Shown: positions 1 through 38,866 of the stretch, piece after piece
Layout: each line of letters starts with the position of its first letter
How positions within the stretch are numbered: the first letter of the stretch is position 1
NCBI GenBank assembly: GCA_017454855.1
Contig: JAFTCE010000027.1
Coordinates: 1-38,866 of the forward strand
DNA length: 38,866 nucleotides
Reading direction: 5' to 3'
Source: Desulfovibrio sp.
GTDB taxonomy: Bacteria > Desulfobacterota > Desulfovibrionia > Desulfovibrionales > Desulfovibrionaceae
Notes under the pieces: model-generated
The model's input: the letters and a program-made list of their open reading frames with translations, nothing else
Databases searched by the model: none
Told to the model about the DNA's origin: nothing
Made by a program: the position numbers and the translations under genes

Positions 1-632
1 ACGTCAAGAAGGGCCAAGGCGTGGGTGTGTACGAACTCTCGAAGAATATCACACAGGCCAAGAATACTGCCTATACCGTCAATCTTGCTGGCGCAAAGCA
101 GGGCGTTGCCAAGCTCAACGGCCTGGGGCTAATCAAAGGCAATGCCATATACGCCGTGAATACGGGTTCTTCCAACAGCATCAATCTGACCGTGGCGGCG
201 GCAGCAGCCAAGTTCGGCACGACCAAGGCCGACAAGCTGACTGGTACGGCCAAGTGGGACGTGTTCTATGGCGGCAAGGGCAACGACACCATCACGGGCG
301 GAGGCGGTCGCGATGTGGCTGTCTACGATACGACGGCCTGGGGCAAGGATACCATCGCCAAAACCAGCGGCACTATGACCGTACTCTTCAGTGACCTCAA
401 GGCCAGTGATATTGTGCAGAAGCTCAGCGGCACGACTATGACCATCACCAGGAAAGGCAATGCCAGCCAGAAGATTACCGTCAATGGCTGGAGCGACACT
501 ACGCACAACATCGTCTTTGCCAGCGGTATGACGGCGTTCAATACTTACATTGGGAAGGCATCGCCCACTGCTGCGCAGACCACGGCAGTCCGCAACGAGG
601 CATTCAAGAAGGCAGGGCTGGCCTCGGCATAG
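1..632 (+). CDS. RTX-type secreted protein, C-terminal part (5' end outside window)
   Basis: The reading frame is open from base 3, so this is the last roughly 209 residues of a larger protein. The central part has a glycine/aspartate-rich nonapeptide-like repeat (GGKGNDTITGGGGRD, from about base 273), the calcium-binding RTX motif of type I secreted proteins. The flanks are rich in Ala, Thr, Gly and Asn, cysteine is absent, and the C-terminus is KKAGLASA. By family knowledge such ends carry the uncleaved type I secretion signal, and the parent proteins are usually large surface adhesins, proteases or lipases. Nothing visible tells which. A GTG at base 21 could be read as a start, but the open frame upstream and the RTX character make truncation by the window edge more likely. 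The gene ends before a strong hairpin at 683-710. Confidence 0.75.
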   Translation, partial: VKKGQGVGVYELSKNITQAKNTAYTVNLAGAKQGVAKLNGLGLIKGNAIYAVNTGSSNSINLTVAAAAAKFGTTKADKLTGTAKWDVFYGGKGNDTITGGGGRDVAVYDTTAWGKDTIAKTSGTMTVLFSDLKASDIVQKLSGTTMTITRKGNASQKITVNGWSDTTHNIVFASGMTAFNTYIGKASPTAAQTTAVRNEAFKKAGLASA

Positions 633-682
633 TTCCCGCCCGTTATGGGTGATAGTGCGGTGCAACAGGTGTTATGAAACGT

Positions 683-710
683 GGCCCCTAGCAGGAAACT
701 GTTGGGGGCC
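683..710 (+). terminator. 12-bp perfect stem-loop after the RTX gene
   Basis: Bases 683-694 pair completely with 699-710 (ten Watson-Crick and two G-T pairs) around a GAAA tetraloop. It lies 51 bases after the RTX stop codon. The following bases (TTGCGCATG) hold only a weak T stretch, so it may act as a 3'-end stabiliser as much as an intrinsic terminator. Confidence 0.55.
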
Positions 711-750
711 TTGCGCATGTGCCGCCCCACATGCTGCGACGTTTTGCCTC

Positions 751-780
751 TTGCCAAGCCTGCATTCTCTTGCCTATACT
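751..780 (+). promoter_or_regulatory. Candidate sigma-70 promoter of the decayed toxin-antitoxin operon
   Basis: A -35 TTGCCA (751-756) and a -10 TATACT (775-780) are separated by 18 bases, each matching consensus at five of six positions. Transcription would start near 787, about 60 bases upstream of the toxin start codon at 849. The placement fits, but no operator is obvious. Confidence 0.5.
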
Positions 781-848
781 GGCAACAAGCCATGAGGCTG
801 CACAACCATAGACGAAGCTTACAAGGTCTTTTGATGTAGGATTCAACT

Positions 849-1195
849 ATGAGTAGCGCACCCATGACCGTAGTTGAAACACCGCCATTTTTGCGGGATG
901 TCAAGGCCAATATCGACGAGGAGGAACGCCGCGAGTGTATAGACTGTCTAGCTTCGCACCCGCAATCCGGCGTTGTTATCCCTGAAACAGTGGAGTCCGC
1001 AAACTGCGTTGGGTTCGCGCAGGAGAAGGCACGCGAGGCGGATACCGTATCATCTATTACTTTCATTCTGAATGAATCGATCTCTTCCTGCTTGCCATGT
1101 ATGGAAAAAAAGAAAAATCCAACCAGACGAAAGCTGAAGGCAACACTATGCGAAAATTGACTGCCATTTTACAACGGTATGGAGACCAGGTATGA
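849..1195 (+). pseudogene. Degenerate RelE/HigB-type toxin gene
   Basis: The first part encodes TVVETPPFLRDVKANIDEEE and then DCLASHPQSGVVIPET, the N-terminal signature of the RelE/HigB-2 (formerly DUF1044) toxins. After base 990 the intact frame (to 1160) becomes unrelated sequence. One base is missing: shifted by one, the sequence resumes the family pattern GVRKLRWVRAGEGTRGGYRI, then IYYFHSE, a TGA stop at 1073-1075, then IDLFLLAMYGKKEK and a C-terminal helix ending at TGA 1193-1195. The gene therefore has a 1-base deletion (a G lost from the run expected to encode TGG) and a nonsense codon. These toxins are ribosome-dependent mRNA endonucleases. The likely product of this copy is a truncated, inactive protein. 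The end overlaps the antitoxin start as ATGA. Confidence 0.75.
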
Positions 1196-1460
1196 ACGGA
1201 AATCGAATCCTTGAAGGACTTGTGGCCGCTGTGGGCTATATGGACATCACACATCCCGCCTCTGACTATTGAGGTTCACCATGTCGCCGTTCGACGTACG
1301 CCAGACTCCGTTGACGTCAAGGCCATTCGAGAAAAAATGGGGATGACACAGGCTGCGTTTGCGGCAAACTTTGGACTGCCACTGAAGACCCTTCGGGGAT
1401 GGGAGTAGGGCACACGCAGAACGGATACTGCTCTTCGTGCCTATCTTCGTGTTGTTACCG
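1192..1460 (+). pseudogene. Degenerate HigA-type helix-turn-helix antitoxin gene
   Basis: ATG 1192 overlaps the toxin stop (ATGA), as in intact operons. Its frame gives MNGNRILEGLVAAVGYMDIT and stops at 1272. The rest continues one frame over (within 1211-1408): VDVKAIREKMGMTQAAFAAN, then FGLPLKTLRGWE, which is the XRE/HigA helix-turn-helix. A TAG at 1406-1408 sits where the family has CAG (Gln). Read past it, the sequence continues GTRRTDTALRAYLRVV, the expected family C-terminus. So the gene carries a frameshift near 1230-1270 and a CAG-to-TAG nonsense change. The family product binds its own promoter and neutralises the toxin. Decay of both partners suggests the module lost function as a unit. 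The 3' limit is approximate. Confidence 0.7.
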
Positions 1461-1790
1461 CGCAGTTGTTCAGGCTGAGTTTGCTGACTGATCATCCTAT
1501 GGCGTCACCCTCGCCAACAGCGGCGTCCGTCCTTCCCTTATCCAACGCGCCCTAAAACCCCGTTCTTCATAACAGGGATATCTCAGATTTCGCTCGACCG
1601 CACGTGGTGCGGCACTCGCAGGGGCGCACAGCAAGAATTTCTTGCCTTTTTGTTGTTCCTGCTTCAGACTGTTTTCTGCGGTAGGTTCGCGTTCGTTGTT
1701 GCGCAATCGCCTCTTTGAGTATTCTCGCCCGCGCAAGGCAGAAGACCGGTCTTGTCTTTCAGCGTCTGCTGGGGCCAACAAGGGGGAGAC
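1461..1790. other. Intergenic stretch with no recognisable gene
   Basis: About 330 bases between the toxin-antitoxin remnant and holA. A reading frame on the minus strand (1497-2114) crosses it but runs on into holA, and its translation has no family features. I see no convincing promoter, hairpin or RNA gene here. A Shine-Dalgarno sequence for holA (AAGGGGGAG) closes it. Confidence 0.4.
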
Positions 1791-2795
1791 ATGGTAGCTC
1801 GTCCAGCTTTTTCTTTTCTGATTTGTCCTGATGGGCAGTTGCTGCGTGCGCACATAGAGTCTCTGCTGACCAGTCATGCGCCGGGCAAAGGACAATGGGA
1901 GCGTCATGTCTACTGGGGAGACGAAGAGCCGACGCCGCGTTTCTGGGAACAGCTTACGCTGCAGGGACTCTTTGGGACGTCTCGCGCTGTCGTTGTGCGC
2001 CAGGCCCAGCTTTGGCCCGCTAACACTTGGGGCAAAATATCCAAGATGTTGACCCATCCGGCAGAGCAATGTTGGCCGCTTTTTTGTCTGGAGGGGGCCT
2101 GGGATAAGGGGCAACCCAAGATTGCGACCTATATTGCGAAATTGCCCTGCATGAGCTTAGCCGACAGTCGTGGCTGGATATGGAGGCAGGATGGACTCAA
2201 TGAGTACGCCGTCAAGAAATATGTCTTGCAGCGAGCAAAGACGCTGCACTTGTCGTTCATGCCCGATGCGCTGGAGCAGTTTTGTGCAACGGTTCCTCTC
2301 GACGCGCAGGCCATAGAGGGTGAGCTGGACAAACTCTGCCTGTTGGTTTCCGCAATGCGGGAAACCGGCGATGGGACGGATGCCGGTCGTGTAACCTATG
2401 ACATGATTGGCACTGCTGACTGGAGTCCTGAATGCAACAATTTTGCCTGCATCCGGCTGATGGAAGCAGGCAATCTGGTCGGCGTTTGGAAGGAATTGGC
2501 CCGCAGCGACGACAAGGATCGCCTGTGCTTTACCCTTTTGGCTCTCCTTGAGCGTGAAGTCCGTCTACTCTGGCAAATGCAGGCCGGTGAAAATGTGCGC
2601 ATGCCCCCTCGCGATGCCACCTTCAAGCGCACTGTGGCTGGCCGTTTGGGGGCGGCGGGCATTGCTGCTGCCATGTCCACCCTTGTGGATGCGGAATTGC
2701 AAGTCAAGAGCGGACGGCGCAGCCCAGAGCAATGCCTGGAATATGTGGCCGCACACATGACGACACTTTTTGGTACAGGCGCAAGGGCAAAGTGA
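1791..2795 (+). CDS. holA: DNA polymerase III, delta subunit
   Basis: The 334-residue product resembles HolA, the clamp-loader subunit that opens the beta sliding clamp for the replicative polymerase. The N-terminal part (FSFLICPDGQLLRAHIESLL) is the start of the AAA+-like domain I, with no functional Walker motifs, as normal for delta. The C-terminal helical collar domain includes FTLLALLEREVRLLWQMQAG and a final helix near SPEQCLEYVAAHMTTLF. The frame is open from 1752 (TTG), but ATG 1791 directly after AAGGGGGAG is the better start and gives the usual length. radC follows 40 bases later on the same strand, so holA-radC-lon-prmC is probably one transcript. The call rests on overall pattern because HolA is weakly conserved. 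Confidence 0.8.
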   Translation: MVARPAFSFLICPDGQLLRAHIESLLTSHAPGKGQWERHVYWGDEEPTPRFWEQLTLQGLFGTSRAVVVRQAQLWPANTWGKISKMLTHPAEQCWPLFCLEGAWDKGQPKIATYIAKLPCMSLADSRGWIWRQDGLNEYAVKKYVLQRAKTLHLSFMPDALEQFCATVPLDAQAIEGELDKLCLLVSAMRETGDGTDAGRVTYDMIGTADWSPECNNFACIRLMEAGNLVGVWKELARSDDKDRLCFTLLALLEREVRLLWQMQAGENVRMPPRDATFKRTVAGRLGAAGIAAAMSTLVDAELQVKSGRRSPEQCLEYVAAHMTTLFGTGARAK

Positions 2796-2835
2796 TCCGT
2801 TTCGCCCCTTGCCTAACTTCAAGAACTGCTTATCT

Positions 2836-3528
2836 ATGACAGCAAAGACTCCCGTTGCTCCCGCCTCCTTTCAGGGGCATCGTGCCAGACTTAGGGAAAG
2901 GCTCGAAACGGCCCCCGAGGCAGTGGCGGATTATGAAGTACTGGAATTGTTGCTTGGCTATTGCCTGACACGCAAGGATACCAAGCCATTGGCCAAGGAA
3001 ATGCTGCAGCGTTTTGGGAGCATGCGTGGCGCGCTGGATGCCCGTCCTGATGAGCTTATGCAGGTGCCTGGCTTTGGACCGGGACTGCTGTCCTTTTGGA
3101 AGGTCTTACGCGAAATGCGTGTGCGCCATGCAGCTTCGGATGTTTATCAACGTGAAGTGCTGGCAACGCCAGAGGCGGTAGCCCGCATGGCCCAGGCGCG
3201 TTTGAGCGGTAGCCCGCATGAGGAATGTTGGCTGGCGCTTGTAGATTCAAGCAACAGGCTTATTGCCTGGAAAATGTTGCGGCGGGGTGGTATCGCCAAC
3301 GTGTCGGTCAGCCCCAGGGATGTGTTGGAGGCTGCGCTGGTACACAAGGCCAGCGGCATCATCATGGTGCATAATCATCCCGGGGGCAGTTCGGGGCCAT
3401 CAGCGTCGGACAGGCGGCTGACCGAAGAGCTGGAAAGCCTGGCGCCGCACATGGGCTTGAGGTTTCTGGATCATGTCATTGTTACAGACGCGGACTGCTA
3501 TAGCATGGCGCAGTCACGGCGTATTTGA
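2836..3528 (+). CDS. radC: RadC family JAB/MPN-domain protein
   Basis: A 230-residue protein with the two-part RadC layout. The N-terminal helix-hairpin-helix-like region has LLLGYCLTRKDTKPLAKEML and VPGFGPGLLSFW. The C-terminal MPN/JAB domain carries a complete JAMM metal motif, HNHPGGSSGPSASD, near residues 178-191. RadC proteins were linked to DNA repair by an early E. coli allele, but that link was later withdrawn and their biochemical role is unsettled. A metallo-isopeptidase-like fold is known. ATG 2836 is chosen because it begins right at the conserved part (FQGHRARLRERL). An in-frame ATG at 2770 would overlap holA. lon begins 12 bases downstream. Confidence 0.9.
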   Translation: MTAKTPVAPASFQGHRARLRERLETAPEAVADYEVLELLLGYCLTRKDTKPLAKEMLQRFGSMRGALDARPDELMQVPGFGPGLLSFWKVLREMRVRHAASDVYQREVLATPEAVARMAQARLSGSPHEECWLALVDSSNRLIAWKMLRRGGIANVSVSPRDVLEAALVHKASGIIMVHNHPGGSSGPSASDRRLTEELESLAPHMGLRFLDHVIVTDADCYSMAQSRRI

Positions 3529-3540
3529 GCAGGAGCATAT

Positions 3541-6135
3541 ATGGTCGACGACAAGGAAAGGGAGGCGCTGGATTCTCGAGCTGAGGAACATTCCAGCGCC
3601 GATCCAGGCATGGACGGCGCAATACAGCGGAAAACCGAGGATGCTGAGCAGCAAGAGTCTGCGTCCGGTTCCGAAGAAGCGTCGCCGTCTATCCCCGAGG
3701 TTTTGCCTGTCTTGCCCGTTCGTGATGTGGTGATTTTCAATTATATGATTCTTCCTTTGTTCATCGGGCGGGAAAATTCCGTGCATGCCGTGGATGCGGC
3801 TCTGAAATCCGGGCGCCATCTGCTGGTGTGTGCGCAGAAGGAAGAGAGTACTGATGATCCTGAACCGCAGGATCTTTATGATGTGGGTACCGTGGTTCAA
3901 GTTTTGCGTATGCTCAAGATGCCGGATGCGCGGGTGAAGATTCTCGTGCAGGGTGTGCAGCGCGCCAGGGTGACGGCATATCATCGCGTACAGCCCTACA
4001 TGGAAGCCAGCATTGAACCCGTAGTTGAACAGACTGCGGAGCGGGATACAACTGTAGAGGCTCTGTTGCGCTCTGTGCGCGAACAGAGCGAAAAGGTTCT
4101 TAGTTTGCGCGGCATGGCTTCGCCGGATGTGATTTCCGTATTGCAGGGTGTGGATGACCCCGGTCGTCTTGCCGATCTTATTGCCGCCAACATGCGCATG
4201 AAAATCGCCGATGCGCAGCGCATTCTTGAAACGGAAAATCCTCTGGAACGCCTGCAGCTGGTCAACGCCCAGCTCCAACGCGAGGTGGAAGTTGCAACGG
4301 TGCAAGCGCGTATACAGACATCAGCACGCGAAGGCATGGACAAGGCGCAGAAGGATTATTTCCTGCGTGAGCAGCTCAAGGCCATTCACAACGAATTGGG
4401 GGACAGAAACGAGGACAGTGAGGAAGAGCTGGACAATCTCAAAAAAGCTCTGGACAAGGCCGGTCTGCCCAAGGAAGTCCGTATGGAAGCGGACAAGCAA
4501 TTGCGTCGCCTGGCAAGTATGCATGCCGACGCCGCTGAAGCCGTTGTGGCCCGCACCTATCTGGATTGGCTAGTGGAATTGCCCTGGAAAAAACTGTCGC
4601 GTGACCGCCTGGACATAGCCCAGGCCAAGGAAGTGTTGGACGAAGATCACTGCGGTCTTGTCAAGGTCAAGGAGCGCATTCTTGAATTTTTGAGTGTGCG
4701 CAAGCTCAATCCCCAGTCCAAAGGTCCCATCCTTTGCTTCGCTGGACCTCCTGGAGTGGGCAAGACTTCGCTGGGGCGTTCCATTGCCAGGGCACTGGGC
4801 CGAAAGTTCCAGCGTTTTTCACTGGGCGGCATGCACGATGAGGCCGAGATTCGCGGACACAGGCGAACCTATATCGGAGCCATGCCAGGGCGTATCATTC
4901 AGGCGCTCAAACAGGCCGGCACACGCAATCCCGTCATCATGCTGGACGAGGTTGACAAATTGGGTTCGGATTTCAGAGGAGACCCCTCATCTGCTCTGCT
5001 GGAAGTGCTTGATCCGGAGCAAAATTTCAGCTTCAGCGACCATTACCTGAACGTGCCCTTCGATCTCTCCAAGGTCATGTTCATCTGCACGGCGAATCAT
5101 CTGGACACCATACCTGCCCCGCTGCGAGATCGCATGGAGGTCATCTCACTGTCCGGCTATACGTTGCAGGAAAAGACGGAAATCGCACGCAAGCATCTTC
5201 TGTCCAAGCAAGAGGTCGACAATGGTCTCAAGGATAGTGACATGAAGCTCAGTGATTCCGCTCTGACCAAGGTCATTCGCGAGTACACCAGAGAGGCTGG
5301 CGTGCGCAACCTAGAGCGAGAGCTGGCATCCCTCTGTCGGAAAATTGCCCGTCGCAAGGCTGAGGGTGAAAAGGGACCATTTAAGGTTGGCACGGCTGAG
5401 GTGGAAAAGATGCTGGGGGCGCCGCGCTTCATTGAGGATGAAAAAGAAAAAAGCCTCATGCCTGGCATGGCCTTGGGCCTTGCCTGGACGCCCGCTGGCG
5501 GTGAAGTACTTACCGTGGAGACCACGGTGATGAAGGGCAAGGGCAATCTGACGCTCACAGGCCAGTTGGGTGATGTTATGAAGGAGAGCGCCCAGGCCGC
5601 ATTGAGCTATATACGTAGCAGGGCTGACGCACTGGGCGTGGATGCCGACTTTCTGCCGAAACACGATTTGCATGTGCATGTGCCTGCTGGGGCTACGCCC
5701 AAGGATGGCCCATCGGCAGGCGTCACGCTGACAACGGCCCTTATTTCTGCCTTGTCTGGGCGTCGAGTGCGCGCCGACGTTTGCATGACCGGAGAAATAA
5801 CTTTGCAGGGCAGGGTTTTGCCCGTGGGCGGCATCAAGGAAAAAATTTTGGCAGGCGTGGCTCGTGGACTCAAGCACGTACTCATTCCGCAGCAGAATGC
5901 CAAGGATTTGGAAGATGTGCCCAAGGATTTGCTCAAGCGCATTGAGGTGCATACGGTACACCTGTACGACGATGTCCCGTCCCTGGTTTTTGAAGAGGGG
6001 GGCTTGCCCAGCGCGGGAAGCAGGGCAGTGCGTCGCTTGACACGTCCGACGCGTTCGGGCAGCCCTAGGAAGTGCCCGGTCTCGTCCGGCTGCGGCAAAG
6101 GAACGCGAACTCGTGCGCCTGGGCGACTATCTTGA
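3541..6135 (+). CDS. lon: ATP-dependent protease Lon
   Basis: An 864-residue serine protease of the AAA+ class that degrades misfolded and regulatory proteins in the cytoplasm. The Lon N-terminal substrate domain starts near residue 55 (VLPVLPVRDVVIFNYMILPL). The ATPase domain has Walker A GPPGVGKTS at 402-410 and Walker B VIMLDEVDKLG, with sensor and arginine residues in CTANHLDTIPAPLRDRMEVI. The protease domain has the catalytic serine in PKDGPSAG (Ser725) and lysine in GGIKEK (Lys768), so both dyad residues are present. The N-terminus has an acidic extension of about 50 residues, and the last 37 residues are Arg/Ser/Gly-rich and lie outside the conserved fold. The 3' end overlaps prmC by 23 bases. 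No heat-shock element is visible just upstream, and transcription from the holA side is likely. Confidence 0.97.
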   Translation: MVDDKEREALDSRAEEHSSADPGMDGAIQRKTEDAEQQESASGSEEASPSIPEVLPVLPVRDVVIFNYMILPLFIGRENSVHAVDAALKSGRHLLVCAQKEESTDDPEPQDLYDVGTVVQVLRMLKMPDARVKILVQGVQRARVTAYHRVQPYMEASIEPVVEQTAERDTTVEALLRSVREQSEKVLSLRGMASPDVISVLQGVDDPGRLADLIAANMRMKIADAQRILETENPLERLQLVNAQLQREVEVATVQARIQTSAREGMDKAQKDYFLREQLKAIHNELGDRNEDSEEELDNLKKALDKAGLPKEVRMEADKQLRRLASMHADAAEAVVARTYLDWLVELPWKKLSRDRLDIAQAKEVLDEDHCGLVKVKERILEFLSVRKLNPQSKGPILCFAGPPGVGKTSLGRSIARALGRKFQRFSLGGMHDEAEIRGHRRTYIGAMPGRIIQALKQAGTRNPVIMLDEVDKLGSDFRGDPSSALLEVLDPEQNFSFSDHYLNVPFDLSKVMFICTANHLDTIPAPLRDRMEVISLSGYTLQEKTEIARKHLLSKQEVDNGLKDSDMKLSDSALTKVIREYTREAGVRNLERELASLCRKIARRKAEGEKGPFKVGTAEVEKMLGAPRFIEDEKEKSLMPGMALGLAWTPAGGEVLTVETTVMKGKGNLTLTGQLGDVMKESAQAALSYIRSRADALGVDADFLPKHDLHVHVPAGATPKDGPSAGVTLTTALISALSGRRVRADVCMTGEITLQGRVLPVGGIKEKILAGVARGLKHVLIPQQNAKDLEDVPKDLLKRIEVHTVHLYDDVPSLVFEEGGLPSAGSRAVRRLTRPTRSGSPRKCPVSSGCGKGTRTRAPGRLS

Positions 6136-7000
6136 GACGGCAGTCGCACTTTTGAAGAGGGCGGGGGTGGATAGCCCTCGCCTTTCTGCCGAAGTACTGG
6201 TGCGTGAAGCGCTCTGTCGCCTTGAGTCGGAAAGCGACTGGTCGGCGCGTCTTTTTTGTATCATGGAGGCAGGACGGACGCTCACGGCGGAGGAAGTGGT
6301 ACAGCTTGACAGCTTGATGGCTCGGCGTGCTAAGGGCTGTCCCGTGGCGCAGATTGTGGGGCACAAGGAATTTTATGGGCGTGAGTTTCTGGTCACGCAA
6401 CATACGCTCATCCCACGACCGGAAACAGAGCTTGTGGTGGAATGCGCTCTTCTGCTTGTCAAAGAAGCCTGTTGCTTTGCCGACATGGGCAGCGGCTCTG
6501 GCTGCATAGGTCTCACACTTGCCGCTGAGCGTTTAGACTGGCATGGCCTGTTGCTGGATGCCAGCACAGCAGCGTTGGGTACGGCGGCGGCCAACTGTGT
6601 GCGCTTGGGACTAGCCCAACGTGTGCGCGTGGTGGCGGGTGACATGTTCCAGGCACCACTGCGCCCGAACTCCCTGGATCTTTTGGTCAGCAATCCCCCG
6701 TACATTGGCATAAGCGAGCGGCATAGCGTTATGGCCGAGGTGCTGGAGTATGAACCGGAAGGAGCGCTTTTTTCAGGCCATGACGGCTTGAAGCATTTGG
6801 CAGCGGTCATGCGCGTCGCAGCCATGACGCTTAAGCCCGGGGGATGGATCGTGCTGGAACACGGCGCATATCAGGGTAGGGACGTACGTCAGATGCTTGT
6901 GGCTGGAGATATTTTTGACAATGTGCAAACGCAAAGGGATCTGGCTGGGCATGAGCGTTGCTCCTGGGGCAGAAAAAGAACCGCAACCCCTAATGAATGA
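6113..7000 (+). CDS. prmC: Peptide chain release factor N5-glutamine methyltransferase
   Basis: A 295-residue class I methyltransferase that methylates the glutamine of the GGQ motif of release factors RF1 and RF2, raising termination efficiency. The N-terminal helical domain includes DYLETAVALLKRAGVDSPRL and VAQIVGHKEFYGREF. The SAM site is FADMGSGSGCIGLTLA, and the catalytic NPPY sits at residues 194-197 (SNPPYIG). The start is a GTG inside the end of lon (overlap 23 bases), giving MRLGDYLE, the normal PrmC N-terminus. In many bacteria prmC follows prfA. Here it is coupled to lon, so translation may depend on ribosomes finishing Lon. Confidence 0.93.
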   Translation: MRLGDYLETAVALLKRAGVDSPRLSAEVLVREALCRLESESDWSARLFCIMEAGRTLTAEEVVQLDSLMARRAKGCPVAQIVGHKEFYGREFLVTQHTLIPRPETELVVECALLLVKEACCFADMGSGSGCIGLTLAAERLDWHGLLLDASTAALGTAAANCVRLGLAQRVRVVAGDMFQAPLRPNSLDLLVSNPPYIGISERHSVMAEVLEYEPEGALFSGHDGLKHLAAVMRVAAMTLKPGGWIVLEHGAYQGRDVRQMLVAGDIFDNVQTQRDLAGHERCSWGRKRTATPNE

Positions 7001-7017
7001 AAGATGAATCATCCGTG

Positions 7018-7032
7018 AATGTTCAGAACATT
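7018..7032. repeat. 15-bp palindrome after prmC
   Basis: AATGTTC and GAACATT are exact reverse complements around a single A. It lies 18 bases after the prmC stop and 75 bases upstream of the tRNA promoter. It could be an operator or a weak 3' hairpin. It is short enough to be chance. Confidence 0.3.
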
Positions 7033-7106
7033 GTCCAAGCCATGTGTGCATGTCAGCAAAAACGGGGCGGCGCAGGAAATAAAAACGTAAGAAATGCAAT
7101 TTTTGC

Positions 7107-7135
7107 TTGCCAAGCAGAATAAAATAACATATGTT
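7107..7135 (+). promoter_or_regulatory. Candidate promoter of the tRNA-Thr/Tyr/Gly operon
   Basis: TTGCCA (7107-7112), a 17-base spacer, and TATGTT (7130-7135). The -35 matches consensus at five of six positions and the -10 at four. A start near 7142 would place the first tRNA (7146) almost at the 5' end of the transcript. The A/T-rich sequence around 7083-7130 fits a strong stable-RNA promoter. Confidence 0.5.
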
Positions 7136-7145
7136 CTTCTGCGCT

Positions 7146-7221
7146 GCTGGTGTAGCTCAACTGGTAGAGCAGCTGATTTGTAATCAGCAGGTTGCGGGTT
7201 CAAGTCCCATCGCCAGCTCCA
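7146..7221 (+). tRNA. tRNA-Thr (TGT)
   Basis: A 76-nt cloverleaf: acceptor GCTGGTG pairs with CGCCAGC, the anticodon loop TTTGTAA reads TGT (codon ACA), the T arm is GCGGGTTCAAGTCCC-like, the discriminator base is T and the CCA end is encoded. It is the first of three tRNAs ahead of tuf, matching thrU in the classic thrU-tyrU-glyT-thrT-tufB order of E. coli. Confidence 0.97.
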
Positions 7222-7264
7222 AAACAAGCTGAAAAGAATCGCATAGGTTCTTGCGGCATGGCAC

Positions 7265-7350
7265 GGAGGGGTTCCCGAGTGGCCAAAGGGAACAGACTGT
7301 AAATCTGTCGTCGTAAGACTTCGGTGGTTCAAATCCACCCCCCTCCACCA
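7265..7350 (+). tRNA. tRNA-Tyr (GTA)
   Basis: An 86-nt class II tRNA with a long variable arm. Acceptor GGAGGGG pairs with CCCCTCC, the anticodon loop CTGTAAA reads GTA, the T arm is GGTGG/CCACC around TTCAAAT, and CCA is encoded. It lies 43 bases after tRNA-Thr. Confidence 0.97.
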
Positions 7351-7443
7351 CATCTTTCGACAGTTGCTCCTGTCGAGGGGTTGCCGACGTAAAAACTGCC
7401 TTGGCTGTAGGAGACAGAACGCTGTCGGGAACTACGGAAATGT

Positions 7444-7519
7444 GCGGGAATAGCTCAACGGCTAGAGCATCAGCCTTCCAAGCTGAGGGTTGCGGGTTCG
7501 AATCCCGTTTCCCGCTCCA
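7444..7519 (+). tRNA. tRNA-Gly (TCC)
   Basis: A 76-nt cloverleaf: acceptor GCGGGAA pairs with TTCCCGC, the anticodon loop CTTCCAA reads TCC (codon GGA), the T arm is standard, and CCA is encoded. It is followed by a 374-base stretch before tuf in which no fourth tRNA is found. Confidence 0.97.
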
Positions 7520-7893
7520 AACCTGCCTGAACCGTTTATTCAGTTCCGCTATGGTCAATGCACGTTCCCGGATGAGCAGGGGTTTCATCAAAAATTCTTT
7601 TGTGGTTTGAAACCTCCCCCTATAGGGGGGAAATGCTATTGACGGACGGCGAAGCCGATGGCATCCTTTATGTAACCCTTCCTTCACGGAGGGGCAGTCC
7701 GCACGGCTCCTATTCGCCGTTGACGGAGTCAGTCGGCGGGGAAGGCCGACTGTGGATTGAAACATGCGGGCAGCGGACCATTAGACGTTCCATCCCACTG
7801 CCGCAGCCCCTACGCGGTGTCGTAGCAGAGAAACGCGTACCGCATTGGGCAAGATTGGTATAACGCAAACTTTTTTCTCGAGGGAGACGTACA
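7520..7893. other. 374-base tRNA-Gly to tuf spacer with palindromic elements
   Basis: No tRNA and no credible protein are present, although an open frame crosses 7600-7863. Three inverted repeats stand out: an exact 14-bp palindrome of five C, TATA, five G at 7616-7629; a small CGGC-GAA-GCCG hairpin in the next 30 bases; and CAGTCGG/CCGACTG at 7730-7752. TTGACGGA occurs twice. The block at about 7612-7755 has the look of a dispersed intergenic repeat (MITE-like) that landed between the tRNAs and tuf. In E. coli this place holds thrT. The repeat identity is an inference from structure. Confidence 0.4.
7856..7864 (+). promoter_or_regulatory. Possible extended -10 promoter of tuf
   Basis: TGGTATAAC fits the extended -10 pattern (TG, one base, then TATAAT with one mismatch), 30 bases before the tuf start codon. 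No good -35 lies at 16-18 bases upstream, which is tolerated for extended -10 promoters. The untranslated leader would be only about 23 bases. Confidence 0.4.
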
Positions 7894-9087
7894 ATGGGCA
7901 AGGAAAAATACGAACGCAAAAAGCCCCATGTAAACATCGGCACCATCGGTCATATTGACCATGGCAAAACGACATTGACGGCAGCCATTACAAAGATTGC
8001 TGGCCTCAAGGGCGAGGGCAAGTTCATTTCGTATGACGAAATTGACAAGGCTCCTGAAGAAAAAGAGCGTGGTATCACTATTTCCACTGCGCATGTGGAA
8101 TACGAAACGGATAAGCGCCATTATGCCCATGTGGACTGCCCTGGACACGCGGACTACATTAAGAACATGATTACTGGTGCCGCGCAAATGGATGGTGGCA
8201 TTCTGGTGGTGGCCGCTACGGATGGTCCAATGCCCCAAACGCGTGAGCATATTTTGCTTGCTCGTCAGGTTGGTGTGCCCCAACTCGTGGTGTTTTTGAA
8301 TAAATGTGATCTCGTGGATGATGAGGAACTCTTGGAGCTGGTGGAGCTTGAAGTGCGCGAACTGCTGTCGAGCTATGATTTCCCCGGCGACGATGTGCCT
8401 GTTATCCGTGGCTCTGCCCTCAAGGCGTTGGAATGTGAGAGCGCTGATGCGCCTGAAGCCAAGTGCATTACCGAGCTGCTCAAGGCTTGCGACGACTTTA
8501 TACCCGATCCGCAGCGGGATATTGATAAGCCCTACCTCATGCCCATTGAAGATGTCTTCTCCATTTCTGGCCGTGGCACTGTGGTCACCGGTCGTGTGGA
8601 GCGCGGCGTGATCAAGGTCGGCGACGAAGTAGAAATTGTGGGCATCAAACCTACGCAGAAGACAACCTGCACGGGCGTAGAAATGTTCCGCAAACTGCTT
8701 GATCAGGGTCAGGCAGGTGATAACATCGGCGTCTTGCTGCGTGGTACCAAACGCGATGAGGTAGAGCGTGGTCAGGTATTGGCAGCTCCCAAGAGCATAA
8801 CGCCGCACAAAAAATTTAAGGCGGAAGTGTACGTCCTTTCAAAGGAAGAAGGTGGTCGTCATACGCCTTTCTTCTCTGGCTATCGTCCTCAGTTCTACTT
8901 CCGCACTACAGATATTACTGGCGTCATCAATCTGCCCGAGGGTGTGGAAATGGTCATGCCAGGCGACAACAGTCAATTCATTGTGGAACTCATCGCGCCA
9001 ATTGCTATGGAAGCTGGACTGCGTTTTGCAATCCGTGAAGGCGGTCGCACAGTAGGTTCCGGTGTTGTAACGGAAATCATTGAGTAG
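7894..9087 (+). CDS. tuf: Elongation factor Tu
   Basis: The 397-residue GTPase that delivers aminoacyl-tRNA to the ribosomal A site. The GTP site has GHIDHGKT, then the switch I/II region with RGITIST and DCPGHADY, and NKCD for guanine specificity. Domains II and III follow ([13 protein letters not shown], and the C-terminus with [20 protein letters not shown]). The length is the family norm. ATG 7894 has GAGGGAGA just upstream. It starts the chain tuf - rpmG - tRNA-Trp - secE - nusG - rplKAJL, the usual translation/transcription cluster. Confidence 0.99.
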
Positions 9088-9102
9088 CGCTAGAGTAGCA
9101 TT

Positions 9103-9252
9103 ATGCGAGTGAACATCATACTAGCTTGCACAGAGTGCAAGAGGCGCAACTACAGCACTCGGAAGAACAAGAAGAACACGTCCGGGCGCTTGGAGATGCA
9201 AAAGTATTGTCCTTGGGACAAGAAACATACCTTGCACCGAGAAACAAGGTAA
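9103..9252 (+). CDS. rpmG: 50S ribosomal protein L33
   Basis: A 49-residue gene: [20 protein letters not shown], then [20 protein letters not shown], then KHTLHRETR. The basic composition, CTEC at residues 9-12 and the KKN..GRLE..KYCP..KKHT..RET pattern identify L33, a small protein near the E site of the large subunit. Zinc-binding L33 proteins have two CxxC pairs. Here the second pair is CPWD (residues 36-39), so the last ligand is Asp instead of Cys. It lies 15 bases after tuf and 49 bases before tRNA-Trp, the expected place between tuf and secE. Confidence 0.95.
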
Positions 9253-9263
9253 CAATATTCCGA

Positions 9264-9293
9264 CATATGGGGAGATGATATACTCCCCATATG
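9264..9293 (+). promoter_or_regulatory. 11-bp perfect hairpin between rpmG and tRNA-Trp
   Basis: CATATGGGGAG (9264-9274) pairs exactly with CTCCCCATATG (9283-9293) around an 8-base loop. It ends nine bases before the tRNA and has no following T run. It is better explained as a processing or stabilising signal that separates the tRNA from the mRNA than as a terminator. Confidence 0.5.
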
Positions 9294-9301
9294 CGGTGCG
9301 C

Positions 9302-9377
9302 AGGGCAGTAGCTCCAACGGTAGAGCGGCGGTCTCCAAAACCGCATGTTGGGGGTTCGAGTCCCTCCTGCCCTGCCA
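9302..9377 (+). tRNA. tRNA-Trp (CCA)
   Basis: A 76-nt cloverleaf: acceptor AGGGCAG pairs with CTGCCCT, the anticodon stem GCGGT/ACCGC holds loop CTCCAAA with anticodon CCA, the discriminator is G and CCA is encoded. It lies 22 bases before secE, the common bacterial arrangement. Confidence 0.97.
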
Positions 9378-9399
9378 TTTCTTATCTTCGGAATTCATC

Positions 9400-9639
9400 A
9401 TGGCAAAAAAGCAAGCTCAACCAGTTGCGCCTCAAAAAGAGGCGTCAACAAATCCTGTAACGCGTTTTCTGCGTTATGTGGAAGATGCACGTGCAGAACT
9501 GCGCAAGGTCACCTGGCCCACACTGCAGGAAACGCGTAAAGCCACACTGGCTGTGCTTGGCTTCATCGCCGTGATGGCCGTCATTTTAGGGCTGGTGGAT
9601 CTTGGATTGTCTACATTGATTAAGGCCATATTGTCTTGA
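9400..9639 (+). CDS. secE: Protein translocase subunit SecE
   Basis: A 79-residue inner-membrane protein that clamps the SecY channel. It is the short, single-span form. Residues 20-44 form the conserved amphipathic part, with RFLRYVEDARAELRKVTWPT containing the KVTWP signature, and residues about 46-75 form the one transmembrane helix (ATLAVLGFIAVMAVILGLVD). The N-terminal 20 residues are polar and variable. It lies directly after tRNA-Trp and 10 bases before nusG, as in most bacteria. Confidence 0.95.
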   Translation: MAKKQAQPVAPQKEASTNPVTRFLRYVEDARAELRKVTWPTLQETRKATLAVLGFIAVMAVILGLVDLGLSTLIKAILS

Positions 9640-9649
9640 GAAAGCCACT

Positions 9650-10225
9650 ATGAACAACGATCCCGTCATCGACGACAATTCCGAGCTTTCCAAAAAACCT
9701 CGCTGGTATATTGTCCACACGTATTCTGGTTTTGAGCAGCGCGTTCAAAAAACCATCAATGAATTGCGTCGCACAGGACAGGATCAGGGCTTGATAGAAG
9801 AAGTCGTGGTTCCCACCGAGAAGGTCATCGAACCTACCAAGACGGGCCAGCAGCGCACAACGACCAGAAAATTTTATCCAGGTTACGTCATGGTACGCAT
9901 GACCATGACGGATTTGTCCTGGCATTTAGTGCAAAATATTTCAAAGGTTACCGGTTTTGTGGGCGGAAAGAATCGTCCGACGCCAATGCGTGAAAGCGAA
10001 GCAGAGCGCATTTTGTCGCTTATGGAAACCCGTCAGGAAACACCTCGACCCAAGTTCAATTTTGAGCGTGGGGACGAAGTACGGGTCATTGAAGGCCCTT
10101 TTGGCGGGTTTAATGGCGTTGTGGAAGATGTCAATTATGACAAGGGAAAATTGCGCGTTTCCGTATCTATTTTCGGTCGTCAAACACCGGTTGAGTTGGA
10201 TTTCGTTCAGGTGGTCAAAGGATAG
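9650..10225 (+). CDS. nusG: Transcription termination/antitermination factor NusG
   Basis: A 191-residue elongation factor that binds RNA polymerase and links it to Rho or the ribosome. The NGN domain runs from WYIVHTYSGFEQRVQKTI (residue 19 on) and includes FYPGYVMVRMTM and a VTGFVGG stretch. The KOW domain at the C-terminus has EGPFGGFNGVVEDVNYDKGK and ends VELDFVQVVKG. The length is close to the family norm. It follows secE closely and is the last gene before the structured leader of rplK. Confidence 0.98.
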   Translation: MNNDPVIDDNSELSKKPRWYIVHTYSGFEQRVQKTINELRRTGQDQGLIEEVVVPTEKVIEPTKTGQQRTTTRKFYPGYVMVRMTMTDLSWHLVQNISKVTGFVGGKNRPTPMRESEAERILSLMETRQETPRPKFNFERGDEVRVIEGPFGGFNGVVEDVNYDKGKLRVSVSIFGRQTPVELDFVQVVKG

Positions 10226-10228
10226 GCC

Positions 10229-10317
10229 AGTTTCACGAATATGTGAAACTAGAGCTGTAGGAGCAGCTCCACAGCTTGCCAGACCAAGAGAATACGAGAA
10301 ATTTTTTGATTTCTTGT
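10229..10317 (+). promoter_or_regulatory. Structured nusG-rplK leader with competing hairpins
   Basis: Three stem-loops occur in a row. AGTTTCAC/GTGAAACT is at 10229-10250. GAGCTG/CAGCTC at 10252-10269 competes with GCTGT/ACAGC at 10254-10275, because they share bases. A 9-bp stem with one G-T pair (10294-10302 with 10309-10317) has an almost all-U loop. A further run of T follows a weak GCAAA/TTTGC pairing near 10321-10355. Autogenous control by L1 in rplK leaders is established in other bacteria. Whether this is that site is inference. Confidence 0.4.
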
Positions 10318-10435
10318 GAAGCAAAGTTTTGGGTAATTTTTTGCTTTTTCCTAATGCAAGAGGAAATGCTCTAAAGGCATCGCAGCGTTGAGAATTTTTC
10401 TTTGCGTCTGCGGGCAGTGATGAAGGATGACCCTC

Positions 10436-10858
10436 ATGGCTAAAAAAGAAGTTGCCAAAATCAAATTGCAGATACCTGCCGGCGCAGCCAACCCCTCTCC
10501 GCCTGTTGGCCCGGCCTTGGGTCAGCATGGTCTGAATATCATGGGCTTCTGCAAGGAATTCAATGCCCGAACACAGGATCAGAAGGGCATGATTATTCCT
10601 GTTGTCATTACGGTATATGCAGACCGTTCGTTTACTTTTATTACCAAGACGCCGCCAGCTGCCGTATTGATTATGAAGGCTGCCAAGATTGAAAAGGGTT
10701 CGGGCGAACCTAACCGCAACAAGGTTGGTACGCTAACCATGTCGCAAGTTGAGGAAATAGCCAAACTCAAATTGCCGGATCTCAATGCTGTGACTGTAGA
10801 AGCAGCTATGAAGTCCATTGCGGGAACTGCTCGAAGCATGGGCATTGAAATCAAGTAA
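10436..10858 (+). CDS. rplK: 50S ribosomal protein L11
   Basis: A 140-residue ribosomal protein that binds the 23S rRNA GTPase-associated centre. The N-terminal domain is [20 protein letters not shown] with [18 protein letters not shown], containing the proline-rich switch. The C-terminal RNA-binding domain ends with [11 protein letters not shown]. An in-frame ATG lies at 10427, but GAAGG at 10422-10426 is correctly spaced for ATG 10436, which gives [10 protein letters not shown], the usual start. It is the first gene of the rplKAJL group. Confidence 0.98.
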
Positions 10859-10861
10859 GTT

Positions 10862-10911
10862 CGGCTGACTCGTATGCCACACTTGGCATCTAAGTCACAA
10901 AAGTACAGCCG
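10862..10911 (+). promoter_or_regulatory. Bulged stem-loop between rplK and rplA
   Basis: An outer stem CGGCTG (10862-10867) / CAGCCG (10906-10911), then GACT/AGTC with a small internal loop, then ATGCCA (10874-10879) / TGGCAT (10884-10889) closed by a CACT tetraloop. A 9-base unpaired ACAAAAGTA lies on the 3' side. The asymmetric internal loop and two stacked helices suit a protein-binding RNA, for example L1 autoregulation or processing between the two genes. Confidence 0.4.
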
Positions 10912-11012
10912 GAGTTAGCTTTTCCTTGCTATGCTATCGTTGAAATCAATCGTACTGCTGCCTTCTCACAGAATGGAGCGTAGCAGGAGATGCAAACGAA
11001 AGGATGATTCTC

Positions 11013-11720
11013 ATGCCCAAACATGGCAAAAAATTTCTTAACGCTGTAAAAGGTCACAACCTTCAAGAGCGTTTTAGCATTGAAGATGCTGTGAGTAAGT
11101 CGCTTGCTTCCTCTTTTGCAAAATTTGATGAAACAGTTGATGTGGCCATTCGCTTGGGCGTTGACCCCAAATATTCAGATCAGATGGTTCGGGGTGCGGT
11201 AACACTGCCTCATGGCCTCGGGAAATCAGTACGCGTCGTGGTCTTCTGCAAGGGTGAAAAACAGACCGAAGCCAAGAGTGCCGGTGCCGATGAAGTCGGA
11301 GCCGAAGATTTGGTCGCCAGAATCAAGGAAGGCTGGCTTGATTTTGATGCTGCTGTTGCAACTCCCGACGTGATGTCTCTTGTGGGCCAGATTGGACGTT
11401 TGCTTGGACCGCGCGGCCTTATGCCCAATGCCAAAACAGGCTCAGTGACCTTTGACGTGGCCAAGGCAGTTCAGGAATTGAAAGCTGGTCGCGTTGACTT
11501 CAAGGTAGACAAAGCCGGTGTTTTACACGCTCCTCTGGGCAAGGTTTCTTTTGGTTCGGAAAAAATTCTTGGTAACCTCAAAGCGTTATTGGAAACTGTC
11601 AATCGTTTGAAGCCATCAGCAGCCAAGGGTACCTATATGCTGTCCATGGCTGTTTCAACGACCATGGGGCCTGGCTTCAAGGTCGACATGACAAAAGTAA
11701 AAAATTTTCTTGAAGGCTGA
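11013..11720 (+). CDS. rplA: 50S ribosomal protein L1
   Basis: A 235-residue protein of the L1 stalk, which helps release deacylated tRNA, and in many bacteria the translational repressor of its own operon. Family features seen are [51 protein letters not shown] and a C-terminus [20 protein letters not shown]. An in-frame ATG at 11004 exists, but AAAGG at 10999-11003 is spaced for ATG 11013 (MPKHGKK). The start region copies the rplK arrangement. It is separated from rplJ by a 189-base structured leader. Confidence 0.98.
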
Positions 11721-11749
11721 AAATTTTCTAGATGAAAATTAGAAGTATT

Positions 11750-11905
11750 TCAAGATAGCCCGTGGAAGGAATTTCACGTGGCACATTGACTAAGGAAACG
11801 GAATACGAGTCGGAGACGACAGGCAGGCCAAAGCCTTTAATTCCCTGTCTAGACACATTCTCTTTGGCTCGGCATTTCACCTGGCAACCCCGAACGTGAG
11901 AGGTA
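11750..11905 (+). promoter_or_regulatory. Putative L10 leader upstream of rplJ
   Basis: The 189-base gap before rplJ is the position of the known L10(L12)4-binding leader. A nested stem is visible: GACAGG (11818-11823) with CCTGTC (11844-11849), enclosing AGGC/GCCT around CAAA (11825-11836). Other short pairings exist around TTTCACGTGGCAC. I recognise position and general form but did not fit the family covariance model. Confidence 0.4.
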
Positions 11906-11909
11906 TCAC

Positions 11910-12434
11910 GTGGACAGGTCTGGAAAAGCCGCAATTATCGAAGCAATTAAGGTTTGCGCCGATCGTGCTTCTTTTGCGGTCATCACGGACTTCAAGGGCA
12001 TGACGGTGGAAGAGCTGACAAACCTTCGTGTTGCCTTGCGCAAAGCGGGCGGCGAATACCATGTCGTTAAAAACACGTTGGCACGCATTGCTCTGACCGA
12101 CGGAACGCACGACGTCATCAAGGACAAGTTCCATGAGAACTGCGGCGTAGCCTTTGGATTCGATGATCCTGTTGCGGTGGCCAAGGCACTCAATGATTTT
12201 GCTAAGCAGAGCAAAATTTTTCAATTGCGCTGCGCTAGCCTGGACGGCAAGGCTCTTTCTGTCGAACAGGTTGATGCTCTGGCCAAGCTCCCCAGCAGGG
12301 AGCAGCTCCTTGGTCAGCTGCTTGGCACCATGAATGCTGTACCCACCAATTTTGTGTCCTTGTTTGCCAACTTGCTGCGCGGTCTTTTGTACGCCCTTAA
12401 GGGTATTGAGGAACAAAAGTCCAAGGCTGCTTAA
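11910..12434 (+). CDS. rplJ: 50S ribosomal protein L10
   Basis: A 174-residue protein that anchors L7/L12 dimers at the stalk base. Recognised by [40 protein letters not shown] and the C-terminal L12-binding helix. The start is GTG 11910, preceded by GAGAGG at good spacing, giving [14 protein letters not shown]. The family often starts close to this. It sits 51 bases before rplL, and its leader probably controls both genes. Confidence 0.97.
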
Positions 12435-12485
12435 CCCGGCAGAACAACGTTTGATCAGCAAAACATCTGCCATCAGGAGAGTATC

Positions 12486-12875
12486 ATGGCCGTTACCAAA
12501 GAAGATGTTGTTGAATTTATCAGTAATATGACTGTTCTTGAGCTTTCTGAATTTATTAAAGAGCTTGAAGAAAAGTTTGGTGTTTCTGCGGCTGCGCCAG
12601 CTGCCGCTATGGTTATGGCTGCCCCGGCTGCTGGTGGAGCAGCTGCGGAAGCTGAAGAAGAGAAGACTGAGTTTGATGTTATTTTGAAGGAATGCGGTGC
12701 CAACAAGATCGCAGTGATCAAGGTTGTGCGTGCGTTGACGACTCTTGGTTTGAAGGAAGCCAAGGAAAAGGTCGATGGCTGCCCCTCTACGATCAAGGAA
12801 GGCGTATCCAAGGAAGAAGCTGAAGAGGCCAAAAAGCAGCTTACTGAAGCTGGCGCTACCGTCGAAGTCAAGTAA
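12486..12875 (+). CDS. rplL: 50S ribosomal protein L7/L12
   Basis: A 129-residue stalk protein that recruits translation GTPases. The N-terminal dimerisation domain ([20 protein letters not shown]) is followed by an Ala-rich hinge and the C-terminal globular domain with [20 protein letters not shown] and [24 protein letters not shown] precedes ATG 12486. It is followed after 24 bases by an intrinsic terminator and not by rpoB. Confidence 0.98.
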
Positions 12876-12899
12876 CCATTCCCGACTCTGTGTCTTCAA

Positions 12900-12928
12900 G
12901 GGCGGAATTTTTGTTCCGCCCTTTTTTT
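12900..12928 (+). terminator. Intrinsic terminator of the ribosomal protein operon
   Basis: GGGCGGAA (12900-12907) pairs with TTCCGCCC (12914-12921) around TTTTTG, followed by seven T. This is a textbook Rho-independent terminator. Confidence 0.95.
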
Positions 12929-12954
12929 GTCCTGTCACCTCTAAAAAGGCTTTA

Positions 12955-12983
12955 TTGTCATTTTTTCTATGAAGGGCTATAAA
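12955..12983 (+). promoter_or_regulatory. Sigma-70 promoter of the HD-GYP gene
   Basis: TTGTCA (12955-12960), a 17-base spacer, and TATAAA (12978-12983): each box is one base from consensus. It lies directly after the rplL terminator and about 60 bases before the HD-GYP start, so that gene has its own transcript. Confidence 0.65.
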
Positions 12984-13050
12984 CACAGAAAAGAGAAATT
13001 CACATATTGCTCAAACTCACCAAACCCTGAGGAAGGCATGAAGGCTGTCT

Positions 13051-14586
13051 ATGCCAAATTTACAGAAATCTCCTTACCGCAAAATTTCTCTCCGTACGAA
13101 ATTTATTCTGGCGATTTTCTTTTCCCTTTTTCTTTTTGCTTCATTTGCCGCAGGGATTAGTTATAAAGTTTTTATGGAAATTACCATAGAAAAAAACAAG
13201 CAGATTGTTACCGGCGTTGCCAAACTAGCAGCTAGTGAGATTAATGCCGAACGTGTGGATCAGTATCTTACCCTTGGCGAAAAAGCAGAAGGCTACCTTG
13301 CCGTGCGGACTCGACTGTACAATATTCGTAATACTACCCCCAACATTAAATTCATTTATGTTTACAAAATAGAAAAAGATGGTTGTCATGTTGTTTTTGA
13401 TCTGGATTCTGACGATGTCGAAGGTGAACAACCTGGAAATGTCATACCTTTTGACGCATCGTTTGCAAAATATATTCCGACATTACTTTATGGTGGTTTC
13501 ATTGACCCGATTATTACTGATGATACCTATGGTTGGCTGTTGACGGCATACATTCCTGTGTACGACGATGAAGGCGTTTGCCAATGTTATGCCGCTGCGG
13601 ATATTTCTATGGACTGGTTACGCGTTCAATCAAGAGAATATCTGTATACACTTGCAAGCATTTTTTTGCTTGTATTCATGGGAATTCTTATTGTAGTTCT
13701 ATTTTTGTCCAATAGATATGTTATTAACCCCATAAATACTATGGCTATTGCTACAAGTTCCTTCGCCTATACGGATGAAGACTCTATGGAAAAAAGTCTC
13801 GATGAGATACTGAATAGAAATATTTCTACTGGAGATGAAATTGAAAATCTTTATATTTCATTTACACAAATGGCTATTAACAGCGTTAAATATATCAAGG
13901 ACATTCACCAAAAAAATGATGCCATTTCGCAAATGCAGCATACATTCATTGTAACGCTGGCCGACATGGTTGAAAGTCGTGATATCAATACAGGACAGCA
14001 TATTCGGAAAACCGCCTCCTATGTTGAGGTCATTATGAATGAGATGCGCAAAAATTCCAAATATGCCACCATGTTGACGGATCAATTTATAAAAGATGTC
14101 AAGCTTTCTGCCCCATTGCACGATATTGGTAAAATCAATGTTCCGGACGCGATTTTAAACAAGCCGGGCAAGTTGACCAACGATGAATTTGAGATCATGA
14201 AGACCCATACCACGAAGGGCGGTGAAATCATCAGTAAAATCATGGAACAGGTTTCTGACCCGGCCTATCTGCAAGAAGCAAAAATTTTGGCAACATACCA
14301 CCATGAAAAATGGAATGGCAAAGGCTATCCCCTTGGTCTTTCAGGTGAAGAAATTCCTTTATCAGCGCGTATTATGGCGGTTGCCGACGTCTTTGATGCC
14401 CTAGTTTCTCATCGCAGTTACAAGAAAGGCTTTCCCTATGAAAAGGCTTTTGCGATAATTCGTGAGGAACGCGGCACACATTTTGATCCAGAGATTGTGG
14501 ATGCCTTTTTTGCTGTGAAAGATACAGTGGTCAAGATTGCCGATGATTTCAGTAAACAAGAGAGAACGGGTTCTGAGGCAGCGTGA
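13051..14586 (+). CDS. Membrane-bound HD-GYP domain phosphodiesterase
   Basis: A 511-residue signalling protein likely to hydrolyse cyclic di-GMP. A transmembrane helix at about residues 17-40 and a second at about 202-224 bracket a sensor domain that faces the periplasm (YLAVRTRLYNIRNTTPNIKF onward resembles a Cache/PAS-like fold). A linker and short coiled coil lead to the HD-GYP domain, which has GQHIRKTA, the HD pair His357-Asp358 in HDIGKINVPD, HHEKWNGKGYP with GYP at 425-427, and RIMAVADVFDAL. All expected metal ligands appear present, so it is probably active. ATG 13051 has AAGG six bases upstream. The sequence is visibly more A/T-rich than its neighbours. It is preceded by its own promoter and followed by 142 bases before cheV. 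Confidence 0.92.
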   Translation: MPNLQKSPYRKISLRTKFILAIFFSLFLFASFAAGISYKVFMEITIEKNKQIVTGVAKLAASEINAERVDQYLTLGEKAEGYLAVRTRLYNIRNTTPNIKFIYVYKIEKDGCHVVFDLDSDDVEGEQPGNVIPFDASFAKYIPTLLYGGFIDPIITDDTYGWLLTAYIPVYDDEGVCQCYAAADISMDWLRVQSREYLYTLASIFLLVFMGILIVVLFLSNRYVINPINTMAIATSSFAYTDEDSMEKSLDEILNRNISTGDEIENLYISFTQMAINSVKYIKDIHQKNDAISQMQHTFIVTLADMVESRDINTGQHIRKTASYVEVIMNEMRKNSKYATMLTDQFIKDVKLSAPLHDIGKINVPDAILNKPGKLTNDEFEIMKTHTTKGGEIISKIMEQVSDPAYLQEAKILATYHHEKWNGKGYPLGLSGEEIPLSARIMAVADVFDALVSHRSYKKGFPYEKAFAIIREERGTHFDPEIVDAFFAVKDTVVKIADDFSKQERTGSEAA

Positions 14587-14623
14587 AGTCGGTTAAAGAC
14601 TACACATGTCGTTCTAAAGTGTA

Positions 14624-14637
14624 CTGACGTGCGTCAG
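14624..14637. repeat. 14-bp interrupted palindrome upstream of cheV
   Basis: CTGACG and CGTCAG are exact reverse complements separated by TG, about 90 bases before the cheV start. It could be an operator site. No matching -35/-10 pair was found near it. Confidence 0.25.
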
Positions 14638-14728
14638 GTGGCTTCTCAATGTTTGACTGTATAAACCGTATTGTCTTTTTCCCTTTCTGCCTATAGAATG
14701 GGCTTCACGCATTCAGGGGGGATTGTTC

Positions 14729-15715
14729 ATGTCACAAACGAACATTCTTTTGGAATCAGGCACCAATGAGCTAGAAATTGTGGAATTTTTCATCGACCAT
14801 CCGGATGGCTACCGTGCCCATTATGGCGTCAATGTGGCTAAGGTCGTGGAAATCATCCGGCGTCAGCCCATTACGTCCATGCCGGAAATGCGGCATTCGG
14901 CCATTTGCGGCGCCTTTCACCATCGTAATGATCGCGTGGTTCCACTGATTGATTTGGGCAAATTTTTGGAAATCGGACCCATTGAGAGTCCCGATGCCAA
15001 AACGATTGTGACAGAGTTCAACAATCTTTTTTCCGCCTTTCTTGTGTCCGGCGTGGATCGCATTCATCGTCTGAGCTGGACAGAAGTGGAAGCTCCCGGC
15101 AATTTTTTGCAGAATGCCAGCAAAAGCTCCGTAGTGGGTGTGGTGCGCCTGGAAAATAGGGTTGTCTTTCTCCTGGATTTAGAAGCTATAGTTGCCGAAC
15201 TGGAACCCAGCATGGCCATCCGTTTCGAAGGCAGTATTAGCAATGCAACGGAAGGAAGGATTTATAATATCCTGCATGCCGACGATTCCCACAGCATTCG
15301 TCAGCTCGTACTCGACTTGTTCAAGAAGGAGGGCCGTTTCCAGGTTCGCCAGGTGGAAAATGGTCAGAAGGCGTGGGACTTTCTTTGTTCTTTGCGCACC
15401 AAGTGTGAGGAAGAAGGCAAGGATATCACGGAATATTTGCAGGGTGTCATCTCGGATATTGAAATGCCTTTTATGGACGGCTTGAACCTGTGTCGCCGGA
15501 TCAAGGAAGATCCTGTACTCAAGAAGCTGCCTGTGGCGATATTTTCTTCCATGATTAACGAACCCTTGGCCAAAAAGTGCGAGTCAGTGGGTGCCGATGC
15601 CCAGTTTGCCAAGCCGGATCTGCGCATTCTTTCAGACAGGATGCTGCAACTCATTCTCGGCGATGCTGGGGATGCCGGTAGAACGGGCGGCGGCGGTTCC
15701 GAGCAGGCTGCCTAG
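14729..15715 (+). CDS. cheV: Chemotaxis coupling protein CheV
   Basis: A 328-residue protein that links chemoreceptors to the kinase CheA and can be phosphorylated. The CheW-like domain covers about residues 10-165 (ELEIVEFFIDHPDGYRAHYG, PEMRHSAICGAFHHR, VVPLIDLGKFL). A receiver domain covers about 180-310, with VISDIEMPFMDGL containing phospho-accepting Asp243, and PVAIFSSM as the switch. ATG 14729 is chosen because a G-run (14715-14720) sits eight bases upstream. A TTG at 14723 is also in frame. No other chemotaxis gene is near, so it probably serves a distant array. It is convergent with the plsC-like gene. Confidence 0.92.
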   Translation: MSQTNILLESGTNELEIVEFFIDHPDGYRAHYGVNVAKVVEIIRRQPITSMPEMRHSAICGAFHHRNDRVVPLIDLGKFLEIGPIESPDAKTIVTEFNNLFSAFLVSGVDRIHRLSWTEVEAPGNFLQNASKSSVVGVVRLENRVVFLLDLEAIVAELEPSMAIRFEGSISNATEGRIYNILHADDSHSIRQLVLDLFKKEGRFQVRQVENGQKAWDFLCSLRTKCEEEGKDITEYLQGVISDIEMPFMDGLNLCRRIKEDPVLKKLPVAIFSSMINEPLAKKCESVGADAQFAKPDLRILSDRMLQLILGDAGDAGRTGGGGSEQAA

Positions 15716-15743
15716 CTGGTGTGGTAGCTGTGCTTCATACGCG

Positions 15744-16553
15744 TTACTCGTCCCACTCCCGCAAGCAGGCAGCAATATAGGCGCAGACGGCCTTGTGTTC
15801 TTCCTTGCCGTTGCCCTGCACGGCAAGGGGCTGACCGAAACGGTACTGCACGGGTAGGCCGGGATTGATGGGGCCGCATTCCTTAATTTTTCTCCCTTGT
15901 CCCCAGGCGTCGGTCTTGAGAGCTAGCGGCACGACGGGCACCTTGGCCTTGCGGGCCAATTTGATTCCGATGGAATTGAAGTGTTGTGGATCAAAGGTGC
16001 GCGAGCGCGTATGTTGCGGGAAAACGACGATGGAAATGTTCCTGGCCAGTCGTTCCAGCCCCTCTTGTAGCACCGTCGTCAAATCTTCGCGAGGGTTGGT
16101 GCGGCCTACGACCACAGGTTCGCGTGAGCGCATGACAGGCCCGAAGAAGGGCATCGTCGTCAGGCTTTTCTTGACCACGAAGGTCACTGGCTTGCGCGGG
16201 CGGATGATGCCTGGCAGCATGAAGGTTTCGAGCGTACTCATGTGGTTGGCCACAAAGACGCAGGGGCCGTCCATGGCGTTGATGGCGTCCATTCCGTCAA
16301 TATTGATAGCACCACCCATGTTTTCCAGGATTTCGGAAACCCAGACGCTGGCATAGACCCAGGCTACGTCATCGCACTTTCCCCTAGCGGCGCGGCAACA
16401 CATCCAGCCCAGTGGCCCTGCCAAGAGGTGACTATAAAAGTAGAGCGATGGCAATGCCGAGAGGCACATAACTTGTTTGCCTACTATCGTTCGGTATGAG
16501 TTGCCGCAGAGGAATTTCCGTTCAAAGGAACCGTTTTCCACAAAGGGTTGCAT
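15744..16553 (-). CDS. PlsC-like lysophospholipid acyltransferase
   Basis: A 269-residue protein of the 1-acylglycerol-3-phosphate acyltransferase family, which adds the second acyl chain to phosphatidic acid at the inner membrane. The N-terminal part has a hydrophobic segment (LYFYSHLLAGPLGWM). The acyltransferase core shows VFVANHMSTLETFMLPGI, VVKKSLTTMPFFGPVMRS and VVFPQHTRSR. Two motif departures are visible: the catalytic HX4D is HMSTLE (Glu for Asp), and the usual EGTRS is QHTRS. Later pattern VPVVPLALKTDAW is normal. ATG 16553 follows GGAAG and lies two bases after rarA, so it is the last gene of this minus-strand operon. The substrate may differ from the standard enzyme. Confidence 0.82.
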   Translation of the reverse strand: MQPFVENGSFERKFLCGNSYRTIVGKQVMCLSALPSLYFYSHLLAGPLGWMCCRAARGKCDDVAWVYASVWVSEILENMGGAINIDGMDAINAMDGPCVFVANHMSTLETFMLPGIIRPRKPVTFVVKKSLTTMPFFGPVMRSREPVVVGRTNPREDLTTVLQEGLERLARNISIVVFPQHTRSRTFDPQHFNSIGIKLARKAKVPVVPLALKTDAWGQGRKIKECGPINPGLPVQYRFGQPLAVQGNGKEEHKAVCAYIAACLREWDE

Positions 16554-16555
16554 GG

Positions 16556-17779
16556 CTATTCTTCCGATGTTTTACTGTTGGATATTTTTCGCCACCACCA
16601 GGTGAGACGCCCCTCGTCGCCATGTTCCCGTGGCTGATAGAAACGCCTGTTCAGAAGCTCTGGCGGCAAATAGGATTGTTCGACCCAAGCATTGGGATAG
16701 TTGTGCGGATACTTGTATTCTTTGCCATAGCCCCATTCCTTCTGTAACTGCGTGGACGGATTGCGCAAATGCAGCGGAACCGGTTGCGCGCCATGAAGTT
16801 TGACTTCGCGTTGGGCGTTGAGATAGCCTGCATAGCTTGAATTGCTCTTACGGGCGAGCGCCAGATAGATCACGGTTTCTGCCAGGGGGATAAATCCTTC
16901 AGGCATGCCCACGAATTCCACTGCCTGTTGGCAGGCCACTGCGAGTTGTAAGGCATTGGGATCGGCCAGGCCCACATCTTCCGCAGCGGAAAGGATGAGT
17001 CTGCGGCAGACAAAGCGCGGGTCTTCACCGCCTTCCAACAGGCATGCCAGCCAGTAGAGAGCTGCGTCCACATCGCTGCCGCGGATGGACTTGATGAGCG
17101 CCGACGCCAGTTCATAATGACTGTCGCCGTCCTTGTCGTGGCGAATGAGGACTTCGGGCAGGGCGGCCCTGACGTATTCCAGATTGCGTTTGTCCGCAGG
17201 CAGGACAGCCAGATATTCCACAAGATTCAGCAGGGTGCGGGCGTCTCCGTGGGATGCGGCAGCCAGCAGCTCCGCCACGTCGTCGCTGATTGCCTGGTTC
17301 GTGGCTTTTGCTCCGCGACGGGCCAGTTCCGTGAGTTCAGCGTACCCCAAGGGGCGCAAGCGCAAAACGTGCAGCCGTGAAAGCAGTTGGCGCGTTACGC
17401 TGAAGGAAGGGTTCTCGGTGGTGGTGGCCAGCAAGACCAGTTCGCCCGATTCAACGAGAGGGAGGAAAAAATCTTGCTGAGCTTTTGAAAAACGGTGTAC
17501 TTCGTCCAGGACAAGAATTTCCACGCCTGAAAGGGAACGTCTGAGATGTTGCAGGCCGGCCTCTGGGGCGCTGAGACGCAGAAAGGATCGTCCAGTGTGC
17601 TTGGCCAGCAGCAGGGCCAGCGTGGATTTTCCGCAGCCAGGAGGGCCGAAGAAGAGCAGGCTGGGTAAGTGACTGGACTGCAGGAGTGATTGCAGACGCT
17701 CGGCAAGGTGCGTCTGACCCAGAAAGTCGGCCAGATCACTTGGTCGCAAACGTTCGGGCAGGGGGCGATCTAGAGGCAC
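16556..17779 (-). CDS. rarA: Replication-associated recombination protein RarA (MgsA)
   Basis: A 407-residue AAA+ ATPase related to clamp loaders and to RuvB, which acts at stalled replication forks. The N-terminus RLRPSDLADFLGQTHL is the family start, Walker A is FFGPPGCGKSTLA, Walker B LVLDEVHRFSKAQQDFFLPL and the sensor LLATTTENPSFSV. The C-terminal tetramerisation part has YWLACLLEGGEDPRFVCRRL and the conserved LHLRNPSTQLQKEWGYGKEY. The frame is open from 17827, but GTG 17779 is preferred: GGGGG precedes it, and it leaves only a 10-base overlap with the end of rsmE. Confidence 0.94.
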   Translation of the reverse strand: MPLDRPLPERLRPSDLADFLGQTHLAERLQSLLQSSHLPSLLFFGPPGCGKSTLALLLAKHTGRSFLRLSAPEAGLQHLRRSLSGVEILVLDEVHRFSKAQQDFFLPLVESGELVLLATTTENPSFSVTRQLLSRLHVLRLRPLGYAELTELARRGAKATNQAISDDVAELLAAASHGDARTLLNLVEYLAVLPADKRNLEYVRAALPEVLIRHDKDGDSHYELASALIKSIRGSDVDAALYWLACLLEGGEDPRFVCRRLILSAAEDVGLADPNALQLAVACQQAVEFVGMPEGFIPLAETVIYLALARKSNSSYAGYLNAQREVKLHGAQPVPLHLRNPSTQLQKEWGYGKEYKYPHNYPNAWVEQSYLPPELLNRRFYQPREHGDEGRLTWWWRKISNSKTSEE

Positions 17780-18531
17780 TTCGTCCCCCTGGCGGCATCG
17801 GGTTTGTCGGCCTGCTGTGCAGCCCACCAGTGCAGGCCCAAGCAGAGTGTGGCTGCGGTTTCGCAGCGCAGTATGCGCCCACCCAGGCTAACGGCGGCAA
17901 AATCCGCCCGTTCCAGCGCCACAAGCTCTCGTTCAGAAAACCCTCCTTCGGGACCGATGACATAGACCGTTTTTCCTTCCTGTCCGGCGAGTTCTGCAGT
18001 GAGGAGGGCAACGCCGTCCTGAAGTTCTCGGAGGACGAAGCGCCGATCAGCCGTTGTGGCCAGCGACACAAGCCCATCTACGCCTTGAGTGAGAATGCGC
18101 ACTGTGGGCAGCCAAGGATTGGCACACTGCTTGGCTCCGGCGATGAGCTGTCCTTGACATGCCTCGCCGAGGCCAGGGGACAGCTTGGCTTGGCTGCGAT
18201 CCCCTTGCCAGAGCCAGAGAGCGTGAGCGCCCAGTTCAGCCGCTTTTTCCATGAAAAACCCCCGACGCGCGACCTTGCTGGCGGCCAGAGCCACTATGGC
18301 TTGAGACTTGGGAGGCGGCAGCAGCGACTCGCAAAGACGTACTAGACGCACGGTTTTTTTGGCAACCGAGAGGATCGCAAACTGTCCCCAACGTCCTTGA
18401 CCATCAAGCAGACCTACGTGCGCACCTGGCATCATGCGCAAGGACTGGGCAAGGTGTCGCGCCTCTTGTCCGTCTAGTGTCACGTATTCGTTCCACTGTT
18501 CTGGAGGCAGATAGAAGAAAGGAACGCTCAT
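17770..18531 (-). CDS. rsmE: 16S rRNA (uracil1498-N3)-methyltransferase RsmE
   Basis: A 253-residue SPOUT-class enzyme that methylates U1498 in 16S rRNA. The N-terminal PUA-like domain starts at PFFYLPPEQWNEYVTLDGQE and HLAQSLRMMPG. The SPOUT domain has VALAASKVARRGFFMEKAAE and the SAM knot YVIGPEGGFSERE and SLGGRILRCETA, which are diagnostic. Its ATG overlaps the stop of the upstream 572-residue gene (ATGA, 18528-18531), which indicates translational coupling. It is also coupled to rarA downstream. Confidence 0.95.
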   Translation of the reverse strand: MSVPFFYLPPEQWNEYVTLDGQEARHLAQSLRMMPGAHVGLLDGQGRWGQFAILSVAKKTVRLVRLCESLLPPPKSQAIVALAASKVARRGFFMEKAAELGAHALWLWQGDRSQAKLSPGLGEACQGQLIAGAKQCANPWLPTVRILTQGVDGLVSLATTADRRFVLRELQDGVALLTAELAGQEGKTVYVIGPEGGFSERELVALERADFAAVSLGGRILRCETAATLCLGLHWWAAQQADKPDAARGTKCL

Positions 18532-20246
18532 GCCGACATGCCTTCCCTGGTTGATCGAGCTTTGCGCACTGCCTTGAAGCCGTCCTGAAGGGCCACAAGG
18601 CGCCTATAATTTTTGCGGATTTCCTGCCCTGCGCGGGTAAGGCTTTCTTCGCCTGTTTCAATGTAATGGCGTTGCAAATAGCGGTCGCGCAAGATTTTTT
18701 CAACGCCGGTAATGACGGCATCCACTAGCGTGGGGAAAAAATTGACTATTTCAAATTTCAGTTCATTGAGCAATTGCACAACTTCACGCAACATGACCGC
18801 ATAGCTGACGCGCTGTCCTTTGATGGTTCGATGACATAAGTCTTCAAGAATACGGACTCGTCGGGCCTGTTGGATATAGCTGAAACGTGTGCAGACTTCA
18901 TGGTGCAGCGTGTGCAAGGACTCAAAGGCTTCGTCATTTTCAGGGGAAAAAAGGTAGCTTGTGACGACCTTGCTCACATTGGAGAAAAATTCATCGCTGT
19001 AGGTGATCATGCGGCGCTGATGTTTCGTCAGCCAGCTAAACAGGAACTTGAGACGCTTTTCATGCGTGTCGGTATTTTCTACCAGCTCGGTGCGCTTGTA
19101 CATGATGCGTCCCGTGTACTCGCCACGCACAATGTCATTGAGCCGGAGGAACATATTGGTGGTGTCCTTGATAATATTCAGGCCTGTGAGCGCCCTGCCG
19201 GTCAGGGGATGGAGGACTTCCTGGGAGAGAACAGAGAGCGCTCGATCCTGACGTACATTGCCCGGGTTGAATCCGTGCTGACGATAATTTACACGCAAAA
19301 TGACCACATGGTTCGTTCTGTCTAGAAAGAAGCCGTCGCGCTCAATGAGCTGCATAACTTCTTCCTGGTCAGGAGACACGGACACGAGGGCGATTTTTTC
19401 CAGCGTTGGGTAGCGTGTGTTTTCCCCATTGGAGAGATAGGTGGTGATGGTGCGGTCTGTCTGGCCCAGCACTCGAAGCAGGAAACGTTCTCCCATCTTG
19501 TGCAACTTGCGGGCGAAGAGTGCGCTGGATGTGCGACGTTCGGAAACGATGGGGAAGCCGTACAATTCCATAAGATATTGGTATACAAACATTCTATTGC
19601 GTTCGTATATGTCACTGTCGCCGTTGACGAATTTGCCAATGCGGATGCCAAAACGTTTGAGTTCGCTGTCAATGTCCGAAGGGAAGGAGGCAAATATGCC
19701 CGCGAGGTGGAAATTGTTGTCAGATCCCCAGGCCAGAACATGCGCCCTGTCCATGTTGACGAGATAGGGAAAGAGGGTGGGATAGCTTTCCAGGACGACA
19801 GTATCAATATTGCGGAATTGTTGGCGAAAAACATCCTGGTGCATGCGCGGCAGGCGGGCAGCCAAGGTCTGCAGATTCTGCAACATTACCTGGTTTTCCA
19901 GGGGACAGCACGCGCCATTGCCTTGGAAAAGAACGGGATGGAGCTTGTCAAATTGGAAAATTTCAGAGAAATAGTCCAGTTGACGGGCAAATGCCACCAG
20001 GGCAAACCCGGGCAGGTTTTTGTATTCAAACATGTCATTGTCGAAGGAGGGCAGAAGCTCGCGGCTTTCCACAAGAGGATAGTGCTTACTTTCCTGATAA
20101 GGCTTGACAAGGCAGAAGCGTATATGCACGGCATCCAGCAAGCGCTTGAGGCTTGCAAGATCGCTCATGTCAATAGGAGACGCAAGTTGCGCATTGTCAT
20201 TCCAGGGCAAGCCGTCCTTGCTGAAAACCTCCTGCCATTTGATCAT
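18528..20246 (-). CDS. Uncharacterised 572-residue protein heading the rsmE-rarA operon
   Basis: I do not recognise a family. The protein is soluble-looking, with no signal peptide or membrane helix. The N-terminal half is mixed (LASLKRLLDAVHIRFCLVKP, MFEYKNLPGFALVAFARQLD, VNMDRAHVLAWGSDNNFHLA). The middle has RTSSALFARKLHKMGERFLL and EVLHPLTGRALTGLNIIKDT. The C-terminal 150 residues look mostly helical with Arg/Lys-rich ends (RTIKGQRVSYAVMLREVVQL). The real-gene case rests on uninterrupted length, a good Shine-Dalgarno (AGCGGAGAGA) before ATG 20246, and a 4-base overlap with rsmE. Context suggests RNA or fork-related metabolism, but nothing in the sequence proves it. Confidence 0.85.
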   Translation of the reverse strand: MIKWQEVFSKDGLPWNDNAQLASPIDMSDLASLKRLLDAVHIRFCLVKPYQESKHYPLVESRELLPSFDNDMFEYKNLPGFALVAFARQLDYFSEIFQFDKLHPVLFQGNGACCPLENQVMLQNLQTLAARLPRMHQDVFRQQFRNIDTVVLESYPTLFPYLVNMDRAHVLAWGSDNNFHLAGIFASFPSDIDSELKRFGIRIGKFVNGDSDIYERNRMFVYQYLMELYGFPIVSERRTSSALFARKLHKMGERFLLRVLGQTDRTITTYLSNGENTRYPTLEKIALVSVSPDQEEVMQLIERDGFFLDRTNHVVILRVNYRQHGFNPGNVRQDRALSVLSQEVLHPLTGRALTGLNIIKDTTNMFLRLNDIVRGEYTGRIMYKRTELVENTDTHEKRLKFLFSWLTKHQRRMITYSDEFFSNVSKVVTSYLFSPENDEAFESLHTLHHEVCTRFSYIQQARRVRILEDLCHRTIKGQRVSYAVMLREVVQLLNELKFEIVNFFPTLVDAVITGVEKILRDRYLQRHYIETGEESLTRAGQEIRKNYRRLVALQDGFKAVRKARSTREGMSA

Positions 20247-20493
20247 GATGTCTCTCCGCTACTCTTCTTGACTGTATAGCCGATTTTCAAAATTTTTTCT
20301 AGCCTTGCGAAGCACCGCACGTGAAGATGATGACGGCAGATGGTATGCCCAGCATCAGATTGCTGGAAGCAGGCTTCTTGGCAGCAGGTCGAGGTGTGCA
20401 AAAAACGTTGCAGCGAGGCAATGCCTTTGGTACAAGAAACACGTTCCAGAATGCCGTCAAGGTGAAGAAAATACCATTTACCCCCGTGTACAC

Positions 20494-21531
20494 ATGACAG
20501 CCTATTCCTTTGAAAAACATGTTTTGAGTATTGTTTGCAGCGTATTCGACGCCTACTCCGTCGTACTCTTCCTGCCCGATGAGGAAGGTGAGGCATGTCA
20601 TCTTGCCTCTGCATACAGCCTTGGAGACAAGATTCTTCCCACTGTGTCCATACTGCCCGGTAAGGGCCTGGTTGGGTGGATTATCCGCAACCGACAGCCC
20701 CTCTTGGTGGCCAATTTTGATCAGCGTCAAAGTAGCCTTGGGTACTATGCCGACGGGGAAGAAGCCAATATCAAGGCATTTATGGGTTGCCCCATTCCCC
20801 TTGGCGGCGTGATCTGCGTCGACAGCAAACGCCAATATTCTTTTTCTGACAAGGATCACAAGGTCTTGCAGATGTTTGCTGAGCTCATTGCCCGGCAGCA
20901 GGGGGCCACGGGACGACAGGAACTTGCAGGAGAGATTCCGCATTATTTCGCTGAACTTGGGGTTATCCAGGAACTGCGTTTTCGCTACAAACGCTGGAAC
21001 GTTTTTTTGCAGAATTACCTGCGCGTTATGGTGGAAGCCACGGGATTTGACTATGGTGCCTTTGCCTCTGTTGATCAGCCAGGGGAAAGCTATTGCATTG
21101 AGGCAGAGACTGCCAGGCTCCTGCTCACAGGGGAAGAACCGCGCATCTTGCCCATGAGCAATGGCATTACCGGCTGGGTGTTCCGCAACGAGCAGCAAGT
21201 CGTTGCTGAGGGTGTTGAAGGTTCTCCAGCATCTGTGCTTTTTGGGAAATTACCCGATGATCTGCCAGATTTTCAGGCCGTTGTCTGTATGCCCGTCAAG
21301 GTGAACAGGAGTACGCGCGGCGTCCTCTGCCTGGCGCATACGAATCCGCGTCAGATTGATGAATCCATGCGTTCCTTTATCGAACAGGGCGTTGATCATC
21401 TGGCGTTATTTTTGGAAAATCTGTATCTCAAGATGCGTCTGCGCTCCATGCTGCCCAAGGCCCAGGTACACGGCGAAGGGGCACAAATCTATGATCCAGA
21501 CAGCGCTCCCATGCCGCATGTCAAAGAATAA
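20494..21531 (+). CDS. Protein with two GAF domains
   Basis: A 345-residue cytoplasmic protein. GAF 1 covers about residues 8-150: YSVVLFLPDEEGEACHLAS, LPGKGLVGWIIRNRQPLLV, CPIPLGGVICVDSKRQYSFS. GAF 2 covers about 165-315: FDYGAFASVDQPGESYCIE, MSNGITGWVFRNEQQVVAEG, VCMPVKVNRSTRGVLCLAHT. GAF domains bind small molecules or mediate dimerisation. No output domain (kinase, GGDEF, HD or DNA-binding) is present. The frame is open from 20305, but the first ATG next to homologous sequence is 20494 and the upstream translation looks random. It ends five bases before mreB, so the two are co-transcribed and may act together in sensing and cell-shape control. Confidence 0.8.
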   Translation: MTAYSFEKHVLSIVCSVFDAYSVVLFLPDEEGEACHLASAYSLGDKILPTVSILPGKGLVGWIIRNRQPLLVANFDQRQSSLGYYADGEEANIKAFMGCPIPLGGVICVDSKRQYSFSDKDHKVLQMFAELIARQQGATGRQELAGEIPHYFAELGVIQELRFRYKRWNVFLQNYLRVMVEATGFDYGAFASVDQPGESYCIEAETARLLLTGEEPRILPMSNGITGWVFRNEQQVVAEGVEGSPASVLFGKLPDDLPDFQAVVCMPVKVNRSTRGVLCLAHTNPRQIDESMRSFIEQGVDHLALFLENLYLKMRLRSMLPKAQVHGEGAQIYDPDSAPMPHVKE

Positions 21532-21536
21532 GCACT

Positions 21537-22562
21537 ATGTTTTTCCGCCGTTTTTTTCAGTTCTTTTCTAGCGACATTGCCATGGATCTTGGCACTGCCA
21601 ATACCCTGCTGTACACCAGGAAGCGTGGCATTGTCATCAATGAGCCGTCCGTGGTGGCCATTGACACGCACAAGAACTCCATACTAGCCGTGGGTGCGGC
21701 AGCCAAGGAATATCTTGGCCGTACGCCGCAGCGCATCAGAGCTATCAGACCCATGAAAGACGGCGTCATCGCAGATTTTGACGTTACCCGCGAGATGATA
21801 GCCTTTTTTGTGCGTAAGGCCATTGTCGGTGTGCGTCTCAGCAAGCCATCCATGGTCATCTGTATCCCCAGCGGCATCACCCAGGTGGAAAAGCGGGCAG
21901 TCATTGATGCTGCCATGCTCGCCGGAGCTGGAGACGTGGCCATGGTTGAGGAACCCATGGCCGCTGCCATTGGCGCTGACATGCCTATTCACGACCCTGT
22001 GGGCAACCTCGTTTTGGACATTGGCGGTGGTACCAGCGAAGTGGCCGTCATCTCTCTGGCGGGCATATCCAATGCCGCATCCGTGCGCGTGGCAGGGGAT
22101 GTCATGAATCAGGCCGTGCAGCGCTATTTGCGCGAGGTGTTCCGGCTGGAAGTGGGCGACAATACTGCGGAAAATGTCAAAAAAATTTTGGGTTCCGCCA
22201 TGCCCATGCCCAACGCGCCAGCTTTGGAGGTTTCCGGCAGGGATATTGTGCGCGGCGGGCCGCGGGTGGCTACCGTGACAGAAGGACATATTCGAGAAGC
22301 CTTGCACGACCCCGTGCAGGTAATTTTGAATACCGTCTTGCAAGCCTTGGAAAAGACCCCTCCGGAATTGGCTGCGGATATTTATCGCAATGGCATGCTT
22401 ATGGCAGGTGGCGGTTCCCTGCTCAAGGGCTTGGATCAATGTATCGCAAGAGAAACGCATCTTAAGGTATTTGTGGACAAGGATCCCCTGACCACTGTGT
22501 TGCGGGGCACAGCGCGCGCCATGCTGGACAGGAAACGCTATCAGCCGGTATTTATCAATTAA
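21537..22562 (+). CDS. mreB: MreB/Mbl-type rod-shape actin homologue
   Basis: A 341-residue bacterial actin that forms membrane-associated filaments guiding cell-wall synthesis. The N-terminus (FFRRFFQFFSSDIAMDLGTA) carries an amphipathic, Phe/Arg-rich membrane anchor. The actin motifs are DLGTANTLLY (phosphate 1), VMNQAVQRYLREVFRLEVGD, EEPMAAAIGA, DIGGGTSEVAVIS (phosphate 2) and MLMAGGGSLLKGLDQ (adenosine). mreC and mreD are not adjacent, and the partner here is the GAF protein, so this could be a second paralogue instead of the main mreBCD copy. Confidence 0.93.
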   Translation: MFFRRFFQFFSSDIAMDLGTANTLLYTRKRGIVINEPSVVAIDTHKNSILAVGAAAKEYLGRTPQRIRAIRPMKDGVIADFDVTREMIAFFVRKAIVGVRLSKPSMVICIPSGITQVEKRAVIDAAMLAGAGDVAMVEEPMAAAIGADMPIHDPVGNLVLDIGGGTSEVAVISLAGISNAASVRVAGDVMNQAVQRYLREVFRLEVGDNTAENVKKILGSAMPMPNAPALEVSGRDIVRGGPRVATVTEGHIREALHDPVQVILNTVLQALEKTPPELAADIYRNGMLMAGGGSLLKGLDQCIARETHLKVFVDKDPLTTVLRGTARAMLDRKRYQPVFIN

Positions 22563-22631
22563 CGCGGCTTGTGGAGTCACTGGTACACGCCGATACTTTC
22601 TCTTCCAAATGGTTGTCGAGATAATGTATGG

Positions 22632-22657
22632 ATCAAGGCGAATGCCCTTGCCTTGAT
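22632..22657 (+). promoter_or_regulatory. 8-bp hairpin between mreB and the nucleotidyltransferase gene
   Basis: ATCAAGGC (22632-22639) pairs exactly with GCCTTGAT (22650-22657) around a 10-base loop, 70 bases after mreB. An A/T-rich stretch (22668-22690) follows. It may reduce readthrough from mreB. No clean T run follows directly. Confidence 0.35.
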
Positions 22658-22750
22658 GGGCAGTGAAGATTATTGAAAATATTATAGAGATTTGGCCAAA
22701 AAACAGCCCCTGTCCGTGCCACGGGGCAACGTCAATGGACAGAGGAACGT

Positions 22751-24622
22751 ATGCTTGACAAAAACATTCTTCAGGAATGCAGGGATCGTGCCCATATGCT
22801 CTGCCGAGAGCATGGGGCAAGCCTGCTCTATTTGACTCTTTTTGGTTCAACGCTCTATGGCACGGACATGCCGGGTAAATCCGACATTGATGTGCGTGGC
22901 ATTTTTCTGCCCTCTCAAAAAAATGCCATACTTGGAGAACTGCCCCGTAGTCTACATTGGTCGAGTGGAGACAATGTACACCGGAACAGTTCTGGTGACA
23001 TGGACATAGACCTCTGGTCCGTGCAGCATTGGCTGCTCAAACTCCTGCCCGCAGGCGACACTGGCGCCACGGATTTGCTCTTTTCGCCGTCGCACGCGGC
23101 CTGTACGCTGTATGCGGATACGCGACTTAAAAATGTTTTTGCCCATCCCGAACGTCTGTATGATGCCAAAAACTGCCGCGCCTATGCCGACTACAGCCTT
23201 GGCCAGGCCAAGAAATACGGCATCAAGGGTTCGCGTCTCGGCGCACTGCGTTCGGTTCACACATGGCTTAGGGAGCAAAATGGCTTGCGTGGCCAGGGAT
23301 TGCGCCTCAAGGACGTGCTGGACAGTCTGCTTGAGGCATGTGGAGACGACAGGTATTGCGCCTATACGGAAACCAATGCGCAGCCCGCCTTGCAGCTCTG
23401 TGGAAAAATCCATGTGGGCGCTGTCCGCTTGGAGGAGTTTCTTCAGCGCGTCGAAACCGACATGGATCGGTACGGCGCGAGGGCCATTGCCGCTGAACAC
23501 AATGAAGGCCTGGATTTCAAGGCGCTCTCCCATGCCCTGCGTGCTTTTGACCAGATGGAGGAACTGTACGCCACGGGAAAAATCGTCTTTCCGCTGGCCA
23601 CGCGTGAGCGCCTCAAATCGGTCAAGCGCGGTGATATTCCCTGGCTGGAGCTTGAGCAAATAATTGTCAATCGCCTGGTGGAAACCGACGCGGCACGGGA
23701 GCAAGCCCGCTGCGTCTGCGTGTATGACGCCGCCTTTGCTAGGGAACAGGTTCAAGCCTGTTATGGCCTGGCCTCCATGTGTGAGCTGCAAACGCAGACA
23801 GACGCTTTTGAGAACGGCTTTTCCGTACCTATCGAGGCAGCAAAGGCCGTTCATACGCGACTTGAGGAACTTGCATCCAAGTACGGCGTCAAGATTCTCT
23901 ATGCCGTGGAGTCCGGAAGCCGTGGATGGGGTTTTGCCTCGGTGGATTCGGACTTTGACGTCCGCTTTATCTATGCCCATGAACCAGAATGGTATCTTGG
24001 CGAAACACTTGCAAGACGCAACGATACCATCGCAATGCCCGTAGAGGATACCCCGGCTGGAGAACTTGATATCTGTGGCTGGGATTTAGAAAAGGCGCTT
24101 GGTTTGTTCAGCCATTCCAATGCCTCCCTCCTGGAATGGTTGTCTTCTCCTCTTGTCTATGTCCAATGCGGCTCCCTTGCCGACAGGTTGCGTACACTGC
24201 TGCCTGCAGAAGCAAACTGCTTCCGTTTGTGGCGTCATTACTGCAACATGGCAGGCTCTGCGGAACAACGTTACCTGGAAAAGCCCAGCATCAAGGCTTG
24301 GCTGTATGTCCTGCGGCCACTGCTCATGGCCTTGTGGATAGAGAACAAGAAGGCTGTGCCGCCCATGTGTTTTGAGCGTGTGCTGCATGACGTCATGCTG
24401 ACGGAAGACGTTCGCACGGCCATCCAGGAGATCGTGGACAAAAAACGTACGGGACTGGAGGAAATGCCCTTCACCCCGGCTCAGAGTGTGCAGAATTTTG
24501 TTCAAAAGACCATTGACAGGATAAAGGCTTTGCCCCCTACATTTGACGTGCCCCGAAGCAAGGTTGATTATCGACAGGAATTCAGGGCGCTTCTGCGGGA
24601 GGCATGGCCGTGTAGGCCCTAG
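22751..24622 (+). CDS. Tandem double RlaP/YcgL-type nucleotidyltransferase
   Basis: A 623-residue protein made of two polymerase-beta-superfamily nucleotidyltransferase domains of the RlaP/YcgL group (PF10127-like, from memory). Domain 1 has LTLFGSTLYGTDMPGKSDID with the GS pair at 32-33 and acids Asp45/Asp47. Domain 2 has ESGSRGWGFASVDSDFDVRF with Gly389-Ser390 and acids Asp401/Asp403, followed by INGWDL-like ICGWDLEKAL and LLEWLSSPLVY. Both active sites look intact. The family transfers nucleotides to unknown targets, and some members are linked to RNA ligases. The fusion of two copies is unusual. AGAGGA precedes ATG 22751. The RdgC-like gene follows after 47 bases. No membrane segment. Confidence 0.8.
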   Translation: MLDKNILQECRDRAHMLCREHGASLLYLTLFGSTLYGTDMPGKSDIDVRGIFLPSQKNAILGELPRSLHWSSGDNVHRNSSGDMDIDLWSVQHWLLKLLPAGDTGATDLLFSPSHAACTLYADTRLKNVFAHPERLYDAKNCRAYADYSLGQAKKYGIKGSRLGALRSVHTWLREQNGLRGQGLRLKDVLDSLLEACGDDRYCAYTETNAQPALQLCGKIHVGAVRLEEFLQRVETDMDRYGARAIAAEHNEGLDFKALSHALRAFDQMEELYATGKIVFPLATRERLKSVKRGDIPWLELEQIIVNRLVETDAAREQARCVCVYDAAFAREQVQACYGLASMCELQTQTDAFENGFSVPIEAAKAVHTRLEELASKYGVKILYAVESGSRGWGFASVDSDFDVRFIYAHEPEWYLGETLARRNDTIAMPVEDTPAGELDICGWDLEKALGLFSHSNASLLEWLSSPLVYVQCGSLADRLRTLLPAEANCFRLWRHYCNMAGSAEQRYLEKPSIKAWLYVLRPLLMALWIENKKAVPPMCFERVLHDVMLTEDVRTAIQEIVDKKRTGLEEMPFTPAQSVQNFVQKTIDRIKALPPTFDVPRSKVDYRQEFRALLREAWPCRP

Positions 24623-24669
24623 GGCTGAATGCCGTCCGAGAACCATCAATTTTTTTTCAAGGAGTGTAC

Positions 24670-25623
24670 ATGTCTGGATTTTTTAGTTCAGCAACTGCCA
24701 TGCGTATTTTCAAAGTGAGCGGCAAGATGGAGGATTTTGCGGAAAATCTGGAAGCTGCCGCTTTCCGGTCGCAACCGCCCGACCCAGGACCGGACGGCAA
24801 GATTGTTGGATTTGTCGGTTTGGCTGATCCTTTGGACACGGATTTTGCATTTGACTTGACCCATGAGCAATATATGACCCTTTCTCTGCGCATGGATGAA
24901 CGAAAGCCCTCAGCTGCTGCCATTCGCATGCGCCTTGCCGAAGCCATAAAAAAAGAAAGCGCAGCCAACGACGGAAAAATTTCGCGCAGCAGGAAAAAGG
25001 AACTCAAAGAAAGTATCACTGCTGCGGTCACGGCCAAGGCGGATTTTGTGCCTTCTTTGGTAGATATTTTTTGGGATACGGAACGCGGGATACTCTTGCT
25101 CACCTGTACGGCTGACGCCGCCATATCTCTCACATTGGAACTTATCCAGCGCGTCTTTGGTGTGGAAGCCACGCCGCTTTTTCCGTCTGCGGACATGGCC
25201 GCTCTCTTCCAGCGCATTTACTCCGGAGAGAGTACGTACAAAGTACGCCTGGACGACGAACGCTGGGCTGAGGTCATGAGCGACGACTACATCGTGACCT
25301 TGTCCACGCCGGAAGGCTCGGACGAAAAGGCCACTGTCAGCGCCCGCGGTAGTCAGGAACCTGGTCTCAAGGCCCTGGAGAAGGGCATGCAAATCCGCCG
25401 CATGGGTATTGTCGCTGACATCTATGAAGGGCAGGAGGCCGAACCCGTCATGTCCTGCGTGTTTAGCCTGGATGACAGTCTTGCCGTCAACGGACTCAAA
25501 ATGCCCAAGCACGAAAAGGGCAATGATAGAGAAGCCGATGTCCTGCTCAAGGCTTCCCACGCCTGCACTGTTGCCGAGCTGGTGGAAAAGTTGGGCGCGG
25601 ATGAACAGGGAGTGCAAGACTGA
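24670..25623 (+). CDS. RdgC-like recombination-associated protein
   Basis: A 317-residue protein. The middle region SRSRKKELKESITAAVTAKA, then LVDIFWDTERGILLLTCTA, then LTLELIQRVFGVEATPLFPS matches the layout of RdgC, a ring-shaped double-strand DNA-binding protein that restrains RecA. The N-terminus (MSGFFSSATAMRIFKVSGKM) resembles the RdgC beginning in pattern only. The C-terminal third is acidic and less recognisable. ATG 24670 is used because AAGGAG (24658-24663) is six bases upstream. A GTG at 24664 is also in frame. It may be co-transcribed with the nucleotidyltransferase. Alternative: a divergent family with the same fold. Confidence 0.6.
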   Translation: MSGFFSSATAMRIFKVSGKMEDFAENLEAAAFRSQPPDPGPDGKIVGFVGLADPLDTDFAFDLTHEQYMTLSLRMDERKPSAAAIRMRLAEAIKKESAANDGKISRSRKKELKESITAAVTAKADFVPSLVDIFWDTERGILLLTCTADAAISLTLELIQRVFGVEATPLFPSADMAALFQRIYSGESTYKVRLDDERWAEVMSDDYIVTLSTPEGSDEKATVSARGSQEPGLKALEKGMQIRRMGIVADIYEGQEAEPVMSCVFSLDDSLAVNGLKMPKHEKGNDREADVLLKASHACTVAELVEKLGADEQGVQD

Positions 25624-25632
25624 GGCTCATAA

Positions 25633-25690
25633 CCCTGCCTGCAGGTACGCCAGGTTATGCCGTACATGACGGACGTTCCTCCAGGCAGGG
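25633..25690. repeat. 9-bp inverted repeat in the convergent spacer
   Basis: CCCTGCCTG (25633-25641) and CAGGCAGGG (25682-25690) are exact reverse complements with 40 bases between. The spacer separates the convergent RdgC-like and DUF3298 genes, so the arm may work as a two-way stop, though no T run follows. Confidence 0.35.
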
Positions 25691-25750
25691 CGCTGCCGTT
25701 GGTAGTCAAGACCTTTGGTGGCAGTTTGGAGCGTTATGACGGCTTACTGC

Positions 25751-26566
25751 TTACTGCTTTTTCCCCCACAGTACCAGTAACGGTCTGGCCGGGCGCAGCT
25801 CGTCCAGAGGGATATCTACGCGCTGTGCGCCAGCGGCCCAAGGAGCGACCTGGTAGGGTTGAAAATTGATGCGCAATCCCTGCGGGGTGAGCGTTAGGCT
25901 GGCAAAGTTTTCTGGCGCGATCGCCAATCCGTTTCGCAGCATCTGCTCCTGGCGCAAGCCGCCCAGGCGTTTGGAAAGTACCTTGTAGGACCATGAGGAC
26001 ATGATGGCCAGGGCCGTATCAGGGTCTTCAAAAATGTCAACCAGCCCCAGGCGTTGCGAGGTCAGATTGCTGTAATTCAGGGTGATGATATCCAGATTGC
26101 CATGCACGGCGCCGGTGTAGGTCCAGATTTCGAAGGTGACGCTCACGGCCTTTGGCGAAGGCACAGTGACGGAATAGGAGGCCCACAGTTCTGGCCTGGG
26201 GCCGGTATCGCTGAACATGTCCTGTGCATCGTCGAAGCTGCCGTCAAAGGCATTGGCGATGTCCGTGACCCATTGCCTGATGTCGGCGTCAATGGCTTTG
26301 TCGCCAAAGGAAGGATAGCCCATAGTGATTTCGGGCTTACCTGGGCGTCCGTTGCGCACAAGCTGGTGTTCAATGATACCCGGCCTGGCCGATCCTGAAA
26401 TGATGGCCGCAGCGGCATTGCGTTCGGCTGGGTTTTGATCCTGCGCGGCCAGGGTTTCGTTGGGCTGGCGGTCGGAGGCGAAGGCATCAGAAATTGCCAG
26501 GGCGTGCGCGGTCGTTGACAGCGCCAGCAGCGCTGGCGTCAGCAGCAAATACCAATGGTGCAGCAT
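25751..26566 (-). CDS. Exported DUF3298-domain protein
   Basis: A 271-residue protein with a signal peptide (hydrophobic LLLTPALLALSTTAHALA, cut likely after AHA or ALA). The mature part matches the DUF4163/DUF3298 layout seen in RsiV- and PdaC-like proteins: EITMGYPSFGDKAIDADIRQ, YTGAVHGNLDIITLNYSNLT, LVDIFEDPDTALAIMSSWSY, and APWAAGAQRVDIPLDELRP. In known members this domain binds cell-wall material or lysozyme. It stands alone here, so it is probably a periplasmic protein of unknown partner. ATG 26566 is 29 bases after the exchanger gene on the same strand, so they may share a transcript. Confidence 0.8.
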   Translation of the reverse strand: MLHHWYLLLTPALLALSTTAHALAISDAFASDRQPNETLAAQDQNPAERNAAAAIISGSARPGIIEHQLVRNGRPGKPEITMGYPSFGDKAIDADIRQWVTDIANAFDGSFDDAQDMFSDTGPRPELWASYSVTVPSPKAVSVTFEIWTYTGAVHGNLDIITLNYSNLTSQRLGLVDIFEDPDTALAIMSSWSYKVLSKRLGGLRQEQMLRNGLAIAPENFASLTLTPQGLRINFQPYQVAPWAAGAQRVDIPLDELRPARPLLVLWGKKQ

Positions 26567-26595
26567 GAGTGTCTCTTGTTGCCCGGGAAAAGGCG

Positions 26596-27816
26596 TTATA
26601 CTTTGAAGCCGCAGCGCAGGGCGGCTGCAGCGCGCCAGTTTTTGCAGATCAAAAGGATGCCAGCGGCGATATATACCTGGGCAAAGAGGCCGTGCAAGCG
26701 GAGGGGATCGTGCGGCAAGCCCAGGAGTGCTTCGAGCTGCGTGTCATACAGCGGGGAGAGGAGCTGGCCGCAAAAGAGCAAGAGCAGCCAGATGGCCTCG
26801 CGCATATGCAGTCGCAGATCTGTCAGCAGGGCCACGGCAAACAGGGATTGTGCTGCAGTCAGCAGTATTTCCTGAAATTGATGGCTGTCCAGGCTGATGG
26901 AAGGGAAAAAGGCGCCGGAAGAGGCCGCATAGACAGCGGGGATCATGCCGACGAGTAGGGTCCACTGATTGAGCTTGGAAGCAACCAGGCTGCCCAGGGC
27001 CAGGGCCGCATTACCTCGCAAGGCGAACATGATAGACACGATGAATTCCGGCGCTTCCGAGGCGATGGGCGCGAGCCACTGTACGAGGAGAAATTCATTG
27101 ACCCCCAGCAGTTTTCCACTGGCCACAAGATTTTCGCTGAAAGGTTCGGCGTTGCAGACGATGACCATGGCCGAGAAGGCAAAGATGGCCACGACGCAGC
27201 GCAGGCGTGTGCGCCTTGCTAGCTGCGCCAGTAGGGCAGCCGGTCCTTCCGGGGTTTCATCCTGCACGGGACGGCGGGAAATGAGGTACATGTACCAGAT
27301 ATAGAGGGCCAGGAGCGCGCAGCCATCGAAGACGGTGAGCGAACCCTTGAGCGGAATGGCGAAGGCGTAGAGCGTGGCCATGCCGAGAAAAAGCACTTCC
27401 GTGCTCTTGTCCTTATTCAGGATCACGGCAGCATGGAAGCGGCTGGCAAAGATAAGGACGATGCATGACCAGCCTAGGCCGATGAGCAGGCGGTTGGCGC
27501 CGGTCATGTTGGCGATGGCATATCGGGCGTACGAGCTTTCGGGATGCTGGCCGGCCATCCAAGTGAAATACATGTCCACGGCATACTCGGGCAGCACTGC
27601 GATGAAGGCAACGACGGCAACGGCCACGCCTTGGGGAATGTCCATTTGCGCCACTTCACAGGCCCATGTAAGGAGGAAGGACGCGCCCAGTATGGCCAAG
27701 CCCGATCCTAGTGCTAGCAGCAGGGGAGAAATATCAGGATGGGCAAAACGCAGAATCATGCCCGGCAGAGTCATGAGCAGCGCCAAAACATAAGGGCGCA
27801 AAACACGAAAGGACAT
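26596..27816 (-). CDS. Sodium/calcium exchanger family membrane protein
   Basis: A 406-residue inner-membrane transporter of the Ca2+/cation antiporter family. About ten to eleven hydrophobic helices are visible. The two alpha repeats are AVVAFIAVLPEYAVDMYFTW with NMTGANRLLIG (about residues 65-110), and LAPIASEAPEFIVSIMFALR with LALGSLVASKLNQWTLLVG (about 245-295). The second repeat is close to the family consensus, including the acidic residue in SEAPEF. The first is divergent (VLPEY for TSLPEL-like). A cytoplasmic loop (RRPVQDETPEG) joins the halves. Ion specificity cannot be read from sequence. AAGGAG precedes ATG 27816. Confidence 0.85.
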   Translation of the reverse strand: MSFRVLRPYVLALLMTLPGMILRFAHPDISPLLLALGSGLAILGASFLLTWACEVAQMDIPQGVAVAVVAFIAVLPEYAVDMYFTWMAGQHPESSYARYAIANMTGANRLLIGLGWSCIVLIFASRFHAAVILNKDKSTEVLFLGMATLYAFAIPLKGSLTVFDGCALLALYIWYMYLISRRPVQDETPEGPAALLAQLARRTRLRCVVAIFAFSAMVIVCNAEPFSENLVASGKLLGVNEFLLVQWLAPIASEAPEFIVSIMFALRGNAALALGSLVASKLNQWTLLVGMIPAVYAASSGAFFPSISLDSHQFQEILLTAAQSLFAVALLTDLRLHMREAIWLLLLFCGQLLSPLYDTQLEALLGLPHDPLRLHGLFAQVYIAAGILLICKNWRAAAALRCGFKV

Positions 27817-27896
27817 GGTTGCTCCTTGTCGCAGTGAAGTGTATGCCGTGTCTGGAAAAGCGTTGTCAGGCTATGGGGAAAGGATGTGAGTGGACG

Positions 27897-28769
27897 TCAG
27901 TGCAGCACCTGATTTTTACGAAAGTTGACGTAGGCTTCGCGCATGGCGATGTAGGGATCGACGGCGGCTGCGTTCAAATCGTCATAGAGAGGGAGAACGT
28001 CTCCCAGGGCGTTGAAGCGCAAGCCAGAGCTTATGCCCCAGGCCAATTCCCGGTAATCAGGCTGGTAGAGCAGTGGCCAGGGATTGAGCCAGAACGTCGG
28101 CTCCGCCAGCATGTCGCCCACGCGCCCGAAGGTGTCGCGAAGGGAACTGGGTCCTACGAAGGGCCAGACCAGATAAAAGCCGTGTCCTATGCCCCAGTAG
28201 CCCAGGGTCTGGCCAAAATCTTCTCCGCTGGGGTCGATGGGCACGACGGGCTTGTTACGTTTGGCCACGTCCGAAAAGCCGACGCTGGTAGTGGTATTGA
28301 TGATGAAGCGGCCAAATTCAACGCCTGCTTCCATAAAGCGGAATTGCAAAATGTTGTTGAGAAAACGCACAGGGAACAGGAGGTTGGAAAAGAAATTTTT
28401 TAAACCGCTGCGTACATCCTGTGGCGTGATGTATTCCCATGCACGATAGGCGGGTTTGGCCACATAGACGAAAAAGATGTCGTTAAAATGAAACCAGAAA
28501 CGGTTCCAGTATTCAAAGGGGTCTGCGATACTCGGCTGTCCTTGGTCGCTGTCGTAGTCATCCAGATCGGCTTCAATGGGCGTTTGGGCAGAAGGATGCA
28601 CCGTGACGGCACCTGGCCGTAGGGCGGGCGCATTACCATAGACCGCAGAGAGCGGCGGTTGCACAGGGACGGCATGAGCGGCGTACGCAGGTATGTCACA
28701 CAAACAGAAAAGCCCCAGAAGCAGGAAGCACGCAGCTGTTTCCCACCTTGAGGGAAAGCTATTGCACAT
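27897..28769 (-). CDS. mlaA: MlaA (VacJ) outer-membrane phospholipid transport protein
   Basis: A 290-residue protein that removes misplaced phospholipids from the outer leaflet of the outer membrane. The family core is DPFEYWNRFWFHFNDIFF, KPAYRAWEYITPQDVRSGLK, NNILQFRFMEAGVEFGRFII, DFGQTLGYWGIGHGFYLVWP and DPYIAMREAYVNFRKN. MlaA of E. coli is a lipoprotein. Here the signal peptide (ETAACFLLLGLFCLCDIPAYA) has no clean lipobox and a better signal peptidase I site at AYA-AHA. A proline-rich linker follows (residues 30-75). The start overlaps the end of mlaC by 11 bases. It is the last mla gene. Confidence 0.92.
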   Translation of the reverse strand: MCNSFPSRWETAACFLLLGLFCLCDIPAYAAHAVPVQPPLSAVYGNAPALRPGAVTVHPSAQTPIEADLDDYDSDQGQPSIADPFEYWNRFWFHFNDIFFVYVAKPAYRAWEYITPQDVRSGLKNFFSNLLFPVRFLNNILQFRFMEAGVEFGRFIINTTTSVGFSDVAKRNKPVVPIDPSGEDFGQTLGYWGIGHGFYLVWPFVGPSSLRDTFGRVGDMLAEPTFWLNPWPLLYQPDYRELAWGISSGLRFNALGDVLPLYDDLNAAAVDPYIAMREAYVNFRKNQVLH

Positions 28770-29406
28770 GGCCCTGCCGCACCTCCGCAGCCTTGACCCT
28801 GACCTTGGCGATGAGTTGATCTGGATTGCCTGTGTTCAGGATATCCTGAAATTGGGTACGATAGTTTTTCACGAGGCTGATGTTTTCCACGAGTACGTCA
28901 TAGACCAACCAGGTACCGTTCTTGGGCAACATACGGTAGAAGACGGGAATTTTTTTGCCATCCTTCATGGTGAGGAGTGTGCGCACTTCCGTCCGTTCTC
29001 CCTTGGGATCGACAACTTCACCAGTGTAAATGACCTGTTCGCCATTATAACCGTCAATCTTGTTCAGATAGGTTGTCATGAGCAAATCGGCAAAGACGTC
29101 GCTGAAGTCCTTCTGTTGCACTGGGCTAAATGTCTTCCAGCGTGGTCCCACGGTTCGGGAGGAAAATTCCATGAAATCAAAGATATGCAGGACTTCGTCC
29201 TCAATCTGCTGGCGCAGGGGGGCACGCGTAGCGGGATTGACGTAATCGGGATTTTTGATGGCAGAGAGTACGCGGTTGATGGATGTCTCCAGGGCCATAC
29301 GGGCAGGCGAGGCGGCATGCGCCATACCAACAGGCAAGAACAGCAGACAGACCAGCAGCACCGACACAATGGACGGCAGTGTAGGGGATGGCGAACGCTG
29401 GGACAT
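28759..29406 (-). CDS. mlaC: MlaC periplasmic phospholipid-binding protein
   Basis: A 215-residue protein (Tol_Tol_Ttg2 family) that shuttles phospholipid between MlaA and the inner-membrane complex. A signal peptide (VSVLLVCLLFLPVGMAHAA, cut near AHA-AS) is followed by the domain, with SRTVGPRWKTFSPVQQKDFS, FADLLMTTYLNKIDGY, GTWLVYDVLVENISLVKNYR and ILNTGNPDQLIAKVR. The length is near the family norm. It begins two bases after mlaD, so it is tightly coupled with mlaD and mlaA. Confidence 0.95.
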   Translation of the reverse strand: MSQRSPSPTLPSIVSVLLVCLLFLPVGMAHAASPARMALETSINRVLSAIKNPDYVNPATRAPLRQQIEDEVLHIFDFMEFSSRTVGPRWKTFSPVQQKDFSDVFADLLMTTYLNKIDGYNGEQVIYTGEVVDPKGERTEVRTLLTMKDGKKIPVFYRMLPKNGTWLVYDVLVENISLVKNYRTQFQDILNTGNPDQLIAKVRVKAAEVRQGHVQ

Positions 29407-29408
29407 GG

Positions 29409-29861
29409 CTATTTGACTCCTCCAAAAGCGTACTTGCTGATGAGCGTTCCAAGGTCAACGGCAGATTCCGTTTCAGTAATGGTTCCGCCATGTTCAAGCA
29501 TGTGCTCGGAACCTCCGCGAGAAAGGTTGATAAATTTATCACCAATGAGACCACTAGTGCGGATGGACGCCATGCTATCGTCGGAAAGGTGCAAATCGCG
29601 TTCCAGCCGCAGGCGCACCACGGCTTGATTGCGCAGTGGGTCGGGGTCAAGGTTGATGCTGATAACGCGACCTACGGGCACACCTGCCAACTCCACGTCT
29701 GCGCCCACTCGTAATCCTGAAACGGAGTCAAAAAAGGCGTTCAACTCAAAGCCCTGACTGCCAAAGACTTCCATCTTGCCGAGTTTGACGGTCATATACG
29801 CCACGCAGGCCAGGCCCAGGAGCATGAAAAGACCAACAAGGGTTTCACGTACTGCGTTCAT
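29409..29861 (-). CDS. mlaD: MlaD, MCE-domain protein
   Basis: A 150-residue inner-membrane protein whose ring of MCE domains forms the lipid channel of the Mla complex. One transmembrane helix (TLVGLFMLLGLACVAYMTVK, about residues 7-26) is followed by the MCE domain: FDSVSGLRVGADVELAGVPV, VRLRLERDLHLSDDSMASIR and GLIGDKFINLSRGG. ATG 29861 gives MNAVRETLVGLF, the normal start. A frame open to 29918 adds an untypical polar tail. It is preceded by a strong promoter at 29931-29959, so mlaD, mlaC and mlaA can be expressed without mlaF. Confidence 0.95.
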   Translation of the reverse strand: MNAVRETLVGLFMLLGLACVAYMTVKLGKMEVFGSQGFELNAFFDSVSGLRVGADVELAGVPVGRVISINLDPDPLRNQAVVRLRLERDLHLSDDSMASIRTSGLIGDKFINLSRGGSEHMLEHGGTITETESAVDLGTLISKYAFGGVK

Positions 29862-29930
29862 GGGACAATGACGACTCCTGTTTGCTTCAGATGTTTGACA
29901 TGGAGGAAGCAATTCCAAGAGAGAAAAGAT

Positions 29931-29959
29931 ATTATAAACAGTGTGCGGTAAATTTTCAA
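29931..29959 (-). promoter_or_regulatory. Strong sigma-70 promoter in front of mlaD
   Basis: On the minus strand, TTGAAA (29959-29954), a 17-base spacer and TATAAT (29936-29931). The -10 is a perfect consensus and the -35 has one mismatch. It lies about 70 bases upstream of the mlaD start and downstream of the mlaF stop. Confidence 0.75.
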
Positions 29960-30003
29960 GCCCGTATGCACAAGGAAACTACTCCTGACGCAGAAGATTT
30001 TGA

Positions 30004-30819
30004 CTAGGAGTCTAGCCAGCGCTTCAAAGCAGATGTTATTTCTGGGTTGGCAGGGGTTTCGAGGCTGGCCTCTCCGAACCCGGCCTGGCGTTGCAAAAAT
30101 TGGCGTAGATAGGGATTTTGGCTGCTTTCCAGAGCCTGGGGCGAACCTGCAAAGAGCGCACGGCCTTCGCCCAGAACCAGAACGTGTTCGGCGATGGCGT
30201 GCAGGCTCGCAAGGTCGTGGCTGACAACTACGATGGTCATGTCGGTATAGCGTTGGCGCATGGAAAGCAGTAGGGCATCCATACGGGCAGCTGTGACAGG
30301 ATCAAGTCCAGATGTCGGTTCGTCACAGAGCAGGATGCGCGGCTCGGCCACAATGGCCCGCGCCAAGCCGACGCGCTTGCGCATGCCGCCGGAAAGCTGG
30401 TTGGGATAATAATCGGCGAAATTCTCAAGGCCTACCATGCGCAGGACGCGCAAGCCTGCTTCGCGCAGCAAGGCATTGGGCAGACGCAGATGTTCGCTCA
30501 AGGGCAGAACGACATTTTGCACCAGGGTCAAGGCGCCCAGCAGAGCCCCATCTTGAAAAAGCACACCCATGTGTCGGCGTACCTGGCGAAAATCCTTACT
30601 TGGTAGGGAAAAGATATCTCGATCACCGAGCAGTATCTGGCCGCCAAGAGGCCGTGACAGACCGATGATGTGCCGGAGAAGTGTGGATTTACCGCAACCG
30701 GAGCCGCCCAGGATAACGGTGATTGCACCGCTGGGAATGACGGCATTGATGTCGTGAAGAATCTCATGTCTGCCGTAGCCGACGCTGAGATGACGGAATT
30801 CTATGTTCCATGCCTGCAT
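30004..30819 (-). CDS. mlaF: MlaF, ABC transporter ATPase
   Basis: A 271-residue ATPase that powers the Mla lipid transporter. Walker A GGSGCGKSTLLRHI, Q loop VLFQDGALLGALTLVQNV, signature QLSGGMRKRVGLARAI, Walker B ILLCDEPTSGLDP and switch His VVVSHDLAS. DGALLGALTLVQNV with LSGGMRKRV is typical of the MlaF/Ttg2A group. ATG 30819 follows AAGGTGG and begins MQAWNIEFRHLSVGYG. A frame open to 30897 is not supported. No mlaE permease gene adjoins it: the next upstream gene is yebC and the next downstream is mlaD. Confidence 0.93.
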   Translation of the reverse strand: MQAWNIEFRHLSVGYGRHEILHDINAVIPSGAITVILGGSGCGKSTLLRHIIGLSRPLGGQILLGDRDIFSLPSKDFRQVRRHMGVLFQDGALLGALTLVQNVVLPLSEHLRLPNALLREAGLRVLRMVGLENFADYYPNQLSGGMRKRVGLARAIVAEPRILLCDEPTSGLDPVTAARMDALLLSMRQRYTDMTIVVVSHDLASLHAIAEHVLVLGEGRALFAGSPQALESSQNPYLRQFLQRQAGFGEASLETPANPEITSALKRWLDS

Positions 30820-30859
30820 GAACACCACCTTCTGTCGTGCGGGCAGCATGGCCGCAGTC

Positions 30860-30890
30860 GCCGGACAGCATCGGCAGTCGGCTGTCCGGC
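30860..30890 (-). promoter_or_regulatory. 10-bp perfect hairpin between yebC and mlaF
   Basis: GCCGGACAGC (30860-30869) and GCTGTCCGGC (30881-30890) are exact reverse complements around an 11-base loop. It lies 13 bases after yebC ends. No T run follows, so it may act as an attenuator or 3'-end stabiliser and thereby set mlaF lower than the upstream genes. Confidence 0.5.
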
Positions 30891-30903
30891 AGAACACTGA
30901 CGG

Positions 30904-31641
30904 CTATTCTGTGGGCATGTCATCGGGAAAGTCTGCGTTGACATACACGTTCTGTACGTCATCATTGTCGTCTAGTGCGTCCATGAGGCGCAAGACCTTC
31001 ATGCCGGTGTCGGCATCTACGGGCACGAGATTTTGCGGCACCATGGCCAGCTCAGCTGTCTGCATGACAATGCCTGCTGCTTCCAGAGCGTCACGCACGG
31101 CGGCGAAATCGGCCATGGCGGTGTGTATGGACCAAATGTCCTCATCGTCCAGAACATCGTCCGCGCCCGCCTCTAGCGCTGCCTCCATAATTTTGTCCTC
31201 GGCGTAGTCGGCCTTGTCCACGGCAATAACGCCTTTGCGTTCAAACATCCAGCCCACACTGCCATTTTCCCCCATAGTTCCGCCATGCTTGGTAAAAAGG
31301 TGGCGTACCTCGGCCACAGTGCGGTTCTTGTTGTCCGTGGCGACTTCTACCATGATGGCGATGCCGCCAGGGCCATATCCTTCGTAGAAGGTTTCGGTCA
31401 GGTCGCCGCCAGCGTCCTCGCCGGTACCCTTGCGGATGGCAGCCTCTATTTTGTCCTTGGGAAGATTGACAGCCTTGGCAGCCGCAATGGCAGCCCGCAA
31501 ACGGGGATTACCAGCGGGGTCGCCGCCGGACTTGGCGGCGATGATAATTTCCTTGGCTGCTTTGGTAAAGACCTTGCCACGCTTGGCATCCTGGCGTCCC
31601 TTGCGATGCTGGATGTTTGCCCATTTGCTATGACCTGACAT
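30904..31641 (-). CDS. YebC/TACO1-type translation and transcription regulator
   Basis: A 245-residue three-domain protein of the YebC/PmpR family. Members include DNA-binding regulators, and YebC-type proteins have also been reported to aid translation of difficult proline stretches. The signature start is [20 protein letters not shown], followed by [47 protein letters not shown] and [17 protein letters not shown] 31641 is preceded by GGAGG. The frame opens five codons earlier without support. It follows rlmE by 33 bases. Confidence 0.96.
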
Positions 31642-31674
31642 AAAACCTCCGAACACTTTTGCAGGGTGAAAAGA

Positions 31675-32343
31675 TTATGTTTTCAGCGACGCGTCCGTTG
31701 CGCTGTCCAGGACGCTTACCGCCGTGTCTGCAACTACCGGTGTGACCGTCTTCATTCCTCGAAAGCCGATTCCCACATAGAACGTTTCCTTGCTTTCGGC
31801 GCGAGAACTTTTGGGCTTGAAGGAGCGCACTTGGCCAAAAGCCTTGCGCATGGGCGCAAGCAATTCCTGCATGTCCGGCCCCATGAATATTTTGACCACG
31901 AAAGCGCCGCCCTGTTTCAAATACAGGCAGGATACATGCAATGCTTCCAGTGTCAATGCCAAGGATCTGGCCTGGTCAGTGCAACGTGAACCTGTGGTGT
32001 TGGGGGCCATGTCGCTGAGAACAAGATCAAAAGGAGCGCAAGTTGCAAGCTTGGCTTCAAACTCCGAGGAGCGGTTGAAAACGTCTTCACGCATGAAAAT
32101 GACCTGGGGCGGAAAGATCGTGACTGTGTCCCTGATATCGCAGGCCAGTATCAGGCCATTTGCGCCAGCCTTTTCGGCAGCAGCCAGGGACCAGGAACCC
32201 GGCGCAGCGCCGAGATCCAGGACGTGTTGTCCTGGCCGCAGCAAGTGGAAACGGGCGTCTAACTCCTTGAGCTTGTAAACCGAACGGGCTGGATAGCGTT
32301 CCCGTTTGGCCTTGAGAAAATAGTGATCCCGATATTCTTTCAT
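31675..32343 (-). CDS. rlmE: 23S rRNA (uridine2552-2'-O)-methyltransferase RlmE (FtsJ/RrmJ)
   Basis: A 222-residue methyltransferase that modifies U2552 in the A loop of 23S rRNA. Features: YFLKAKRERYPARSVYKLKE, the SAM motif VLDLGAAPGSWSLAA, catalytic Asp in VLSDMAPNTTGSRCTDQ, Lys in FVVKIFMG, and Glu in SSRAESKETFYVGIGFRG. The KDKE tetrad is complete. About 25 extra residues follow the usual end. ATG 32343 (MKEYRDHYF) is favoured over an ATG four codons earlier because GGA lies at proper spacing. It is 17 bases after the response regulator. Confidence 0.95.
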   Translation of the reverse strand: MKEYRDHYFLKAKRERYPARSVYKLKELDARFHLLRPGQHVLDLGAAPGSWSLAAAEKAGANGLILACDIRDTVTIFPPQVIFMREDVFNRSSEFEAKLATCAPFDLVLSDMAPNTTGSRCTDQARSLALTLEALHVSCLYLKQGGAFVVKIFMGPDMQELLAPMRKAFGQVRSFKPKSSRAESKETFYVGIGFRGMKTVTPVVADTAVSVLDSATDASLKT

Positions 32344-32360
32344 CACGATTTCCAAAGCAC

Positions 32361-33740
32361 TTAATGTCCAGTGATGCTATATTTCTTCAGTTTGTACTGC
32401 AGAAGACTTTTGGAAATACCAAGATACTCCGCTGCCTTGACCTGCACGAGATCTGCGCGCACCAGCGCCCGCCGGATAAGGGCCGCTTCAATTTTTTCCA
32501 GCGTGTCAGCCAAATCGAGCTGCACGGGCAGCAGATCCACGGCGCTTTTGAATTGGGATTCCTCGTCGCGTATCTCCGCAGGCAAATTGTCTACTTCAAT
32601 GACAGTTCCTGGTACGAGTACAAGGCAGCTCTCTACGACATTTTCCAATTGGCGGATATTGCCCGGCCATTCAAAACCTGTCAGGTAGTTGAGGGCCTCT
32701 GTGCTGAAGGTTTTGGGCGGCATGGCGTTTTCAGAGCAGACTTTTTCCACGAAGTGGGCCACAAGTAGGGGAATATCTTCACGGCGTTCACGCAGAGGTG
32801 GCAGGGGAATCTGAACCACATTAAGCCGGTAGTAGAGATCGTCTCGAAATGTGCCCTTTGTTACCATGGAGGCAAGATCTTTGTTGGTGGCAGCTACGAC
32901 GCGGATATCAACTTCAATTTCCTCGCTGCCTCCCACGCGTTCGAAACGGCGTTCCTGCAGCACACGCAGCAATTTAACCTGCAAATCCGGTGTCAACTCT
33001 GCAATTTCATCCAAAAAGAGCGTGCCGCCGTCGGCCTGCTCGAAGCGTCCGCGCCGCATGGCAACAGCTCCGGTAAAGGAACCCTTTTCATGGCCAAAGA
33101 GTTCGCTTTCCAGGACACCCTGGTTCAGGGCCATGCAGTTGACGGAGACAAAGGGTTTGTCCTTGCGCGGACTCGTATAGTGGATGGCACGGGCTACAAG
33201 TTCCTTGCCCGTGCCGGATTCGCCCATAATAAGCACCGTTGCCCGACTGGGAGCCGCGCGTTCCACCATGAGCAGGACATCGCGGATGGCCTTGCTACGG
33301 CCCACGATTTTATGCACCCCATAGCGATCCTCCATGACTTCCTGCAGCAGTCGGTACTGGCGGTGCGCACGCGAAAGCTCTACGGCATTATGGATGGAAA
33401 GCAGCATTTCGTCATTGGAAAATGGCTTAGTAATATAGTCGAACGCACCGTATTTCATGAGTTCAACGGCGCTTTCAATGGAGCCGAAGGCCGTCATGAC
33501 GAGTACAGGGATGTGCGGCCAGTTTTTCTTGACCCGCTCCAGCACCTCTCTGCCCGAAATCTTGGGCATCTTCATGTCAGTTACGACGACATCCACTTCG
33601 CTTTCGTTCAAAAAGGCCAGGGCCGTCTCTGGATCGCTGATGGCGATAACCCCATAGCCCTCGTCTTCCAGCAGGGTCTGTAAGACCAAAAGGTAGTTTT
33701 TTTCATCGTCGATAATCAGGATTTGGGCTTTTTCGCTCAT
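32361..33740 (-). CDS. Sigma-54-dependent response regulator, NtrC family
   Basis: A 459-residue activator. The receiver domain is residues 5-120, with acidic pocket DDE at 11-13, phospho-accepting Asp55 in VVTDMKMP and Lys105. The AAA+ domain has Walker A GESGTGKE (173-180), the sigma-54 contact loop GSFTGA (220-225), Walker [11 protein letters not shown] and the R-finger region [21 protein letters not shown] Fis-type helix-turn-helix lies at about 420-455 ([20 protein letters not shown]). All needed parts are present, so it should activate sigma-54 promoters after phosphorylation. The partner kinase is 30 bases upstream. I found no clear TGGCAC-N5-TTGC promoter in the window as its target. 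Confidence 0.95.
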
Positions 33741-33770
33741 CAGAATTTCCTTGCAAGACTTTGGCCGACA

Positions 33771-35258
33771 TCATGCTTGACGAGCATCGACCGCAGGCAA
33801 CAAAATGCGCACCAGTGCCCCGCCTTCGGATCCGTTGTCAAGTTCGATGCTGCCGCCGTGGCTGGTGATAATGGACTGCACAATGGGCAGACCAAGGCCC
33901 GTGCCACCCTCCTTGGTGGTGAAAAAGGGGTCGAGCAGGCTGGGCAGGGTGGTGGCATCAAATCCTGGGCCTGAGTCCAGAAAATCCAGGCGGATGTGGC
34001 CTTCATTGTCGTTTTTGGCTAGGATGCGCACGATGCCCGGGCCGTCCATGGCCTGTTGTCCGTTGACAAGGATATTGTAAAATGCCCGGTACAGCAAATC
34101 TTTGTCGCCGTGGACAAAGATATTGGCTTCGCATTGGCGTTCAATGGCTATCTGCCGTCGTCCCCAGTCGCCTTCCAGAAAGGCCAGCGCCTGATCCAGA
34201 ACCAGGTTAACATCGACGAGATCTTGCCGCGGCTGTCGGGGGCGGGCATAATCCAGAAAGTCATTGACCGTCTGCGAAAGGCGGACGGCTTCATCGTAGA
34301 TGGCGCTCAGGATGCGACGCGTTCCGGCGTCGGCCTTGTCGGTGCGGCGCTGCAGGAGTTCGGCGCTGGAGCGGATGATACCGAGCGGATTGCGGATTTC
34401 ATGGGCTATACTGGCCACGACACGGCCCATGCTGACTAAGCGCTCATTGCTGTGGATCTGGTTTTCTAGCTGGCGGGTTTTGTTCATACGGGCAGCCAGA
34501 ACCCGCTCTGCGCGATGGATAAGCATGAGGAGCAAGCCGAACATGACCACGGAAGACATGAGGCACATGACGACAATGATGCCCTGAAAGGTCAAGACGC
34601 GTTCGTAATCGTCGGTGATGTCCTGCGTCAGTTCGAGCGCACCCATGATGGGCGCATCGCCAGCGGGAGAAAGAGGTTCGCCGCGCAGGGGGGAGAGGAT
34701 GCGCAGGACAAAGGAACCTGGGGCCAGCGGAACGCGGAAGGGTGCCTGCCATTGAGGGATAGATGCGAGAATTTCCGATCTGGAAGCGCCGTCATGGAGT
34801 ATTTCGTCAATATACGTCGGCGCAAGGCCCGAACGGCCCAGATCTTCCCTGTTGGTGGAGTACGCTGTGCGTCGCGAAAAATCATAGATGCGCAAACGTT
34901 CCAAGGGTAATCCGTGGATGACGGAATGCACAACCTGATCCAAACGCTCATATTGCTCTGTCTGGCGCAGTGCTATGTGACCATAGGCCATGAGTGTGGG
35001 CACAGCGAAGCGGCGAAATATCTGGCTGTTCAGGTTTTCCACCAGTTGCCGAGCAAATTCCTGTTGCCGTGTGAGCAGCGTTTCACGGGCGGAGTTGGAG
35101 ATAAAAAAAGAAAGCCCAAGGCTTGTGAGGACAATGATGAGCAGAGAAAGCCAGGACAGCGTGCGGGCATAGCTAGGCAGGGCGTTTTCCGTATCGGCAG
35201 CGGAAACGTCGCCCTGCTGTGTGGAATCTGTGCCGAGATCAATGTTAGGGTCAGACAT
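33771..35258 (-). CDS. Membrane sensor histidine kinase
   Basis: A 495-residue kinase. Transmembrane helix 1 is at about 33-55 and helix 2 at about 223-248, with a sensor of about 165 residues between them (YDFSRRTAYSTNREDLGRSG) that should face the periplasm. After a linker come the H box SIAHEIRNPLG (His286), the N box NILVNGQQA, the G1 box DSGPGF, a FFTTKEGGTGLGL G2 region and the C-terminus. Resembles ZraS/AtoS-type kinases. The gene starts three bases after the 1026-residue gene and is 30 bases upstream of the regulator, so the three are one unit. The signal is unknown. Confidence 0.95.
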   Translation of the reverse strand: MSDPNIDLGTDSTQQGDVSAADTENALPSYARTLSWLSLLIIVLTSLGLSFFISNSARETLLTRQQEFARQLVENLNSQIFRRFAVPTLMAYGHIALRQTEQYERLDQVVHSVIHGLPLERLRIYDFSRRTAYSTNREDLGRSGLAPTYIDEILHDGASRSEILASIPQWQAPFRVPLAPGSFVLRILSPLRGEPLSPAGDAPIMGALELTQDITDDYERVLTFQGIIVVMCLMSSVVMFGLLLMLIHRAERVLAARMNKTRQLENQIHSNERLVSMGRVVASIAHEIRNPLGIIRSSAELLQRRTDKADAGTRRILSAIYDEAVRLSQTVNDFLDYARPRQPRQDLVDVNLVLDQALAFLEGDWGRRQIAIERQCEANIFVHGDKDLLYRAFYNILVNGQQAMDGPGIVRILAKNDNEGHIRLDFLDSGPGFDATTLPSLLDPFFTTKEGGTGLGLPIVQSIITSHGGSIELDNGSEGGALVRILLPAVDARQA

Positions 35259-35261
35259 GGG

Positions 35262-38200
35262 TCAGCCTTGTAGGGGGATATCGGGGCAATGCAGCCTGCT
35301 GGATGCTTCCCGGCGTAATTCTCGAACATAGCTACGGTTTTTTTGCAGATAGAAGGCCAGGGCCCGGGCGAAATCCCTGTTCAGCAGACCGTCCAGAATG
35401 AGCGTGCTGATTTCTCTTTCCAAGGTAAGCAGGGAATGTAAGGCCATGATAGCGCCGCGCTCCTCCGGCGGGGACATGCACATCTTGCGCCAGAAAACCT
35501 CCCGCGCACGCGGTTGATAATACCACATGTACATCATATCCAGCAGGTGAGCAATGGCTTGACGCGCAAGGGCAGGATCCTTTGCGTACAGGGCCCGCCA
35601 GTAGACTGTGGGTTCCCTAAGCATGGTTACAATGTCACGGTGCGGAAAAAGTAGCTCCTGCCGCGCAAGATTGGCGTATATGCGCGTCATTTTGCTGTCG
35701 TAATCGGATTGCCGCAAGCGCAAATAGGAATTGCGATCGGCAAAGCCTTCAATAACAGCGGCTACCAGGTCAGAAGAGCATTTGGAGACGATGGCCGCGC
35801 AGTTTTGTAAGAGCATGACTGGTTCTGGTAGCTGCAAGCTCTCGAAGCAGACCAGCAAGCCTTGGCCTAAAACCATGGAAAGGGGTATGGACAGGGCGCT
35901 GCGGAAGAAGTTGCCGATGATGGCTTCCTTTTGCAGGCCGCGGTAGATATTGTGTCCGGAAATATAGAAGCTGTTGACAAAGGCGATGACAGTATAGACC
36001 AGTAAGGCGTTGTTCTGCACGGTAATGCCCAAGAGATCCTGCAGCAGCCAGAGCCGCACAACTACCTCCAGCAGAGGTACGGAAATGCCCGTATACAGGA
36101 GGGAATCGGCCATGCGAGTCCAGCTGACATAGCGTTTCCAGGGTACCAGCAGGGAGCGCGTAAATGCCCCTCCGCCTACCATGGATTGGGCTAGATTGCG
36201 CACAAAGGTGATGATATACCAGATGAGCGCGCCGAACCAGGTGAGTACCCACCAACCGTCCACATAGCAGAAGGCCCACTGCGCTGGCAAAAAACCCGCC
36301 AGAACCTTGAGCAGATTGGCAATATTGGTGTTCATGTAGGCAGGCGACCAGGCCGGTATTGTTTGCCTCTGGGGCGCAGGTGTTTGGCGGCTTTCCCGGT
36401 TCAGTCCCTTGTCGTCCACGCCCCCAAGAGTGACCAAATTGCCGTGGCGGCTGAAGCGCGTTGTCTTTTTTTCCAGCTCCCAGCCGCAAATTTTCAGGCA
36501 GCCCCAGTGTTGCAAGCCAGGTATCTGCCGCAGCCATTGGCGCCAGGTGGGCAGGGGCTGCTCGTGGTGCTGTGTATAGCTGAACATGTCGGTGTGCAGA
36601 GGCAGCGTGAGGCGTTGTTCGTTTTTTTCCCGGCGCAGTTCCCTGCGGGCTCGTGGGGGCAGTGTTTCCACAAAGACTAGCCCCATGCCGTGCGTGTGGT
36701 GCGAAAGGCTGGTGGAATCCGTGCCGATGCGCGATCCCAGCGGGGCCAGGGCGTAGAATTCTTGCAATCTGGGGATGTGATCTAAAATGTTGTGAAAAAG
36801 GGGAAGCCTATCGGAATTCGGCGGCTCGCCATCCATAATCTGGCGAATGATCTGCTTCAGGCGCGGTGCGCTTCCCTCGTTGAGTGCGCGTTGCAGTGCG
36901 TTGATTTCTTCCGCATGACTGAGCTGACCGCTAGTCCATTGGCGCAGGTTGAAAAGTTCCACATGGGTGATCCGTCCCTCACCGCGCCAGAGCAGCTCCA
37001 ATACGTCCTGGGCTGTCAGACCGGAGATGCTGAGGATGAACTGGCAAGGGTGCAGGGGATGCAGCCTCTTCAGGAGCAGTTCCGGCTGTTTGAGAAGCAC
37101 CTCCGGCAACTGCGCTTCGGGCTTGCGGGGAAAGACGATGTCGGGATTGGCTTTTGGGCTGAGACAGTCCTCTAGGAGAAGATCTGGCACGATGGCTTCC
37201 AGCTCGTCCAGGCTGCTGCGTAAGCGCGCTGCGGTCTCAGGATGTCTTTCGTTTTCCAGGGCGTTGCGCAGATGGGTATCGCGCTCACGCAGGAGAGGTA
37301 CAAGCTGCTGGTAGATGTATTCGGCCAGATGTAGAGCCGATGGCTGGCGTTGGCCTACAAAGGCCAGAAACTCCGTCTCGTCCAGGGGAGCCGGAACAGG
37401 CAGGTTCCAGCGCGAGGCCAGGGCCGTGCGGTGTATGCTGTTCCAGGCATGCAGCAGGGCAAGGACATGGCAGCGCATCCAGTCATTGACAGGGGCATAG
37501 TCCTTGAGGATTTCCGCCACGTCTGGGCGCTGCAGTAATTGGTTGAATGTTTTGGAATCGTTGATATTGAGCGGCGACCAGGTAAGCTCCACGAGCTTGT
37601 CGCGGTAGGTGGCCTTGAACTCAATGCCGATGCGTACGGTGATGCCCATAATCCGCGCCGAGGTAAGCAATTCTCGTGCGGCAGCGGGATCAACCGTATT
37701 GTAGTAGATGACCGTGAGAAAACGTATGCCCTTGATCCAGGCGTCCATAATGAGATGGGTAGGACTTTTGCGGCCCTTAGTGTTGGCATCATGGACATGG
37801 TGGTCAAATGCCTGCTGATTCCATTCCTCGGGCATTTCCAGCAAATGGTACTTGCGTAGTAATGCGCGAATAACCCGCGGCGCCCCGCGCACGGCGCTGT
37901 GAAACTCATGCGCCAGAGGGAGTTGCCGGGCATGGTCTTGGCTGGCGCGAACCAGGTTTTTCATGATTTGCACCAGCACCCGAGCCGTATTGTTGCGCAG
38001 GGAAGAGTGTGAGGAATAGAGTACTTCGTCGTGCATGCGGCGCAGGGCGCGGATGCGCTCGCTGGCGTCGCCGACCTCCAAGCTTTCCAGAAGGACAATG
38101 ACGGCAGCGGCGAGGCGCAAACCGTGTTCGGAGGTCATCTCAATGATGCCGTTGGGATGCAAGTCCGATTCGGGAGGTGGCAGGGCCTTGCGTCGGGCAC

Positions 38201-38342
38201 GCGCCGCAACGAAATTGTTGACCATCTGCAGGAGTTTGTAATCCTGCTGGTCAAAGAGCAGGCGGGAAGCGTGCGTTGCGCGCCCTGTGGCACGTCGTGG
38301 ATGAGAAATGGCTGTTTTCTCGCCTACGCGTGTGGTCATCAT
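35262..38342 (-). CDS. 1026-residue membrane protein with PHP-phosphoesterase-like motif
   Basis: A large protein I do not know from a named system. Residues 1-160 look helical. Residues 178-245 have FDHHVHDANTKGRKSP (HVH at 182-184), a GIRFLTVIYYNTVDP strand and GITVRIGIEFKATYR (Glu241): the order HxH, then a glycine-isoleucine-glutamate strand, is that of PHP-type metal phosphoesterases. A later TDSTSLSHHTHG (541-552) resembles their final Asp/His motif, and HPLHPC at 428-433 may add ligands. Five or so hydrophobic segments lie at about 675-715, 745-765, 768-795, 812-835 and 842-865, then a helical C-terminal tail of about 160 residues. So a cytoplasmic catalytic part on a membrane anchor is inferred. 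It lies between trpS (23 bases) and the histidine kinase (3 bases). Confidence 0.75.
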   Translation of the reverse strand: MMTTRVGEKTAISHPRRATGRATHASRLLFDQQDYKLLQMVNNFVAARARRKALPPPESDLHPNGIIEMTSEHGLRLAAAVIVLLESLEVGDASERIRALRRMHDEVLYSSHSSLRNNTARVLVQIMKNLVRASQDHARQLPLAHEFHSAVRGAPRVIRALLRKYHLLEMPEEWNQQAFDHHVHDANTKGRKSPTHLIMDAWIKGIRFLTVIYYNTVDPAAARELLTSARIMGITVRIGIEFKATYRDKLVELTWSPLNINDSKTFNQLLQRPDVAEILKDYAPVNDWMRCHVLALLHAWNSIHRTALASRWNLPVPAPLDETEFLAFVGQRQPSALHLAEYIYQQLVPLLRERDTHLRNALENERHPETAARLRSSLDELEAIVPDLLLEDCLSPKANPDIVFPRKPEAQLPEVLLKQPELLLKRLHPLHPCQFILSISGLTAQDVLELLWRGEGRITHVELFNLRQWTSGQLSHAEEINALQRALNEGSAPRLKQIIRQIMDGEPPNSDRLPLFHNILDHIPRLQEFYALAPLGSRIGTDSTSLSHHTHGMGLVFVETLPPRARRELRREKNEQRLTLPLHTDMFSYTQHHEQPLPTWRQWLRQIPGLQHWGCLKICGWELEKKTTRFSRHGNLVTLGGVDDKGLNRESRQTPAPQRQTIPAWSPAYMNTNIANLLKVLAGFLPAQWAFCYVDGWWVLTWFGALIWYIITFVRNLAQSMVGGGAFTRSLLVPWKRYVSWTRMADSLLYTGISVPLLEVVVRLWLLQDLLGITVQNNALLVYTVIAFVNSFYISGHNIYRGLQKEAIIGNFFRSALSIPLSMVLGQGLLVCFESLQLPEPVMLLQNCAAIVSKCSSDLVAAVIEGFADRNSYLRLRQSDYDSKMTRIYANLARQELLFPHRDIVTMLREPTVYWRALYAKDPALARQAIAHLLDMMYMWYYQPRAREVFWRKMCMSPPEERGAIMALHSLLTLEREISTLILDGLLNRDFARALAFYLQKNRSYVRELRREASSRLHCPDIPLQG

Positions 38343-38365
38343 GCCGCAAGAACCCTGTACAGGGG

Positions 38366-38866
38366 CTACTTTCCCGCTTTGGCTGCCAGGCCAAGGCCAT
38401 CTTCGGCAAAGTGGTCAAGGCACATGGCCCGACGTACCCTGGAAAGCGTCTCTGCGGCCTTGAAACGAGCCTGTTCCGTCCCTTTCAAGAGCATGTCAAT
38501 GACGCTCGGCATGTCCTTGGAGTATGCCTGGCGGCGTTCACGGATGGGGGCAAGCAACTGCTGCATCACGGCGTTGAGAAATTTTTTTACGGCTACGTCA
38601 CCCAAGCCGCCCTTGCGGTAATGCGCCTTCATTTCCTCTAAATTGGCATATGGAGAATGGAAGGTGGCAAAATCATCATCCACGGCAAAGGCATCAAGGT
38701 AGGTGAATACGGCATTGCCTTCCACCTTGCCGGGGTCTTGAGCGCGCAGATGTCCGGGGTCGGTGAACATGCTGAAGACCTTGTCATGCACGTCCTTTTC
38801 GCTGTCGCTGAGGTAAATGCAATTGCCAATGGATTTGCTCATCTTGGCCTTGCCGTCCGTGCCAGG
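38366..38866 (-). CDS. trpS: Tryptophanyl-tRNA synthetase, C-terminal part (5' end outside window)
   Basis: The last 166 residues of a class I synthetase that charges tRNA-Trp. At the window edge the frame reads PGTDGKAKMSKSIGNCIYLS, which contains the KMSKS signature loop. The C-terminal helical domain follows, with FSMFTDPGHLRAQDPGKVEG and YRKGGLGDVAVKKFLNAVMQ. GMSKS/KMSKS plus DPG...PGKVEGN is characteristic of TrpS. The partner tRNA-Trp gene is at 9302-9377. The 1026-residue gene starts 23 bases after the stop, so trpS may head the operon. Confidence 0.93.
   Translation of the reverse strand, partial: PGTDGKAKMSKSIGNCIYLSDSEKDVHDKVFSMFTDPGHLRAQDPGKVEGNAVFTYLDAFAVDDDFATFHSPYANLEEMKAHYRKGGLGDVAVKKFLNAVMQQLLAPIRERRQAYSKDMPSVIDMLLKGTEQARFKAAETLSRVRRAMCLDHFAEDGLGLAAKAGK

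Follow-up and report, generated by a model that had tools for sequence, protein, structure and literature searches.

Gene layout of the locus

The window analysed here is the whole 38,866-nt stretch of contig JAFTCE010000027.1 from Desulfovibrio sp. (assembly GCA_017454855.1, forward strand, positions 1-38,866). Its minus strand carries the gene of a 1026-residue PHP-like membrane protein (35262..38342, stop codon included), an open reading frame with full-length homologues in many genomes. Three bases separate its stop from the start of a 495-residue histidine kinase (33771..35258, minus strand; Pfam HisKA and HATPase_c), in which hydrophobic segments were spotted by eye. Next comes the gene of a 459-residue NtrC/AtoC-type sigma-54 activator (32361..33740, minus strand; Pfam Response_reg, Sigma54_activat and HTH_8, together with NCBIfam). 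On the other flank of the large reading frame is the end of a gene that we take, from its KMSKS stretch, to encode tryptophanyl-tRNA synthetase. The initial annotation had the three genes and their spacing in the right places and named the following residues correctly: H182-V-H184, G239-I-E241, T541-D542-S543 and H548-H549-T550-H551.

Elsewhere in the window, an Mla phospholipid-transport cluster at 27897-30897 on the minus strand encodes an ABC ATPase, MlaD, MlaC and MlaA. The MlaE permease is absent between the ATPase and MlaD, where there are about 85 bases, and two MlaE matches are found on other contigs of the same genome. In addition, the 623-residue product of a gene at 22751-24622 on the plus strand matches RlaP, an RNA repair pathway nucleotidyltransferase domain, at E 4e-74.

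Fold and distribution of the PHP-like protein

The proposal that the protein carries a PHP-type barrel on a membrane anchor is borne out by the AF2 model, structure comparison and a profile match. Residues 176-560 (36663..37817; all coordinates within this gene are on the minus strand) form a PHP-type beta/alpha barrel in the model, with ten-residue mean pLDDT values mostly of 71-89 across residues 211-530. The profile match to PHP has an E-value of 4e-5 and a probability of 70%, compared with 0.31 for the reversed profile and 0.046 for the best of 50 shuffles; its alignment spans 94 columns only, i.e. the first strands. Mean pLDDT of the whole model is 58, and values below 50 at residues 150-181, 187-190 and 539-597 make its site geometry unreliable. 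The domain was recognised by eye in the initial annotation and is missed by Pfam: a scan of the window protein gave no family at E ≤1, and a scan of 46 barrel segments at E ≤0.1 hit 7 families, none of them PF02811. Searches for solved relatives found none at E ≤10 with the single protein, and the best hits of a 68-row profile (E 0.61) and a 46-row barrel profile (E 0.38) included no PHP protein.

For the conservation analysis, the window protein was aligned with 88 homologues, leaving out duplicates and rows shorter than 950 residues; the resulting 89 rows take in near relatives and second copies, so that the counts given below are not independent events. The barrel is interrupted by a helical insertion (residues 263-430; 37053..37556) bearing a near-invariant His338 (88/89), and its first segment is the most conserved of seven regions compared, with a mean top-residue frequency of 0.74. 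It is preceded by a helical region without an assigned family (residues 30-175; 37818..38255; AF2, low pLDDT), where 22 of 146 columns are at least 97% conserved. The initial annotation had counted about five membrane helices after the barrel. Helices are indeed present there, and hydropathy and the model place about six of them at residues 667-868 (35739..36344), with many invariant polar residues; across the membrane part (661-870), 35 of 210 columns are at least 97% conserved. Hydropathy over the alignment and the model, read with the positive-inside rule, suggests six helices with both termini inside, and a C-terminal helical region (residues 871-1026; 35265..35732; AF2 and hydropathy) is predicted to be cytoplasmic. 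Folded alone, the membrane part yielded a low-confidence model with no solved-structure match listed, which excludes nothing. The predicted architecture would thus run from a helical N-terminus through a cytoplasmic PHP-type barrel with its large helical insertion to a membrane part of about six helices, and would end in a further helical region.

Of 199 genomes sampled from the window's own taxonomic family, 165 have a match; in a sample of 297 from the phylum the number is 33, of which 11 belong to that same family. Searching with the 68-row profile instead gives 32/297 for the phylum; the one genome lost, G359, has a 320-residue frame (E 4.6e-4) that may be an ordinary PHP protein. The phylum sample also brought up a second clade, through genome G355, that is about 25% identical to the first; in the order to which G355 belongs, 44 of 116 genomes match, both clades counted together. 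The six clade-2 members with long frames all keep HVHD, GRK, YY, Glu241, His338, Glu462, Asn465 and GMG. Motifs of the membrane part are also kept in five of them; the sixth, G549, has its gene broken into two reading frames that overlap (L276, 6016-8804), of which the first was aligned. A seventh member (G586) is just a short fragment containing a stop.

We found no description of this family, whose members occur in Desulfovibrio and other bacteria of its phylum. A literature search returned no paper on a comparable membrane-anchored PHP protein; the word 'PHP' is absent from the main text of the Desulfovibrio regulator paper PMC3333781, and in the excerpted text of a second one, PMC4641369, it occurs solely in a web address. 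PHROGs gave a single family with no function stated (E 0.025), and neither PADLOC nor a plasmid search gave a match.

An incomplete metal site

PHP enzymes coordinate their metals through nine ligands (H H D/H H E H C/H D/N H; Table 1 of PMC3666897). As set out in an excerpt of PMC11656708, HxH and an Asp bind the alpha metal, two His the beta metal and Asp-His-His the gamma metal, with a Glu bridging alpha and beta. Each of 19 RNase AM-like PHP proteins taken from related genomes has all nine without exception. The proteins of the present family keep at most four and have five replaced, and 16 of the 89 rows lose at least one of the remaining four. A complete metal-dependent phosphoesterase site is not supported, which weakens the enzyme reading of the initial annotation.

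In the motif D180-x-HVHD-ANT-KGRK192 (37767..37805), the first-strand HxH is kept (H182 in 85, V183 in 88, H184 in 83 and D185 in 89 of the 89 rows), and the Asp of the SDG motif, a gamma ligand, is replaced by Lys189 (88/89). Tyr214 takes the place of the gamma His of the DH motif (81/89), the first beta His pairs with the variable position 252, and the second would fall at the strand near residues 437-441. Glu241 (37620..37622; 86/89) is the equivalent of the bridging Glu, as aligned by hhalign to the GCE motif. The stretch G540-T-D542-S-T544...G552-M-G (36681..36725), modelled with pLDDT below 50, can be read as the counterpart of GGSDxHG with its His lost: Asp542 is found in 74 rows, Ser543 in 88 and G552, M553 and G554 in 89 each, and Thr544 replaces the SDxH His in 78. 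The second beta ligand and Asp542 were placed by motif reading rather than by residue-level structural alignment. Glu462 is also conserved (88/89).

Of the residues singled out in the initial annotation, HVH and Glu241 are strongly conserved, being kept in most of clade 1 and in 6/6 clade-2 members, and Asp542 is less so. The HHTH cluster is poorly conserved (H548 in 27, H549 in 23 and H551 in 53 of 89 rows) and was rejected as a metal site on this ground.

His182, His184, Glu241 and Asp542 occur together (HHED) in 73 rows. At these four positions the other 16 read HYES (4), RHEG (4), HHEG (3), HYEN (2), HHDR (2) and HHLD (1). HxH is altered in ten rows, all among the 15 without Asp542, and such joint loss would fit a shared site; with about three changes per trait on the FastTree tree, a covariation test is without power. 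Summed over regions, the 16 altered-site rows retain 2046 of 2160 other conserved residues, so these copies do not look like decaying genes. The genome of the window itself carries one of them as a second family copy (L038, 4420-7458, contig G000:C61) that has Tyr184 and Ser542 with the rest conserved; the four HYES rows, all of this genus, group together on the tree. Position 542 is Ala in 6/6 clade-2 members examined, and position 189 is Glu in five and Ala in one.

The closest known PHP proteins differ from this one. RNase AM/RNM (YciV; NCBIfam NF047791; PDB 9etk, 7ug9) has the nine ligands of which five are replaced here, whereas the window protein has 1026 residues with a large insertion and a membrane part, and it scores 13.9 bits against the curated NF047791 cut-off of 375. 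BAD_1165 (3o0f) and a C. violaceum PHP protein with Mn, AMP and phosphate (2yb1) have only 287 and 284 residues and lack a membrane part; both presumably have complete metal sites, and we take 2yb1 to be a 3',5'-nucleoside bisphosphate phosphatase. The variant PHP domain of E. coli DNA polymerase III alpha (2hnh) lost another ligand set and is not in a membrane protein; unlike it, the protein described here mostly keeps the alpha set.

Genomic neighbours and possible roles

The initial annotation tied the protein to the adjoining kinase and stated that the gene's failure to stay next to it in relatives would count against that link. Among 61 congeneric genomes, the kinase is present in 60, the PHP-like family in 59 and a close orthologue of the window gene (at least 63% identity) in 16, while the two genes are contiguous by their coordinates in five: the window's, G540, G521, G505 and G488. 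The same five species account for the adjacency seen at 5 of 65 family loci (L001, L003, L002, L005 and the window). Among 18 fetched kinase regions, 14 have no PHP-like gene, and the regulator adjoins the kinase in 13 of those 14; in G040, assembled as one contig, the kinase is about 240 kb from either PHP-like copy. One observation on the other side is locus L042, where a different histidine-kinase homologue (25% identity) follows after 20 bases, encoded on the opposite strand, and regulator-like genes are found less than 5 kb away. Sigma-54-type -24/-12 sites show no excess in the window (32 with up to two mismatches, vs. 31.4 expected). Since kinase adjacency is not conserved, the gene does not behave as an operonic accessory of a two-component system, and the kinase and regulator are probably an independent system that neighbours it in one small clade. 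They belong to the same general class as AtoS/AtoC and ZraS/ZraR; their best NCBIfam scores are to AtoS and AtoC, below the equivalog cut-offs, and they are not tied to the PHP-like gene.

Clustering of neighbours over the 65 family loci gave no partner common to more than 10, and a Pfam scan of 30 chosen neighbours returned mixed functions, or none for some. They include phosphoesterase-type genes at L058 and L149 and, at L065 and L067, matches to Pfam's DNA polymerase III delta subunit family. Conspicuous were glycerophosphodiesterase genes in two lineages far apart (730-1497 in L236, 3439-4377 in L268 and 4387-5319 in L270); the two sorts share about 32% identity across a portion of their sequences. 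The gene is directly upstream of the family member on the same strand in G117, G140, G149, G186 and G193 (one subclade of one genus, 5/14 located) and in the clade-2 genomes G355 and G594 (2/6 members); in G608 it is about 14 kb away. All seven family copies that adjoin it are without Asp542, but there are also copies without Asp542 that lack this neighbour. A glycerophosphodiesterase match is absent from the window's genome, and the link is also missing in most members examined. Noticed post hoc, these neighbours point to phospholipid metabolism as a lead; since glycerophosphodiesterase genes are widespread, occurring in 94 of 199 genomes, the adjacency is suggestive and no proof.

Taking together the fold, the incomplete metal site, the wide distribution and the lack of a conserved kinase link, all of which come directly from the computations, we put at about an even chance a degenerate PHP-barrel membrane protein that acts as a binder, sensor, scaffold or weak hydrolase, with the kinase pair a bystander; the alternatives below overlap with this reading and with one another, so their likelihoods are not meant to add up. 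The barrel would no longer be a three-metal phosphoesterase; in most members it may hold at most one metal, through the alpha set His182, His184, Glu241 and Asp542, with Lys189 sitting where a gamma-metal ligand once was. Its ligand would most probably be a small phosphorylated molecule or the head group of a lipid, bound at the inner face of the membrane. Binding would be relayed to the membrane part, with the barrel serving as sensor or scaffold or having gained some weak hydrolytic activity. A genuine active site would explain the near-invariance of His338, Glu462 and Lys189-Gly-Arg-Lys equally well. In a minority reading the barrel is a true hydrolase whose site has been rebuilt around one metal: the alpha metal would activate water, Lys189 would stabilise charge in place of the gamma metal, His338 of the insertion would add groups, and the substrate would be lipid-linked or glycerophospho. 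The 73 HHED rows, the 88/89 conservation of Lys189, His338 and Glu462 and the glycerophosphodiesterase neighbours favour it. Against it, several lineages have lost Asp542 and HxH with the remainder conserved, clade 2 has Ala542 and Glu or Ala at 189, and the seven copies beside glycerophosphodiesterases all lack Asp542; moreover, we know of no PHP enzyme using such a mechanism of one metal and a lysine.

Comparable in weight to that hydrolase is a barrel with a purely structural role, for which E. coli Pol III alpha is a precedent (from an excerpt of PMC3666897), and a membrane part functioning in transport or lipid handling. The conservation of the membrane part and the persistence of damaged-site copies, including the one in the window's genome, speak for it. 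Against it stands the first barrel segment, which exceeds the other regions compared in conservation and keeps charged residues such as KGRK that a fold alone would presumably not need. Somewhat less probable still is a phospholipid-linked membrane enzyme or sensor with a single-metal barrel and a near-invariant lysine for the lost metal, non-catalytic in some lineages; two of these would pair with a separate glycerophosphodiesterase, by analogy with the variant PHP domain of Pol III and its separate exonuclease. The membrane phosphoesterase dedicated to the kinase and sigma-54 activator, as first proposed, can draw on the 3-base spacing and contiguity in four close relatives; the adjacency counts (5/61 genomes, and 5/16 with a close orthologue), the distant kinase in G040 and the kinase-regulator pairs kept without a PHP-like gene refute it and leave it very improbable. 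The degenerate barrel remains our preferred reading: at the membrane it would likely bind a phosphorylated ligand or process it weakly, and it may do so in phospholipid metabolism.

These results remove a tempting false two-component link that could have misdirected experiments. A large membrane protein so far without annotation, with matches in 165 of the 199 genomes sampled from the window's family, is placed in the PHP fold class with candidate residues named, and the variant PHP domains that have shed metals gain a membrane-bound example.
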